Assembly: GCA_014384555.1 (NCBI GenBank) | Contig: JACNFR010000040.1 | Location: 1 to 55,384 of the forward strand | Length of the DNA: 55,384 nucleotides | Direction of reading: 5' to 3' | Origin: Candidatus Nitrosopumilus sp. | GTDB lineage: Archaea; Thermoproteota; Nitrososphaeria; Nitrososphaerales; Nitrosopumilaceae | Shown: piece after piece, positions 1 to 55,384 of the stretch | Position numbering within the stretch: position 1 is the first letter of the stretch | Layout: each line of letters starts with the position of its first letter | Notes under the pieces: generated by a model | The model's database searches: none | What the model saw: the letters and a program-made list of their open reading frames with translations, nothing else | What the model was told of the DNA's origin: nothing | Translations under genes and position numbers: made by a program

Positions 1-56
1 TGGGTGGAATGCCACCTGGAATGGGTGGAATGCCTGATATGGGCGGAATGATGTAG
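1..56 (+). CDS. Thermosome (group II chaperonin) subunit, C-terminal tail only
   Basis: Reading from base 3, the fragment encodes a Gly-Gly-Met/Pro repeat tail that ends in Met-Met and a TAG stop at 54-56. Such GGM-rich tails are typical of archaeal thermosome subunits, where they project into the folding chamber. Only about 17 residues lie in the window, so the assignment depends on the tail alone. The gene body lies upstream of the window. Confidence 0.7.
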   Translation, partial: GGMPPGMGGMPDMGGMM

Positions 57-108
57 ATTATTTTGAAAATTTCAAAACTTTAATTGCTAATTTTATTTAC
101 AAAAAATA

Positions 109-387
109 TTGAATAAAACATCTACCAAAATGCTCACTGGTTTCAAATACATTTACCTAGTTGCATTTTTTGCATTGCTTGCAGGATTCTTCCATCCACT
201 TATCACTAACACAAGTTTTGATGGAGTAATTATTGGTGTATTGATATTATTTGTAGGACTTGCAGGAGGGGTTTTACTATACAGAGCTGCAACATCTGAA
301 AATAAAAGAGCAATATTTCTTGGAGGTGGATTTGCTTTAATGTCTATTTCATTATATTATATTTTTCAATTAACTGGAAGAGTCTAA
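109..387 (+). CDS. Small three-helix membrane protein, unknown function
   Basis: This 92-residue protein has three hydrophobic stretches, at roughly residues 10-28, 36-57 and 70-88, with short polar links, so it should be an integral membrane protein. No catalytic motif is visible. The listed start is TTG; an ATG at 130 would give a protein seven residues shorter and is equally plausible. It follows the thermosome gene by about 50 bases and is convergent with glutamine synthetase, overlapping its stop by four bases. I do not recognise a family. Confidence 0.6.
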   Translation: MNKTSTKMLTGFKYIYLVAFFALLAGFFHPLITNTSFDGVIIGVLILFVGLAGGVLLYRAATSENKRAIFLGGGFALMSISLYYIFQLTGRV

Positions 388-1856
388 ACATCAAAGTATA
401 GGTAAAATTCGTGTGGGTGTGGTCTAATGGCTATCTCACGTTGATCTCTTCTTTCTAATTCTATAATTTTGTCAATTACATCATTTGTATAAATTGGATT
501 AAGGAATTTTCTATCACTTTCTAACTCATCTAATGCTTCACCAAGACTTTTCGGAAGAACACCAATTCCTCTTTTTGCCCTGTCTGATTTTGTCATTTTG
601 AAAATATCATCACGAACTTGATCTCCAGGATCCATCTTTTTCTTAACTCCATCCATGCCTGCTGCAGTTACGGCTGCAAATACAAGATATGGATTTGATG
701 AAGGATCTGGTGCTCTAAATTCAAGTCTTTTAAGATTAGAATAATTCTTTCCCTTGAGATGTTTTGGAACTCTAACTATTGCAGAACGATTTCCAGAACT
801 CCAAGCAATATATGCAGGTGCTTCATATCCTGGTACTAGTCTATGATATGAGTTAGTTGTTGGGTTACCTATTGCAGAAAGTGCTTTTGCGTGGTTGATT
901 ATACCGCCACAGAAATATCTTCCAAGTTGACTTAATTCAATCTCATCATCTGGATCATAAAATGCATTTTCATTTCCTTTCCATAAACTAACATTCACGT
1001 GCATACCAGAACCAGAATCCATTGCAATTGGTTTAGGCATCATTGTTGCAACTTTTCCATATTTTTGTGCAACATTTCTAATAACATATTTGTAAGATTG
1101 TGCGGCATCTGCAGCATTTGTCATGTAATCATATTTGATATCAATCTCACATTGTCCTGCAGTTGCAACTTCGTGATGATGATTGTCACATAAAATTCCA
1201 AAATTTTTGTTTAATATATTCACACATTCATTTCTATAAGGTGTCAGAGTATCAGCTGGAGTACTTGGATAGTATCCTTCTTGCAATCCCATTGGATAAC
1301 CATCTCCTGATTGACTCCATGGAGCTTCTTTTGATTCAATTGAATATGACTGGCCCTTGTAAGGTGTTAGAACATCCCAATGTACTTTATCAAATACAAA
1401 GAATTCAACTTCTGGTCCCCATGTACTATAATCATATCCTTGAGTTTTGATATATTCTTCAGCTTTTTGAGAAATTCCTCTTGGATCTCTTGATAATCTT
1501 CCTCTATTTTCGCCCCAATAAACATCACATAGAAGTCTGGCAGTTTTATTTTCAGTTAGCCATGGAATTATTGCAAATGTATTTGGATCTGGTTTTAAAA
1601 GTAAATCTGAATCATCAATACTAGCAAATCCAATAATTGATGAACCATCTAGTTTTGGTAATCCATCACGCATCTGTTCAGGAGTAAATGTATTTGCTGA
1701 AATTGTGGTATGATGAAAGTGACCTGTTAAGCCTGTAAATTGTAGATCAATAAATTGAATATTTTCATGTTGAATTCTTGAGAAAACTTCGTCCGATGAA
1801 TATCCAATTTGGATTGCTTTACCGTGGCTGACTTTATATGGCAATTTATTCTTCAA
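384..1856 (-). CDS. glnA: Glutamine synthetase, type I (paralogue 1)
   Basis: The enzyme condenses glutamate, ammonia and ATP into glutamine, the main ammonium assimilation step, in a cytosolic dodecamer. The 490-residue protein shows all the family blocks: WGPEVEFF near 146-153, HHEVATAGQCEID near 227-239, the GSGMHVNVSLW metal and ATP loop near 282-292, NRSA near 356 and RLEFRAPDPSSNPY near 377-390. The MHxN pattern resembles the Bacillus-type loop. I see no adenylylation Tyr block like that of enterobacterial enzymes. The start is TTG at 1856, since no ATG precedes the N-terminal beta-grasp domain. It is divergent from the GINS gene. A second, diverged copy lies at 16588-18033. Confidence 0.95.
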   Translation of the reverse strand: MKNKLPYKVSHGKAIQIGYSSDEVFSRIQHENIQFIDLQFTGLTGHFHHTTISANTFTPEQMRDGLPKLDGSSIIGFASIDDSDLLLKPDPNTFAIIPWLTENKTARLLCDVYWGENRGRLSRDPRGISQKAEEYIKTQGYDYSTWGPEVEFFVFDKVHWDVLTPYKGQSYSIESKEAPWSQSGDGYPMGLQEGYYPSTPADTLTPYRNECVNILNKNFGILCDNHHHEVATAGQCEIDIKYDYMTNAADAAQSYKYVIRNVAQKYGKVATMMPKPIAMDSGSGMHVNVSLWKGNENAFYDPDDEIELSQLGRYFCGGIINHAKALSAIGNPTTNSYHRLVPGYEAPAYIAWSSGNRSAIVRVPKHLKGKNYSNLKRLEFRAPDPSSNPYLVFAAVTAAGMDGVKKKMDPGDQVRDDIFKMTKSDRAKRGIGVLPKSLGEALDELESDRKFLNPIYTNDVIDKIIELERRDQREIAIRPHPHEFYLYFDV

Positions 1857-1897
1857 TCAAACACAAATACATCAGCCATTTAAGGATTAGGTAAGAA

Positions 1898-2455
1898 ATG
1901 TCAGAATCAAATCAAATCGATATCAACTCTTTACACCATGCAGTTTTACGTGAAACTGAAAGTGATTCACTTTTAGAAATTGATCCAAGCTTTTACAGAA
2001 ATCTTGCTAATTTTATTGGAAATTTACAAAAACAAGAATTTGATGGTGTAGAAAATAAAATCAAAGATACTATGGTAGAAATGGTTATAGAATTAACATC
2101 ATTATTAATAAAAATTAGAATAGATAAAATTTCAAATTCACCTGATTTAGAAATCGGTTATCTTTTAGATGAGGAAAAGTTCATTTTAGATTCTCAAGAG
2201 GATCAAAAAGAAAGAATAGAAATGATTCTTTCAGCAACAATAAACGGAAAATCAAAATTCCTTGAATCTCTAGCTCAAAATCATAAAACTAAGAAAATTG
2301 TAATTAGATTTCTCAATGAAGTAGATGAAATCGTTGGTGCTGATCTTGAAAAATATGGACCTTTTAAAGCTGAAGATATAGCTACGATCCCATATGAGAA
2401 TGCTCAGGCTTTAATTGCAAAAAATATTGCAACTAAGGTTCATTTAGAAGATTAG
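1898..2455 (+). CDS. Archaeal GINS complex subunit (GINS51-type)
   Basis: GINS bridges the MCM helicase and Cdc45/RecJ-like factor in the archaeal replisome. The 185-residue protein has a helical N-terminal A domain and a small C-terminal B domain at about 133-183. The B domain shows the typical series of a hydrophobic strand, a VGADLEKYGPF turn, then a DIATIPYENAQALI helix. That order (A then B) fits the GINS51/Psf1-Sld5 class. The ATG start is 41 bases from the divergent glutamine synthetase start, so the two probably share a promoter region. Confidence rests on the C-terminal domain pattern. Confidence 0.8.
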   Translation: MSESNQIDINSLHHAVLRETESDSLLEIDPSFYRNLANFIGNLQKQEFDGVENKIKDTMVEMVIELTSLLIKIRIDKISNSPDLEIGYLLDEEKFILDSQEDQKERIEMILSATINGKSKFLESLAQNHKTKKIVIRFLNEVDEIVGADLEKYGPFKAEDIATIPYENAQALIAKNIATKVHLED

Positions 2456-2486
2456 ATAGAAATTATACCTCTTATCATCATAATAC

Positions 2487-2771
2487 ATGTCTCATACAGG
2501 TGTTGATGTAGTTGATTTTCTTTTTTACACAATTTATCCTGTAATTGGAATTTTTCTAGTGGAAGCTATTAGTAGAGTTGTAAAAGCTCCAAAATGGATA
2601 AAATTATGGACACAAGCAATTGTGTCTATTGGTTTTGGAATTTATTATTGGTTTATTCTACCTGCACCACAAAACTTTCCGTTAACTGCCATGGTTATGT
2701 TTGCACTTGCTATTGCTTTAATTTACCAAGGAAGACGAGCAAAAATTTCTCCTGACAAAAGTCCATATTAA
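2487..2771 (+). CDS. Small membrane protein, unknown function
   Basis: This 94-residue protein has about three hydrophobic helices, at roughly residues 9-27, 39-56 and 63-80, and a basic C-terminal tail (GRRAKISPDKSPY). It has no recognisable motif. It follows the GINS gene by 31 bases on the same strand and may be cotranscribed with it. It is convergent with the AN1 zinc-finger gene, with only two bases between stops. Confidence 0.6.
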   Translation: MSHTGVDVVDFLFYTIYPVIGIFLVEAISRVVKAPKWIKLWTQAIVSIGFGIYYWFILPAPQNFPLTAMVMFALAIALIYQGRRAKISPDKSPY

Positions 2772-2773
2772 TT

Positions 2774-2995
2774 TTAAAATCTTCCAAAAATTCGTTTTAA
2801 AATGTTTGGCTTGTTTCGTCCACCATCGCGGATAATTTTTTTTTCACCAAATCTTTTAGCTCTAATTTGACTAAGCTTTACACATCTGTGTTCTTCAGGA
2901 AGTCTATGTTCTGCACAAAAAGGATCTTTGCAATAATTACAATGAAAAGGCATATCAGTTAAATCTCCACAATAAGCGCATTTTTCAGATTGCAT
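2774..2995 (-). CDS. AN1-type zinc finger protein
   Basis: The 73-residue protein is almost entirely an AN1 zinc finger. Residues 6-38 show CxxC, then a pair of CxxC/CxEH elements and a final HRC, the Cys/His set that binds two zinc ions in eukaryotic stress proteins. A basic tail with KKIIRDGGR and KRIFGRF follows and could contact nucleic acid or a ribosome. Stand-alone AN1 proteins of this size are common in archaea but their role is not established. It is divergent from the SDR gene. Confidence 0.85.
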   Translation of the reverse strand: MQSEKCAYCGDLTDMPFHCNYCKDPFCAEHRLPEEHRCVKLSQIRAKRFGEKKIIRDGGRNKPNILKRIFGRF

Positions 2996-3102
2996 ATTTT
3001 GTAATACTATTTTTCATTTAATAAAGGTGCTAGAATTTTCTTGTAACTTCTTAATGTCTAAACATTTTTACAATGTTCAATTATAGTTTGTTTGAAGATT
3101 AG

Positions 3103-3843
3103 ATGATTAAAGACAAAGTTGCAATAATTACTGGAGCTAGTAGTGGTATTGGATTTGCTACTGCTTTGGCCTTATCAAAAGCAGGTGCAAAAGTTGCAAT
3201 AGGTGCTAGAAGAGTTGATCGATTAGAAGAGCTTGCAAAAAAAATTTTATCTGATGGTGGAGAAGTATTTTATCAAAAATTAGACGTAACACAAAGGTCT
3301 GAATGTGATAATTTTGCTAAAGCGGTTTTGGATAAATGGGATTCTATTGATATACTTGTAAATAATGCAGGTTTGATGCCTTTGAGCTTATTCAAAAGTC
3401 TCAAAGTTGATGAATGGGATAGAATGGTTGATGTGAATATTAAAGGAGTATTGTATTCTACAGGGGCTGTAATTTCCCATATGAAAGAAAAGAAATCAGG
3501 ACATATAGTTAATCTTTCATCAGTAGCAGGAAGAGTTGTTTTTGCTGGTGGTAGTGTTTATTGTGCAACTAAATTTGCCGTTGCAGCATTTACTGAAGGA
3601 TTAAGACAGGAATTTAGTGCTCGTTCTAACATTAGAGTTACCAGTATTGAACCCGGAGTTGTTGCAACAGAACTTAATGATACAATTACTGATGAATCAT
3701 TGAAAGGATTTGTAGAGAATGCTAAGAAGATGGAAGCATTGCAAGCAGAAGACATTGCAAATGCAATTTTGTATGCAGTTGATTCACCACCACATGTTAA
3801 TGTAAATGAAATTTTGATACGACCGACAACTCAACCGCTTTAA
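3103..3843 (+). CDS. Short-chain dehydrogenase/reductase
   Basis: This is a classical 246-residue SDR, an NAD(P)-dependent oxidoreductase. The cofactor motif TGASSGIG lies at 10-17, a GARR segment near 37-40 suggests NADP preference, NNAG is near 87-90, and the catalytic Ser and YCATK lie near 139-157. The substrate cannot be told from sequence; the closest general type is the YdfG-like serine/hydroxy-acid dehydrogenase group. It ends one base before the flavoprotein gene, so the two are surely cotranscribed. Confidence 0.9.
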   Translation: MIKDKVAIITGASSGIGFATALALSKAGAKVAIGARRVDRLEELAKKILSDGGEVFYQKLDVTQRSECDNFAKAVLDKWDSIDILVNNAGLMPLSLFKSLKVDEWDRMVDVNIKGVLYSTGAVISHMKEKKSGHIVNLSSVAGRVVFAGGSVYCATKFAVAAFTEGLRQEFSARSNIRVTSIEPGVVATELNDTITDESLKGFVENAKKMEALQAEDIANAILYAVDSPPHVNVNEILIRPTTQPL

Positions 3844-3844
3844 G

Positions 3845-4993
3845 TTGACAAATATTCCACACGTTGTAATTTTAGGAGGAGGATTTGGTGGGCTCTCAGC
3901 TGCAAATGAACTAAGAAACACATTACCATCATCACAAGTAAAAATCACTGTAATTGATAAAAAAGACTGGTTTATGGTAGGATTTACAAAATTATGGATT
4001 ATAAATGGAACGCGTACTTTTGAAAATTCAACTGGATCATTAAACGAATTACAAAAAAAAGACATTGATTTCATTAAAGATGAAATTTTATCAATTAATT
4101 TTGAAAATAAAAATGTAAAAACAAAAACTAGAGAAATTTTATTTGATTTTTTAATTATTTCAATGGGTGCAGTATTGGCACCTCAAAAAATTCCTGGATT
4201 AGAACAAAATGGATTAAATCTTTATGATCACAATCAACTTTTAGAAATACGTGAAAAACTTGAGAGTATTGAATCTGGAAAAATCGCAATTTCTATTATG
4301 GGAATGCCTTACAAATGTCCTCCAGCACCATTTGAGGCTAGTTTATTGATAGATTCTATGCTTCGAAAACGAGGGGTTCGTGATTTTGTACAAATTGATT
4401 TTTACAGTCCTGCTCCTATTACTTTACCAGCTGCAGGACTTGAAGTTAGTAAACAAATTCTTGAACTAGTAAATTCTGAACAAATTGTTTTTCATAATTC
4501 ATGTAAAATAAAATCTGTTGAATCTAAAAAATTAATTTTTGAAGATAGTGAAGCTGATTTTGATATACTTTTAGCTATTCCACCACATATTGCTCCTAAA
4601 GTAATTTATGATTCTGGATTAGCTAAAGAATCTGAATTTATTCCAATAGATAGAGATTGTAAAACACCAATTGAAAATGTCTTTGCAGTAGGTGATGTAA
4701 CTAGTTTGACTGTTGCAGAAAAAATGGCAGTTCCAAAAGCAGGAATTTTTGCAGAAGGAGAAGGTATCACAGTAGCACAAAATATTATTGCAAAAATCCA
4801 ATCTAAAGAAGAATTTGCATTATTTGATGGGAAAGGTGGATGTTTTATTGAATCTGGCAGAGACACTGCATCTGTAATTGAAGTTGATATGTTTTCACAA
4901 TCAAAACCATTAACAAATCTTACAGAATCAACAACTGATAATCTTTCTAAAAAAATAGAATTTGAAAAAGAAAGACTTTCAAAATGGTTATAG
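3845..4993 (+). CDS. FAD/NAD(P)-dependent oxidoreductase, sulfide-quinone/flavocytochrome c type
   Basis: The 382-residue flavoprotein begins with the FAD dinucleotide-binding motif GGGFGG at about 8-13 and ends its second FAD contact with ENVFAVGDVTS. A central MPYKCPPAPFEA segment is typical of the sulfide:quinone reductase and flavocytochrome c sulfide dehydrogenase relatives, where the Cys lies close to the flavin. Whether sulfide is the donor is not shown, because a full redox-Cys pair is not obvious. The TTG start directly follows the SDR stop, indicating an operon. Confidence 0.85.
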   Translation: MTNIPHVVILGGGFGGLSAANELRNTLPSSQVKITVIDKKDWFMVGFTKLWIINGTRTFENSTGSLNELQKKDIDFIKDEILSINFENKNVKTKTREILFDFLIISMGAVLAPQKIPGLEQNGLNLYDHNQLLEIREKLESIESGKIAISIMGMPYKCPPAPFEASLLIDSMLRKRGVRDFVQIDFYSPAPITLPAAGLEVSKQILELVNSEQIVFHNSCKIKSVESKKLIFEDSEADFDILLAIPPHIAPKVIYDSGLAKESEFIPIDRDCKTPIENVFAVGDVTSLTVAEKMAVPKAGIFAEGEGITVAQNIIAKIQSKEEFALFDGKGGCFIESGRDTASVIEVDMFSQSKPLTNLTESTTDNLSKKIEFEKERLSKWL

Positions 4994-4994
4994 T

Positions 4995-5204
4995 TTATTC
5001 ATCTAAATCTTTACTTTTCGAAAGATGTTCTAAAATTGCTTTAACCCCTACATCTATTTCTTGATTATTCTTTGAAAGATTGAGTTTTTCTGGAATACTG
5101 TTTTTAAAATCTTCAGCTTCTGTTTCTATGCTTCTTCTTTGAACACAATCAAGATGATCTTGATCTGTAGCAGAAATCTTATGGCAAATATTACAAAGTT
5201 TCAT
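4995..5204 (-). CDS. Small Cys/His-containing protein, unknown
   Basis: This 69-residue protein starts MKLCNICHK and has DHLDC slightly further on, so the N-terminal 20 residues contain a possible CxxC-H-C zinc knuckle. The rest is charged and predicted helical. It is convergent with the flavoprotein gene with one base between stops, and tRNA-Pro begins 56 bases beyond its start on the other strand. I recognise no family. Confidence 0.6.
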   Translation of the reverse strand: MKLCNICHKISATDQDHLDCVQRRSIETEAEDFKNSIPEKLNLSKNNQEIDVGVKAILEHLSKSKDLDE

Positions 5205-5260
5205 TAATTTTGTTAATCAATAGGACGATTTAATAATTTCATTTTGTGCCTTTGAAGCGA

Positions 5261-5334
5261 GGGATCGTAGTCTAGCTTGGTATGATACTAGTCTGGGGGA
5301 CTAGTGGTCGCAGGTTCAAATCCTGCTGATCCCA
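5261..5334 (+). tRNA. tRNA-Pro (anticodon GGG)
   Basis: The 74-base gene folds as a cloverleaf. The acceptor stem pairs GGGATCG with TGATCCC, the anticodon stem pairs CTAGT with ACTAG around the loop CTGGGGG, and the T arm has GCAGG-TTCAAAT-CCTGC. The anticodon at positions 34-36 is GGG, reading proline CCC/CCU. No intron is needed to fold it, and the CCA end is not encoded. A T-rich stretch follows and the kinase gene ends on the opposite strand at 5335. Confidence 0.93.
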
Positions 5335-6096
5335 TTATAATTTTAGAATTTTGAGCAATTTTTCAAAATTTTCCCTTGATTTTTCTTGTTTGTATGATTT
5401 TAATGCTTCAATGATTTTTTCTTTGGAAGAATTTTTGTAAATTTTTTGAGCCTTTTTAGAAATTCCAGATCCAATAAAAAACGCTTGAGTGATTGATGTA
5501 ACATTAGATGGTTTTCTCTTTGTACTTGAACTTTCAAAATCAATTAGTGAAGATTTTGTTTTTCCCACAATAACATGTTTTGAAATATTACTTAATTCGC
5601 CATGATCAAATCCTATTTGATCTAATCTGTAACAATCTTCTAATACACTTCTTATTGTTAATTTTAATTTTTTTGCACTTCCAACTCCTTTTAACATTTC
5701 AATCCAATTACTGAATTTTTCTCCATCAAGGTATTCCATAACTAAGAAATTTTTACTAACATCAATCATTTTTGGACCCACTTTAACTGAATTAACTAAT
5801 TTTAACAACACTGCTTCATTTTTCATATCTTTTCTTGGAGAATCTGTTCTTCTAATTTTTAGGGCAACCTCTTTACCACTTTTCTTTGCAATTACTACAA
5901 CACCAACGTACCCCTTTCCTAAAATTGCTAAATTTCCAAGTGTAGTAGGACCAGTTAATAAAATTGATTTGATTTTTAATTTTTCTAATTCATTTATTCT
6001 TGATTTAATTTGACGATTGGTTGCATTTGGATATCCTATAATGTTTGAATATGGTTCTTCTAAAAATTTCTTAATTGAAATGAAGGAGTGTGCCAT
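5335..6096 (-). CDS. RIO-like Ser/Thr protein kinase (COG2112-type)
   Basis: This 253-residue protein is a minimal protein kinase. A short helical N-terminal segment precedes the glycine loop GKGYVGVV near 60-67. VALK with the ATP-binding Lys is at about 80, a HGELS catalytic loop is at about 165-169 (Glu where most kinases have Asp) and LIDFES at about 184-189 replaces DFG. Archaeal stand-alone kinases of this type are related to RIO/Bud32. It overlaps the CCA-enzyme gene by 26 bases as the last gene of a thpR-cca-kinase operon, which hints at a role in tRNA end metabolism. That role is inference. Confidence 0.8.
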   Translation of the reverse strand: MAHSFISIKKFLEEPYSNIIGYPNATNRQIKSRINELEKLKIKSILLTGPTTLGNLAILGKGYVGVVVIAKKSGKEVALKIRRTDSPRKDMKNEAVLLKLVNSVKVGPKMIDVSKNFLVMEYLDGEKFSNWIEMLKGVGSAKKLKLTIRSVLEDCYRLDQIGFDHGELSNISKHVIVGKTKSSLIDFESSSTKRKPSNVTSITQAFFIGSGISKKAQKIYKNSSKEKIIEALKSYKQEKSRENFEKLLKILKL

Positions 6097-7402
6097 CTAT
6101 TGAAATTAATTCAGCTGCTTCCTCTTTAATTGATTTGCTTAGATTGTTGTTTCCAACAGATATCTTGAAACCTCGTTTAAAATCACTCTGAAGACCTTTT
6201 GGTATGCCTACTTGAAGATTTTTCTTTAAAAATTCTTTCATGAAATTCACTGCATTAACATGATCTCGTTTTTCTAAGGAAATTATTTTTTTATTATTTC
6301 CTACCCATACCAATTCTGCATTTTTGAGATTTTTAGCAATGAAGCTATGAGTGCTATCTTCTCTGAAAAATTCTGGTCCACTTTTGGAATAGATTTCACT
6401 GATTTTGGTAGACTCTAAAAAGAACAAAAGATAGGCTTCTTTTTGTTGATCTGTGTGAGATTTACTTCTTAATACAGTGAACCCTCCTATTTCTAACTGA
6501 GTCGACAATGTTGAAGTTGCTCTCTTGATTTGTCCCCAGATAATATCTGGACTTCTAGCTTTGAAATCAAATTTTACAACCAATAAATTATTCCAAAATT
6601 GATTTGATATTTTTGATTTTTTAATCTTGAAAAATCCTAAACTTGGTTTTTGTCTAAATGCTCTTGAAACAAGAACAAATTTTCCAATATTTTCATCAGA
6701 AATAGCAGCAGCTAAATTCCGATTACTATCTATGGGATCAATCACTATAATTGATGTATCAAATTTTTTAGTTGTTTTTCCAATGATTTGATTTTCACTA
6801 ATTTTTGAAATTGATTTAATTAAATTTTCAAAACTTCCAAATTCCAAAATCAAAACTTCTGAAATATATCCACTAAATCCTTGTTTTGCTATTTCTGCAC
6901 CATAAATTCCATTTGACTTTAGAAATGTTTTCAAAACTCGTACTTCGTTTCTCATTTTTGGTGTTAATGATTTTTCCATAAATTTTGTATGAAATGGTGA
7001 TCTATCTGCAGCACTTTTCCATTCTCCAATTTTTACATCATAACAGGGTACAACATTGATCTTGGTATTTTTAATTTTAGCCTCAACATATGGGTGTTGA
7101 GAATATCTAACATAAGGAGAATATTTTTTCAATGAATCAAATCCAATTTTTTTAGAAATTTTCTCAAATTTTTCTTCAGATATATTTTTTTTAAATTTAA
7201 TAAAAATATCTACATCTGCATCTTTAGTTAACCAAGTTCCTTTAGCAAATGAACCGCCGAATTCTAATCCTACCACTTCTGAATATTTTTTAATTTCTTT
7301 TTCAACTAAGCTAAAAGCTATTTCTGCAATTTGCTTCTTTGATTTTTCTATTATTTTTGAAGGTATTACAGTTTTAGAAACTTTTGAAATTATTAGATTC
7401 AT
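6071..7402 (-). CDS. cca: CCA-adding tRNA nucleotidyltransferase, archaeal class I
   Basis: The enzyme builds or repairs the 3' CCA of tRNA using CTP and ATP without a nucleic acid template. The 443-residue protein has the class I nucleotidyltransferase signature GGSFAKGT at 49-56 followed by DADVDIF at 61-67, whose two Asp residues bind metal. The middle and C-terminal regions match the length of archaeal CCA enzymes. The tRNA genes in the window do not encode CCA, so the enzyme is needed. Its start overlaps the end of thpR by four bases (ATGA). Confidence 0.93.
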   Translation of the reverse strand: MNLIISKVSKTVIPSKIIEKSKKQIAEIAFSLVEKEIKKYSEVVGLEFGGSFAKGTWLTKDADVDIFIKFKKNISEEKFEKISKKIGFDSLKKYSPYVRYSQHPYVEAKIKNTKINVVPCYDVKIGEWKSAADRSPFHTKFMEKSLTPKMRNEVRVLKTFLKSNGIYGAEIAKQGFSGYISEVLILEFGSFENLIKSISKISENQIIGKTTKKFDTSIIVIDPIDSNRNLAAAISDENIGKFVLVSRAFRQKPSLGFFKIKKSKISNQFWNNLLVVKFDFKARSPDIIWGQIKRATSTLSTQLEIGGFTVLRSKSHTDQQKEAYLLFFLESTKISEIYSKSGPEFFREDSTHSFIAKNLKNAELVWVGNNKKIISLEKRDHVNAVNFMKEFLKKNLQVGIPKGLQSDFKRGFKISVGNNNLSKSIKEEAAELISIDGTLLHFN

Positions 7403-7941
7403 TTTTTTGCATTAACCTCCACTAAATCTGAATAAATTGGTCCATTTGCAGTAAGCATACTTTTTTTCAATTTAAAATTTGACACCTTTTGTATTCCAAA
7501 ATTTTCCATTTTATGATTTTTCAATTCTCCTGATATATCTCCAATCTTCTTTTTAATTCTAAATACTGTGATATGAGGTTTGAATGGTTTATCTGAAAAA
7601 AATCCTAGTGGTTCTAACACTTTTTCCACTTTTTTGGATAGTTGAATTAACATATTTCCTCCAATTTCATCGGCTCCGACCCAGATCACTCTTGGAAATT
7701 TGGGTTTAGGAAATGCCCCGATTCCTTTCAGATTAACATCAAAACTTGAAAATTCAATCGTTTTAAGAGATTGAATAATTTTTTCAGTAATTTCCTCTGA
7801 AATTTCCCCTAAAAATTGTAAAGTAAAATGCAGATTTTGCAATTCCACTGGCTTGCCATCGATATTGACTTTTTCTTGAAATTTTTTAATTGAATTAGTT
7901 ATGTCATTATTTGTAATTTCAATAGCTACAAAAATACGCAT
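7399..7941 (-). CDS. thpR: RNA 2',3'-cyclic phosphodiesterase (ThpR, 2'-5' RNA ligase family)
   Basis: This 180-residue 2H phosphoesterase carries the two HxT motifs of the family, LHFTLQFLGE at 37-46 and KPHITVFRIK at 121-130. These enzymes hydrolyse 2',3'-cyclic phosphate to a 2'-phosphate and can ligate tRNA halves in vitro. It is first in a tightly overlapping operon with the CCA enzyme and a RIO-like kinase. It is divergent from the P-loop kinase gene, with 69 bases between starts. Confidence 0.9.
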   Translation of the reverse strand: MRIFVAIEITNNDITNSIKKFQEKVNIDGKPVELQNLHFTLQFLGEISEEITEKIIQSLKTIEFSSFDVNLKGIGAFPKPKFPRVIWVGADEIGGNMLIQLSKKVEKVLEPLGFFSDKPFKPHITVFRIKKKIGDISGELKNHKMENFGIQKVSNFKLKKSMLTANGPIYSDLVEVNAKK

Positions 7942-8010
7942 TATAATATTTTTTGAAGTATGTTTATAATAATTTCCGGTAACTTCATAGACGACCCTTT
8001 TTTTTGATAT

Positions 8011-8562
8011 ATGTTGACGAAATTAATTGTATGTTTAACAGGAATGCCTGGAGCAGGTAAGTCTACTATTGCAGAAGGATTGCAATCTAAAGGCTATGAA
8101 ATAATCAATATGGGAAATACAGTAAGAGAAGAAGCTAAAAAAAGAAATTTAGAATCCACTAGAGAAAATTTAGGAAAACTAATGCTTGAGCTTAGAGAGA
8201 AAAATGGCCCTGGTGCAATAGCTGAATTAGTTAAACCACAAATCGAATCTTCAACTTCAAATGTGATTTTAATTGATGGAGTTAGATCTAATGATGAAAT
8301 TCAAGTATTAAAAAAATATGGCATGGTAAAATTATTAGCAGTACATGCATCAACAGATACTAGATTTGATTTTTTACAAAAAAGGGGGAGATCAGATGAT
8401 CCACAAACAAAAGAACACTTTGAAGAAAGAGATAATCGTGAACTAGGTGTTGGTATAAGCAACTCTATTGCGTTATCTGATTATGCAATTTCAAATGTTG
8501 GTTTAACAAAAGAAGAATTAATTGAGCAAACTTTTAAAATTATTCAAAGTTGGGTAGAATGA
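8011..8562 (+). CDS. P-loop nucleotide kinase-like protein (UPF0200 family)
   Basis: The 183-residue protein opens with a Walker A loop, GMPGAGKST at 11-19, followed by an adenylate-kinase-like fold with VRSNDEIQ after the Walker B strand (VILIDG) and a lid-like KRGRSDD segment. This matches archaeal UPF0200 proteins, which resemble adenylate and dephospho-CoA kinases, but the substrate is not known to me. Its stop overlaps the next gene's ATG (ATGA). The next gene is UPF0201, a pairing I recall from other archaea such as Sulfolobus. Confidence 0.85.
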   Translation: MLTKLIVCLTGMPGAGKSTIAEGLQSKGYEIINMGNTVREEAKKRNLESTRENLGKLMLELREKNGPGAIAELVKPQIESSTSNVILIDGVRSNDEIQVLKKYGMVKLLAVHASTDTRFDFLQKRGRSDDPQTKEHFEERDNRELGVGISNSIALSDYAISNVGLTKEELIEQTFKIIQSWVE

Positions 8563-8957
8563 AAATTCCAAATATTAATTGTAAAATTGAAATGATATGT
8601 CCAGTAAATTTATCTGAAGATCCAGAAAAGGTCAAACAAGCAATTTCTAACATATTTCCATTTTCTGAAATAAAAAATGAAAATTTTTCAATTAAAGCAC
8701 AATCCAAAGAATTAAGATCTCTTGAAATCATTTATGATGAAATATTGTTAAATCAATCACAAAAAAGTTACACACGTAATTTAGAAGACAATTTAGATAA
8801 TGATACTACTTGGTTCTTTCTAAATAAACAAGCAGCATTTGTTAAAAAAGTAGTAATTTGTGATGAAACAGAAGAATCTCCATTAGGTCCAATTAAGGTA
8901 ATTTTGACTTCATCAAATATTGATGGAATTATTGATTGGATATCTTTTGCAAATTAA
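8559..8957 (+). CDS. UPF0201 family protein (predicted RNA-binding)
   Basis: This is a 132-residue protein counted from the ATG at 8559, which overlaps the upstream stop as ATGA; a TTG at 8550 would add three residues. The order of a beta strand (CKIEMICPV), a helix with DPEKVKQAI, a variable RS-rich middle and a late ESPLGPIKV segment matches the archaeal UPF0201 proteins assigned to an RNA-binding family. It is coupled to the UPF0200 kinase-like gene. The function is not established. Confidence 0.75.
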   Translation: MKIPNINCKIEMICPVNLSEDPEKVKQAISNIFPFSEIKNENFSIKAQSKELRSLEIIYDEILLNQSQKSYTRNLEDNLDNDTTWFFLNKQAAFVKKVVICDETEESPLGPIKVILTSSNIDGIIDWISFAN

Positions 8958-9041
8958 TGGAAACTAGCTAAGAAAATTCACTCCTTTTTGACTATTTTTT
9001 TTAGTTTGAATCTAAAATTCATTTTTTTGAATTATTATTTG

Positions 9042-9779
9042 ATGTTCATTAAACTAGGCATAATTGCTGGTATTGTAATTTTGGGAGGTATGATATTTTC
9101 AAATGAAATTGATAATTTATTTCCTACAACCTCTGCAACAGTATTTGATTCTTTAAAAAATGATGTAAGCATTTTTGGTTCTAAGGCTTCTGATTCTGTA
9201 GAACAAAGAATTGATGAGTCAATTGATAAAATTGTAGATACAACAAGTGAGTCAATATCTGATGAAATTAGTAATGTAGGTGATAAAGTATCTAATGAAA
9301 TATCTGACGTAAGAGAATCTTCTCAAAAAGTGATTAAAGATGAATTTTTCAATTTTAATCCTATTGAATCAATCCAAAATATTTTTACAGGTAATTCAAA
9401 TTCAGGATCATCTCGCTCATCATCAACTGTCCAAGAATCATTAAATGATATTTCTACTCAAAATACTATTTCAATAATTCCTGGAACTTTATCTTTATCA
9501 ACTAAACAACAATCTGATGAAAACATTCTTCTTCAATATGTTGATACTACTGGTAAAACAAAAAGTGTTAATGTAGTAATTAGAACTGCTGACAAAGAGA
9601 TTTTTTCTGGAACATTCTATACTTCAATGTTTGACACGAATGTAAATTATGCAACTGGAATTCCATATTATGTAGATATGATTGTTGAACATGAAGATTA
9701 TGGAACTGTAACCTCATCCGTTTATAATTCTGGAGATTCTTTTGATACAAAAATTAATGGAATATTTTCTCAATCATAA
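9042..9779 (+). CDS. Membrane-anchored extracytoplasmic protein, unknown
   Basis: From the ATG at 9042 this is a 245-residue protein with one hydrophobic N-terminal helix (residues 3-19). A long Asp/Ser/Glu-rich helical segment of DEISN/DKVSNEIS-type repeats at about 40-100 looks coiled-coil, then come a Ser-rich linker and a beta-rich C-terminal domain of about 100 residues. A TTG start at 8988 would add 18 hydrophobic residues. The layout suggests a surface protein held off the membrane by a stalk. It overlaps the convergent Sir2 stop by ten bases. Confidence 0.65.
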   Translation: MFIKLGIIAGIVILGGMIFSNEIDNLFPTTSATVFDSLKNDVSIFGSKASDSVEQRIDESIDKIVDTTSESISDEISNVGDKVSNEISDVRESSQKVIKDEFFNFNPIESIQNIFTGNSNSGSSRSSSTVQESLNDISTQNTISIIPGTLSLSTKQQSDENILLQYVDTTGKTKSVNVVIRTADKEIFSGTFYTSMFDTNVNYATGIPYYVDMIVEHEDYGTVTSSVYNSGDSFDTKINGIFSQS

Positions 9780-10504
9780 TTAGTTCTAAACAAAGAAACT
9801 AGTTTTGGCAATTCTTTGGCACTTGTATTTCTGATTATTATATCCATTTCTTCTGACATTTCTGTGCTTTCTGGATTAATTTCTATCAATGTTGCATTAT
9901 TTTGTTTGGCATAAATTGGAAGTGTATTTGCTGGAGATACTACAAGTGATGTACCAGCAATTATCATTAAATCACATTCGCTAGCAAATACTATGGCATT
10001 TTGCCATACTTTTTGTGGTAATGATTCTCCAAACCATACTACATCTGGTCTGAGTATATTTCCACATTTACAATATGGAGGAAAATCAGAGATTTCTGTT
10101 AAAATTTCTTCTTTATAATCACACACAGAACATTTGATCGTTACAATACTGCCATGAAGTTCTAATACTTTCGAGCTTCCTGATTTTTGGTGTAATCCAT
10201 CAATATTCTGAGTTAGAACCACAACTTCAGCATATTTTTCAAGCTCTGCAATCGCTTTATGTCCTAAATTAGGCTGTGCTTGAAAAATATTCTTCCTTCT
10301 CTCATTATACCATTCCCAAACTAGTTTAGGATTTTCATAAAATGCATCAATTGTGGCTAGCTTCATGACATCATAATTTTTCCATAATCCGTCTTTTCCT
10401 CTAAATGTAGGAATTCCACTTTCTTGTGAAATTCCAGCTCCTGTTACTACTGCAATTTTTTTAAAATTTTTGATTTGATCTTTAATTAATTCAAACATTT
10501 TCAT
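9770..10504 (-). CDS. cobB: NAD-dependent protein deacylase, Sir2 family
   Basis: Sirtuins remove acyl groups from lysines using NAD. The 244-residue protein shows [15 protein letters not shown] at 22-36, TQNIDGLH at 98-105, the catalytic His in LHGS near 117 and zinc ligands C125, C128, C145 and C147, the last pair spaced CxC rather than CxxC. In archaea, chromatin protein Alba is a known target of a homologue; the target here is unknown. The ATG overlaps the stop of the RNase Z gene (ATGA), as last gene of a prs-trmG10-rnz-sir2 operon. Confidence 0.93.
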
Positions 10505-11400
10505 TTAATTTCTACTTCTAAAAGATCTTTAGCAGTTATTACAGAATTATGAATTTCTTGTGCTTCTTTTAGATGTCCTGTTTCATCTTTGTATCTTGCT
10601 GAAAAATGTGTTAAAATTAAATTTTTTACTCTAGCATTTTTTGCTAATGTTGCAGCTTGTTTTGCAGTAGAATGACATGTATCTTGTGCTCTCTGTTTTT
10701 CTTCATCCAAAAATGTTGAATCAAATACAAGATAATCACAATTTTTAAAAAATTCCTCTAAATCTTTTGTAGGCATTGTATCCCCCGAAATTCCTATTTT
10801 TTTACCTGGACGTTTTTCTCCTAATACCTGTTCTGGTTTGATTATTCTTTCATCAATGGTTATTTCATTCCCGCCTTGTAAATCACTCCATAATTTTCCT
10901 TCAGGTATTCCTAACTCTTTTGCTTTCTCTAAATGAAATCTTCCAGGCTTATCTTTTTCTTCAAATAGATATGAAAATGCAGCTATTGAATGATATGCTT
11001 TACATACATGTATTGAAAATTTTCCATTCTCAAATATTTTTCCTTCTTTAATTGTAGTTATTAAAACTGGAAATGATAATCCAAAATTCAATATCTTAAT
11101 GTTTGCACCAATAAATTCTTCAATTCCACTTGGTCCAAAAATTTCTAATGTTTCAGTTCTATTTTGCATTGACATTGTTTGTAATAATCCTAAAATTCCT
11201 ACACAATGATCACCATGCATATGTGTTACAAATAATTTCATTTTTTTATTCCATCCTAAACCAGATTTCATAAATGATATCTGAGCAGCTTCACCAGCAT
11301 CAAACATCAGGATCTCTCCATCTCTTTCTAAGCAAATACATGATAATCCTCTATTTTCAGCTGGTTGAGCTGCTGATGTTCCTAAAAATACAAGTTTCAT
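10501..11400 (-). CDS. rnz: Ribonuclease Z (tRNA 3' endonuclease)
   Basis: RNase Z cuts pre-tRNA after the discriminator base, creating the substrate for the CCA enzyme. The 299-residue metallo-beta-lactamase fold shows the zinc motif THMHGDH at 59-65, a later His in AYHS, GISGDT with the bridging Asp, and THFSARY near the C terminus. The length fits the short RNase Z form. It overlaps trmG10 upstream and sir2 downstream by four bases each. Confidence 0.93.
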
Positions 11401-12344
11401 TTAATCAAGATTGTTCTTGTCAAGCTTTTATGCCTATAGATGTGATATTTTTTTAGTCCACTTAGCTTTGAATTGAAATCTAATTCTTTCTTGTACATTA
11501 TTGCCACTCTTTTTTTCTTTGGTAGGCTAGTAAAAAATTTCTTTAGAATTTCTTGAGGTTTTTCTGATGTTTTTGAGGCAGTTCCATATGGTAAATCAGT
11601 AACAATCCCATCAAATTTATCAGATATTTTTGATAATCCTTGAAATTCTGATTTTATTACTTCAGAATGATATTTGTTTACCTTGAGATTTTCTTTAGCA
11701 ATTTCACACATTTTTTCATCAAAATCTAATCCAATTGCATGGATTCCCATTGATTCTGCCTCGAGAAGCGTAGTACCTGTTCCACAAAACGGATCACAAA
11801 CAGTTTCTCCTTTTTTCAATCCTATTAGATTAATCATTAATCTTGTTAACTTCCAATCTAATTCATGAGGATGTTTTTTGATCTTTTTTGGTCTTATCTG
11901 ATTTTTTACTCGTTTTGAAAATCCAAAAAAGTTTTCATTATTTGTAAAAATTAGATATACTGTAATGTCAGGATTTTCTAAATTTACTTTTGCATGAGAG
12001 AATTTTGATATCATATCTCCCATAGAGCTTTCTAATTCTGGAACGTTGAATTGATTTGATGATAAATTAACCACTCTGCAAACAAAACTTTTTGCATTTT
12101 TTAAAACACCGACATTTTCTTCATCTAGAAATAATCCAGACATCTTTCGTAAAATTTGTCCTGATGTTTTTACAAATGTAGCACGTTTAGCAATTTCATT
12201 TACATTTGTTTTAGATTGAACAATTACTAAATTTGAAATTATTTTTATTTTAGAAAATCTATCATACATTTTTGCTATCGCAGTGATTTCATCTGTTGCA
12301 AGTTCTAAATAATCTTTAGATAAAACAAAAAAACTTTCTGGCAT
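11397..12344 (-). CDS. tRNA (guanine10-N2)-methyltransferase, TrmG10/Trm11 type
   Basis: The 315-residue protein combines an N-terminal THUMP-like RNA-binding region with a C-terminal Rossmann methyltransferase. The SAM motif [11 protein letters not shown] lies about two-thirds along and the catalytic motif is DLPYG, the N-methylating (D/N)PPY type. Archaeal relatives make N2-methyl or dimethyl G10 in tRNA. The start lies two bases after the prs stop and its end overlaps rnz by four bases, so it is a tRNA-processing operon member. Confidence 0.87.
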
Positions 12345-12346
12345 AA

Positions 12347-13225
12347 CTAAATTGCCTTTGCAATGGTATTAGAAATATCTACAATGGATGTTTTTCCTGG
12401 AATTGTATTTGCACTAATAATTTTTGTAACCCCAGCTTTTTTAATTCTTTTTTCAGCATTATTCATTAACAATGCGTGTGTACATGCAACATAGATTTTT
12501 TTACATTTTTGTTTTTTAAGAAATTGAGTAGCTTTTACAATACTTCCTCCAGTACTAATCATATCATCAACTAATATCAAATCTCTATTTGCAACTTCAT
12601 CTAGATTTTTTGTTTTAATTTGTACTTTACCTGTTTTTCTATCTCTTTTTTTCTCTAAAGCAATGTATTCTGATCCTAATTCTTTTGCAAATAGTTTTGC
12701 TCTTTCTTTTCCTCCTTGATCTGGTGATACAACAAGAGCATTTTTTAGGCTCAATTTCTTAATATATCGCACAAGTTCAGGGATTGCCGATACATTCTTT
12801 GTTTTTATTGTAAAATGTTTGAATCCTATCATGCTATGAATGTCCACTGCAATTATTTTTGATGCTCCGGCACCTTTGAATAATTTTCCCAGAACTTTCA
12901 TAGTTACAATTTCCCCTGGTAAAAATTCTCTATCTTGCCTTGCATATCCCATATATGGAATTACGGCAATTACTTCAGATGATATTTCTTTAGCTTTTGA
13001 AATAAGTGATAATGCTTGAATTAGATTTGTATCCACTGGAGGGTAAATTGATTGTACAACGATAGATTTTCTTTTAGATATTTCTCCTGAAAGTGTAATC
13101 TTACTTTCTCCATCCTCAAAAACTCTTATTTGTGATTTTACAAAATTTGCCTTTATTTTTTTAGATAATTTTCTTGCTATGTCCTCAGATGATTTACCTG
13201 CAATTACTGATAATTTATTCAACAA
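12347..13225 (-). CDS. prs: Ribose-phosphate pyrophosphokinase
   Basis: The enzyme makes PRPP from ribose 5-phosphate and ATP for nucleotide, histidine and cofactor synthesis. The 292-residue protein has the catalytic region YARQDREF near 94-101, a divalent metal His in VDIHS near 127-131, and the PRPP-binding loop VDDMISTGGS at about 219-228. It is near the archaeal class III length. It is the first gene of the operon prs-trmG10-rnz-sir2. Confidence 0.95.
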   Translation of the reverse strand: MLNKLSVIAGKSSEDIARKLSKKIKANFVKSQIRVFEDGESKITLSGEISKRKSIVVQSIYPPVDTNLIQALSLISKAKEISSEVIAVIPYMGYARQDREFLPGEIVTMKVLGKLFKGAGASKIIAVDIHSMIGFKHFTIKTKNVSAIPELVRYIKKLSLKNALVVSPDQGGKERAKLFAKELGSEYIALEKKRDRKTGKVQIKTKNLDEVANRDLILVDDMISTGGSIVKATQFLKKQKCKKIYVACTHALLMNNAEKRIKKAGVTKIISANTIPGKTSIVDISNTIAKAI

Positions 13226-13263
13226 GAAATGTCAATTAATGGGATTCTTAAGTTTTGAGAAGA

Positions 13264-15006
13264 TTATTCATCTCCGCCACCACCACGAGAAATATCTCCT
13301 ATGCCGTATTTGTCAATAACCTTATTTCTTTGATCTTCTAACTTATCGATCTCTTCTTGTTCTCGTTTTTCGTCTCCCTGATATACTGTCCTGATTGGCC
13401 ATGGGATTCTAATGTCATACCGCTTGAATTCTTCATACATTATCATTCTAATGTCTGTTTTAGTTTTGAATTGGGCTCCATAATCTCTAACATAAACCAC
13501 TAACACAAAATCTAATGCTGAATCATTAAATTTGTTAAACCTAACAATTGGTTGATTGATATCGACATGGATATCTTTATCACAACCACAACTTGGTTGA
13601 TTATGTTCCAAGTATGGACATCGTATTTGGTTAATGAGATGTTTACCTTTACTATCAACTACTTCTTTCATTGCACGTTTGCCAACTTTGACTAGAATGG
13701 CTGAAACTTGTTTAGGATCATTAAGATAAGAAACTCCTACATCTACAATTGCAGGTACCATCTTTATTCCCTGTGTGTAGTTGATTATCTGTGCCGTGAC
13801 TAATTGTCTTGTTGGAATTATTGCAATTGATTCATTTAATGCATCACGAACATATGTGACTCTAGGCGTAATTTTGTGTACAAATCCATTATATCCTGTA
13901 TCAAGTTTTATTCGCTCACCCTCGACAAATATCTTATCTTTTCTAATTAGAATATAGGCAAAATAATTTTGCATAGTTTCTTGTAATGCTAATCCTAAAC
14001 CAATTGCTAATCCTCCTGTAGCTGTTGCAAGATAAATTAAATCTACTCCCCACCAAGCAACAACTCCTAAAATTGTTACAAGAAAAATTCCTATTGGAAC
14101 AATTTGTTTTGCAGATTTTGGAATACCTTCTTGTTTCTTTTTTGCATATCCTGGGGGACGAGAACTTGGAATAATTGGTTCATAACTATTTTCTCGCTTT
14201 TCTTCTCTCCATACATCAATTGGAAAAATTTCATCAGGTTTAGCACCTGGTTTTAATTTTCTTCCAGATTGATTATTACCAGTAATACAATTTTGATAAT
14301 ATTTTTCATATTTCGTTCGTTCTGATTTTTTCCAATCTTGAAATGGTTTATCAACTAATTTTTCATATCCTCCAATTGGATTTCCATTTTTTGTTCGGAA
14401 TTGCTCCAATTGTAACATACCTTCTTTTGTTTTTAGCAATTCTTTGAATTCTTTCTCTTCCATATCTTGCGGAGTAATTTTGGGTGGAACCCATGTGTAC
14501 AATTTATGAAATAAATCATCTGGATCATCAATAAATCCTCTCATATCAAACCATGCATCAAAATCTACTTTTTCTAATTCAGTTTTATCATGTTTGTTAA
14601 GAGCAATTGGAACAAGGTGAGAAATTGTATAACCAATTACTAAAATATTAAATGTATTGAGAATCTTTGCAAATGTTTCTGCAGGTGATATTTCTTCATT
14701 ACCAACTATTGATAAATCCTCCCCAAACAAAAGTCCAGTTTGTATGTGTACATTAATCGCAGTAATTAATGCAATTGCAAAAAATGGTAAAATTGCTCTA
14801 CGAACAAATCGTGCTAAATGGGGTTTTTGATAATAAAATTTTTGAGAACCCACCCAATGTGATAATTGTCTATAACCAAGAGCTATTACAATTATTCCTA
14901 TGATCATTATAGAAAATGCAATCTGAAGTGATTCATTTGATGCTAAAAGCTGTGAAACTGTTTCAAATTCTCCAACTGGAATTTGTGATAAGTCTTCTTC
15001 AGCCAT
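13264..15006 (-). CDS. MscS-family mechanosensitive ion channel with large cytosolic insert
   Basis: The 580-residue protein has three N-terminal membrane helices at about 28-46, 70-88 and 112-135. A hydrophilic insert of about 160 residues follows (160-300, rich in Lys, Pro and Trp), then two hydrophobic segments at about 303-345 whose Gly/Ala-rich LAIGLGLALQE is the MscS pore helix. The MscS beta domain with FVEGERI and a mixed C-terminal domain follow. A pair of CP-Y-L and CGC elements in the C-terminal half could bind metal. These channels release solutes on hypo-osmotic shock. It is divergent from the KamA-like gene. Confidence 0.85.
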   Translation of the reverse strand: MAEEDLSQIPVGEFETVSQLLASNESLQIAFSIMIIGIIVIALGYRQLSHWVGSQKFYYQKPHLARFVRRAILPFFAIALITAINVHIQTGLLFGEDLSIVGNEEISPAETFAKILNTFNILVIGYTISHLVPIALNKHDKTELEKVDFDAWFDMRGFIDDPDDLFHKLYTWVPPKITPQDMEEKEFKELLKTKEGMLQLEQFRTKNGNPIGGYEKLVDKPFQDWKKSERTKYEKYYQNCITGNNQSGRKLKPGAKPDEIFPIDVWREEKRENSYEPIIPSSRPPGYAKKKQEGIPKSAKQIVPIGIFLVTILGVVAWWGVDLIYLATATGGLAIGLGLALQETMQNYFAYILIRKDKIFVEGERIKLDTGYNGFVHKITPRVTYVRDALNESIAIIPTRQLVTAQIINYTQGIKMVPAIVDVGVSYLNDPKQVSAILVKVGKRAMKEVVDSKGKHLINQIRCPYLEHNQPSCGCDKDIHVDINQPIVRFNKFNDSALDFVLVVYVRDYGAQFKTKTDIRMIMYEEFKRYDIRIPWPIRTVYQGDEKREQEEIDKLEDQRNKVIDKYGIGDISRGGGGDE

Positions 15007-15078
15007 GTATAAGCACCATTCTCATTAAATTCATGTTCTAGAATACAAAGGTAACCTCTATTATCATTTCTAATTGTT

Positions 15079-15087
15079 TTTATAAAA
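15079..15087 (+). promoter_or_regulatory. Candidate TATA box for the KamA-like gene
   Basis: The string TTTTATAAA lies about 66 bases before the ATG at 15150 and only about 15 before the ATG at 15099. Archaeal transcription usually starts about 25 bases after the TATA centre, near 15108, which would exclude the earlier ATG and favours the start at 15150. This is positional reasoning only. Confidence 0.45.
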
Positions 15088-15149
15088 TCAATAAATTTAT
15101 GCGTAAAAAACCTGTAACGTTTAACAAGGGTAAACGCACTAATTATAAA

Positions 15150-16514
15150 ATGACTCAGCAAGAATCAGCATGGAATGATACACCATCTCTAAAATCTTAC
15201 ACACTATCAAATTTTCGTACTTTACCACAAATTCAAAAACTAAGTGAAGAAACACAATTTGAGATGGAGGTTGTAGGAAATGTTTTACCATTTAAAGCAA
15301 ATAATTATGTTGTTGAACAATTAATTGATTGGAATGATATTCCAAATGATCCTATCTTTGTCTTAACATTTCCTCAAAAAGGAATGCTAAGACCAGAACA
15401 TTACAAAAAAATGGAAACTGCTTTAAAAAATAATTTAGACAAAAAAGAGATTACTGCAATTGCAAATGAAATTCGTTTACAACTAAATCCACATCCCGCA
15501 GGTCAAATGGAACTCAATGTTCCAACATTAAAAGATGGTACCAAATTATATGGAATGCAGCATAAATACAAAGAAACATGTCTCTTTTTCCCTAGTCAAA
15601 GCCAAACTTGTCATGCATACTGTAGCTTTTGTTTTAGATGGCCACAATTTGTGGGAATGGATGAAATGAAATTCGCAATGCAAGAAGGTGAGCAATTAGT
15701 TCAATATGTTCGAGAACATCCAGAAATTTCTGATGTGCTTTTTACCGGCGGTGATCCAATGATAATGAAAGCAAAAATTTTTTCAAAATATATTGATACA
15801 TTAATTGATGCCAAACTTCCAAATCTTAAAACAATTAGAATTGGAACAAAGGCACTAGCATATTGGCCATACAAGTTTTTGACAGATTCTGATTCTCAAG
15901 AAATGTTAGATGTTTTTAAAAAAATTACAGATAATGGTTTACATCTTGCATTTATGGCTCACTTTAATCATTTAAACGAATTATCCACAGATGCAGTAAA
16001 AAATGCGATTAAAGAAGTAAGAAAAACAGGAGCACAAATCAGAACTCAATCTCCCATTTTAGCACATATCAATGATGATGCTGAAATGTGGGCTAAAATG
16101 TGGACCAAACAAGTTCAGTTAGGTTGTATTCCATACTACATGTTTGTAGTAAGAGATACAGGCGCTCAACATTATTTTGGAATTCCCCTAGTCAAGGCGT
16201 ATAAAATTTTCAAAAAGGCATATTCTTCAGTCAGTGGTTTGGCTAGAACTGTTCGTGGACCAAGTATGTCTGCAACCCCAGGAAAAGTGCATGTTATTGG
16301 AACTGCAAATCTAAGTGATCAAAAAGTAATTGTTTTGAGATTTTTACAGGGTAGAAATCCTGATTGGGTACAAGTTCCATTTTTTGCAAAATATGATGAA
16401 AATGCAATTTGGTTAGATGATTTGAAACCTGCTCTTACTGACAAATTCTTTTTTGATGAAGAGATGAAAAATTTCAAAATGACACATCCTACTGAAGATT
16501 ATCCTGAATCTTAG
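15150..16514 (+). CDS. Radical SAM aminomutase, lysine 2,3-aminomutase-like
   Basis: The family moves an amino group using SAM, a 4Fe-4S cluster and PLP. From the chosen ATG the protein has 454 residues; the cluster motif is CHAYCSFC (Cys 154, 158 and 161), followed by TGGDP for SAM. The expected PLP lysine region reads TPGKVHV, lacking the DAPGGGGK form of true lysine 2,3-aminomutases, so the substrate may differ. An upstream in-frame ATG at 15099 adds a basic 17-residue leader. No acetyltransferase partner (AblB) for osmolyte N-acetyl-beta-lysine lies nearby. Confidence 0.85.
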   Translation: MTQQESAWNDTPSLKSYTLSNFRTLPQIQKLSEETQFEMEVVGNVLPFKANNYVVEQLIDWNDIPNDPIFVLTFPQKGMLRPEHYKKMETALKNNLDKKEITAIANEIRLQLNPHPAGQMELNVPTLKDGTKLYGMQHKYKETCLFFPSQSQTCHAYCSFCFRWPQFVGMDEMKFAMQEGEQLVQYVREHPEISDVLFTGGDPMIMKAKIFSKYIDTLIDAKLPNLKTIRIGTKALAYWPYKFLTDSDSQEMLDVFKKITDNGLHLAFMAHFNHLNELSTDAVKNAIKEVRKTGAQIRTQSPILAHINDDAEMWAKMWTKQVQLGCIPYYMFVVRDTGAQHYFGIPLVKAYKIFKKAYSSVSGLARTVRGPSMSATPGKVHVIGTANLSDQKVIVLRFLQGRNPDWVQVPFFAKYDENAIWLDDLKPALTDKFFFDEEMKNFKMTHPTEDYPES

Positions 16515-16587
16515 AATTAACCTGACCAACTGGACAATTCTATCTTACAAGACCATATTAGTAAAATAATTTCTAAAGAATGTCAAA

Positions 16588-18033
16588 ATGGATGCAGATC
16601 AAGTATTACAGACTATTCAAAATGAAAATATATCATTCATAGACTTTTGGTTTGTAGATATTTTCGGTGAACTACATAATGTTGGAATGCCAAGCTATGC
16701 AATTGACAAAAATAGTTTTGTAAATGGTCTTGAAAAATTAGATGCAAGTTCAATTGTTGGCTTTAAATCTGTAAATAATTCTGATATGATTTTAATGCCT
16801 GATCCAAACTCATTTAAAATTCTTCCTAATGATTATGATCCAAGTAATAGAAAAAATGCAAGAATGTTTTGTGATCTTTATGATGGAAGTACAAACAAAG
16901 AATCGAGATACACTAGAGATTCTAGAGGTATAGCTTTCAAAGCATCAGAGAAACTAAAAGAATTTGGATTAACTCATACTAATTGGGGTCCTGAAATAGA
17001 ATTTTTTGTTTTTGATGCAATCAATGTTTATCCATCTCCCTATGCAGCAACTCATTCTGGAGGAGGTTCAGGCTATTCAATTGAATCCAAAGAATCCCCT
17101 TGGGCAAAAGGAAATGTAAGTACTGCAATTGATATCAAAGAAGGGTATTATCCATCCCAACCAAAAGATACTCTTAATGGATTTAGAAAAGATGTATGCG
17201 ATGACTTGTATAATTATTTTGGAATAAAAATTGAGGCTGAACATCATGAAGTTGCAACATCTGGTCAATGTGAAATCAATTTAGTTTATGATGAAATGAT
17301 TACAATGGCTGATAATGTTATTGCAGTTAAAAATTTAGTAAAAGTTAAAGCTAAAAGAAAAAATAAAGTTGCAACTTTTATGCCAAAACCAATTTTTGGT
17401 GACAATGCATCTGCTATGCATACACATCAAAGTCTATGGAATGAAAATAAGAATGAAATGTACGATCAAAATGATGATGTAGCACAAATGAGTCAAACTG
17501 GCAGATATTATGTTGGCGGAATTCTAAGTCATGCTTCAGCACTATGTGCTATATCAAATCCTACAACAAATTCTTACAAACGTCTTGTTCCTGGATTTGA
17601 AGCACCAGTCAATGTTTGTTGGGGATTAGCAAATCGTTCTACAGCTATTAGAGTTCCAATGTATAATCGAAACCAAGAAAAAAGTAAGAGAATTGAATAT
17701 CGTGTACCTGATCCTACTGCAAATATCTATCTTTTAGAAGCTGCATTGTTACTTGCAGGACTAGATGGAATTAAAAATAAGATTGATCCCGGTGATCCCG
17801 TTGAAGAAAATGTATACAAACTTTCTACAGAAAAGAAACGAGAATACAATATCGGAGCTTTACCTGTATCTTTGAAAGGTGCATTAGATTCTTTGTCTAG
17901 TGATTCAAATTTCTTAGTAGATATTTTTACACAAGATTTCCTAGATGCATATTCAGAATTAAAATACAAAGAATATACTTCATTTGCACAAACCCCTACA
18001 GCCTGGGAAGTTTCGATGTATGCAGATGCATAA
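16588..18033 (+). CDS. Glutamine synthetase-like protein (diverged paralogue 2)
   Basis: The 481-residue protein has the full glutamine synthetase layout: GPEIEFF at 134-140, EVATSGQCEIN near 221-231, MHTHQSLW at 277-284, RLVPGFEAP near 332-340, NRST at 349-352 and RIEYRVPDPTANIY at 368-381. The loop before the His pair reads DNASAMH, replacing both glycines of the usual NGSGMH loop with Ala, and NPY becomes NIY. These changes affect the glutamate-binding loop, so it may be a less active or differently specific ligase. It is monocistronic, between the KamA-like gene and a secreted protein. Confidence 0.85.
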   Translation: MDADQVLQTIQNENISFIDFWFVDIFGELHNVGMPSYAIDKNSFVNGLEKLDASSIVGFKSVNNSDMILMPDPNSFKILPNDYDPSNRKNARMFCDLYDGSTNKESRYTRDSRGIAFKASEKLKEFGLTHTNWGPEIEFFVFDAINVYPSPYAATHSGGGSGYSIESKESPWAKGNVSTAIDIKEGYYPSQPKDTLNGFRKDVCDDLYNYFGIKIEAEHHEVATSGQCEINLVYDEMITMADNVIAVKNLVKVKAKRKNKVATFMPKPIFGDNASAMHTHQSLWNENKNEMYDQNDDVAQMSQTGRYYVGGILSHASALCAISNPTTNSYKRLVPGFEAPVNVCWGLANRSTAIRVPMYNRNQEKSKRIEYRVPDPTANIYLLEAALLLAGLDGIKNKIDPGDPVEENVYKLSTEKKREYNIGALPVSLKGALDSLSSDSNFLVDIFTQDFLDAYSELKYKEYTSFAQTPTAWEVSMYADA

Positions 18034-18103
18034 TTGGTACAAACATCGATTATTTACTGAAAATTAGTAGAACGTTTTTAAAATCAAATTTAGTTTTTTT
18101 AGT

Positions 18104-18760
18104 ATGAAATTAAAACTAGCAATTTTATTCACATTACTTATTCCTGGTATATCTGGAATTGCTTATGGCCATACTGTAGATGCTGTAGGTGAATATAGAG
18201 TAGAAATTGGTTGGATGAATGAACCTGTTGTTTCAGGGGAAACAAACGGAATTGAATTCTATGTTAGTCCACTAATTTCATGTCCAGATATTTCTGAACC
18301 TATCAAATGTGCAGAATCGCAAGAATTTCAAAATGGAATTCCTGATTTAAACAAAACGATAAAAATGAAATTAATCTATAAAGGTGAAAACATTATACTT
18401 CCTTTATCACCTGATCATGATATTCAAGGAAAATATTATGCATTTGTAAATCCTACTGTTTCTGGATTTTATCAAGCAAATATTTTAGGAACAATTATTG
18501 ACACTCCAATTAGTTTATCGATGCATCCACCCAAAGTTTCTGAACGTGCTTACATTGAATTTCCTGAACCATCAGATATTACAATACAGCAAATGATTGA
18601 TGGACACACTGCACTAATTGAAGATGTTGGTGATTTGAAAAAATCAGTTGACAAGATGGAAGAAACACCATCAAACAATTTGGGATATGTAGGAATTGGT
18701 GTTGGTATTATTGGAATTACCATTGCAATAGTTGCACTTGTAAAATCTATGAAAAACTAA
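18104..18760 (+). CDS. Secreted, C-terminally membrane-anchored protein, unknown
   Basis: The 218-residue protein has a signal peptide (residues 1-22, ending near YGHT), a beta-rich extracytoplasmic domain beginning HTVDAVGEYRVEIGW, a pair of Cys residues (in SCPD and IKCAE) that could form a disulfide, a short helical segment and a C-terminal membrane helix at about 195-215. The His-rich mature N terminus resembles extracytoplasmic copper or carrier domains, but no ligand set can be defended. It is convergent with the antiporter remnant, with a four-base overlap. Confidence 0.7.
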   Translation: MKLKLAILFTLLIPGISGIAYGHTVDAVGEYRVEIGWMNEPVVSGETNGIEFYVSPLISCPDISEPIKCAESQEFQNGIPDLNKTIKMKLIYKGENIILPLSPDHDIQGKYYAFVNPTVSGFYQANILGTIIDTPISLSMHPPKVSERAYIEFPEPSDITIQQMIDGHTALIEDVGDLKKSVDKMEETPSNNLGYVGIGVGIIGITIAIVALVKSMKN

Positions 18761-19035
18761 TTCGAATTAGATATCTGATTATTATTTTTAAAAGAATATT
18801 TTAGTAAAATTGGACCAATGAATATTGTGCCTAAAATAACAAAAATTAATGTTGAAAAAATACTATCAGAAATAATTCCATAAGTTAATCCAATTCCTGC
18901 AGTGATAAGTGCAATTTCACCTTTAACAATCATTCCATATCCTATTCTCAAACCTTTATTCTTATTTTTGAGTAATATGATTGCTGGAATTCCAGAACCT
19001 AAAATTTTACTTAGAACTGCAATTATTAAAATCAA
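18757..19035 (-). pseudogene. C-terminal remnant of a CPA2-type Na+/H+ (Kef-like) antiporter
   Basis: Only 92 residues remain, and they match the last two or three membrane segments of monovalent cation/proton antiporters: a GSGIPA helix, a GYGMIVKGEIALITA segment like the family's GMxxRGExAL motif, then a final hydrophobic helix ending PILLKYS. Full-length members have nearly 400 residues. Upstream on this strand lies the permease stop just 11 bases away, so the N-terminal two-thirds is missing. The apparent start is TTG. It is best read as a decayed or truncated gene; a small functional protein cannot be excluded. Confidence 0.7.
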
Positions 19036-19046
19036 GTTTGATTATA

Positions 19047-20342
19047 TTATTGTAATTTGAACCTAGGATTTTTCCAAATTTTATAGAAAATTGTCCCAAT
19101 TCCTATTATTATAATTCCTACAAGAATTATTTCAATTTCAAATTGTAATGCCATGTAAACTGTTGTACCAAATCCAAATAATGGTAAAATTGGAAATTTC
19201 CCAATATTGATTGGAACTCTAAATGGTCTTTCTAAAACTGGTTCTGTGTAACGTAAAACTATAACTGCCAAATTGATTGCCGCAAAAGTAATGACTATGG
19301 CAAAAACTACAATGTTAGCTATAATTACAATATCTCCTACAAAAGTAAATCCTACTGAAGTAATCAAAATAACAATTACCGCAATCCATGGAGTTTTAGT
19401 TTTAGGATGAATTTTGCCCAAGAACTGTGGCAATGAATTACTTTTTGCCATTCCATATAGAATTCGTGCACCTGCTACAAGTGTAATTAGAACAGTACTT
19501 GCTGTAGCAAATAATGCAATTATAGATAGTGTAATACTTCCATTAGTGCCTAAAACTTTATGCGCAACATCAGCAAGTGGAGCAGATGAATTTGCCAATT
19601 CTTGCCAATTTAAAATTTTTACAACGGATAATGAAACCAGAATGTAAATTACTCCAGTAATGACAATCGATAACATAATAGCTCTTGGAATTGTCTTTTG
19701 AGGTCTTCTTACTTCTTCAGCTACATTTGCCATATCTTCAAAACCAATAAAGGCAAAGAAAATTAGAATAAATGCAAGAATTATTCCTGAAAATCCATTT
19801 GGCGCTTCAAAATAATCAATTGATTCTACTGGTTCAACAATAAAACCAAGAAAAATAATTAATGCTAATCCTCCAATAGTAATTATTGCAAAAATAGTAT
19901 TTGCCCATGTAGATTCTTTGATTCCTATAAAATTCACGACAGATAAAATTGCGATTAGAAGAATTGCTCCAATAGTAATTGGAAGTTCTATAAACTGAGT
20001 TAGATAGCCCCCAAATCCTAAAGATACAGTAGCAGCAACTATAATGGATGTTATTGCTGTTAGCCATCCAATTATAAAACCAAAAAAATTATTTTTGAAT
20101 GCATTTTTCACAAAAGTATATTCTGCTGCTGCTTTTGGATATAATGCTGAAAGTTCAGAGTAACTTAATCCAGCAAATATTGCAACAATTGCACCTAACA
20201 AAAAAGAAATCCACATAGAATTTCCTGCAAAACCTGCTGCTTCACCTATTAAGACATAGATACCAGCACCAAGAATTAATCCAACACCATACATTGTAAG
20301 ATGAAAAAGTCCCATGTGGCGCTTTAACTCAGACATTTTCAA
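19047..20342 (-). CDS. APC-superfamily amino acid permease
   Basis: The 431-residue protein has about 12 membrane helices and begins with the APC signature: GLFHLTMYGVGLILGAGIYVLIGEAAG at residues 11-37, which includes the GxG(I/V) substrate-backbone site. FIGFEDMANVAEE in the middle is the conserved TM6 region of cationic and neutral amino acid transporters. It should import or exchange an amino acid or polyamine; specificity is not readable. It lies six bases downstream of the VIT1-like gene and may share its transcript with that gene and the antiporter remnant. Confidence 0.9.
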   Translation of the reverse strand: MKMSELKRHMGLFHLTMYGVGLILGAGIYVLIGEAAGFAGNSMWISFLLGAIVAIFAGLSYSELSALYPKAAAEYTFVKNAFKNNFFGFIIGWLTAITSIIVAATVSLGFGGYLTQFIELPITIGAILLIAILSVVNFIGIKESTWANTIFAIITIGGLALIIFLGFIVEPVESIDYFEAPNGFSGIILAFILIFFAFIGFEDMANVAEEVRRPQKTIPRAIMLSIVITGVIYILVSLSVVKILNWQELANSSAPLADVAHKVLGTNGSITLSIIALFATASTVLITLVAGARILYGMAKSNSLPQFLGKIHPKTKTPWIAVIVILITSVGFTFVGDIVIIANIVVFAIVITFAAINLAVIVLRYTEPVLERPFRVPINIGKFPILPLFGFGTTVYMALQFEIEIILVGIIIIGIGTIFYKIWKNPRFKLQ

Positions 20343-20348
20343 CTAATC

Positions 20349-21032
20349 CTAAAAAATTAAAAGATTTAATCCATATCCAACAAAATATGCAACTAATGCG
20401 GCAATTCCACCAATGATCAATGTATTAACTCCTGAACGTACCATTGATTTTTTCACAATTTTTCCTTTTATCATTCCAACAAGGAAAAATGCTGCACATA
20501 CAGATACAATAGAATACATAAAAGCTTCAGAATTTAATTCGATTCCTATTATCATAAAAACCATAAATGGAATTAATGGAATTAGCCCTACAATATTAAA
20601 ACCTACAAATGTACTTACAGAGCTATCTATAGGATTTTTTTCATCTTCGATTAATCCTAATTCTTCTTTCATCATCGTATCTATCCAAACTTTTCTCTTT
20701 GATGTAATAATTCGTACAACATCTTCTAATAATTCATCTTTGAATCCTTTTTCTTTGTAAATATCTCTGATTTCATCCCTTTCTTGCTCTTCCAAGTTAT
20801 CGATTTCCCATTCTTCTTGCCTTCTTTTCATTTCTACATACTCGTTTCTGGCCTTTGATGCTTGATAATTTGCAGCAGCCATAGAAAATCCATCTGCAAA
20901 CAAATTTGCAAATCCCAAAATCAAGATTATACCAGAAGGCAATGATGCACCCATTACCCCTGCAACAATAGCAAAAGTTGTAACTGCACCATCTATAGAA
21001 CCATAAATAAAATCATCAAAATGCCATTTCAT
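20349..21032 (-). CDS. VIT1/CCC1-family iron/manganese transporter
   Basis: The 227-residue protein matches the vacuolar iron transporter family. TM1 carries YGSIDGAVTTFAIVAG, TM2 has GFANLFADGFSMAAANY, a charged helical metal-binding domain of about 75 residues (60-135, rich in Glu and Met) follows, and three more helices end the protein. The Asp and Glu/Met positions in TM1 and the helical domain are the family's metal path. In a cell without vacuoles it would export or buffer Fe or Mn. The adjacent permease gene is downstream by six bases. Confidence 0.88.
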   Translation of the reverse strand: MKWHFDDFIYGSIDGAVTTFAIVAGVMGASLPSGIILILGFANLFADGFSMAAANYQASKARNEYVEMKRRQEEWEIDNLEEQERDEIRDIYKEKGFKDELLEDVVRIITSKRKVWIDTMMKEELGLIEDEKNPIDSSVSTFVGFNIVGLIPLIPFMVFMIIGIELNSEAFMYSIVSVCAAFFLVGMIKGKIVKKSMVRSGVNTLIIGGIAALVAYFVGYGLNLLIF

Positions 21033-21079
21033 AATTGTAATTCTTTTTCATTCATTACTTTAATGCGTTTTTAAAATTA

Positions 21080-21907
21080 TTATTTTGCAATTGCTTTTGT
21101 AATGTCTGTTTTACTAATTATCCCTGCAATTGACTCATTTCCATCTAATACTACCAAACCACTAACATTATTTTCTAAAATCAGTTTACATGCATCTGAT
21201 AAACTTTGATTGAATTTGATAGTGATTAATCCCTTAGTCATAACTTCTCTAGCTAGTGAAATGTTTCCAAATCCTTCTTTTGATAGAAATCCCTTCCTGA
21301 TTTGATCTGATATTCCATACCCTGAATCATCTTCTTCACTTCCAAGCTCATTTGCAATTCTGAATAAATCTCTAAATGATATTATTCCAACTGGTTCTTC
21401 ATTTTGATTTTTCACAATCAATCTAGAAACTTTCTTTTCTAACATTTTGCGTATAACCTTGTATAACGGTGCAGCAGTATGAGTAAATTCATATTCATGA
21501 GTCATAAAATCTACAACTTTATTTTCATCAGTAATATTTTCAGCATAGTAACTTACAAGATCACTTTTTGTAAAAATTGTTTTCACTTGTTCTTTTTCAC
21601 CAATAGCTAATGAACTAATATTTTTTTCAACCATTATTTTTGCTGAGTTTTTAGGAGTGATTTCTTGATTTACAAATTCAATTGGTTTCATTATTTTTAC
21701 AATAGGAATTTCATCTAGTCCTTGTCTTGTAGTCTCTGAAAACAAAAATAATCCAATATCTTTTTCAGTGATTATTCCAACATGTTTTCCATTATCTACA
21801 ACAACTAATCTGCTAATTTTTGTGTCTAATAGCATTTTAATTGCATCAGAAATTGTTGAATTTTTAATAATTGAAATTGGTTTTTTTGAAATATCAATAA
21901 TTGACAA
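21080..21907 (-). CDS. Four-CBS-domain protein
   Basis: The 275-residue soluble protein consists of four CBS motifs, at about 8-60, 75-128, 135-190 and 213-270, which pair into two Bateman modules. Repeats of LVVVDNGKHVGIITEKDI and LVVLDGNESIAGIISKTDI type mark each second strand and helix. Such proteins bind adenine nucleotides or SAM and sense energy state. Stand-alone forms usually regulate a partner; the neighbours (VIT1 transporter, UspA) offer candidates only. It is divergent from uspA. Confidence 0.9.
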   Translation of the reverse strand: MSIIDISKKPISIIKNSTISDAIKMLLDTKISRLVVVDNGKHVGIITEKDIGLFLFSETTRQGLDEIPIVKIMKPIEFVNQEITPKNSAKIMVEKNISSLAIGEKEQVKTIFTKSDLVSYYAENITDENKVVDFMTHEYEFTHTAAPLYKVIRKMLEKKVSRLIVKNQNEEPVGIISFRDLFRIANELGSEEDDSGYGISDQIRKGFLSKEGFGNISLAREVMTKGLITIKFNQSLSDACKLILENNVSGLVVLDGNESIAGIISKTDITKAIAK

Positions 21908-22030
21908 TTTTTGATTTGATTGATTTTTTCTATAAAAACAGAAGATATAATTTCCAATTTTGATTACAATTAGGTTTTCAACTTTGGAAATCAGTGGTCA
22001 TTTTATATTAAAATAATAATATGTTGATAC

Positions 22031-22453
22031 ATGGCTAAATTTCAAAAAATTCTAGTCCCTCTTGACGGTTCTGCAAATGCTACTCGTGGTTTAGATAGAG
22101 CAATTGAAATTGCAAAAGGTAGTAATGCTGAAATCACTGGATTTTATGTATTTCATTTGCCAGTAGCAGCAGGAATCAAATACACAGCAAAAATGAAAGA
22201 AGAAGCACAAAGAAAAGCTGTCAAAGCTATTGGTCCTGCAATGAATAAAACTCAGAAAGCTGGTGCAACTTTCAAATACAAAACTGGTGGTGGAAATACT
22301 GGTTCTGAAATTGTCAAATTTGCAAAGAATGGAAAATTTGACATGATTGTAATTGGTGCTAGAGGATTAGGTGGTGCAAAAGAAGCATTTCTTGGAAGCA
22401 CATCCAATTATGTGATGCACAAAACAAATGTCCCAGTATTGGTAGTCAAATAG
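22031..22453 (+). CDS. Universal stress protein A family
   Basis: The 140-residue protein is a single UspA domain. It opens FQKILVPLDGSANA and carries the ATP-binding signature GARGLGG...GSTS at about 109-126 (the Gx2Gx9GS/T pattern), so it probably binds ATP. Archaeal UspA copies are numerous and their roles differ. It has its own promoter region facing the CBS gene. Confidence 0.92.
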   Translation: MAKFQKILVPLDGSANATRGLDRAIEIAKGSNAEITGFYVFHLPVAAGIKYTAKMKEEAQRKAVKAIGPAMNKTQKAGATFKYKTGGGNTGSEIVKFAKNGKFDMIVIGARGLGGAKEAFLGSTSNYVMHKTNVPVLVVK

Positions 22454-22551
22454 TTCAATCTGAACTTTTTTCAATTTTTCCATATCCTTGATATTCTATG
22501 TGTAATAACCTACAAGTATAGGAATTTGAAAAAATAACTTTGGTGTAGATT

Positions 22552-23703
22552 ATGGTGGAAAGTAATTATGATGTTTTAGGAATTATTGAGGGTTCAACAG
22601 AGAAAGAAATTCGTGATGCTTTTAGACGATTAGCTCTTCAATTTCACTCAGATCGTGGAGGTGAAAATGAACAATTTATAAAAATAAAACAAGCATATGA
22701 TGATCTAAAAATTGGTAAAAAATATCCAGAAACAGATTATGAAAAATTAAAAAATTCCAAAGTATATTCAAGTGAGTCTGAAGCTGATGTAAGAAGAAAA
22801 AATCAGATTTTAGGTCAAGAACTATTCAAAGAAATGAAAACTGCTGAAGAATGGGCCTCTGCTTTGAATGATTCAAACACAACTGCATCTAGATTGTTTG
22901 GATCAAAAACTCTTGGAGAAATTGAATTAGAACGAAAGGCTAACGGTGCTTTATCAATTAAGGGAAATTTTATGGCAGGAAGTTTTTCTTACGATGGACC
23001 GATAATTATGCAAGGAAGTATTACTAGTCCATCATGGACACAAGAATTTCAAACAAATATTCATCTAACTAGTGGTGATTTTAAATTTATTAATCCATTA
23101 GAAAATAAATACAAAATTGATAATGGTGCAAAAATTACTGTAGATAATGGAAATGTAGTTGTTGGAAATGTTTATGGTAGAAAATTTCGAGTTGAAGATC
23201 CTATACGTGTAGGTGTTTTCCAAATTCAAGAGCATAGAACACACATTTCAGCTCCAAATGGAAAAATCATTGCAGAAAATCTTACAAATACTGTTTTAGT
23301 TGAAGCAGATTCTGTAATAGTTTTGAATGTTGAAGATGATGTAATAATATCTGCAAGAGAAATTTTATTTTATGGAGGAAAATTAACTTATGATTCTGAA
23401 ATTAAACTAAAAAAAGGTGGAACACTACGATTCTTTGAAAATTTTTCTATTCAGGGTTTAAGTGGAGATGCAATAATCAAACTTGAAAATGGTAAAAAAA
23501 TCAGATTATTTGATCTTAAAACGAAAAAAATTAAAGATTTAGCAGATGAATTTGTACCTAACAAAGAAAATTACAATAAGGATGCTACACTAGTTGGACA
23601 TGGATTTACTATAACATATGCAATGTTGGATAATCTTTCATTGAAACCAACTAAAAAACAAAAACAGAGTTGGGCCTCAAAATTTGGATTTTCTAAAAAA
23701 TAA
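22552..23703 (+). CDS. J-domain protein with C-terminal beta-solenoid (bactofilin-like) domain
   Basis: Residues 4-60 form a J domain (YDVLGIIEGSTEKEIRDAF), but the HPD tripeptide needed to stimulate Hsp70 is HSD at 32-34. After a charged linker, residues about 120-330 are repeated short beta strands (for example GNVVVGNVYGRKF and KIIAENLTN) resembling polymer-forming or bactofilin-like solenoids. No zinc-binding CxxCxG repeats are present, so it is not DnaJ. It is a separate transcription unit ahead of the P-II homologue. This architecture is one I do not recognise as described. Confidence 0.75.
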   Translation: MVESNYDVLGIIEGSTEKEIRDAFRRLALQFHSDRGGENEQFIKIKQAYDDLKIGKKYPETDYEKLKNSKVYSSESEADVRRKNQILGQELFKEMKTAEEWASALNDSNTTASRLFGSKTLGEIELERKANGALSIKGNFMAGSFSYDGPIIMQGSITSPSWTQEFQTNIHLTSGDFKFINPLENKYKIDNGAKITVDNGNVVVGNVYGRKFRVEDPIRVGVFQIQEHRTHISAPNGKIIAENLTNTVLVEADSVIVLNVEDDVIISAREILFYGGKLTYDSEIKLKKGGTLRFFENFSIQGLSGDAIIKLENGKKIRLFDLKTKKIKDLADEFVPNKENYNKDATLVGHGFTITYAMLDNLSLKPTKKQKQSWASKFGFSKK

Positions 23704-23725
23704 TTGGATTCAATAATCAATTTTA

Positions 23726-23749
23726 GTCATGATAATGACCATTTGTCAT
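23726..23749 (+). promoter_or_regulatory. Three alternating GTCAT half-sites before the extended P-II gene
   Basis: GTCAT at 23726, ATGAC at 23735 and GTCAT at 23745 form two overlapping perfect inverted repeats with spacers of four and five bases, so half-sites repeat about every helical turn. A TATA-like CATAAATATG overlaps the last one, about 25 bases before the ATG at 23778. The position suits a transcription factor that competes with or recruits TBP. Confidence 0.5.
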
Positions 23750-23777
23750 AAATATGCCTCTTTTTTGAAAATCATTT

Positions 23778-24359
23778 ATGAAAAAGATAGAGGCTGTAAT
23801 TAAGAGGAAAAATTTTCCTACAATTAAAACTAGTTTGAATGCTGTAGGGACATACATTATTGATAAACGAAATTTAGATGATAGTAATATTTACGATGAA
23901 TCACAAGGTTCTCGTGCTGGTTCTACTGGATTAAAGTCAGTACCACTTGCAAAAATCGAATTGGTAGTTCCAGATAAGGATGCAAGAAAAGTGGTAGAAA
24001 TGATTTCAAAAAATTCTGGTTTGTCATCAAATCATGGAGGTAAAATTTTTGTTTCTGAAATGGAAGAAGTTGTTGACATGGAAACACTTGATGGAAAACA
24101 AGATCTTGAAATAATTTTAGACAAAAATCAGGAATCAAAACCATTACCAAAGCGTAGTAGATTTGTTCCGTTACAAAAATTCACCTTACATAAACTACAA
24201 GAAACATATGAAGAAAACAAAGAAACTCTTCGAAATGATTACCGAATAAAATCATTTAGTGATTTTGTAAATTACTGTATTATGAAATCACTTCCAACTT
24301 TAGAAAAACAATTAAAAAATCCCACAATTGTCTACGAAAACAATTTTGGTGATTTTTAA
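23778..24359 (+). CDS. P-II-like protein with an added C-terminal domain
   Basis: Residues 1-100 follow a P-II (GlnB/GlnK) fold: MKKIEAVIKR first strand, SLNAVGTYII, a changed T-loop region (GSRAGSTGLKSVPLAKIELVV) and GKIFVSEMEEVVDM for the last strand. The T-loop tyrosine of classic uridylylated P-II is absent. Residues about 105-193 form an extra, mostly helical domain (PLQKFTLHKLQETYEENKETL..) not found in normal P-II. It is transcribed toward an ordinary P-II gene and lies 670 bases from the amt start, which suggests nitrogen regulation. The role of the extension is unknown. Confidence 0.75.
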   Translation: MKKIEAVIKRKNFPTIKTSLNAVGTYIIDKRNLDDSNIYDESQGSRAGSTGLKSVPLAKIELVVPDKDARKVVEMISKNSGLSSNHGGKIFVSEMEEVVDMETLDGKQDLEIILDKNQESKPLPKRSRFVPLQKFTLHKLQETYEENKETLRNDYRIKSFSDFVNYCIMKSLPTLEKQLKNPTIVYENNFGDF

Positions 24360-24448
24360 TAATAGCCATTAAACAAAGCTAATCCTACTAATGTCATACC
24401 TACTGCTGCAAGTATTAATTTTGCAATAAAAATTCTGGATATTTTCAT
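24356..24448 (-). CDS. 30-residue single-helix membrane microprotein
   Basis: The short frame encodes MKISRIFIAKLILAAVGMT plus eleven further residues: a basic N terminus, then one hydrophobic helix of about 20 residues. The ATG overlaps the stop of the preceding 42-residue gene as ATGA, the same coupling seen in many real gene pairs here, which is the main support for it. It is third in the P-II transcript (glnK-type, 42 aa, 30 aa) and overlaps the convergent extended P-II stop by four bases. Confidence 0.6.
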   Translation of the reverse strand: MKISRIFIAKLILAAVGMTLVGLALFNGYY

Positions 24449-24573
24449 ATAGCTAAACCAACAATTAGTGGCACAACTATAACTCCAACTATTACTGCTA
24501 TTTTGAGATAATCTTTACCGTGAAGTGGTTGCATCTTTTCTCTATGAAATAACTTACTTTTACGTAAATTCAT
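24445..24573 (-). CDS. 42-residue single-helix membrane microprotein
   Basis: The frame begins MNLRKSKLFHREKMQPLHGK, a basic amphipathic leader, then a helix (KIAVIVGVIVVPLIVGLAI) that spans a membrane, with no residues after it. It starts eight bases after the P-II stop and ends overlapping the next microprotein's ATG. It sits inside an ammonium-transport locus, so it could be a small subunit or regulator of the Amt or P-II complex; that is inference from position. Confidence 0.6.
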   Translation of the reverse strand: MNLRKSKLFHREKMQPLHGKDYLKIAVIVGVIVVPLIVGLAI

Positions 24574-24581
24574 AATCTTTC

Positions 24582-24911
24582 TTAGATCGTACTTTCCCCT
24601 TCAGCGTCAGTTGAAATATCTATTGCACGTAAAATTTGTGAAACAAAAATTTTACCAACTCTGCCATTATCTTTGATGATTCCTATGATTTCATCTTCTC
24701 TTGTATCTGGAATTATTACCTCTAAATGATATTTATCGTTAAATTGTGGCACAAAAATCTCACTTCCTTTTGATGCGTGAATTTCAGGACCTGGTCTCTT
24801 TCCTCTTCCTCTAACTTTGGAAACTGTGAGGCCACCAATTCCTACTTCTTTTAATCCCTCACTGATTGCCATGACATCGTTTTCGCCAAGTATTACTTCT
24901 ATTTTGAGCAT
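24582..24911 (-). CDS. P-II nitrogen regulatory protein (GlnK/GlnB)
   Basis: From the ATG at 24911 (MLKIEVILGENDV) this is a 109-residue P-II protein; a start at 24986 adds an unlikely 25-residue leader. It has the GRGKRPGPEI turn, a T-loop KGSEIFVPQFNDK without the classic uridylylated Tyr, LEVIIPD, and GKIFVSQILRAIDI. P-II trimers bind ATP/ADP and 2-oxoglutarate and control Amt. It is divergent from amt, with 117 bases between the starts, and is first in an apparent operon with two membrane microproteins. Confidence 0.9.
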   Translation of the reverse strand: MLKIEVILGENDVMAISEGLKEVGIGGLTVSKVRGRGKRPGPEIHASKGSEIFVPQFNDKYHLEVIIPDTREDEIIGIIKDNGRVGKIFVSQILRAIDISTDAEGESTI

Positions 24912-24953
24912 TTGATTATTATAATTTCGATTACACAAATATAATTTCTGGTT

Positions 24954-24986
24954 TTGATGACTAAATGATAACCATTTGTATATCAA
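24954..24986. promoter_or_regulatory. Shared region between P-II and amt with inverted-repeat elements
   Basis: The block ACCATTTGTATA at 24971-24982 resembles ACCATTTGTCATA upstream of the extended P-II gene (23738). TGATA at 24966-24970 and TATCA at 24981-24985 form an inverted repeat around it, and an outer pair TTGAT/ATCAA sits at 24954 and 24982. It lies about 50 bases before amt and 60 before P-II. A common regulator is plausible. Confidence 0.4.
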
Positions 24987-25028
24987 ATTTAGACATTGTT
25001 ATTAATTCTAAACAAACCATTTTTTTCA

Positions 25029-26357
25029 ATGGTACTTGATTCTGGGGATACAGCATGGATGCTCGTAGCTGGAAGTCTTGTATTGCTTATGATTCCTGCA
25101 TTAGGTCTTTTTGAATCTGGACTATTGAGGAAAAAGAATGCTGCATCAATTTTTATGCAGATCTTCTTTGGTTTGGCAATGCTGAGTGTCATGTGGTTTA
25201 TTTTCGGATTTAGTTTATCTTTTGGAGAATCTACTTTGGGATTGATTGGAGATACTGATTGGGTATTCCTTAAAGGAATTCCTGCTGATGCTCCATTGGA
25301 ACAATATGCTCCAACAATTCCTGGTATGTTGTTTGTGAAATTTCAATTAATGTTCGCAGCAATTACTCCATTACTACTTACAGGAACAATTGCTGAGAGA
25401 ATGAAGTTTAGTTCCTTTGTCATATTCATTGCTGCATGGTCTATGCTGATTTACTATCCACTTGTTCACTGGGTTTGGGGTGGTGGTTGGTTAGCACAAC
25501 TCGGTGTTGTAGACTTTGCAGGTGGTATTGTTATTCACACAAGTGTTGGTATGGCAGCGTTAGCTGCGGCATTAGTACTTGGTAGAAGAAGAAACTATGG
25601 TCCTGCCATAATGATTCCTCATAGTATTCCACTAGCTGTACTTGGTTCTTCCTTGTTATGGCTTGGTTGGTTTGGATTTAATGCCGGTAGTGCACTTTCT
25701 GCCTCTGGTGGAGTTGCAGGTAACACTGTAATCGTAACTCACATGGCATCATCAATTTCTGCTTTAATTTGGGCTGGTCTTTCATGGATTAGAACTGGAA
25801 AACCATCAGTTGTTGCAACAATTAACGGTGCAATTGCAGGTCTTGCAGGAATTACTCCTGCATCAGGATTTGTCAGTGTTGAACATGCATTTGTAATCGG
25901 CATAGCAATAGGTGTAATATCATACTCTGGTGTTGTGTTGTTTAAAGAGAAACTAAAGATTGACGATGCACTTGATGTAAGCTCTGTTCACGGAGTTGCA
26001 GGAATTGTTGGCGCACTTGCAATAGGTATCTTTGCAAGTACTGCAATTAATCCTGGCGGTGTTGATGGATTACTATTTGGAAATCCTGATCAACTATGGA
26101 TTCAGGCTGTCGGTGTAGCTGTTGCTGCAGTAATGGGTTTTGGTGGAACTTGGATAATATTACAAATAATCAAACACCTAATTGGAATTAGAGTATCTCC
26201 AGAAGTGGAAGATGTTGGTTTGGATATTAGTGAACATGCAGAATCTGCATATTCTGATGAAGAAGAGTTTATGCTAGATATGGATGATTATACAGACAAT
26301 TTACAAGAAAAGGATGAAATACTCTTCAAAAAGAAATCAACTAGTAGTAAAAAATGA
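25029..26357 (+). CDS. amt: Ammonium transporter, Amt family
   Basis: From the ATG at 25029 this is a 442-residue protein with the eleven membrane helices of Amt. Signature segments include DTAWMLVAGSLVLLMIPALG at the N terminus, the FAGGIVIHTSVGMAAL helix with the first pore His, and DVSSVHGVAGIVGALAIGIFAS with the second. The acidic C-terminal tail (EEEFMLDMDDYTDN) is longer than in bacterial AmtB and follows the conserved ISPEVE-like cytosolic helix, a site for P-II and regulation. It is coupled by ATGA to a small cytosolic gene. It brings the substrate of ammonia oxidation and assimilation into the cell. Confidence 0.95.
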   Translation: MVLDSGDTAWMLVAGSLVLLMIPALGLFESGLLRKKNAASIFMQIFFGLAMLSVMWFIFGFSLSFGESTLGLIGDTDWVFLKGIPADAPLEQYAPTIPGMLFVKFQLMFAAITPLLLTGTIAERMKFSSFVIFIAAWSMLIYYPLVHWVWGGGWLAQLGVVDFAGGIVIHTSVGMAALAAALVLGRRRNYGPAIMIPHSIPLAVLGSSLLWLGWFGFNAGSALSASGGVAGNTVIVTHMASSISALIWAGLSWIRTGKPSVVATINGAIAGLAGITPASGFVSVEHAFVIGIAIGVISYSGVVLFKEKLKIDDALDVSSVHGVAGIVGALAIGIFASTAINPGGVDGLLFGNPDQLWIQAVGVAVAAVMGFGGTWIILQIIKHLIGIRVSPEVEDVGLDISEHAESAYSDEEEFMLDMDDYTDNLQEKDEILFKKKSTSSKK

Positions 26358-26719
26358 CCGTCAACTATGATGAATTATCAAAACAAGTTTTAGATTTAGA
26401 TCCTAAGGTTAGATTTGCCGGTGTTGCAAATAGTAAAGGAGAGATGATTGCTGGTGGACAAAAAGAAAATGTGGAAAAAATCTTAGATGGTGAAAATGTC
26501 AAAATGTCAATTCACTATGCACTACAAAAAAGGGATCTTTATACAAATTTAGCATATAAACTAGGTAAAGAACAATCATCAATAACAGAATATGCAATAG
26601 TTACCATGATTAGTATTCCAATCAATTCCAACGACTTGTTTATGATTAGTACTGAACCAAGAGCAGATTATTTTAAAATTATTGATTTTGTTCAGTCAGC
26701 ACTTAATTCTCAAAACTAG
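26354..26719 (+). CDS. Small roadblock/profilin-like cytosolic protein coupled to Amt (DUF6659-like)
   Basis: The 121-residue soluble protein has a mixed alpha/beta pattern (VRFAGVANSKGEMIAGG, then helices and ITEYAIVTMISIPINSNDLFMISTE) that resembles small roadblock or PAS-like dimers found in thaumarchaea. Its ATG overlaps the amt stop, so it is translated with the transporter. A signal-adaptor role between Amt and the next gene's cyclase is an inference. No catalytic residues are evident. Confidence 0.7.
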   Translation: MTVNYDELSKQVLDLDPKVRFAGVANSKGEMIAGGQKENVEKILDGENVKMSIHYALQKRDLYTNLAYKLGKEQSSITEYAIVTMISIPINSNDLFMISTEPRADYFKIIDFVQSALNSQN

Positions 26720-26782
26720 AATCACTGTAGGCATAATATGCTAAGAAGAGTTGATATTCAATAAAGAAAAGATAGAATAAAA

Positions 26783-28531
26783 ATGTCAATTTCATTTAAT
26801 CTTGGTAAAAAACTTGTTTTGCTTGTAATGCTTGTAACTATGACTGCATTGGGAGTTACATCTTACATGAGTATTGATTATTCTTCTGAAACTCTAAAAG
26901 AAAGAGGAGCTGAATTATTAATTGGAGAATCTTCCATTAGAGGAGAATCTTTGATTTCGATTTTTGAATCAAGAATTGAACAAAATAATATTCTTGCAAA
27001 TGATCCTATGATTCAATCACTAGTTTTAGAAATGAGCAAAATTCCAAATAACAAGTTAAAAGAATTTCAAGAAAGTAATCGTAGAGATTTCTTAATTCAA
27101 GTTCAAGCTTTTCAAGAATTAGTGGGATTTTCAATAGGATTTGAAGATACAAAAATAATTGGCAATAATGGAAAAGTCTTCTTTTCTTTAAGTGGTAATG
27201 CAGATGAAGATTTTATTAAAAATGAATTTTTTCAAAGGGGACTAAAAGGATCTTTTATTGATTTTGAACCAACAAAATCTGGTAAAAAACTAGTTGTTAT
27301 TTCTCCAATATTTGCAGATGACAGTAAAAAAGGAGATAAACCAATTGGGGTAATTATCTCAAAAATGAGAACTGCGTCAATTGATAATATTTTTCTTAAT
27401 CGAAGTGGACTAGGTGAAACAGGAGAGGTTTACATTGTAAATGATGATTTTTTGATGTTGTCTGATTCTAGATTTTTTGAAGATGCAGTATTTCAACAAC
27501 AAGTAGATACCGTTGCTGTACAGAAGTGTTTCAATGACGAAGAAACCCATACTGGATTTTATCCTGATTATAGAGGAATTCAGATATATGGTTCATCTTA
27601 CTGTGCATCAGATTTTGGAATTGTCTTACTTGCAGAAATGGATGAAAAAGAACTTGTTGAGCCGATAAAAATTTTACAAACTAGAATTTTACTTACAAGT
27701 CTACTAATAACAATGCTAATGGGATTAGTTGCATACTTTGCTGCAGAATCATTATCACGACCATTAACGTCACTCAAAAATGCTGCAAACAAAATTGCAA
27801 ATGGTAAATTTGATGTTAGGACAAACATTACAACAGGAGATGAAATTGGGGCATTATCACAAGCGTTTGATTCAATGGCACAAAAATTAGAAGAATCATT
27901 AATTGAAATTAAAGAAAAAGAAGAAGTCATCAAGCAACTTGAGGGAGGTATGTTGCTAAAGTTTTCTCAGCATGAAGAAAATGATTGCGTGGGTGTAATT
28001 GACATGAGTGATTCTACTCGAATATCATCTAAATTATCAGATGATGATGTGAGTAAGATGTATGAAATTTTTCTGAATTTTATGGCCAAAATTGTTCTTA
28101 AACACAAAGGAGAGGTTGTAAAAAATATTGGAGATGCTTTAATGTTTAGATTTGCAAATATTGATTCTAAGGATAATGTAGCAATAAAAAATGTTCTAGA
28201 ATGTTGTTTGTCCATGATCGAATCTCATGATGAACTAAAAAAAGAACTTAATGCACAAAATATAGATGCATTAGATTACAAAATTAGTGCAACATATGGT
28301 GCTGTAAAAGTAGCTGAAAGTACTACTTCAAAAATTTCTGATATTTTTGGACCTACAGTTAATCGATGTTTTAAGATTAATTCATTTTGTCCAAAAAATA
28401 GTATGGTAGTTGGTAGTAACATGTATGAAATTTTAAAAGAGTTTGATGAATACGAATTTACTCAATTTTGTTCAATTGAAATAAAAAAGAAATATGGTTA
28501 TAGTATTTTTGAAGTTAAAAGAAGAAAATAA
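26783..28531 (+). CDS. Membrane sensor (Cache-like) - HAMP - class III nucleotide cyclase
   Basis: The 582-residue receptor has a membrane helix at about 10-28, an extracytoplasmic sensor domain of about 270 residues (dCache-like), a second helix at about 300-320, a HAMP domain at about 322-372 and a C-terminal class III cyclase domain from about 400. Metal ligands D407 (VIDMSD) and D451 (KNIGDALM) are present. In the usual NxxxR pair, N527 is kept but the fourth residue on is K531 rather than Arg, so activity should be tested. It lies 63 bases after the amt-coupled gene. cAMP or cGMP product cannot be told. Confidence 0.85.
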   Translation: MSISFNLGKKLVLLVMLVTMTALGVTSYMSIDYSSETLKERGAELLIGESSIRGESLISIFESRIEQNNILANDPMIQSLVLEMSKIPNNKLKEFQESNRRDFLIQVQAFQELVGFSIGFEDTKIIGNNGKVFFSLSGNADEDFIKNEFFQRGLKGSFIDFEPTKSGKKLVVISPIFADDSKKGDKPIGVIISKMRTASIDNIFLNRSGLGETGEVYIVNDDFLMLSDSRFFEDAVFQQQVDTVAVQKCFNDEETHTGFYPDYRGIQIYGSSYCASDFGIVLLAEMDEKELVEPIKILQTRILLTSLLITMLMGLVAYFAAESLSRPLTSLKNAANKIANGKFDVRTNITTGDEIGALSQAFDSMAQKLEESLIEIKEKEEVIKQLEGGMLLKFSQHEENDCVGVIDMSDSTRISSKLSDDDVSKMYEIFLNFMAKIVLKHKGEVVKNIGDALMFRFANIDSKDNVAIKNVLECCLSMIESHDELKKELNAQNIDALDYKISATYGAVKVAESTTSKISDIFGPTVNRCFKINSFCPKNSMVVGSNMYEILKEFDEYEFTQFCSIEIKKKYGYSIFEVKRRK

Positions 28532-28650
28532 TCTGCATTGTACTGAATAATCTAAATTTCATGCTCAAATTAGATTCTCAATTCAGAGAATCACTTACAA
28601 AAATGAAAATAACATCAAGTATTTAATTAACTAAATTATGCTTTTAGAAT

Positions 28651-29646
28651 ATGAAATTTTTATTATTGTCTATTCTTTTTGCACTTTTAACATCTACATC
28701 TTTTGTATATGCTGAGGAATACATAATCGATATTCCATTTGGAGCATATAATCCTGAATTAAACACTCCTGCAGAAGTTTGGTATGATCCTCCTCAAATA
28801 ACTGTCACAGTTGGAGATGTAATTACTTGGTATAATGATGACAGAGAAGCTCATACTGTAACTAGTGGAGAGAGTCCTGGACGATTTGGATGGATGGATA
28901 ATCGAGATTTTGGAACACCTGATGGAGTATTTGATAGTGCTCAATTTGCCCCAGGAGAATCATGGTCATACAAATTTGAAGAATCAGGTTCATTCACATA
29001 TTTTTGTATTATCCATCCTTGGATGGAAGGAATTGTAATTGTTGAAAAAGAAATACCAGATTATCCTCATGATGCTACAGGTAAAAAATTAGAATTTCCA
29101 TTATTACAATATACTCCAGATAGAAACATAGAAGTCAATTTAACATGGGATCCACCAGTGATTAAAACTCATGAAAAAATTCAATTTGTATACCAATTCT
29201 ATGATCCACGATCAAATTCAAATCTTGCAGAAATGAAATATAATTTTGTGATTTTTCAAAATGGGCAAGAGATTTTTAGAGATGAGGGATTAAGTCAGAT
29301 TGGTGGTGATTACAGAAATTTTGTTTTCAGTGATTCTGGTTCAATCATAGTAAGAATAGAAGGAATTCAAACACCTTCATTTTTAGCTGAAGAAAGTGTT
29401 ACTGTATTTGGTAAAGTTGAAAGTAAAGAACAACGTTCTGTTGATTTTACTTCAGCTGTTTACGATAATCCAGAAAAAACTACTCATGAAACTTATCACA
29501 TAAAACCAGCTCAAAGACTAACAACCTATTACGAATTGATGCTATTCATAATTCTAATTCCTGGTGTGATGTTTCTTATTGCACTTTTTTGGTTAAAGAA
29601 AAAACCAAAAATTAGTGATGAAACGCCTGGCGCTGTTAAAATCTAA
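28651..29646 (+). CDS. Membrane-anchored plastocyanin-like blue copper protein
   Basis: The 331-residue protein has a signal peptide (residues 1-21), a cupredoxin domain at about 23-135 with the type 1 copper ligand set H68 (EAHTV), C119, H122 and M125 (FCIIHPWM), a second beta-rich domain at about 140-270 and a C-terminal membrane helix at about 293-313. Such proteins replace cytochrome c as electron carriers in ammonia-oxidising archaea. The single-copper domain supports an electron transfer role outside the membrane. It follows the cyclase gene by 119 bases, with a probable promoter of its own. Confidence 0.9.
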   Translation: MKFLLLSILFALLTSTSFVYAEEYIIDIPFGAYNPELNTPAEVWYDPPQITVTVGDVITWYNDDREAHTVTSGESPGRFGWMDNRDFGTPDGVFDSAQFAPGESWSYKFEESGSFTYFCIIHPWMEGIVIVEKEIPDYPHDATGKKLEFPLLQYTPDRNIEVNLTWDPPVIKTHEKIQFVYQFYDPRSNSNLAEMKYNFVIFQNGQEIFRDEGLSQIGGDYRNFVFSDSGSIIVRIEGIQTPSFLAEESVTVFGKVESKEQRSVDFTSAVYDNPEKTTHETYHIKPAQRLTTYYELMLFIILIPGVMFLIALFWLKKKPKISDETPGAVKI

Positions 29647-29682
29647 AATAATAAAAAGAAATTAAAAATTGATTGAACTAAT

Positions 29683-29982
29683 CTAATCGATTAATTCAGT
29701 CCAACCTTTGACGAAGACTGAGTTCTTGTAGAGTGGAACTGGTTGTCCAACAGTAAAGTCCATTGGTCGCATCCAAAAGATTGCTTTTGTTGGGCATACA
29801 CCAATGCATGCACCATCTGAAATACATCTTTCTGGGTAGAAGACAAATGCTTTACCTCTCTTCCAGCCTTCAACTGGTTTTACTCTAAGGACATCTGGTC
29901 CAAGTGTGGTACAGATTTCTACACATAGTGCGCATCCGATACACATTTGTTCGCTGATGTCTGGAATAATTCCTACTGGCAT
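29683..29982 (-). CDS. Ferredoxin with one CxxC cluster motif and one CxxD motif
   Basis: The 99-residue protein has C14, C17, C20 and C24 in the normal CxxCxxCxxxC form, and C53, D56, C59 and C63 (CISDGACIGVCP) with Asp in the second ligand position. The second site should hold a 3Fe-4S or Asp-ligated 4Fe-4S cluster, as in Sulfolobus and Pyrococcus ferredoxins. About 35 residues follow the clusters. It is a cytosolic electron carrier. Two palindromic boxes lie upstream. Confidence 0.92.
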   Translation of the reverse strand: MPVGIIPDISEQMCIGCALCVEICTTLGPDVLRVKPVEGWKRGKAFVFYPERCISDGACIGVCPTKAIFWMRPMDFTVGQPVPLYKNSVFVKGWTELID

Positions 29983-30035
29983 AACAAAATTATTTCTTGA
30001 TTTGGTATTAATATAATTTGCCTAAAATTATGATG

Positions 30036-30069
30036 TTATAACGGCGTTTGATAATTTATAACGGCGTTT
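30036..30069 (-). promoter_or_regulatory. Two perfect 14-base repeats with AACGGCGTT palindromes before the ferredoxin gene
   Basis: TTATAACGGCGTTT occurs at 30036-30049 and 30056-30069, identical and 20 bases apart, with AACG/CGTT inverted about a central G in each. They lie 54-87 bases upstream of the ferredoxin start. The 20-base period is close to two helical turns, as for paired operators. On this strand they read AAACGCCGTTATAA. Confidence 0.5.
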
Positions 30070-30094
30070 TAAAATTGATCGCTATAGCAAGATG

Positions 30095-30715
30095 TTAAAC
30101 ATTTTCTTGTTTTATAATGAATTTTCTTGAATTAGTGCCTACTTTTTCTAATGTAACAATAACTAAATCATTTAGACTTTTTTTAAGAAAATAGACTCCT
30201 GTTTTTTCTGATTTTATGATATGTTTTCCTCCTGGAGATAGTACCCATTCATCATCATCTTTTTTTCGTGCCATCCCAGTTACTATCACAGATGATTTAG
30301 TTTGATTTCCAATAGATGAGAGTAGCATTATACAAGAATTAATGAATCTTGCAGACTCTAATCCATCAAACAAATTGTAAACTCCATTAAACGAATCAAC
30401 AATTACTAAAAATCTCTCTTTTGATATATTGGAAATAATTTTTGATAACTTTTCTTTCCAATCTATTTTATCTGGACAAAAAATTGTTACATTTTCTTTT
30501 TTCTTAATCATTCCAGATTGTACATATCCTGTATAAAGTAAATCCATATCTACAATAATTATTGGATCCTTTACTGAATTGATTAATCTATTAAGAAATT
30601 CTATTTTATGGAAAGGTTTTGAGCATAATATGATATTGGGATTTTTTTGTTCAAATTCAATTTGAATTTTTATTAAATCATCATCTATAGATAACTCAGG
30701 ATTTTTATCCAACAC
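30095..30715 (-). CDS. Degenerate RecA/KaiC-fold protein without Walker A, unknown
   Basis: The 206-residue protein has a plausible Walker B strand (RFLVIVDSFNGVYNLF near 96-111) and later strands and basic segments (VIVTGMARKKDDDEW) of the RecA or RadB type. The place where a GxxxxGKT loop should lie reads NIILCSKPFHKIEF and has no Gly or GKT, so ATP hydrolysis is unlikely in the normal way. It faces away from the aminotransferase gene, with 26 bases between starts. Its partner and role are unknown. Confidence 0.6.
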   Translation of the reverse strand: MLDKNPELSIDDDLIKIQIEFEQKNPNIILCSKPFHKIEFLNRLINSVKDPIIIVDMDLLYTGYVQSGMIKKKENVTIFCPDKIDWKEKLSKIISNISKERFLVIVDSFNGVYNLFDGLESARFINSCIMLLSSIGNQTKSSVIVTGMARKKDDDEWVLSPGGKHIIKSEKTGVYFLKKSLNDLVIVTLEKVGTNSRKFIIKQENV

Positions 30716-30741
30716 TACTTTAGGATTTTACAGATATAATA

Positions 30742-31893
30742 ATGAATTTAGTATCAAAAGACATTTCAAATGATTTTCCAACATCTGATAAAATCTATCT
30801 AAACAATGCATCTGTATCCCTTATGCCTACTCAAAGTATTGAAGCAATGAAAGAATTTCTTGTCACATACAATTCTATTGGTCCAGACTCAAAAGATTCT
30901 GAACCTTTTGTGACTGAGAAACTTCGAAATGTGAGAAAAACTATTGCAAAAATTATTTCTTGTCAACCTGATGAAGTAATTCTTACTCAAAGTACAACTG
31001 ATGGAATTAATTTTGTAGCAAATGGATTATCTTTTGATAATAACTCTAACATGATCATTCGTGGAATGACCCATGAACATCATTCCAACCTTTATCCTTG
31101 GCTAAAATTAAACGAAAAAATTTCTATAAAAAATCTATCAATTGATAGTAATGGTTTTTTCAAATTAGATGATTTAGAATCTCTTATAGATGATAATACA
31201 AAATTGGTTGCTCTAAGTCATGCTCTGTATAATACTGGATCCATATTGCCTGTAGAAGAAATAGGAAAAATTCTCCACAACAAAGTTCCGTTCTTTATTG
31301 ATAGTGCACAAAGTATAGGGTGTATTGGAAATATTGATGTCTCCAAGATTCAATGTGATTTTATGTCTTTTAATGGATCTAAATGGCTTTGCGGTCCTAT
31401 GGGTACAGGATTATTTTATTGTAATAGAAAGTCTAGTGAATTATTAGAACCAAAGACAATTGGAGGTGAATCTGCAATTATTTATGATGATTCAAAACTA
31501 GCATACAAAGAATTACCAGACAAATTTCAAACTGGTTTTAGAAATTATGTGGGAATTGTTGGATTAGAATCATCTGCAAATTATTTATTGGATTTTGGTA
31601 TGAATAACATTCGTGAAAAAAATCAACACTTGTCAAATCTTTTAAGAGAAGAATTATCAAAAATACCAAATATTGTTCTATATGGTCCAGAAGATCAAAA
31701 TTACAGAACAAGTATTGTTTCATTTAATATCAAAGGATTTGATTCACAAGAAATTGTAGATAAACTTGAAAAACAAAATATTGTTTTAGCTGTTAGAGAA
31801 ATAATGGAAAATAAAATAGTACGAGCATCTCCTCACTTTTTCAATACTGAATCTCAAATCCTTCAAGTAATTGATGCAATAAAGAAACTATAG
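30742..31893 (+). CDS. Class V aminotransferase-fold PLP enzyme
   Basis: The 383-residue protein matches the cysteine desulfurase/isopenicillin epimerase branch: IYLNNASVSLMPT near the start, the SAQS PLP contact, NGSKWLCGPMGTG with the Schiff-base Lys near 214, and a C-terminal VRASPHFFNTE segment. The catalytic Cys loop of SufS/IscS is not obvious, so sulfur transfer is unproven. The reaction could be desulfurase, lyase or epimerase. It is convergent with the Lrp-domain gene, overlapping by six bases. Confidence 0.85.
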   Translation: MNLVSKDISNDFPTSDKIYLNNASVSLMPTQSIEAMKEFLVTYNSIGPDSKDSEPFVTEKLRNVRKTIAKIISCQPDEVILTQSTTDGINFVANGLSFDNNSNMIIRGMTHEHHSNLYPWLKLNEKISIKNLSIDSNGFFKLDDLESLIDDNTKLVALSHALYNTGSILPVEEIGKILHNKVPFFIDSAQSIGCIGNIDVSKIQCDFMSFNGSKWLCGPMGTGLFYCNRKSSELLEPKTIGGESAIIYDDSKLAYKELPDKFQTGFRNYVGIVGLESSANYLLDFGMNNIREKNQHLSNLLREELSKIPNIVLYGPEDQNYRTSIVSFNIKGFDSQEIVDKLEKQNIVLAVREIMENKIVRASPHFFNTESQILQVIDAIKKL

Positions 31894-32160
31894 ATTTTCT
31901 TGTTCTTCAATTACCATCATAGTCAATGTTGATTGAACTTTACTAATTTTTCTAATTTTGTTGGTGATAATTGAACGTAGTTTTTCAGCATCATCAGAGG
32001 ATAATTTCAAGACTATATCGTATACTCCGTAAACGCCTTGAACTTCAAAGTCTACTTTTTCTTCAACAAGAATTTGCTTCACTTCGTTGATTATTGATTC
32101 ATCAGTTCCTAAATCCGAGTTCAATAGAACATATGCTGTAGGCACAAGTGAGTTTTTCAT
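31888..32160 (-). CDS. Stand-alone Lrp/AsnC ligand-binding (RAM) domain protein
   Basis: The 90-residue protein is a single ferredoxin-like RAM/SIAM domain (AYVLLNSDLGTDESIINEV, GVYDIVLKLSSDDAEKLRSII and a final STLTMMVIEE strand) with no DNA-binding helix-turn-helix. Such domains bind amino acids and oligomerise with full-length Lrp proteins. It is divergent from the cyclase-family hydrolase gene, with 46 bases between starts. The partner is not in the window. Confidence 0.88.
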   Translation of the reverse strand: MKNSLVPTAYVLLNSDLGTDESIINEVKQILVEEKVDFEVQGVYGVYDIVLKLSSDDAEKLRSIITNKIRKISKVQSTLTMMVIEEQENL

Positions 32161-32206
32161 GAGACCGTATTTAACCTTTCATTGCTCAAAAATTGATTAA
32201 TTACCA

Positions 32207-32863
32207 ATGCATTTTGATGATGTGAAACCAATAGATTTGTCACTTACCATATCAGAATCTATTCCAACCTTTCCTGGATCCCCAAAACCACAATTCATTG
32301 CTTGGTCAGATATCAAAGATGATGGGTATAATCTTGAACTTTTATTCCTAAGTTCACATACAGGAACACATCTTGACGCACCATATCATTTTGTTAAAAA
32401 TGGCCTAAAAATTAACCAAATTCCACTAGAGAGATTAATTGGAAAAGCTATTCTGATAAAACTTAAAAAAACTAGGAATTCTTCTATTACAAAATCAGAT
32501 ATTACATTATTTGAAAAAAAGAATGGAAAAATTCCAAATCATTCATCAATATTTTTCTATACAGGATGGCAAAAAAATCTAAAACGAGATAATTATTTTA
32601 CTGAAAATCCTGGATTGGATTATTTTTCAGCTAAATATCTTGTATCAAAAAAGATCAATCTAGTCGGTATAGACTCACCAAGTATAGATCTTGGAAAAGA
32701 TGAATCATTTTCAGTCCATCATATTTTATCAAAAAATAATATTTTGATTGTAGAAAATTTGGCAAACATGAACAAAATTCAATCTAAGGAATTTCATTTT
32801 ACAATTCTTCCATTAAAGCTAAAAGATGCAACAGGTTCACCTGTTCGTGCAATGGCATCATAA
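32207..32863 (+). CDS. Cyclase-family metal-dependent hydrolase (kynurenine formamidase-like)
   Basis: The 218-residue protein shows the family signature HTGTHLDAPYH at 51-61, whose His and Asp residues bind metal, after DLSLTISESIPTFPG. A second GIDSPSIDLG region near 155-165 and a late His supply the rest of the site. The substrate may be an N-formyl or cyclic amide, as in kynurenine formamidase. No other tryptophan-degradation gene is seen nearby, so that name is not proven. Confidence 0.88.
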   Translation: MHFDDVKPIDLSLTISESIPTFPGSPKPQFIAWSDIKDDGYNLELLFLSSHTGTHLDAPYHFVKNGLKINQIPLERLIGKAILIKLKKTRNSSITKSDITLFEKKNGKIPNHSSIFFYTGWQKNLKRDNYFTENPGLDYFSAKYLVSKKINLVGIDSPSIDLGKDESFSVHHILSKNNILIVENLANMNKIQSKEFHFTILPLKLKDATGSPVRAMAS

Positions 32864-32918
32864 TTTAGTCACATTAAATTTCGTAATACTAAAAATATAG
32901 AGTAATGTCAAATCTATC

Positions 32919-33413
32919 ATGAGTAAACCTGGTAATATTTGGAGAAAAGTTCACGGAAAAATTACGAAAAAACCAACAAACTTTTCTTGGCTAATTGAAG
33001 AAAAATTAGCAGGCTCAGGTATTCCAACAAGCTCTGATGAATTTGATTGGCTTCTAAATCAAGGAGTAAAATCAATTGTAACAATGACTGAAAATGCATT
33101 GCCAGATGATTGGGTGAAAAATATTGGCTATCTACATGTACCAACTCCTGATTTGACAGCTCCTGATATGGATAGAATAGATTCTGCAGTAGATTTCATT
33201 CATGAACAAATTAACAATAATCAAGCAGTGATGGTTCACTGTGCAGCTGGAATGGGTAGGGCTGGAACAATACTGGCATGTTATTTCATCAAGTACAAAA
33301 AATTCTCTGCAGAAAATGCAATCAAAAAAATTCGAGATGAAAGACCTGGTTCAATTCAATCTGAAATACAAGAGCTAGCTATTGGATTTTATGAAAAACA
33401 TGTGAGAAATTAG
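32919..33413 (+). CDS. Dual-specificity/tyrosine phosphatase-like protein
   Basis: The 164-residue protein has the phosphatase loop VHCAAGMGRAG with H107, C108 and R114, the catalytic Cys-x5-Arg of the PTP superfamily, and PDLTAPD before it may supply the general acid Asp. Length and layout suit an archaeal dual-specificity phosphatase, acting on phospho-Tyr/Ser or a lipid or RNA phosphate. It follows the hydrolase gene by 55 bases on the same strand. Confidence 0.88.
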   Translation: MSKPGNIWRKVHGKITKKPTNFSWLIEEKLAGSGIPTSSDEFDWLLNQGVKSIVTMTENALPDDWVKNIGYLHVPTPDLTAPDMDRIDSAVDFIHEQINNNQAVMVHCAAGMGRAGTILACYFIKYKKFSAENAIKKIRDERPGSIQSEIQELAIGFYEKHVRN

Positions 33414-33414
33414 T

Positions 33415-33561
33415 TTAAACAAATTCTGAAACTAATTTTCCATCTACAACTTTAATCTTCAAGGTTTTATTTTCTTGAAAAGTTAAAGTTAATCCTCCGT
33501 CTGAATCAGGATCTTCTACTTTAACAAGTTCTAGCATTTTGATTGCATCAAATTTTTCCAT
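33415..33561 (-). CDS. 48-residue acidic microprotein, paralogue A
   Basis: The frame reads MEKFDAIKMLELVKVEDPDS and continues through GGLTLTFQENKTLKIKVVDG. It is acidic, probably a beta hairpin. It is clearly related to the neighbouring 50-residue gene: both share a VE-x-PD stretch, a Gly-hydrophobic-T/F strand, and KVVDGK/KAVDGK near the end. Conservation of two copies argues that both are real. It is second of the pair, starting nine bases after the first one's stop. Confidence 0.7.
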   Translation of the reverse strand: MEKFDAIKMLELVKVEDPDSDGGLTLTFQENKTLKIKVVDGKLVSEFV

Positions 33562-33570
33562 TCATATCAC

Positions 33571-33723
33571 CTATTCTGGAATTGACACCGTCTCAATTTT
33601 ACCATCAACTGCTTTTATGAACAAAAACCTGTTGTCTTTGAAAATAAAGGTAATTCCATCTTCCTTATCAGGTTCTTCAACTTCAAGTATTGGTTGTCCT
33701 AACAGACCATCGTATTTTGCCAT
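33571..33723 (-). CDS. 50-residue acidic microprotein, paralogue B
   Basis: The frame reads MAKYDGLLGQPILEVEEPDK and continues through EDGITFIFKDNRFLFIKAVDG. It is the partner of the 48-residue gene just downstream and matches it along most of its length. No function is known to me. The two form a tandem duplicate unit between the phosphatase gene and the 178-residue beta protein, all in the minus direction except the phosphatase. Confidence 0.7.
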   Translation of the reverse strand: MAKYDGLLGQPILEVEEPDKEDGITFIFKDNRFLFIKAVDGKIETVSIPE

Positions 33724-33755
33724 TAGTATTTTCCAGAAAAAAGTTCCTTATATCC

Positions 33756-34292
33756 CTAATTGATTGTAATTTCAATTTCACTAGAACTGTTTTTGATACT
33801 TCCAGTTTCTGTAAAATCATGTTTTTGCCAAGATGCAAAAGTTTCGGCTCCAATCTTGTGTTTACCTGGTCCTAAATCTGATGCTTTGAATACAAATTTT
33901 TCATTAAAATCAAACAATTCTTGTCTTACTTCCTCTTCTGATAATCTGATAAATGGTTCAAAATTTTTGGCTACCTGTACCCAAATTCGTCTATCCTTCA
34001 TTGGATTGACTAGTTTTGGATTTCTTGTCCAAAATATTGCTGCCTTTCTGTATGTATCTATGGTTCTGCCTAATTCCTTCTTTCTGAATCCTCCCGATGT
34101 CAATTTTATTCCATATTTCAATTTGAATGAAACATCATTGTTGTTGTATGCTTTTGTCCAATTAGCCTCATTGAAGGCTTCTCTGAGGTCCCCTTCAATT
34201 GAAAATTGGACATTTATCTCAATATTCTCATCAGACGAGTACTCATCCTTGGATTTTACTAATTCGATCGTAGAAATCTTGCTTTCTCCCAT
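33756..34292 (-). CDS. Beta-rich protein of unknown function
   Basis: The 178-residue soluble protein begins with a beta-sandwich-like pattern (ISTIELVKSKDEYSSDENIEI, VQFSIEGDL) and ends with a strand series and FTETGSIKNSSSEIEIT. A middle region is rich in Trp, Arg and Asn. No signal peptide is seen. It is divergent from rpo11, with 51 bases between starts. The overlapping plus-strand frame is less protein-like, so the minus frame is favoured. Family not recognised. Confidence 0.65.
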   Translation of the reverse strand: MGESKISTIELVKSKDEYSSDENIEINVQFSIEGDLREAFNEANWTKAYNNNDVSFKLKYGIKLTSGGFRKKELGRTIDTYRKAAIFWTRNPKLVNPMKDRRIWVQVAKNFEPFIRLSEEEVRQELFDFNEKFVFKASDLGPGKHKIGAETFASWQKHDFTETGSIKNSSSEIEITIN

Positions 34293-34343
34293 TGTTACCG
34301 CTCATAATGATTTATATCCGCAATAAGTGCTTTTTCTGAATAC

Positions 34344-34622
34344 ATGAACGCACAAGTGATCAGTTCCGAGCCTAAAGAAATCAGCCTTTCAATCACTGAG
34401 ACTGATATTGGAATTTTGTACATAATTCAGCATGAACTACTAAAAGCATCAAATATCGATTTTGCAGGTGTTATAGTAAAACATCCTCTTACTAACGAAT
34501 GTTGGATGAGAATTAATTCTAGTTCAAAACCACTCGGCGAAATCAAAAAAGCAACAGATTCAGCAATCAAAATGGCTGAAGAATTCAAGCAACTATTCAA
34601 TTCTAAAATCAAGGTAAATTAA
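34344..34622 (+). CDS. rpo11: DNA-directed RNA polymerase subunit Rpo11 (RpoL)
   Basis: The 92-residue protein matches the Rpb11/alpha-like dimerisation subunit: a strand series (EISLSITETD), IGILYIIQHELLKASNIDFAGVIV, a characteristic HPLTNECWMRI segment and a long C-terminal helix. It pairs with Rpo3 in the assembly platform of the archaeal polymerase. It is followed by the gene for transcription factor S, one base beyond its stop, so the two are cotranscribed. Confidence 0.85.
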   Translation: MNAQVISSEPKEISLSITETDIGILYIIQHELLKASNIDFAGVIVKHPLTNECWMRINSSSKPLGEIKKATDSAIKMAEEFKQLFNSKIKVN

Positions 34623-34623
34623 A

Positions 34624-34941
34624 TTGAAATTTTGCCCCAAATGTGAGGTCAAATTAAAAAATAGTGATTCAGGCCTTCAATGTTCTAAATGTGGTTACAC
34701 TGAAGGGGAAAAAGCTAAACCAACAAAAAAAATTCCTACTGAAGAAGAACCAGATTTCTCACTTCTTGCTTTTGAAGGAGATGAAGGTGAAGAATCTAAT
34801 CCAACAGTAAAAATTGACTGTGAAAAATGTGGACATGATGAAGCAGTTGGTTGGATGTTTCAAACTAGAAGTGCTGATGAACCTACAACTAGATTTTATC
34901 GATGCCAAAAGTGCAAGTACACATGGCGTGATTACACATAA
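34624..34941 (+). CDS. tfs: Transcription factor S (TFS, RpoM)
   Basis: TFS stimulates transcript cleavage by stalled RNA polymerase. The 105-residue protein has an N-terminal zinc ribbon (C4, C7, C20 and C23), a linker and a C-terminal zinc ribbon (C66, C69, C94 and C97) with the catalytic hairpin QTRSADEP, whose D85 and E86 activate the polymerase site. Start codon is TTG directly after the rpo11 stop. It is the second gene of the rpo11-tfs-pcna series. Confidence 0.95.
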   Translation: MKFCPKCEVKLKNSDSGLQCSKCGYTEGEKAKPTKKIPTEEEPDFSLLAFEGDEGEESNPTVKIDCEKCGHDEAVGWMFQTRSADEPTTRFYRCQKCKYTWRDYT

Positions 34942-34975
34942 CGTTTAACTTGTACTTAAAGAGAAGAAAATTGAT

Positions 34976-35722
34976 TTGACTTTTGGAGCAAAAACAAGTG
35001 GATCAGATGATCTAAAGGCCATTATTTCTGCAATTTCTACACTTGTTGAAGAAGCAACTTTTGTTGCAACAGCAGAAGGAATAACTTTCAGAGGTATGGA
35101 TCCATCACATGTTGCTCTAATTGATATTTCTTGGCCAAATTCTGCATTTGAAAAATATGAATGTGATAGTGATATTAAATTTGGAGTAAGGATTGATGAA
35201 TTTTCAAAACTTATCAAAAGAGCTGATAAAAAAGATAGCATAGAGATTAGTATCTCTGAACAAAATATGTTACTTGTAACAGTTGGAAAAAATAAAAAAT
35301 ATAAAATGCGTTTAATCGAAAGTTCTGCAACTGATACTCCATTACCAAAAATTCCATACGATTCAAAAATTGTTTTAACATCTTCAAAATTTGATAAAAT
35401 ATTAGGTGATGTACAAGTGGTATCTGATTATCTTACAATACAAACATCTGATTCAAAAGGAGATTTTTCAGGAAAAGGTGATTCAGGTGAAGTTGTAATT
35501 GATTTAGATAAAGATGATAAAGAGATTGAAGAAATTTCTTCAAAAGAAGACAGTGTTGGTACTTACAGCCTTGAATACCTAAATCCTGTAGTAAAAGCCG
35601 TAGGCTCCAATGCAGGCTCAATTACATGTGAATTTTCAACTGCAAAACCTCTTCGAATTGAATTTAAAGTAGCAAATATTGGTAGAATTCACTTTTACTT
35701 GGCTCCACGCGTGGAAAGTTAA
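34976..35722 (+). CDS. pcn: DNA polymerase sliding clamp (PCNA)
   Basis: PCNA is the ring-shaped processivity factor for replicative polymerases. The 248-residue protein shows the two clamp domains; GITFRGMDPSHVALIDISWP near 40-60 is the typical first-domain segment, and FYLAPRVES ends the protein in the family's C-terminal strand. The start is TTG, since no ATG is in place upstream. It follows tfs by 34 bases; tight linkage of transcription and replication genes is seen here. Confidence 0.93.
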   Translation: MTFGAKTSGSDDLKAIISAISTLVEEATFVATAEGITFRGMDPSHVALIDISWPNSAFEKYECDSDIKFGVRIDEFSKLIKRADKKDSIEISISEQNMLLVTVGKNKKYKMRLIESSATDTPLPKIPYDSKIVLTSSKFDKILGDVQVVSDYLTIQTSDSKGDFSGKGDSGEVVIDLDKDDKEIEEISSKEDSVGTYSLEYLNPVVKAVGSNAGSITCEFSTAKPLRIEFKVANIGRIHFYLAPRVES

Positions 35723-35757
35723 AGCATTTAAAGATTAACTAGTTCAGGTATTTTGAA

Positions 35758-37161
35758 TTGAGACTTGTAATAAAATATGGTGGAACATCAATATCTGCCG
35801 CAAAAGACATTCAAGCAGTAGCTAAACACCTTAATCAATTATCAAAGAAAAATCAAATTGTTGTTGTGTGTTCTGCAACTAGTGGAACCACTGATGATTT
35901 AATAGAAATTTCTGAATCAATAAAAAAAGAAAATAAATCAAAAGCAGAACAACTTGCATCAAAAATTACCAATAGACATAAACAATTGGCCAAACAAACA
36001 ATCAAAAAATCTGATATACGAAAAAAATTACTTACAAAATATGATGAAGATTTTGCTGAACTTATTGCACTAATTGATGGAATGGTGTTGTTAGGTGAAG
36101 TTACACCAAGAACAATGGATTATCTGTTTTCATTTGGAGAAAGATTATCAATAAAATTAATTTCATCAGCAATTAATGATTCTGGAATAAAATCAGTTCC
36201 TCTTACTGGTAAGGAAGTAGGAATTGTTACTGATTCTAACTTTGGTGAATCAAAACCCCTCATAGATACAACTAGGTTAAGAGTATCAAAAACTGTAGAT
36301 GCTTTATTTTCAAAGAAAACAATCCCAGTTGTAGGTGGATTTGTCGGTGCTGATCAACATGGACGCGTAACCACTTTTGGTAGAGGTGGGTCTGATTATT
36401 CTGCAACAATTGTAGGTTCTTGCATTAAAGCAGATGAGATTTGGTTGATGAGTGATGTAGATGGATTAATGACTGCTGATCCAAAGATTGTAAAAAATGC
36501 AAAATTACTCAAAGAGGTATCCTACGTAGAGGCAATTGAAATGGCTCTATTTGGTGCAAAGCAAATACATCCAAGAACGTTTGAGCCTTTAATTACAAAG
36601 AAAATTCCAATGAAAATTAGAAATTCTTTCAATACTAAAAATGAGGGAACCCTAGTTTCTGCATCAACTTCTGCTGCTGTAAAAAATACTGTAAAATGTG
36701 TAAGTAATGTAAAAAATAATGGATTAATTGATGTTCAAGGAGGCAGTATGGTTGGAACTCCAGGTACTGCAGGAAAAATATTTGCAACATTGGCAAAAGC
36801 TGGAATCAATGTTATGATGATCTCTCAAAATCCTTCTGAATCAAGCATAACAATTGTAGTAAAGAATACTGATCTTGACAAAGCTGTTAGTGCATTAGAA
36901 TTGGAACTATTGGGTAAGATAATCAAAAAATTAGATGTGACTACAAATGTTGCCATAATTGCATTAATTGGTTCAGGAATGAGAGGAACAGTTGGAGTTG
37001 CCTCAAAAGTTTTTGGTGCAATTGAGAAAAATAAAGTAAATGTATCCATGATTACACAAGGTTCATCTGAACTTAATCTTGCATTTGTTGTAAAAAATTC
37101 TGATACTAATACAGCTGTTCGTGCTTTACATAATGAATTTGCACTAGATAAAATCAACTAA
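35758..37161 (+). CDS. lysC: Aspartate kinase
   Basis: The enzyme phosphorylates aspartate, opening the pathway to lysine, threonine and methionine. The 467-residue protein starts KYGGTSI (residues 5-11), has VGGFVGAD and GRGGSDYSA in the middle, and two C-terminal ACT domains (VQGGSMVGTPGTAGKI and IALIGSGMRGTVGVASKV), so feedback control by an end product is likely. A TTG start follows the PCNA stop by 35 bases. Confidence 0.93.
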   Translation: MRLVIKYGGTSISAAKDIQAVAKHLNQLSKKNQIVVVCSATSGTTDDLIEISESIKKENKSKAEQLASKITNRHKQLAKQTIKKSDIRKKLLTKYDEDFAELIALIDGMVLLGEVTPRTMDYLFSFGERLSIKLISSAINDSGIKSVPLTGKEVGIVTDSNFGESKPLIDTTRLRVSKTVDALFSKKTIPVVGGFVGADQHGRVTTFGRGGSDYSATIVGSCIKADEIWLMSDVDGLMTADPKIVKNAKLLKEVSYVEAIEMALFGAKQIHPRTFEPLITKKIPMKIRNSFNTKNEGTLVSASTSAAVKNTVKCVSNVKNNGLIDVQGGSMVGTPGTAGKIFATLAKAGINVMMISQNPSESSITIVVKNTDLDKAVSALELELLGKIIKKLDVTTNVAIIALIGSGMRGTVGVASKVFGAIEKNKVNVSMITQGSSELNLAFVVKNSDTNTAVRALHNEFALDKIN

Positions 37162-37198
37162 GACAAATCATTTAAGGGAACAATCTCAAGATAGTTTA

Positions 37199-38662
37199 TT
37201 GAAAAAACTTTCAGCTTTTATATTAATTGGAATTTTTACAGTTGGTATAATTTTCGTATCTTCAACTTCTGATCAATTTGTTGATGCAGGTTCTAGAAAA
37301 AAAATCCACTTTACTCAAACTATAACATCTTCTCAAGATCCTGGCCAAGGACATGAAAATCATCAACTGGCACTTATCTTATCACCAAATGAAGGAACAA
37401 TCTATGATGGTTCAATGACATTTACCTCTAGCGAGCCTGTACAGATTGTAGTTTTACATGAAATTAATTCTCAAGAATCAAAAGGTCAGCCTATATGGAC
37501 TGTAGATGGAAAAACAATTTATGGTTTATCTTTAGTTGATTTGAAAAAAAATTCTGGTTCATTTGAGTTTACAGGTGCTGCTCTTGCTTTGCATTCTCCA
37601 AATTCAAAAGAATTTACTACAACTGTAAGTGTTGATGGATGGATTAGAGGTCAACCGACTGAAGTAATTATGCAAAAAATAGAATTGCAAAAAGAAGAAC
37701 CATCTCAATTACTTTCAAGAACAAATGTTCCAGCTACAATTCCTATGCACAAAGGAATCTATGAGGGAAATCAAGTTCTTTACATTATAACAGATGGAAG
37801 TGACAAGGATTATGCAGAAACAATTACTAAAAAACAAGAATGGACCGTGGAACTTGCTCCAGTAATTGCTGATGTTCCAGAAAATACTCTTCAAAAATTA
37901 TTTATTTTTAAAAATGGAGTAAAAGGTGATGGGATTTATGGTTTTCAAGATGAAGTGTTTTCTAGCACACCATCACAAAAATTAGAATATAGTGCTTTGA
38001 GTTCTATCATTGAAGTTACTTGGAAAGTAGGTCAAAAAGAAATTGAATTTGAATCTGCAGCAGATATAATTGCAGCAGAAGAAGGTGGCCGTATTGAATT
38101 TAATGAAACAGGAATTGTTCTAAATACCCCTCAAATTATTTGGCCTGATGGACAAATGTTAGTTCGTTCAGACAAAGAAATTTCTGATGAAATGCCGTAC
38201 AGTGGCGGTCAAATAACTGAAATCAATGAAGAAGAAATGACTGTAACTTTTGTAGCTCATAGAGGCTGGGGCCCAGATGGAAGAACAATTTACTATATTG
38301 TTACTGATGCTACACCGTCAGGACCTGCTGAAGCAATGGGCGTTGTCTCATCACAAAGTTCTGCAAATCTGATAGCTCATTCAGGAGCAGTTGATCTTTT
38401 CCAATTCAAAAATGGAATCGTTGGATCTGGTCCACTAGGATTTCAGGCAGGAATTGCTGGAGCCTCCACCGATGACGCAAATTATAGTCCGATGTGGAGA
38501 ATTTATCTCGTTGAATGGAATGATGCAAAATCAGCAAAAATTCTAGAAACAAAGTCAGATATCGACTCATTTCGTATAGATGGTTTGTTATCAGTAAGTA
38601 TTGCACGACCAACTAACAGTGATCATATAGTAAATTGTCCATTCATTGATCCATTTCAATAG
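37199..38662 (+). CDS. Large secreted beta-rich protein, unknown
   Basis: The 487-residue protein has a signal peptide (residues 1-30) and a long beta-rich exported part with no C-terminal anchor. Two similar segments near the middle and end (VLYIITDGSDKDYAETI, TIYYIVTDATPSGPAEAM) suggest an internal duplication; each is followed by a phenylalanine-lysine-asparagine-glycine-valine/isoleucine stretch (FKNGVKGDGIYGFQ, FKNGIVGSGPLGFQ). One Cys lies near the C terminus. The start is TTG. No enzyme motif is evident. It is downstream of aspartate kinase, with its own TATA-like region. Confidence 0.75.
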   Translation: MKKLSAFILIGIFTVGIIFVSSTSDQFVDAGSRKKIHFTQTITSSQDPGQGHENHQLALILSPNEGTIYDGSMTFTSSEPVQIVVLHEINSQESKGQPIWTVDGKTIYGLSLVDLKKNSGSFEFTGAALALHSPNSKEFTTTVSVDGWIRGQPTEVIMQKIELQKEEPSQLLSRTNVPATIPMHKGIYEGNQVLYIITDGSDKDYAETITKKQEWTVELAPVIADVPENTLQKLFIFKNGVKGDGIYGFQDEVFSSTPSQKLEYSALSSIIEVTWKVGQKEIEFESAADIIAAEEGGRIEFNETGIVLNTPQIIWPDGQMLVRSDKEISDEMPYSGGQITEINEEEMTVTFVAHRGWGPDGRTIYYIVTDATPSGPAEAMGVVSSQSSANLIAHSGAVDLFQFKNGIVGSGPLGFQAGIAGASTDDANYSPMWRIYLVEWNDAKSAKILETKSDIDSFRIDGLLSVSIARPTNSDHIVNCPFIDPFQ

Positions 38663-38708
38663 AGATCACTAAACGGATAAATTACTTGATAAAAAATTTC
38701 TTTTAAAA

Positions 38709-39503
38709 TTGACTGGTAAACTCTACATTGTTGGTGTTGGACCTGGACACCATGATCATATGACATTTCGAGCAAAAGAAGTAATCGAAGAAAGTGACAC
38801 AATTGTAGGATATGAAACCTATGTAAATTTAGTTCAAGATCTAATTGGAGGAAAAACAGTTCATCGTTATGCTATGACACAAGAAGTTGAAAGAGCTCAT
38901 CAATGTATTGATCTTGCTAAATCTGGAAAAATAGTTTCACTTGTTTCAAGTGGAGATCCTGGAATTTATGGCATGGCTGGTTTAATCTATGAAACACTTG
39001 CTGAATCTGGTTGGAATCCTAAAGATGATTTACAAGTTGAAATTGTTCCTGGTGTATCTGCATTAAATTCATGTGCATCAATTGTTGGCTCTCCTCTGAT
39101 GACTGATTTTGCAGTTGTCAGTATGAGTGATTTGTTAGTTCCATGGGAAGTAATTTCAAAAAGAGTTGAGGCAGCTGCACAAGGTGATTTTGTAATTGTA
39201 ATTTACAATCCTGCAAGTAAGAAAAGAATTCATCAATTACAAGATACTAGAAAAGTTCTTCTAAAATATAGAAAACCTACTACACCTGTTGCAATAATTA
39301 AAGGTGCATTTAGAGAATCTGAAACAATTGTAATGACTGATTTAGAGAATTTACCAAACCATTCAGATCAATTAGGCATGGTTAGTACTGTGATTATTGG
39401 AAATTCATCAACATACACATACAAAGATTTAATGATTAATCCAAGAGGTTACAAATCAAAATACAATTTAGAAGAACAAACTAATCCCAATCTTAAAGTC
39501 TAA
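38709..39503 (+). CDS. cobJ: Precorrin-3B/cobalt-precorrin C17-methyltransferase
   Basis: The 264-residue SAM-dependent methyltransferase opens KLYIVGVGPGHHDHMT, the tetrapyrrole methylase signature, and contains SSGDPGIYGMAG in the middle (SAM loop). It contracts the corrin ring on the cobalamin pathway. A TTG start is used. Only this pathway gene is in the window. An MtrA-like corrinoid protein lies 3 kb downstream. It is convergent with tyrS, overlapping by four bases. Confidence 0.9.
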   Translation: MTGKLYIVGVGPGHHDHMTFRAKEVIEESDTIVGYETYVNLVQDLIGGKTVHRYAMTQEVERAHQCIDLAKSGKIVSLVSSGDPGIYGMAGLIYETLAESGWNPKDDLQVEIVPGVSALNSCASIVGSPLMTDFAVVSMSDLLVPWEVISKRVEAAAQGDFVIVIYNPASKKRIHQLQDTRKVLLKYRKPTTPVAIIKGAFRESETIVMTDLENLPNHSDQLGMVSTVIIGNSSTYTYKDLMINPRGYKSKYNLEEQTNPNLKV

Positions 39504-40546
39504 AAGCTTTTCTTAATTGCTTCACTTAGCTCTTTATTTAGATTTAATTTTTCTCTAATTGGTGAAACCACTTTAACTAAATAATTACCAACAGTTTGTT
39601 TCAAATCTCCAGGATGTAATTTCTTTTCTGCAAAATCTTTTTCCAGTTGATTATAATCAGTATATGATATATTTCCACCAAATTTTTCAGGTCTTTCTAC
39701 ATTCATTTCGTTAAATTCATGGAAGATTACTGTTCTAGAAATTTCTAAGAGTGGATTATTTTCTATATTTGCTTCTTCACACCAAGCCTTGCTTATTTTC
39801 TTCTTTATTTCGTCATCAGTATTATGAATAAAAATACCTGAATTTGGATCTGATTTACTCATTTTTCCTAATATTTTACTATCATGTGCATCTGTAGGCT
39901 TTGAGAGCCCTGGTAATAGCTTGTGATGAACAGCGACAGGAACCTTCCACTTCATTTTTGGAAAAATCTCTCTTACTAACATGTGAATTTTCCTTTGATC
40001 CATTCCCGCATGTGCAATATCTATGTCTAAAGAATGAATATCAACTGCTTGCATTGCTGGATAAAGTAACTTGGCAACATCAATTTTTTTGTCATCTTCT
40101 GATCTCCCCATTATTGTTAAAGTTCTCATTGTCCTAGCAATTGACATGTGTTTTGTAAATTTAACAAGTTCAGACCAATATTCTGTTTTCTCTTCATATA
40201 ATTTTGAACCTAAGATAATTTCAGCTTCAGGACAAACTAACTTGAAAGCATCTTGATAATATTTTGAAACTTTTGCAATTGTTTCCCAATCTCCACCTAG
40301 TTTATCATTAATCAGAGTATGCCAATCTGCAAGAAAGATTTTACATTTTACTCCAGCTTTTACAAAATCATTGATTTTAAAACCTGTACTGATCAGACTA
40401 CCAAGATGTAAAAAACCAGAAATTTCTAAACCAATATAGTGATTTGGAGATGAATTTGTTTTGAATAGCTCAATTAGTTCCTCCTGTGTTACAATTTCTT
40501 CTGTTGGCGGTCTTTGAATCAAATCTACTTTTTCTTTAATATCCAA
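39500..40546 (-). CDS. tyrS: Tyrosyl-tRNA synthetase, archaeal type
   Basis: The class I enzyme charges tRNA-Tyr. The 348-residue protein has the HIGH-equivalent SGFLHLGSL near 44-52 and the KMSKSDPNSG loop near 228-237; DIAHAGMDQRKIH near 176-188 supplies the tyrosine pocket Asp and Gln. Length fits the archaeal/eukaryotic form without a C-terminal S4 domain. It has a separate promoter, with the 69-residue gene diverging from its start. Confidence 0.93.
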   Translation of the reverse strand: MDIKEKVDLIQRPPTEEIVTQEELIELFKTNSSPNHYIGLEISGFLHLGSLISTGFKINDFVKAGVKCKIFLADWHTLINDKLGGDWETIAKVSKYYQDAFKLVCPEAEIILGSKLYEEKTEYWSELVKFTKHMSIARTMRTLTIMGRSEDDKKIDVAKLLYPAMQAVDIHSLDIDIAHAGMDQRKIHMLVREIFPKMKWKVPVAVHHKLLPGLSKPTDAHDSKILGKMSKSDPNSGIFIHNTDDEIKKKISKAWCEEANIENNPLLEISRTVIFHEFNEMNVERPEKFGGNISYTDYNQLEKDFAEKKLHPGDLKQTVGNYLVKVVSPIREKLNLNKELSEAIKKSF

Positions 40547-40639
40547 ATCAAAACAACTTTTGAGAATAAACGTATAAAGTTATTCAAAAATTTTATTTAA
40601 TCTTGTAAGCTTTGAATAGAGGATATTTCTAGAATATTC

Positions 40640-40849
40640 ATGACTCTTGAAGAAGGATTAGAATTAATTGAAAATTATAAAAAAGGTCTTGAGAAATTTC
40701 TTGAAACATTACCTGAACAATCAGTTCAATTAGGCTCAGAAATGATCCAAACTTTATCACTAAATTCAAAAAATCAGATTAAAAATTTAGAAGCAATTGA
40801 GAAAGCTTTGAAACGACAGTCAAAATACGAATCTGGATTATCTGAATAA
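40640..40849 (+). CDS. Small helical protein, unknown
   Basis: The 69-residue protein is predicted to be two or three amphipathic helices (EEGLELIENYKKGLEKFLE..., IKNLEAIEKALKRQ), with no Cys and no membrane helix. It reads as a small helical bundle or coiled coil. It is divergent from tyrS and convergent with the zinc finger gene with two bases between stops. Function unknown. Confidence 0.6.
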   Translation: MTLEEGLELIENYKKGLEKFLETLPEQSVQLGSEMIQTLSLNSKNQIKNLEAIEKALKRQSKYESGLSE

Positions 40850-40851
40850 TT

Positions 40852-41055
40852 CTATTTGCAATTCTTTTTGTGTTTTCTCAAATCCTCTGAATAATCAAAT
40901 TCAGCCCCACAAGCTCTGCATTTTTCGTTTTTCTTATTATGAGCTTTTTCTTGATGTTTCTTTAATCTTTCAGAATCAGGAAGTACGGTTCCACATTTTT
41001 TACACTTTAATTCATTTTTGTTAGAACCGAATAATCCCATAATGAAAGGATTCAT
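40852..41055 (-). CDS. Double C2H2 zinc finger microprotein
   Basis: The 67-residue protein has two zinc fingers, CKKCGTVLPDSERLKKHQEKAH and CRACGAEFDYSEDLRKHKKNC; the second ends in Cys rather than His. A start at M6 (41040, MGLFGSNKNE) is also possible and removes five residues. Such stand-alone C2H2 proteins are found in archaea and may bind DNA, RNA or proteins. It is downstream of an integral membrane protein gene but the gap of 52 bases suggests a separate transcript. Confidence 0.75.
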   Translation of the reverse strand: MNPFIMGLFGSNKNELKCKKCGTVLPDSERLKKHQEKAHNKKNEKCRACGAEFDYSEDLRKHKKNCK

Positions 41056-41107
41056 ACATACTAGAAATAGTTTTTTTTGTAAAATTTATCTAAAATATAC
41101 AACTCAT

Positions 41108-41680
41108 TTAAATTTCTGATTCATCTAGGCTTTTTCTAGGTTTTATGCTTAGATAAAATGCATGAGTACTAATGATAAATGATGCTAGAAATACTTTGGT
41201 TGCAAAAACTAAATTCCATGGTCTTTCAGGATCTGGATACGAAACTGATAATCTATCAATATCCGGAACAACTCCGTCAATAATACCTGCAGTCATTTGT
41301 GCATTTAGTACTGTAAAATTGTATAATACTTCATAGAGAGATATGATTGAAAATCCTAGTAACATCAATTGCAGTAATGCCATTTTTGTACCGACAATTT
41401 TATCTCCTGCAGTTCTTCTCCATCCGATCCTTGTAACACAATACCATCCAATTATTGTGGAGAAAAATATCCAAGTTGACACTCTTGCAAAATTTTCAAA
41501 TGGAATAGTTGTATTATGAATTGCTTCTCCCATGACATAAGTTCCATTTTCAATCCATTCTATTGTGGTGACATACACTCCAAAAATCAGAGATGATGCC
41601 ATTATGAATCCAGAAATATAGAAAATATACAAATAAACTTTGTAACCTGAATCTGATTTTTCAAGATGACGTGGTTTCAT
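41108..41680 (-). CDS. Four-helix membrane protein, unknown
   Basis: The 190-residue protein has about four hydrophobic helices, near 16-36, 66-88, 98-124 and 158-178. Between helices 1 and 2 and between 3 and 4 lie external loops containing Asn/Thr-rich and Pro/Asp-rich stretches (DGVVPDIDRLSVSYPDPER). It could be a subunit of a membrane complex, but no motif or Cys pair shows which one. It is divergent from the DegT gene, with 79 bases between starts. Confidence 0.7.
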   Translation of the reverse strand: MKPRHLEKSDSGYKVYLYIFYISGFIMASSLIFGVYVTTIEWIENGTYVMGEAIHNTTIPFENFARVSTWIFFSTIIGWYCVTRIGWRRTAGDKIVGTKMALLQLMLLGFSIISLYEVLYNFTVLNAQMTAGIIDGVVPDIDRLSVSYPDPERPWNLVFATKVFLASFIISTHAFYLSIKPRKSLDESEI

Positions 41681-41759
41681 AATGCCGTTAGCCCAATTTT
41701 GAAATATAAAAATTCATGTTTCATTCTTGAGATTTATAGACTAGTTATAAACAGGAATA

Positions 41760-42845
41760 ATGTTGAAAATTCCAATTAACATTCCTATTGTAGGCAAAGA
41801 AGAGATCGCAGTAGTCACATCTATTCTTCAAAATGGTGCTTTGACCTCAGCTGCAAATCAAGGAGGAAAACATGTCCAAAATTTTGAAAAATCAGTAACA
41901 TCATTTGTGAAATCTAAATATGCAATTGCAGTTAATTCTGGTACTGCTGCATTACAGGCTGCACTTTATGCATTGGATATAAAAAATGGGGATGAAGTCC
42001 TGGTCCCTTCATTTACGTTTGTAGCAACTGCAAATGCTGTTGTTTCAACTGGAGCAAAGCCTGTTTTTGTCGATATTTTAAAAGAAAATTTTACTATGGA
42101 TCCGGATGATCTAGAAAAAAAGATTACAAAAAAAACTCGTGCGATCATTCCAGTTCATCTTTACGGAAATATGGCTGATGTAGATAGACTATCTGAAATT
42201 TCCAAAAAATATAATCTTCCAATAATTGAAGATTCTGCTCAATCTTTGGGAAGTAAGTATAAGGGAAAACATTCTGGTACTTTTTTTGAAATGGGATGCT
42301 ATAGTATGTATCCTGCAAAGGTAATGACTGCGGGTGAAGGTGGTTTTATTGTAACTAACAATAAAAAACTTAGAGACAAATTACTAATGATTAGAAATCA
42401 TGGAATGGTTCATGGATATGATACTAAGATGTTTGGATTGAATTTTCGATTACCAGAAATCAGTGCTGCAATTGCAACTGTTCAAATGAAAAAACTTCCA
42501 AATTTTTTAAAACTTAGAAAACAAAATGCTGAATTATTATCAAAATTACTCTCTGGACTTAAAGTTACACTTCCTCATCAACGAAAAAATGAAAATGTTA
42601 ACTGGTATCTGTATACTATTGCAATTGAAAAACGTGATAAGCTTTTGAAAAAATTAAATGAAAAAGGAATTGGTGCTGCATCTTACTATCCTACACCAGT
42701 TCACAAAACACCATTTTACAAACTAAATACAAAACTTCCAATTACTGATTGGGCTTCATCACATGTTCTTTCAATACCTATTCATCCAAAAGTAACACAA
42801 AAAAATATTGAATTTATTGCCAAAACTATTCGTGATACCCTGTGA
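41760..42845 (+). CDS. DegT/DnrJ/EryC1-family sugar aminotransferase
   Basis: The 361-residue PLP enzyme aminates keto sugars for surface glycans. It shows NSGTAALQAALYAL, EDSAQSLGSKY (PLP Asp and Gln) and MYPAKVMTAGEGGFIVT with the Schiff-base Lys near 187. C-terminal HPKV and IHP segments are family-like. Its stop overlaps the start (GTG) of an MtrA-like gene. A role in N-glycan or S-layer decoration is probable but unshown; no glycosyltransferase is nearby. Confidence 0.9.
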   Translation: MLKIPINIPIVGKEEIAVVTSILQNGALTSAANQGGKHVQNFEKSVTSFVKSKYAIAVNSGTAALQAALYALDIKNGDEVLVPSFTFVATANAVVSTGAKPVFVDILKENFTMDPDDLEKKITKKTRAIIPVHLYGNMADVDRLSEISKKYNLPIIEDSAQSLGSKYKGKHSGTFFEMGCYSMYPAKVMTAGEGGFIVTNNKKLRDKLLMIRNHGMVHGYDTKMFGLNFRLPEISAAIATVQMKKLPNFLKLRKQNAELLSKLLSGLKVTLPHQRKNENVNWYLYTIAIEKRDKLLKKLNEKGIGAASYYPTPVHKTPFYKLNTKLPITDWASSHVLSIPIHPKVTQKNIEFIAKTIRDTL

Positions 42846-43318
42846 ATGCTATAGGTGAAGCAATTGGAGAAATTTGTAAGCTAATTTTACCAATTAATGA
42901 GGAATATTATCTTGGAAATTCAAATTCCGCAATAGCTGTTTGTACACTTTCAAGCATAAATTTACTCAAAAACTTTACAAATTCTGAAATTCTAAACAAA
43001 ATATCAATAGCTGGACGACTACTTTCTGAAAATAAAGGAATTGATTCTATAATCAAATATGTCAATAAAAATCCCCAAGTTAGTACCATTATTGTTTGTG
43101 GAAAAGAGGTTTGGGGACACAAATCCGGTCATTCATTATTTGAATTACACAAAAATGGGATTGATCAAAATAATCGTATAATTAATTCTACTAGTCCAGA
43201 TCCTTATCTTACAGTATCAGAATTAGAGATAAAGTATTTTCAAGATAAGATAAATCTTGTAAACTTGATTAATGAAACTAAATTTGAATTAATTTTAGAA
43301 AAATCTGGAATTTTTTAG
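42842..43318 (+). CDS. MtrA-like corrinoid-binding domain protein
   Basis: The 158-residue protein matches the cytosolic domain of the methanogen methyl-H4MPT:CoM methyltransferase subunit A: YYLGNSNSAIAVCTLSS, a SENKGIDSIIKYVNKNPQVSTIIVCGKEVWGHKSGHS core and HKNGIDQNNRIINS. It lacks the C-terminal membrane helix of methanogen MtrA. The conserved GH region supplies a cobalt-ligand His in relatives, so corrinoid binding is likely. The GTG start overlaps the DegT stop. This organism makes no methane, so the methyl acceptor must differ. Confidence 0.8.
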   Translation: MNAIGEAIGEICKLILPINEEYYLGNSNSAIAVCTLSSINLLKNFTNSEILNKISIAGRLLSENKGIDSIIKYVNKNPQVSTIIVCGKEVWGHKSGHSLFELHKNGIDQNNRIINSTSPDPYLTVSELEIKYFQDKINLVNLINETKFELILEKSGIF

Positions 43319-43671
43319 TATCCATTTCGCTGTCTTTCACGATTGATTTCATTTTTCTTTTTGTATTCCTCTAAAATGTCGTCAGGGGTTAATTTTAGCT
43401 CTAGTGATGCTTGTACAACAAAATGCCAAATATCGATTAATTCTTCTCTTGCTTCAGCTTCGTTAAATTCAACTGGGGTTTTCCACCATTTCCAGTTTGT
43501 TGTACGTTGTAGTTCTACTGCCTCGTGCATAATAGCTGTACATAAAGCAGAAACTTTTCCTTCAGTATCTTTTGGATATCTATCCAATTTCATCATTTCA
43601 GAAAGACCTTTTTGGAGTTTGAATATTGTTTCCAGTCGATCTTTTTCAGATGTTTCTTGTGACAATGACAA
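43315..43671 (-). CDS. All-alpha NTP pyrophosphatase (dimeric dUTPase/MazG-like)
   Basis: The 118-residue protein matches the all-alpha NTP pyrophosphatases. HEAVELQRTTNWKWWK holds a metal Glu and a lysine-tryptophan motif, EELIDIWHFVVQA holds the EExxD metal site, and EEYKKKNEINRERQRNGY ends in the tail typical of dimeric dUTPases. It probably removes a damaged or excess nucleotide; dUTP is the best guess. It is convergent with the MtrA-like gene, overlapping by four bases. Confidence 0.85.
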   Translation of the reverse strand: MSLSQETSEKDRLETIFKLQKGLSEMMKLDRYPKDTEGKVSALCTAIMHEAVELQRTTNWKWWKTPVEFNEAEAREELIDIWHFVVQASLELKLTPDDILEEYKKKNEINRERQRNGY

Positions 43672-43704
43672 ATTAATTTGATAAATAATTGAACTTAAGT
43701 CTTT

Positions 43705-44598
43705 TTAGAATCGAATCATTTTTTCATATATCTTGACTCGTTTTGCAATGTCACCATTTTTTATTTTTAATAATCCATCTAATCCATATTTTTCAACAGC
43801 AAATGATCCTAAAACATTTCCATAAACTACTGCTTTTTTAATATCTGATATTTTGGTAGATTTTTTACTTGCAAGGTAACCAATCATTGCACCAGCAAAA
43901 GAATCTCCTGCCCCGGTTGGATCTACAACATCTTCTAATGAGAATCCAGCAGTTGGAAAAATTACATCATCATAAAACATCAAGGAACCATGTTCTCCTT
44001 TCTTAATTATAACATATTTTGCACCCCAATCCATCATTTTCTTTGCACATTTTATCAGATTGAATTCTTTTGTTAGTAATTTAGCTTCTTCATCATTAAT
44101 TACAACTGCATCTACTGCTTTGATCATTTTAATTACTGCTTCACGCTTAGTAGATATCCAAAAATCTATGGTGTCACACATAGAAAATTTAATTTTATCA
44201 AATTCTTTGATTAAAGAAGTATTTTGCTCTGGATCATTGTTTGCAAGATACACGAATTGAGATTTTTTGTAAGCTTCTGGTACAGTTGCTTTAAAATCAC
44301 CAAGAACATTCAATTCAGTTTTTAATGTTGATCTGGTACTTAGTGTATCATCATATTTTCCATCGTAACGAAATGTTTTACCTTCTTTGATAGTCAATCC
44401 TTGTAAATCAAGATATTTTGATAAAATTTTATGATATGGTTTAGGAAAATCTTTTCCAACTACAGCAATTAATCCAGTATCTACAAAACTACTAGCAGAA
44501 ATAGCTGCAAATGTGGCAGCTCCACCTAAAACATTCTTTAATATTTTTTTTGGAGTTCTAATAGTATCTAACGCTGTAGATCCAAATACAGTAAGCAT
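43705..44598 (-). CDS. PfkB-family carbohydrate/nucleoside kinase
   Basis: The 297-residue protein shows the PfkB signature DVVDPTGAGDSFAGAM near 226-241, with its catalytic Asp, and the earlier GGAATFAAISAS (GG motif). The family includes ribokinase, adenosine kinase and sugar kinases; the substrate cannot be read. It is preceded on the same strand by a secreted protein gene with an 11-base gap, but no common job is apparent. Confidence 0.9.
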   Translation of the reverse strand: MLTVFGSTALDTIRTPKKILKNVLGGAATFAAISASSFVDTGLIAVVGKDFPKPYHKILSKYLDLQGLTIKEGKTFRYDGKYDDTLSTRSTLKTELNVLGDFKATVPEAYKKSQFVYLANNDPEQNTSLIKEFDKIKFSMCDTIDFWISTKREAVIKMIKAVDAVVINDEEAKLLTKEFNLIKCAKKMMDWGAKYVIIKKGEHGSLMFYDDVIFPTAGFSLEDVVDPTGAGDSFAGAMIGYLASKKSTKISDIKKAVVYGNVLGSFAVEKYGLDGLLKIKNGDIAKRVKIYEKMIRF

Positions 44599-44609
44599 TT
44601 ATTAAAAAA

Positions 44610-45062
44610 TTAGTTTTGATGTATAAATTCCCTTGCTTGTTCTTCTGTAGGATAGTATACAAATGGAACATCAAGTGATGTAATTACCATATCATATTTT
44701 ATTACCCCTGAAATCCTTACTGAATTTGATTCGTCATTTGAATTTGCATCTGTATGGAATGTACCTTTGACATAGCTACTTTCTAATGGTTGTAAAGTAA
44801 ATGAATCTAAATTACCTTTTCCAATAATCTCATCATTAGAAATTATAAAAAATTCAGTTTCACCTGCTGTTAATATTAACAATGAAGGGTTATCAAATTG
44901 CAATTCTACATTATAGTTTGAGCCTTTTTCATTTTCATCTACTAATTCACTTTGACTAATACTTACTCCAATTTGTGAGGCAGATGCATATTGTGAATAA
45001 CCAAAAATACTCATGCCTAGTACAAATAGAACAATTATGCCTGCTTTTTTAGATGATTTCAT
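44610..45062 (-). CDS. Secreted protein, unknown
   Basis: From the ATG at 45062 the 150-residue protein has a signal peptide (MKSSKKAGIIVLFVLGMSIF, cut after YASA) and a beta-rich mature part with QFDNPSLLILTAGETEFFI, like a small immunoglobulin or LEA-like fold. A TTG at 45077 adds five residues. No anchor or Cys is present. It is 11 bases upstream of the PfkB gene and may share its transcript. Confidence 0.7.
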   Translation of the reverse strand: MKSSKKAGIIVLFVLGMSIFGYSQYASASQIGVSISQSELVDENEKGSNYNVELQFDNPSLLILTAGETEFFIISNDEIIGKGNLDSFTLQPLESSYVKGTFHTDANSNDESNSVRISGVIKYDMVITSLDVPFVYYPTEEQAREFIHQN

Positions 45063-45193
45063 GACTAGTTTTAACAAATTTACATTTTAACCAAGAACGA
45101 AAAAATTCCCAATAAATTGTGTAAAAGTTTTGATCTAATCTTAAAGCTCCTTAGAGCTAACAGAATAAATCAAAATTATATGATTATTTATCA

Positions 45194-45679
45194 GTGGCTA
45201 GAATTAAACTCAAAATAGGCGAAAATGAAATTGAAGTTGACTCTAGAGATTTCTATGTTGATAATACTACATTAGGTGAAATTATTGATGATTTATCAAA
45301 TCATTTACCTGAAAATCAAGCAAAAATTGTCTATGAAACTGAATCTATTGAAAAACCAATTCAAGTTGAGGAGACAACTCCCTATGGTTTGGAATATCTA
45401 GATGATGCTGAAGCATATGAACCAGAATTCAATGAACCAAAATACATTACATTTCATGAAATTAAATCAAAATTAAGAATTTTAGGAACAAGTAGATTCT
45501 TTGATTCACCAAGAACAGTTACTGAAACCGTTCAACAACTTAGAGAATATGGTTGGGCTGCTAGTCCACTAGATGTATCGAAAACCTTGGCAAAAATGGC
45601 ATCATGTAAAGAAATTATGAAAAATTCTGAAGAGAATAGAACTCATTATTTTGCTCAAGAACAATTAGTTGCTAACTAG
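45194..45679 (+). CDS. Soluble acidic protein, unknown
   Basis: The 161-residue protein has an N-terminal strand series (MARIKLKIGENEIEVDSRDFYV), an acidic linker and a C-terminal helical region (TVTETVQQLREYGWAASPLDVSKTLAKMASCKEI) resembling a winged-helix or DEK-like fold. It is GTG-started. The last eight bases overlap the convergent zinc-ribbon gene. The family is not known to me but the composition is normal for this genome. Confidence 0.65.
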   Translation: MARIKLKIGENEIEVDSRDFYVDNTTLGEIIDDLSNHLPENQAKIVYETESIEKPIQVEETTPYGLEYLDDAEAYEPEFNEPKYITFHEIKSKLRILGTSRFFDSPRTVTETVQQLREYGWAASPLDVSKTLAKMASCKEIMKNSEENRTHYFAQEQLVAN

Positions 45680-45863
45680 AAATATAATCACATTTTTGAC
45701 ATTTAGAAAAAATTTCTCCATCTAAATGATCAAAATGAATTTTACATTGATTACATGTATGATGCATGTCAAAATACCCATCTTTTTCAATTTCTCCAAT
45801 TCTATTTGATTCTAAATCTGTGCTTTTGCACTTTATGCAATGACATCCACATTCGATTTTCAT
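45672..45863 (-). CDS. 63-residue zinc ribbon protein
   Basis: The 63-residue protein has nine Cys and several His, including CGCHCIKCKS near the start, CNQCKIHFDH in the middle and CQKCDY at the end. The spacing suits two or three zinc-binding knuckles. It could be a zinc-ribbon adaptor protein. It is divergent from a second Cys-rich microprotein with 27 bases between starts. Confidence 0.7.
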   Translation of the reverse strand: MKIECGCHCIKCKSTDLESNRIGEIEKDGYFDMHHTCNQCKIHFDHLDGEIFSKCQKCDYISS

Positions 45864-45890
45864 AACTATTCTCCGATAATGTATGTATAG

Positions 45891-46067
45891 TTGAAAAGAC
45901 TATACAAATCATTGGAAAAGAAACGAGAGATACCAATAGAAATTGATGATCATTTCAAACTTTTTGGAAAGGAACCATGGGAAGTAGATTACGGTGAAAA
46001 ATGTGCAGTATGTGATGTTAGAATTGATGAATATGGGTTTTGTTCTTGCGGATCTAGTGGAGATTAA
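45891..46067 (+). CDS. 58-residue zinc-ribbon microprotein
   Basis: The frame opens with TTG (MKRLYKSLEKKREIPIEIDD) and ends with a zinc-ribbon half, CAVCDVRIDEYGFCSCGSSGD: two CxxC/CxC pairs. A basic helix leads the protein. It was found by reading the gap between two annotated genes. Its divergent neighbour is also a small Cys-rich protein, which supports it as a genuine gene. Confidence 0.65.
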   Translation: MKRLYKSLEKKREIPIEIDDHFKLFGKEPWEVDYGEKCAVCDVRIDEYGFCSCGSSGD

Positions 46068-46106
46068 ATTTTCTTATTTATAAAAAATTACAATTATCAA
46101 AATTGT

Positions 46107-46997
46107 TTAACACTTACCAATTCCAAACCAAGCAAGAAACTTATCCCACCATCCACATTCTATTACTTCAACAGTATAACTTGGTTCAGAAGTAACAGTA
46201 GTGCCTAATATTGAAATTTCACCAGTAGTATCTGGTCGCATGTTAATCCAATTATGGGTTCCATTGGTGATGTATTTGTTAAAGAAAATTTTTTCATCAT
46301 TTAAAAATACTTGATATGGCCCTAACAATAATTCTAAAGGAATTACAATAGTTACAAATTGATTTGCATCATTTACTTTAAAACTAATTTCTTTATTTGA
46401 TTGGCTAAAATCAATTTTTTCTATTTCTGCAAATGTTCTTATTTCAATTCCAAATTCTTTATTTTCCCAATTAACATATTCAATGTTTTTTGGTTCTCCA
46501 ATTGAATATTCTAAAATCATTTGACAACCATGACAAGCAAATCCTCTTTTATCATCCAAATAAACAGGTCTTTCATTGACAAAAAATAAATCAATTTCTT
46601 GAGGAATCAAAAAAGTCGTTGTTTGAAGATATCTAAAATCCCATGTCCATACATTATTGATCTTAGAAAGTACATCATCAAGATCATATTCTATAATTAA
46701 TTCATCCTTTGATGGCTGAAGTAACACAACATTGTCTTCATTCATTGAAAATAATTCTTCTATTCCTTGTTCATTTGTTACTGAAATATTTGAAACAGTT
46801 CCATGAATCAACTCAAGATCTACTGGTAAATTTGATGAACGTATTACATGTTTAACATGAACCTCTCCATTTGGATTAATCATTACCTCAACTGATTTTT
46901 GTTGGGCATTCTCACCTATTGAAATTTGAGCGTCAGCTAATGAAACTAGAGATATTGCAATTAAAATTCCTAAAAGACCAAAAATCTTTGTATTCAT
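46107..46997 (-). CDS. Secreted beta-rich protein, unknown
   Basis: The 296-residue protein has a signal peptide (residues 1-23, ending ADA) and long beta-strand regions. Paired Cys appear in FACHGCQM, a CxxC that might bind heme or metal or form a disulfide. A Trp-rich C terminus (CGWWDKFLAWFGIGKC) holds two Cys. It is one base from the cyclophilin gene, so the two are cotranscribed and the cyclophilin may be its partner or simply a neighbour. Confidence 0.7.
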   Translation of the reverse strand: MNTKIFGLLGILIAISLVSLADAQISIGENAQQKSVEVMINPNGEVHVKHVIRSSNLPVDLELIHGTVSNISVTNEQGIEELFSMNEDNVVLLQPSKDELIIEYDLDDVLSKINNVWTWDFRYLQTTTFLIPQEIDLFFVNERPVYLDDKRGFACHGCQMILEYSIGEPKNIEYVNWENKEFGIEIRTFAEIEKIDFSQSNKEISFKVNDANQFVTIVIPLELLLGPYQVFLNDEKIFFNKYITNGTHNWINMRPDTTGEISILGTTVTSEPSYTVEVIECGWWDKFLAWFGIGKC

Positions 46998-47474
46998 TTA
47001 TTCCACAGTAACACGAATCATTTGCGTTTTCTCTAATGGACAATCATTACCATCTCTATCGAGATTAACGATTTTATCTGCAATATCCATTCCTTCTGTT
47101 ACTTCGCCAAATACTGTATACTGTCTATCTAAAAATGCACTATCAGAGGTAACAATGAAAAATTGTGAACCTGCGCTATCTGGATCTTGTGATCTAGCCA
47201 TAGATACTATGCCTCGTAAATGAGATCTTGAATTAAATTCAGCCTTAATATTGTAACCGGGTCCACCCATTCCCCATGAACCTTTGTTGTCTGTTTTTGT
47301 ATTGGGATCTCCACCTTGAATCATGAATCCTGGGATTACTCTGTGGAAAAGTGTCCCATCATAAAATCCATCTTTAGATAATTTTTCAAAATTTCTTACA
47401 GTTTCAGGAGCCAATTCAGGTAGAAGTTTAAATGAAATGTTTCCTAAATTAGTTTCAATGTGTACTGTAGCCAT
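46998..47474 (-). CDS. ppiA: Peptidyl-prolyl cis-trans isomerase, cyclophilin type
   Basis: The 158-residue cytosolic cyclophilin begins TVHIETNLGNISFKL and includes FHRVIPGFMIQGGDP with the catalytic Arg, and SQFFIVT. It lacks a signal peptide. It isomerises Xaa-Pro bonds. It is upstream of a secreted beta-rich protein gene, with one base between, making it the first gene of a two-gene unit. Confidence 0.95.
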   Translation of the reverse strand: MATVHIETNLGNISFKLLPELAPETVRNFEKLSKDGFYDGTLFHRVIPGFMIQGGDPNTKTDNKGSWGMGGPGYNIKAEFNSRSHLRGIVSMARSQDPDSAGSQFFIVTSDSAFLDRQYTVFGEVTEGMDIADKIVNLDRDGNDCPLEKTQMIRVTVE

Positions 47475-47716
47475 TAGGTTGAATTCCCAAATACATCTTA
47501 ATAGTCTTTTGCGAAAATGACTTTGAAAATTCCTTTAGAAATTTTAACAATCTTGAAAAATCCATAATGATTAGTACGTTTTTCGTTAGAAAATCTATTG
47601 TTGTAGACTTTAGAAATTTTTAGTTAATAATTATATGAAAAATATGAATTAATAAAATATGACAATTTTGAAATCCAAAAGTTATAGTGTTATATAGAAC
47701 AAATAAAATTTAGAAT

Positions 47717-47950
47717 TTGTTGAATCGTACAAACCAAAGCACGATAATTAAAGAAGCGATTAATTCTTATCTTGACAAAGGGGTAACCGACAAGCAGGAT
47801 ATCTACACCAAAGTAGTTGATGAACTTGGAGTTCCAAGACCAACTGTAAGAAGAGTTGCAAGAGATCTAAGAACTGAACTATTGCAAAAAATCCAAATCT
47901 TACAATCAGATATGCCAAAAGCAACTGTTACACCTGAAGAAGACGAATAA
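47717..47950 (+). CDS. Small helix-turn-helix protein, thaumarchaeal
   Basis: The 77-residue protein has a helical N-terminal part (INSYLDKGVTDKQDIYTKVVDELGVPRPTVRRVARDLRTELLQK) that reads as a winged or homeodomain-like helix-turn-helix, with GVPRPTVRRVAR as the recognition helix. An acidic tail follows. Two TTG codons in a row form the start. It probably binds DNA as a dimer. The gene has a long AT-rich upstream region (47475-47716) with no other frame. Confidence 0.75.
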   Translation: MLNRTNQSTIIKEAINSYLDKGVTDKQDIYTKVVDELGVPRPTVRRVARDLRTELLQKIQILQSDMPKATVTPEEDE

Positions 47951-47957
47951 ACTCGGC

Positions 47958-47971
47958 TCTTTTTTCTTTTT
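47958..47971 (+). terminator. Oligo-T terminator after the small HTH gene
   Basis: Immediately after the stop come TCTTTTTTCTTTTT, an uninterrupted T-rich run with no stable hairpin. Archaeal RNA polymerase terminates on such T runs, so this is a likely end for the preceding transcript. Confidence 0.5.
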
Positions 47972-48032
47972 AATTATATTATTTTGTGATTTTTAGCATT
48001 ACTGTTATAAATAATGATATTTTCAAATAATT

Positions 48033-48500
48033 ATGGGATATGTTGGTAACCATTTAGCCACATTAGTAACCGGAGTTTTTGCAGCAATACTGACTGGACT
48101 TTGGCCTTACTTTGTTGACTTTGCACCAATACTAAATTTTGTCTTCATTATGGCAGTACCAATTATGTGGTTCTTGACTTTCACCTGCTGGATATCACAA
48201 AAGAGTACAGATTACATGCATAATCATGCTCCCTCACATACTGAAAAAAAAAGCTTGAGTAATTCTCAAACAATTCAAACCACAACTACTTCTCAAGTGA
48301 ATCTTTTAGAAATTAGGCAAATTCAAAATGAATTATCCGTTGAACTAAATAATGTAAAAGAAACTGTAAAACTCAAAGATAGTGAAATTGAAAGATTGAA
48401 TCAAGAAATTTCTAATCTTGAAACTCTTGTACAGATAGAATCACTAAAAACCGAACTAGCTAATCTCAAAATGTTAGCTTCTGGAAAAAAAACTAAGTAA
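48033..48500 (+). CDS. Membrane protein with C-terminal coiled coil, unknown
   Basis: The 155-residue protein has two hydrophobic helices (about 8-27 and 33-53) followed by a polar Ser/Thr/Gln segment and a coiled-coil region at about 90-148 (LLEIRQIQNELSVELNNVKETVKLKDSEIERLNQEI). The layout is that of a membrane-anchored rod. The neighbouring small HTH gene is separated by a terminator-like T run, so it stands alone. Confidence 0.65.
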   Translation: MGYVGNHLATLVTGVFAAILTGLWPYFVDFAPILNFVFIMAVPIMWFLTFTCWISQKSTDYMHNHAPSHTEKKSLSNSQTIQTTTTSQVNLLEIRQIQNELSVELNNVKETVKLKDSEIERLNQEISNLETLVQIESLKTELANLKMLASGKKTK

Positions 48501-48506
48501 CTAATT

Positions 48507-48626
48507 CTAATCTTTACAGTGGCAACAAATTTCCCCATGATTATCCTTACAACCAGGACAACTAACTGCTCCACCAAAATGGCATTTACATGAACACAAT
48601 TCAGTAGGATCCTTTTTTACATTCAA
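48507..48626 (-). CDS. 39-residue Cys-rich microprotein
   Basis: A short minus-strand frame encodes MNVKKDPTELCSCKCHFGGA, then SCPGCKDNHGEICCHCKD. It has eight Cys in CxCxC, CxxC and CCxC groups and could bind one or two zinc or iron ions, like a metallothionein or half zinc ribbon. It starts TTG; a few upstream codons remain open. It is too short for normal cut-offs and is supported by composition only. Confidence 0.55.
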   Translation of the reverse strand: MNVKKDPTELCSCKCHFGGAVSCPGCKDNHGEICCHCKD

Positions 48627-49057
48627 TAGTATATCTTCTATCTGATGTCCGTATTAGACTTTTACACTTTATAGATCAATGAATTTGAAGAATTATTTCT
48701 TAATTTGGATTTAATGCTCAAAATAATATTTTTAAAAGTATATGAAGAATAATTTAGTCTAAGAATTTCTAATACCACTTTCTTTAGAGAATAAATTAAT
48801 TTGTAAAATAAAATACTTTGAATAAATTAATTAAAACTAAAAATCAATTACACAAAACATTGATAAAAAGACAGCCAACTTTGATTATAATCTATTAAAG
48901 AAAATATTGTAAAACAACATTTTCAATTATATCATAATAATCTAAATTTTTTACAATAATTTTTAGAATAAATTTAGAATACTCAATTTGAACTTGATTG
49001 AATGGAGGCTAAATTTCATGGTAATTATCCTGTAAAAATACTGAGTAAATCTTTAGA
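48627..49057. other. Gene-free AT-rich gap
   Basis: No frame of more than about 30 codons with protein-like composition is seen on either strand, and no cloverleaf or strong hairpin. The stretch is very AT-rich. It could hold promoters or a small RNA, but nothing specific is visible. Confidence 0.6.
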
Positions 49058-49600
49058 TTAGTTATGATGTAATTTAGAAGCAATTTCTAAAGTTTCATCT
49101 ACCATTTCTTTTAATCTATTCTGTGTATCTTCATCTGTAATGGAATTGTTAGATACGGATTCAGTAGTAAGGAAGACAGCCTTTGGGTTTGTTATTACTC
49201 TGAAATATGATAACAACTGTGTAATTAATGTCTGGACATTGACAAAACCAATATTTCCAGCAGCTAAAATTGTAATTCCTGCAACCTTTCCTGGAGTTTT
49301 TTTGTAATCAATATATTCAAACAGATTTTTTAATGCTGAACTAAAAAATGAATTATAAATTGGTGATCCAATTAACCATACATCTGCATCCATAATATCA
49401 CTTGCAGCCATTTTTGTTGTTTCATTATATTCTATATCTGGTCCTCTATAGTATTCAATTTGACCTTCAGAAAGATTGATTAATTTTGTATCTTGGTTTT
49501 TTGATTTGGCATATTCAAAAACATATTTCATTATCACTTGTGTATTTGCATTTTTTCTTGGACTTCCAGAAATGACAACAATTTTCATATCTTCAGCCAT
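49058..49600 (-). CDS. NADPH-dependent FMN reductase-like flavoprotein
   Basis: The 180-residue protein has the flavodoxin-like fold of FMN reductases: KIVVISGSPRKNANTQ (phosphate loop near 6-20), WLIGSPIYNSFFSSALKNLFEY in the middle with the flavin contact, and AGITILAAGNIGF. It probably reduces FMN, quinones or iron with NAD(P)H. A start at the fifth codon (MKIVV) is also possible. It is 42 bases from the tRNA-Arg gene. Confidence 0.88.
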   Translation of the reverse strand: MAEDMKIVVISGSPRKNANTQVIMKYVFEYAKSKNQDTKLINLSEGQIEYYRGPDIEYNETTKMAASDIMDADVWLIGSPIYNSFFSSALKNLFEYIDYKKTPGKVAGITILAAGNIGFVNVQTLITQLLSYFRVITNPKAVFLTTESVSNNSITDEDTQNRLKEMVDETLEIASKLHHN

Positions 49601-49641
49601 TTGTCTTTGTATTTAAATTTCAAAGAATTTTAAAAATTAAA

Positions 49642-49734
49642 CGGGCTTGGAGGGCTTCGATCCCTCGACCTGTAACTTAGGAGGCTACTGCGCTATCCAT
49701 GTTGCGCGTCAATTTGACTCTGCGCTACAAGCCC
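49642..49734 (-). tRNA. tRNA-Arg (anticodon CCT) with an 18-nt D-arm intron
   Basis: The acceptor stem pairs GGGCTTG (49734-49728) with CAAGCCC; the anticodon stem is GTAGC/GTTAC around CTCCTAA, giving anticodon CCT (Arg, codon AGG), and the T arm is GAGGG-ATCGAAG-CCCTC. Total is 93 bases; standard arginine tRNAs need about 75. The D arm has GCGC twice before its loop, leaving 18 extra bases (around AGAGTCAAATTGACGCGC) that must be removed for GCGC to pair with GCGC near 49690. That intron is not at the usual anticodon position. The anticodon loop is uninterrupted. Confidence 0.85.
49703..49724 (-). other. Noncanonical intron in tRNA-Arg, boundaries ambiguous by four bases
   Basis: The 18 extra bases lie within this interval; the flanking GCGC copies (49722-49725 and 49704-49707) make several equivalent boundary choices. 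The segment contains GTCAA-A-TTGAC, a short palindrome that suits a bulge-helix-bulge substrate for the archaeal splicing endonuclease. Confidence 0.65.
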
Positions 49735-49780
49735 AGCAAAAAAAACATTCTTAATTATTTAATGTGTTTGGGTAAGTACC

Positions 49781-49808
49781 AAAAATATCCCGTAAAGACC
49801 GTATTTTT
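49781..49808. repeat. Inverted repeat between tRNA-Arg and integrase
   Basis: AAAAATA (49781-49787) and TATTTTT (49802-49808) form a perfect seven-base inverted repeat with a 14-base spacer, and CGTAAAGACCGTA inside has an imperfect direct repeat. It lies in front of the integrase gene, so it could be an arm-type integrase or regulator site, or a weak hairpin. Only position supports this. Confidence 0.3.
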
Positions 49809-49838
49809 CTTTGAGGTTTTATGTGAAACTCACGTAAT

Positions 49839-49843
49839 GGAGG
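49839..49843 (+). promoter_or_regulatory. Shine-Dalgarno site (GGAGG) for the integrase
   Basis: GGAGG ends seven bases before the ATG at 49851. Many genes in this window start without such a site, so its presence fixes the start and marks the integrase as organised differently from its neighbours, consistent with an imported element. Confidence 0.6.
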
Positions 49844-49850
49844 TTATACA

Positions 49851-50998
49851 ATGACTAGCTTCCTTTCAAAGAAAAAAGATAATCAATCATATGAAGAAAA
49901 ACTTGCAACAGTTCCGGAACGTACTAGACAAAGCAAGTTGTATGCAATAAAGGTCTTTGAAGATTTTGTTTGTGAAAAATACAACAACAGAACTGTCGCT
50001 GATATAGTTGAAGAATTACAAGCAATTAAAAAAACACAAGAGCAGGAAGCCTATGATGAAGCACTTTATGGAATGCTTCAAGACTGGATAAATTGGAATG
50101 AGAACAGAGGACTGGGAAATTATACAATTAGGATATTATTTTCCAATCTACGCAAGTATCTCTTTCATATAGGAATTAAAACATATGAGCAAGACATTAA
50201 AGAAATTCTAAGATTTGGAAAAAAGACTAGAGAGGAAAGATATCCTTTATCTCAGGATATTTACAGACAAATTGTAAATGGTTTTGCTCAATCAGATAAC
50301 AGGCATTGTTTCTGACTCTGGGTTCATCTGGAATGCGAATTGGTGAGGCAATAAATTTAAAGAAAAAAGACCTTGACTTTACAACAAAACGAATCAAGGT
50401 AAATGTTCCTGCAACTACAAAGACTAGAGCCGGAAGAACTACATACATTTCAAAAGAAGCAGAAGATTATCTTAGACCACTAGTTGACAAACTAGAAACA
50501 GAAGATTATATTTTTGCAAGAAAAAATCAAAGACTACTAGACCCATCAGTAAGAAAATCACTTACTAGATTACTAGATAGAATAGATTTTACAGAAACAT
50601 ACCAGTCTAACAACTATAGAAAAATAACATCACATAGTTTTAGGGCCTATTTCTTTACAAAGGCTGCAAGAAAGCATGGTGAAAACTATGCACATCGAAT
50701 AATAGGTCATGGAGGATATTTGATGCAATATGATAGAATGACGGAAGATGAAAAACTAGAGATGTATCTAGAACTAGAGCCTGATTTGACCATATTTGAC
50801 CAAACAAAAAATGAATTAGAGATAAGTCGATTACGTGACAAAGTAGAAGAGATTAATGAGTTAAAACAAGAAGTTCAGAAATTACGTGAAGTACAAGCCA
50901 AATCAGACAAAAAAATACTCGAAACTATGAAGAGAAGTAATCTTGACCTGATTTTTGATGGATGTTTTATTACCTTGGCACCTGTGAAGAATTTATGA
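49851..50998 (+). pseudogene. Tyrosine integrase, split by a frameshift near 50300
   Basis: Two overlapping frames, 49851-50315 and 50306-50998, together make one integrase of about 380 residues. The first holds the SAM-like core-binding domain. The second holds the catalytic domain with the first Arg (SGMRIGEAINL), HSFR, GHGG and the nucleophile Tyr in LEMYLELEP or nearby YDRM, and a C-terminal coiled coil. All catalytic groups survive, but the break needs a one-base shift at about CATTGTTTCTGA. The tail overlaps the ATG of the propeller gene. It may be a dead integrase, a frameshifted gene or a sequence error. Confidence 0.8.
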
Positions 50999-52641
50999 AA
51001 TTCATTTTTTCTATCTTTCTTTTAGCAATTATTGCAAGTTTTAGTTTCTCAATTATCTATGCTGAAGAATATCCCTTAATGGTTAGTGTTTCACCTGATG
51101 GTGAACCTGGAAATGAAAATAGCTATCTTGCTACTTTGAGTTCAAATGGAGCTTATGTGGTATTCATGTCAAAGGCCAGTAACTTAGTTGATGATGATAG
51201 AAATCATTCTATGGACATCTTTGTTAGAGACATAGTTAACAGGGAAACTTATCTGGTTAGTATCACTTCGGATGGCTTACAAAAAGCTCATGAGAGTAAC
51301 TATCCTTCTATAAGCGGAGATGGAAATCTTGTCACATTTTACACTCGTGCTGATTTTGATTCTGATGATGTAAATCAACATGATGATGTCTATTTACATA
51401 ACATTAGAACAGGTGAAACAATTTGGGTAAGTGCTCCAATACCTAGTTCACAAACTGGGGAAAGTAATCAACCCCAAGGCCATGGTGCTCCTTCCGTAAT
51501 TAGTGAGAATGGGGAACAAGTTTTGTTTAGATCAAATTCACGTGATTTGGGATCAGAATCTGATGGGAATTTATTTTTGTTTGATGTAGATAGTCGTACT
51601 ACAACAGCTTTAGATGTATACGCATCTGATTTTGACATTAGTGGAAATGGTAAAAAAATTGTTTTTACTGCAGAAAGAGAATCGGATGAATTCCCTGACA
51701 TGCTACCAGGAAATTTGTTTGTATATGATGTAGATACTAAAAAAATTATTTGGATTAGTAAACCCATTGATGAATTTAACATTCAAGCAACCAGTGATTT
51801 AGGAACCTTAGATTTTGATGGAAAATTTTTAGCATTTAGATCAGGCGTACCTAATTTAGTAGAAAATGATGAGAATAATGAAACTAGTTTCTTCTTACAT
51901 GATTTACAAACATCTCAAACAAAATTAATCAGTATCAGTCCCGAAGGAGATGCTTTTTTTGCTAACAGCCATGTAGATATCAGTGGAGATGGAAAATTTG
52001 TATTACTTCCAGAACGTGGTTTATTAGTATATGATATTGAGCTTGAAAAAATTATTCAATTAACTACTTTAGGCAGTAGTGATGGTGGAATAAATTTTGA
52101 TGGAAGTCTTGTTGCTTCTACACAACATAACATGAATGATTCTCAATTCTCACAAGTTTTTGTTACTACTAATCCTCCACCTGATGAAATTCTTAGACAG
52201 CAAGCAGAGATAGAAGCTGAACATGAAGCTGATGAAAAAGAATTAGCTGCACTTGCAGAAGCAGAAGACGAACGTGAGGAAGCAGAAAAACAAAAAGCTA
52301 TATCTGATGCATTGGCAAAAAGAGAGGCAGAAAGGGCTGCAGAAGCAAAGCGTGACTTAGAAGAGAAAAAATCAAAGATTGCATCATTTGTAGATAAGAC
52401 TAAAGACCCACAATACTATGTTGACAGATACAACAATGAACCAAAATACAAAGAATGGTTTGATGAAAATTATCCTCAATACGATTCTATTGAGCAGGCA
52501 GTAGGATTAGAATTAACTGAAAAAATTCCTAGTTGGGTTAAGAACATCTTTGGATGGTATGCTGCAGATGAAGTTTCAGAAGAAGAATTGCTTAATGCGA
52601 TAAAATATCTGATTAATGAAAAGATTCTGATAGTGAATTAA
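50995..52641 (+). CDS. Secreted TolB-like beta-propeller protein with C-terminal coiled coil
   Basis: From the ATG at 50995 (sharing ATGA with the integrase stop) the 548-residue protein has a signal peptide (MKFIFSIFLLAIIASFSFSI), then four to six TolB/WD40-type propeller repeats recognised by YPSISGDGNLVTF, FDISGNGKKIVF, LDFDGKFLAF and VDISGDGKFVLL. A Glu/Ala-rich coiled coil follows at about 405-470, and the protein ends with a small helical region. It probably binds a surface ligand. It lies in the accessory part of the window. Confidence 0.8.
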   Translation: MKFIFSIFLLAIIASFSFSIIYAEEYPLMVSVSPDGEPGNENSYLATLSSNGAYVVFMSKASNLVDDDRNHSMDIFVRDIVNRETYLVSITSDGLQKAHESNYPSISGDGNLVTFYTRADFDSDDVNQHDDVYLHNIRTGETIWVSAPIPSSQTGESNQPQGHGAPSVISENGEQVLFRSNSRDLGSESDGNLFLFDVDSRTTTALDVYASDFDISGNGKKIVFTAERESDEFPDMLPGNLFVYDVDTKKIIWISKPIDEFNIQATSDLGTLDFDGKFLAFRSGVPNLVENDENNETSFFLHDLQTSQTKLISISPEGDAFFANSHVDISGDGKFVLLPERGLLVYDIELEKIIQLTTLGSSDGGINFDGSLVASTQHNMNDSQFSQVFVTTNPPPDEILRQQAEIEAEHEADEKELAALAEAEDEREEAEKQKAISDALAKREAERAAEAKRDLEEKKSKIASFVDKTKDPQYYVDRYNNEPKYKEWFDENYPQYDSIEQAVGLELTEKIPSWVKNIFGWYAADEVSEEELLNAIKYLINEKILIVN

Positions 52642-52737
52642 ATTCTATACTTTACTTTTTTTGTTCTGAAGTCAGTAATTGAATATCTAGATATTGTGCT
52701 ATTTATGATATTGTGAGAAATAAGAAAGAAAATGAGG

Positions 52738-53013
52738 CTAGTTTTTCATTTCTTTATCTGGAATTAACATGCTTACTGCAGTAGTATAGCAGTTTGAAAG
52801 CACAGGCTGCAGATTTACCAAGTCTTCTAGTATTGCACGTTTTCTTAAAGAATCATTTTCTTGGGAAAACAGCTTCCAGAATTCCTTTTCAGCTCTTTCT
52901 AGAGTTTTGATTCTCTGAGTGTATTGTGGCCAAATTCCCTCTCTTTGGATTTTGGATTTTAGTTCACCAGATGATAGTTGTGAATTATCATCTTTGATAT
53001 GTTTGGTTGACAT
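52738..53013 (-). CDS. Small helical protein, unknown
   Basis: The 91-residue protein is mostly helical and charged, with a Trp-rich middle (GIWPQYTQRIKTLERAEKEFWKLF). It has no Cys motif, signal or membrane helix. It lies alone between the propeller gene (convergent) and a winged-helix gene. A role cannot be read. Confidence 0.55.
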   Translation of the reverse strand: MSTKHIKDDNSQLSSGELKSKIQREGIWPQYTQRIKTLERAEKEFWKLFSQENDSLRKRAILEDLVNLQPVLSNCYTTAVSMLIPDKEMKN

Positions 53014-53139
53014 GCTAGAATAATACGTTGATTTGATATTTAGCTATTTCCTAACAATTAATTATGAATTGATAGAATTCACATTAAGTAATTAATTCTT
53101 CAATTTCAGATTTTATGATGTTTAGTGATTTGAACTAGA

Positions 53140-53574
53140 TTATTGTGCTGGGATTTCATTAATCATAGTACGTGTTAACTTGAGTTCTGTTTTGAGCATT
53201 GTCTCTCTATTATATAATTGATCTATTGTCTCTAATTGTTTTCTTAACAGTGCATTTAATGTTCTATTTCTTATTTGTGATGTAGCTGCTGTCTTACTTC
53301 TAAGACTGACCATCTTTTGCATCAGATAAATTATTGAGCTATTTTTGTTAATTTTGTAAGTTGGTGATTTTCCAACATTGCCAGATTGTAAAATCATGTC
53401 ATTGGCTAATAATTTATCAATTTCTTTGAATGCAGTAGTACGGCTCATACCAATACCCTCAACTAATTCAGGTACAGTAAACTCATTTTTTGGAAAAGTC
53501 ATGAAAAAATCAACCATTTTCATACGTGGGGAATCTCCATAAAGTGCAATTATACCTGATTCTGCTTCAGTCAT
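53140..53574 (-). CDS. Winged-helix transcription regulator
   Basis: The 144-residue protein has an N-terminal winged helix at about 14-75: VDFFMTFPKNEFTVPELVEGIGMSRTTAFKEIDKLLANDMI with the recognition helix GMSRTTAFKEID, followed by a wing (GKSPTYKINKNSS). A C-terminal helical region at about 85-140 probably dimerises. It is divergent from a small winged-helix-like gene, with 77 bases between starts, so it may control itself and its neighbour. Confidence 0.78.
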   Translation of the reverse strand: MTEAESGIIALYGDSPRMKMVDFFMTFPKNEFTVPELVEGIGMSRTTAFKEIDKLLANDMILQSGNVGKSPTYKINKNSSIIYLMQKMVSLRSKTAATSQIRNRTLNALLRKQLETIDQLYNRETMLKTELKLTRTMINEIPAQ

Positions 53575-53651
53575 ATTATGAATAGTATAATCAATATACT
53601 TAAAGATTAATCTCGAATAGTATCATTTGAGTACTATTGGTTAAAAGCACA

Positions 53652-53918
53652 ATGACTGATATTGAGATACAAGATACAATCTTGTTTTATTTATGGCAAG
53701 AAGGTGCATGGGGTGAAGATTATACTAATTATGAAAAGATGAAAAGACGTATCGGAATGGTTGTAAAAAATAATGGTAAAAATACAGATAAGCAATTAAA
53801 AAAATTAGTTAATGATAGATTAGTTTTGAGATTAAAGCAAGGCAGAACATACTCATTAAATCATCTTTATAGGCAAACTATTGAACAGAGATTAATTGCT
53901 GCTGAATTTCCCATCTAG
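53652..53918 (+). CDS. Small winged-helix-like protein, unknown
   Basis: From ATG 53652 the 88-residue protein reads MTDIEIQDTILFYLWQEGAW, then a helix-rich region KQLKKLVNDRLVLRLKQGRTYSLNHLYRQ that looks like the recognition helix and wing of a winged helix. A TTG at 53637 adds five residues. It shares an upstream region with the regulator facing away from it, including a TATA-like string near 53599. Confidence 0.55.
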   Translation: MTDIEIQDTILFYLWQEGAWGEDYTNYEKMKRRIGMVVKNNGKNTDKQLKKLVNDRLVLRLKQGRTYSLNHLYRQTIEQRLIAAEFPI

Positions 53919-54009
53919 TTTAACAAAAACATGATCGTTTATCTTCTTAGGCACATTCAGAGAATTTCAAATAATTGGAAAATACTTAGAGTCTATAAAA
54001 CAGAATTTA

Positions 54010-54017
54010 TTTTATAC
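54010..54017 (+). promoter_or_regulatory. Candidate TATA box for the HEPN-motif protein
   Basis: The TTTTATAC-like string just before 54018 lies about 25 bases ahead of the ATG at 54039. This spacing fits a leaderless archaeal transcript and supports ATG 54039 over the upstream TTG at 54027. Confidence 0.45.
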
Positions 54018-54038
54018 TAAGTTTAATTGATTTTTAGA

Positions 54039-55142
54039 ATGGCATCAATCTTTCTTTCTTTCCAAGTTCCAATAGAAAGTCATGATTTTGGTCATAAGAA
54101 GAAGGGACCATTATTTCACAGATGGCTTCCAAATGGAGAAATAGATGCAATCACTTTAGACACACAGGTTCCACATACTACGCTAAATGTCTGGTTTGAC
54201 AGACGAGGTTATGTTAGAGATGGTGGGATTGAATTTGATTCTAATCGTAAAGAAGTAGATGAATCAATAATGAAAAGACAAGGAGTTTTAGGTGCAAGTC
54301 GATTATTTGGTTCTCTAAAAATTGATTGTATTACAGATAATCAATTGAATGCTTTAAAACAGGAAAAAATAGAATCGGATGAATATCAAGAGATAGGAAA
54401 AAAATTTGTAAAAGCAGTATATGAACCAGTTTCTGAATTTATTTACTTACTTAAAATAAGATTCGGTCAATATTGGCTTCGAGACATAAAAAAATGGGAT
54501 TCTTCTAAACAAGATATAGGAAGTTACTGTAGATTTTTCTTTATTAAATGGTCAGAGGATGAAGGTCAAACATGGCAAGATTATGAACCAAAATACGAAC
54601 TTCCAACAATGAAATTAACTCTATCAAGCATTAATGATTTTAAATCATTTATCACCAAAAATGATTGGGAAAATTTTCGAGAAATATTAAAAAAATATCA
54701 ACATCATTCAATTGCAGAAGTTACTCTTGCTAGAACACATCAATATCTTGATCAAAATGACTTACGACATGCAATTATTGAAGGAGCCACAGCAGTGGAA
54801 TTAGCCACAGCTGAATTTTACAATATGAGACTAGATAAAGAATCAAAATTGAAAAAAGAACTAGGAGGATTTTGGAATCTTTCATCATCGTCTCAACTAG
54901 TTGCTATAGGTACAGCTGTGGAAATTCCAGAAAAAAAATTAGAAGAAACTATTGAAGTGATTGACATGAGACATAAAGTGGTGCATGAAGGAGTAGAGCC
55001 TGAAAATACAATTATTTCAAAAATTTATTCATTATTGCATACTGTTGCTATTCTTTTAGATGAGCCAAAATTCAAATTTCCATCAGCAAATTCTGGTAAT
55101 GCATGGATGACAGATGAACAGTGGGAAAAAGGACATCGTTAA
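54039..55142 (+). CDS. Large protein with C-terminal HEPN-type RxxxxH motif
   Basis: From the ATG at 54039 the 367-residue protein has an N-terminal region of unknown fold (about 1-215), then a helical domain with RHAIIEGATAVELATAEFY near 245-265 and MRHKVVHEG near 315-323, the R-x4-H pattern and context of HEPN RNases and related ApeA-like proteins. HEPN domains cut RNA in toxin-antitoxin and abortive-infection systems. No cognate nucleotidyltransferase or antitoxin is visible in the window. The region with an integrase supports a defence or mobile origin, as inference. Confidence 0.65.
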   Translation: MASIFLSFQVPIESHDFGHKKKGPLFHRWLPNGEIDAITLDTQVPHTTLNVWFDRRGYVRDGGIEFDSNRKEVDESIMKRQGVLGASRLFGSLKIDCITDNQLNALKQEKIESDEYQEIGKKFVKAVYEPVSEFIYLLKIRFGQYWLRDIKKWDSSKQDIGSYCRFFFIKWSEDEGQTWQDYEPKYELPTMKLTLSSINDFKSFITKNDWENFREILKKYQHHSIAEVTLARTHQYLDQNDLRHAIIEGATAVELATAEFYNMRLDKESKLKKELGGFWNLSSSSQLVAIGTAVEIPEKKLEETIEVIDMRHKVVHEGVEPENTIISKIYSLLHTVAILLDEPKFKFPSANSGNAWMTDEQWEKGHR

Positions 55143-55294
55143 TTTTTATTAGTCAAATTTATCAATATTAGAAAAAACTCTTGAAGTTTCAATGTATGGA
55201 TTTTTGTTCCCAATCAACAGCCAAATACAGAATAAAGTATTAACAACTTAGACTTATTCGAAACCTTTTTAGCTGATTATACGTAATACTATTC

Positions 55295-55384
55295 ATGAAA
55301 ACAGTAGTTAATCAATACAAAATGGGTACTCTTAATTATTTAAGCGTAATCAAGATTATCTTTAATCATGTTTTGAATTTTTTT
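55295..55384 (+). CDS. Possible partial gene running off the window
   Basis: An ATG at 55295 opens a frame (MKTVVNQYKMGTLNYLSVIK) that stays open for 30 codons to the window end. A TATA-like GATTATACG lies about 20 bases upstream. Its length here is too short to judge; composition is not distinctive. Confidence 0.3.
   Translation, partial: MKTVVNQYKMGTLNYLSVIKIIFNHVLNFF

Follow-up and report, generated by a model that had tools for sequence, protein, structure and literature searches.

Archaeal tRNA introns are removed by a splicing endonuclease that cuts in two 3-nt bulges with a 4-bp helix between them (PMC4090602). In Thaumarchaeota, this enzyme is of the alpha2-beta2 type and has been linked to unusual introns (PMC4090602; PMC3218864). 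The initial annotation of the locus described here stated that introns away from position 37/38 are known in archaea but are rare. The first part holds, but such introns are less rare than was implied: tRNAscan-SE 2.0 found 673 noncanonical versus 1533 canonical introns in 217 archaeal genomes (PMC8450103). The same work, which includes a Thaumarchaeota-specific model, reported 107 noncanonical introns in Thaumarchaeota (PMC8450103), so the intron between positions 15 and 16 of tRNA-Arg(CCU) that we describe is a member of a described class. Like other noncanonical thaumarchaeal introns (BHB or HBh'), it is short, it lies outside 37/38, it has a 4-bp central helix between 3-nt bulges along with an intron hairpin, and its host has a splicing endonuclease. 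It shares its cut geometry, and presumably its enzyme, with the canonical archaeal introns at 37/38, but it lies in the D loop, so that its exon helix comes from the D stem and not from the anticodon stem-loop. Red algae and nucleomorphs also have tRNA introns in the D arm (PMC4090602), but those rely on a eukaryotic enzyme and we do not imply homology. Position 15/16 is absent from the examples in the part of a review that lists such sites, although that list is open (20/21, 22/23, 25/26, 29/30, 30/31, 45/46, 53/54, and others; PMC4090602). In the open-access literature, we found no paper that names an Arg(CCU) 15/16 intron.

The window that we analyzed is the whole 55,384-nt stretch of DNA from Candidatus Nitrosopumilus, a marine ammonia-oxidising archaeon. 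The named public contigs that share the sequence belong to Nitrosopumilus. The gene and its upstream box are:

49642..49734, minus strand: tRNA-Arg(CCT) gene, with a precursor of 93 nt and a predicted mature length of 75 nt, CCA not encoded (Rfam RF00005, own-genome scan)
49749..49762, minus strand: AT-rich box TTAAATAATTAAGA upstream of the tRNA, a putative TATA region and a copy of an attachment site; conserved upstream in relatives and repeated at 55330-55343

Rfam RF00005 matches the gene from end to end (50.2 bits, E = 7.5e-8), which bears out its initial identification, and all of the excess length falls in the D loop. On the minus strand, the gene reads GGGCTTGTA GCGC AG, then the intron AGTCAAATTGACGCGCAA, then CATGGATA GCGC A, and it continues with GTAGC CTCCTAA GTTAC AGGTC GAGGG ATCGAAG CCCTC CAAGCCC G. 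As first noted, the other arms are normal (acceptor, 7 bp; anticodon, 5 bp; T, 5 bp). The anticodon loop is CTCCTAA, which gives the anticodon CCT, and the predicted mature RNA is a cloverleaf with a CCU anticodon. Among the 35 tRNA genes that we found in this genome (1.39 Mb, 95% complete), it is the only one for Arg(CCT); the remaining Arg genes are TCT and GCG. A second, normal Arg(CCT) gene, which the initial annotation had named as grounds for giving up its reading, was looked for and is not among the 35. The gene is easily missed. ARAGORN, run on the window, did not call it, though it did report the window's other tRNA. As a general tRNA finder drops this gene, annotations may wrongly list the Arg(CCU) tRNA as missing.

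The insert and the elements around it are:

49702..49719, minus strand: 18-nt intron AGTCAAATTGACGCGCAA in the D loop, at 15/16 (from the BHB cut rule and from orthologues without the intron)
49722..49725, minus strand: 5' D-stem strand GCGC (positions 10-13), the exon half of the central helix H (sequence, pair counts)
49719..49721, minus strand: 5' splice-site bulge AG^A (sequence, cut rule)
49708..49718, minus strand: intron hairpin h', GTCA-AAT-TGAC (fold, compensatory changes)
49704..49707, minus strand: intron copy of GCGC, partner of D-stem positions 10-13 in the precursor (fold, covariation in one relative, L047)
49701..49703, minus strand: 3' splice-site bulge AA^C (sequence, cut rule)
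49690..49693, minus strand: 3' D-stem strand GCGC (positions 22-25), partner of 10-13 after splicing (fold)

These elements form two 3-nt bulges that flank a 4-bp helix, plus a helix on the intron side (AGA / GCGC-GCGC / AAC / GTCA-TGAC). Archaeal splicing endonuclease cuts between the second and third bases of each bulge. When folded computationally, the 93-nt unspliced RNA does not form a cloverleaf, while for the 75-nt form a perfect cloverleaf is the minimum-energy structure and accounts for 61% of the ensemble. The original count of 18 bases that must be removed for the D arm to fold was exact. Arg(TCT) of this genome has exactly the D loop that is left after the predicted cuts, AGCATGGATA. 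The repeated GCGC copies are also as first reported, and the intron copy pairs with the D-stem strand in the precursor. The repeat exists because the D-stem strand in the exon needs two successive partners, the intron copy in the precursor and the 3' D-stem strand once splicing has taken place. The motif is relaxed and HBh'-like rather than a canonical BHB because helix H has a non-standard outermost pair in 7 of 19 distinct aligned rows and because no outer exon helix h is evident.

We propose that in the precursor, the 5' strand of the D stem would pair with the GCGC at the 3' end of the intron, adjoining the intron hairpin. The tRNA-splicing endonuclease would then cut at AG^A and AA^C to release 18 nt, and RtcB would join the exons. 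The freed D-stem strand could then re-pair with the GCGC at positions 22-25 to give the canonical D arm of the predicted mature RNA. The genome encodes both enzymes. One splicing-endonuclease gene (on contig C82) matches both tRNA-endonuclease Pfam domains, and there is a single gene for the RtcB ligase (on contig C29). By sequence, the endonuclease is closest to the archaeal tRNA-splicing endonucleases of PDB chains 2cv8, 3p1z, 3ajv, and 2zyz, which we take to be crenarchaeal enzymes. It is the only endonuclease gene that the tRNA-endonuclease Pfam models detected in this genome; they did not detect the structural beta subunit that is expected of a heterotetramer. Judging from the sequence, the 18-nt intron is almost certainly excised by the cell's normal tRNA-splicing enzyme.

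The intron is present in about 30 congeners, with 85-100% identity over the gene. Almost all of the congeners with a match have the same gene and insert, as do most of the sampled Nitrosopumilaceae. Its position is conserved across the genus and the family, so the D-loop insert is not due to chance. Within Nitrosopumilaceae, the intron is 17-22 nt long; its helices are maintained, whereas its loop is freely variable. The hairpin shows compensatory changes (GTC/GAC to GCC/GGC and to ATC/GAT), as does the central helix (GCGC/GCGC to GCGT/ACGC, in L047). Across the 19 distinct rows, 94.7% of the pairs are formed, there are 6 double-change cells versus 0.9 in shuffles, and the covariation score is above that of all 500 shuffles. 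Sliding the partner strand by 1-3 columns destroys the pairing and sharply lowers the covariation score; this control accounts for the relatedness of the rows, whereas the shuffle control does not. Also, when the cut rule is applied mechanically, each of the 44 distinct intron-bearing rows is left with the canonical D loop of 10 nt.

Intron-free orthologues occur in at least 8 lineages (G025, which is of the same genus; several g33 genomes; g31; g39; family f2; G050; f14; f8-g51; and f10). In these genes, the junction is exactly AG-N-(A/T)TGGA, and the D loop has the same length and pattern as in the predicted spliced form. G025 retains the same upstream promoter box, so its gene is the orthologous locus. 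The proposal of a D-arm intron is thus supported by the identical junction in intron-free orthologues, by the covarying BHB helices, and by a 10-nt D loop in every row. Shifted splice registers were considered and rejected, as neither junction has the base identity that sliding would need and the intron-free orthologues fix the junction. We are highly confident that 49642-49734 is a functional gene, and the sole gene, for tRNA-Arg(CCU), and that it is interrupted at 15/16 by an 18-nt archaeal tRNA intron that is enzymatically spliced.

Could this be a disrupted, unexpressed pseudogene, with AGG codons read by Arg(TCT)? That tRNA is present in the genome, archaea frequently lose genes for tRNA-CNN (PMC6000648), and the promoter is directly adjoined by an integrated element. 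However, the stems are fully paired, the exons are nearly invariant over the genus while the intron covaries, and 60 of 95 congeners have the AT-rich upstream box (with at most 3 mismatches) adjoining the gene, all of which makes a pseudogene very improbable. It is even less credible that the insert is retained in a mature tRNA with an enlarged D arm: although the insert alone is predicted to form a stable hairpin, the D stem and this hairpin are in competition for GCGC, the orthologues without the insert are continuous exactly at the predicted junction, removal leaves a D loop of exactly 10 nt in all rows, and the bulge geometry is kept at both ends.

Given a spliced intron, there is the question of its history. 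Genomes of family f8, which by our inferred label is Nitrososphaeraceae-like, have introns of 18-31 nt with the same position and bulge geometry but of unrelated sequence. Tentatively, the 15/16 intron might be ancestral to Nitrosopumilaceae and Nitrososphaeraceae, with precise losses many times (in G025, g31, g33, g39, g51, and others) and turnover of its sequence around a fixed bulge-helix-bulge; we regard this as possible rather than probable. Alternatively, the intron may have been gained more than once. If it is ancestral with losses, then the locus would lend itself readily to studying why tRNA introns persist, and also whether they affect the integration of mobile elements at this site. 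Intron-bearing and intron-free orthologues within one genus also offer a clean natural comparison for the loss of a tRNA intron. Two other observations concern related genes. A congener (G021, contig C73) has a second copy (L071) that keeps the D-loop intron and has the anticodon loop CTCCGGA, as for Arg(CCG); either the gene was duplicated and its anticodon then apparently switched, or the copy is due to contamination. Elsewhere in the order, the Arg(CCT)-like genes of other families (L132-L139) have no D-loop intron and have inserts of roughly 10-15 nt just after the anticodon.

The element beside the gene is 5,581 bp long and lies between 14-bp direct repeats of TTAAATAATTAAGA (49749-49762 and 55330-55343; element span 49749-55343). 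The AT-rich promoter box of tRNA-Arg(CCT) serves as its attachment core, and what lay immediately upstream of the box has been replaced through integration. Relatives show the empty site, with uninterrupted sequence upstream of the tRNA. The gene for its tyrosine integrase (49851-50998) is split over two overlapping frames of 154 and 230 amino acids, while most of the best homologues in congeners have a single frame of about 360-390 amino acids; the split reflects either a true frameshift or a mistake in the assembly. Integrated elements of thaumarchaea use short attachment sites in tRNA genes (including those with introns) and in intergenic regions, and all but one of those that target tRNA genes hit the 3' part of the gene (PMC6563490). 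A site in the promoter region of a tRNA is therefore a variation, and the present element shows that integration there is possible at a tRNA gene with an intron. Where homologues of the integrase element were looked at in other genomes, a tRNA gene was present at 1 of 7 loci. A search of plasmids gave no match. The element's cargo includes a small protein whose one match, a weak one, is Ren-like (53140-53574; PHROG 142, E = 9e-5) and a 371-amino-acid protein without a family (54027-55142).

Two other tRNA genes in this genome are unusual. A tRNA-Val(CAC) (L027:1501-1596, on contig C71) has an insert of about 21 nt in the variable region, with TGCG/CGCA pairing beside a hairpin, and this is likely a second noncanonical intron. 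A 115-nt tRNA (L029:712-826, on contig C62) has a long insert around the anticodon stem and is possibly an elongator Met tRNA with one or more introns.
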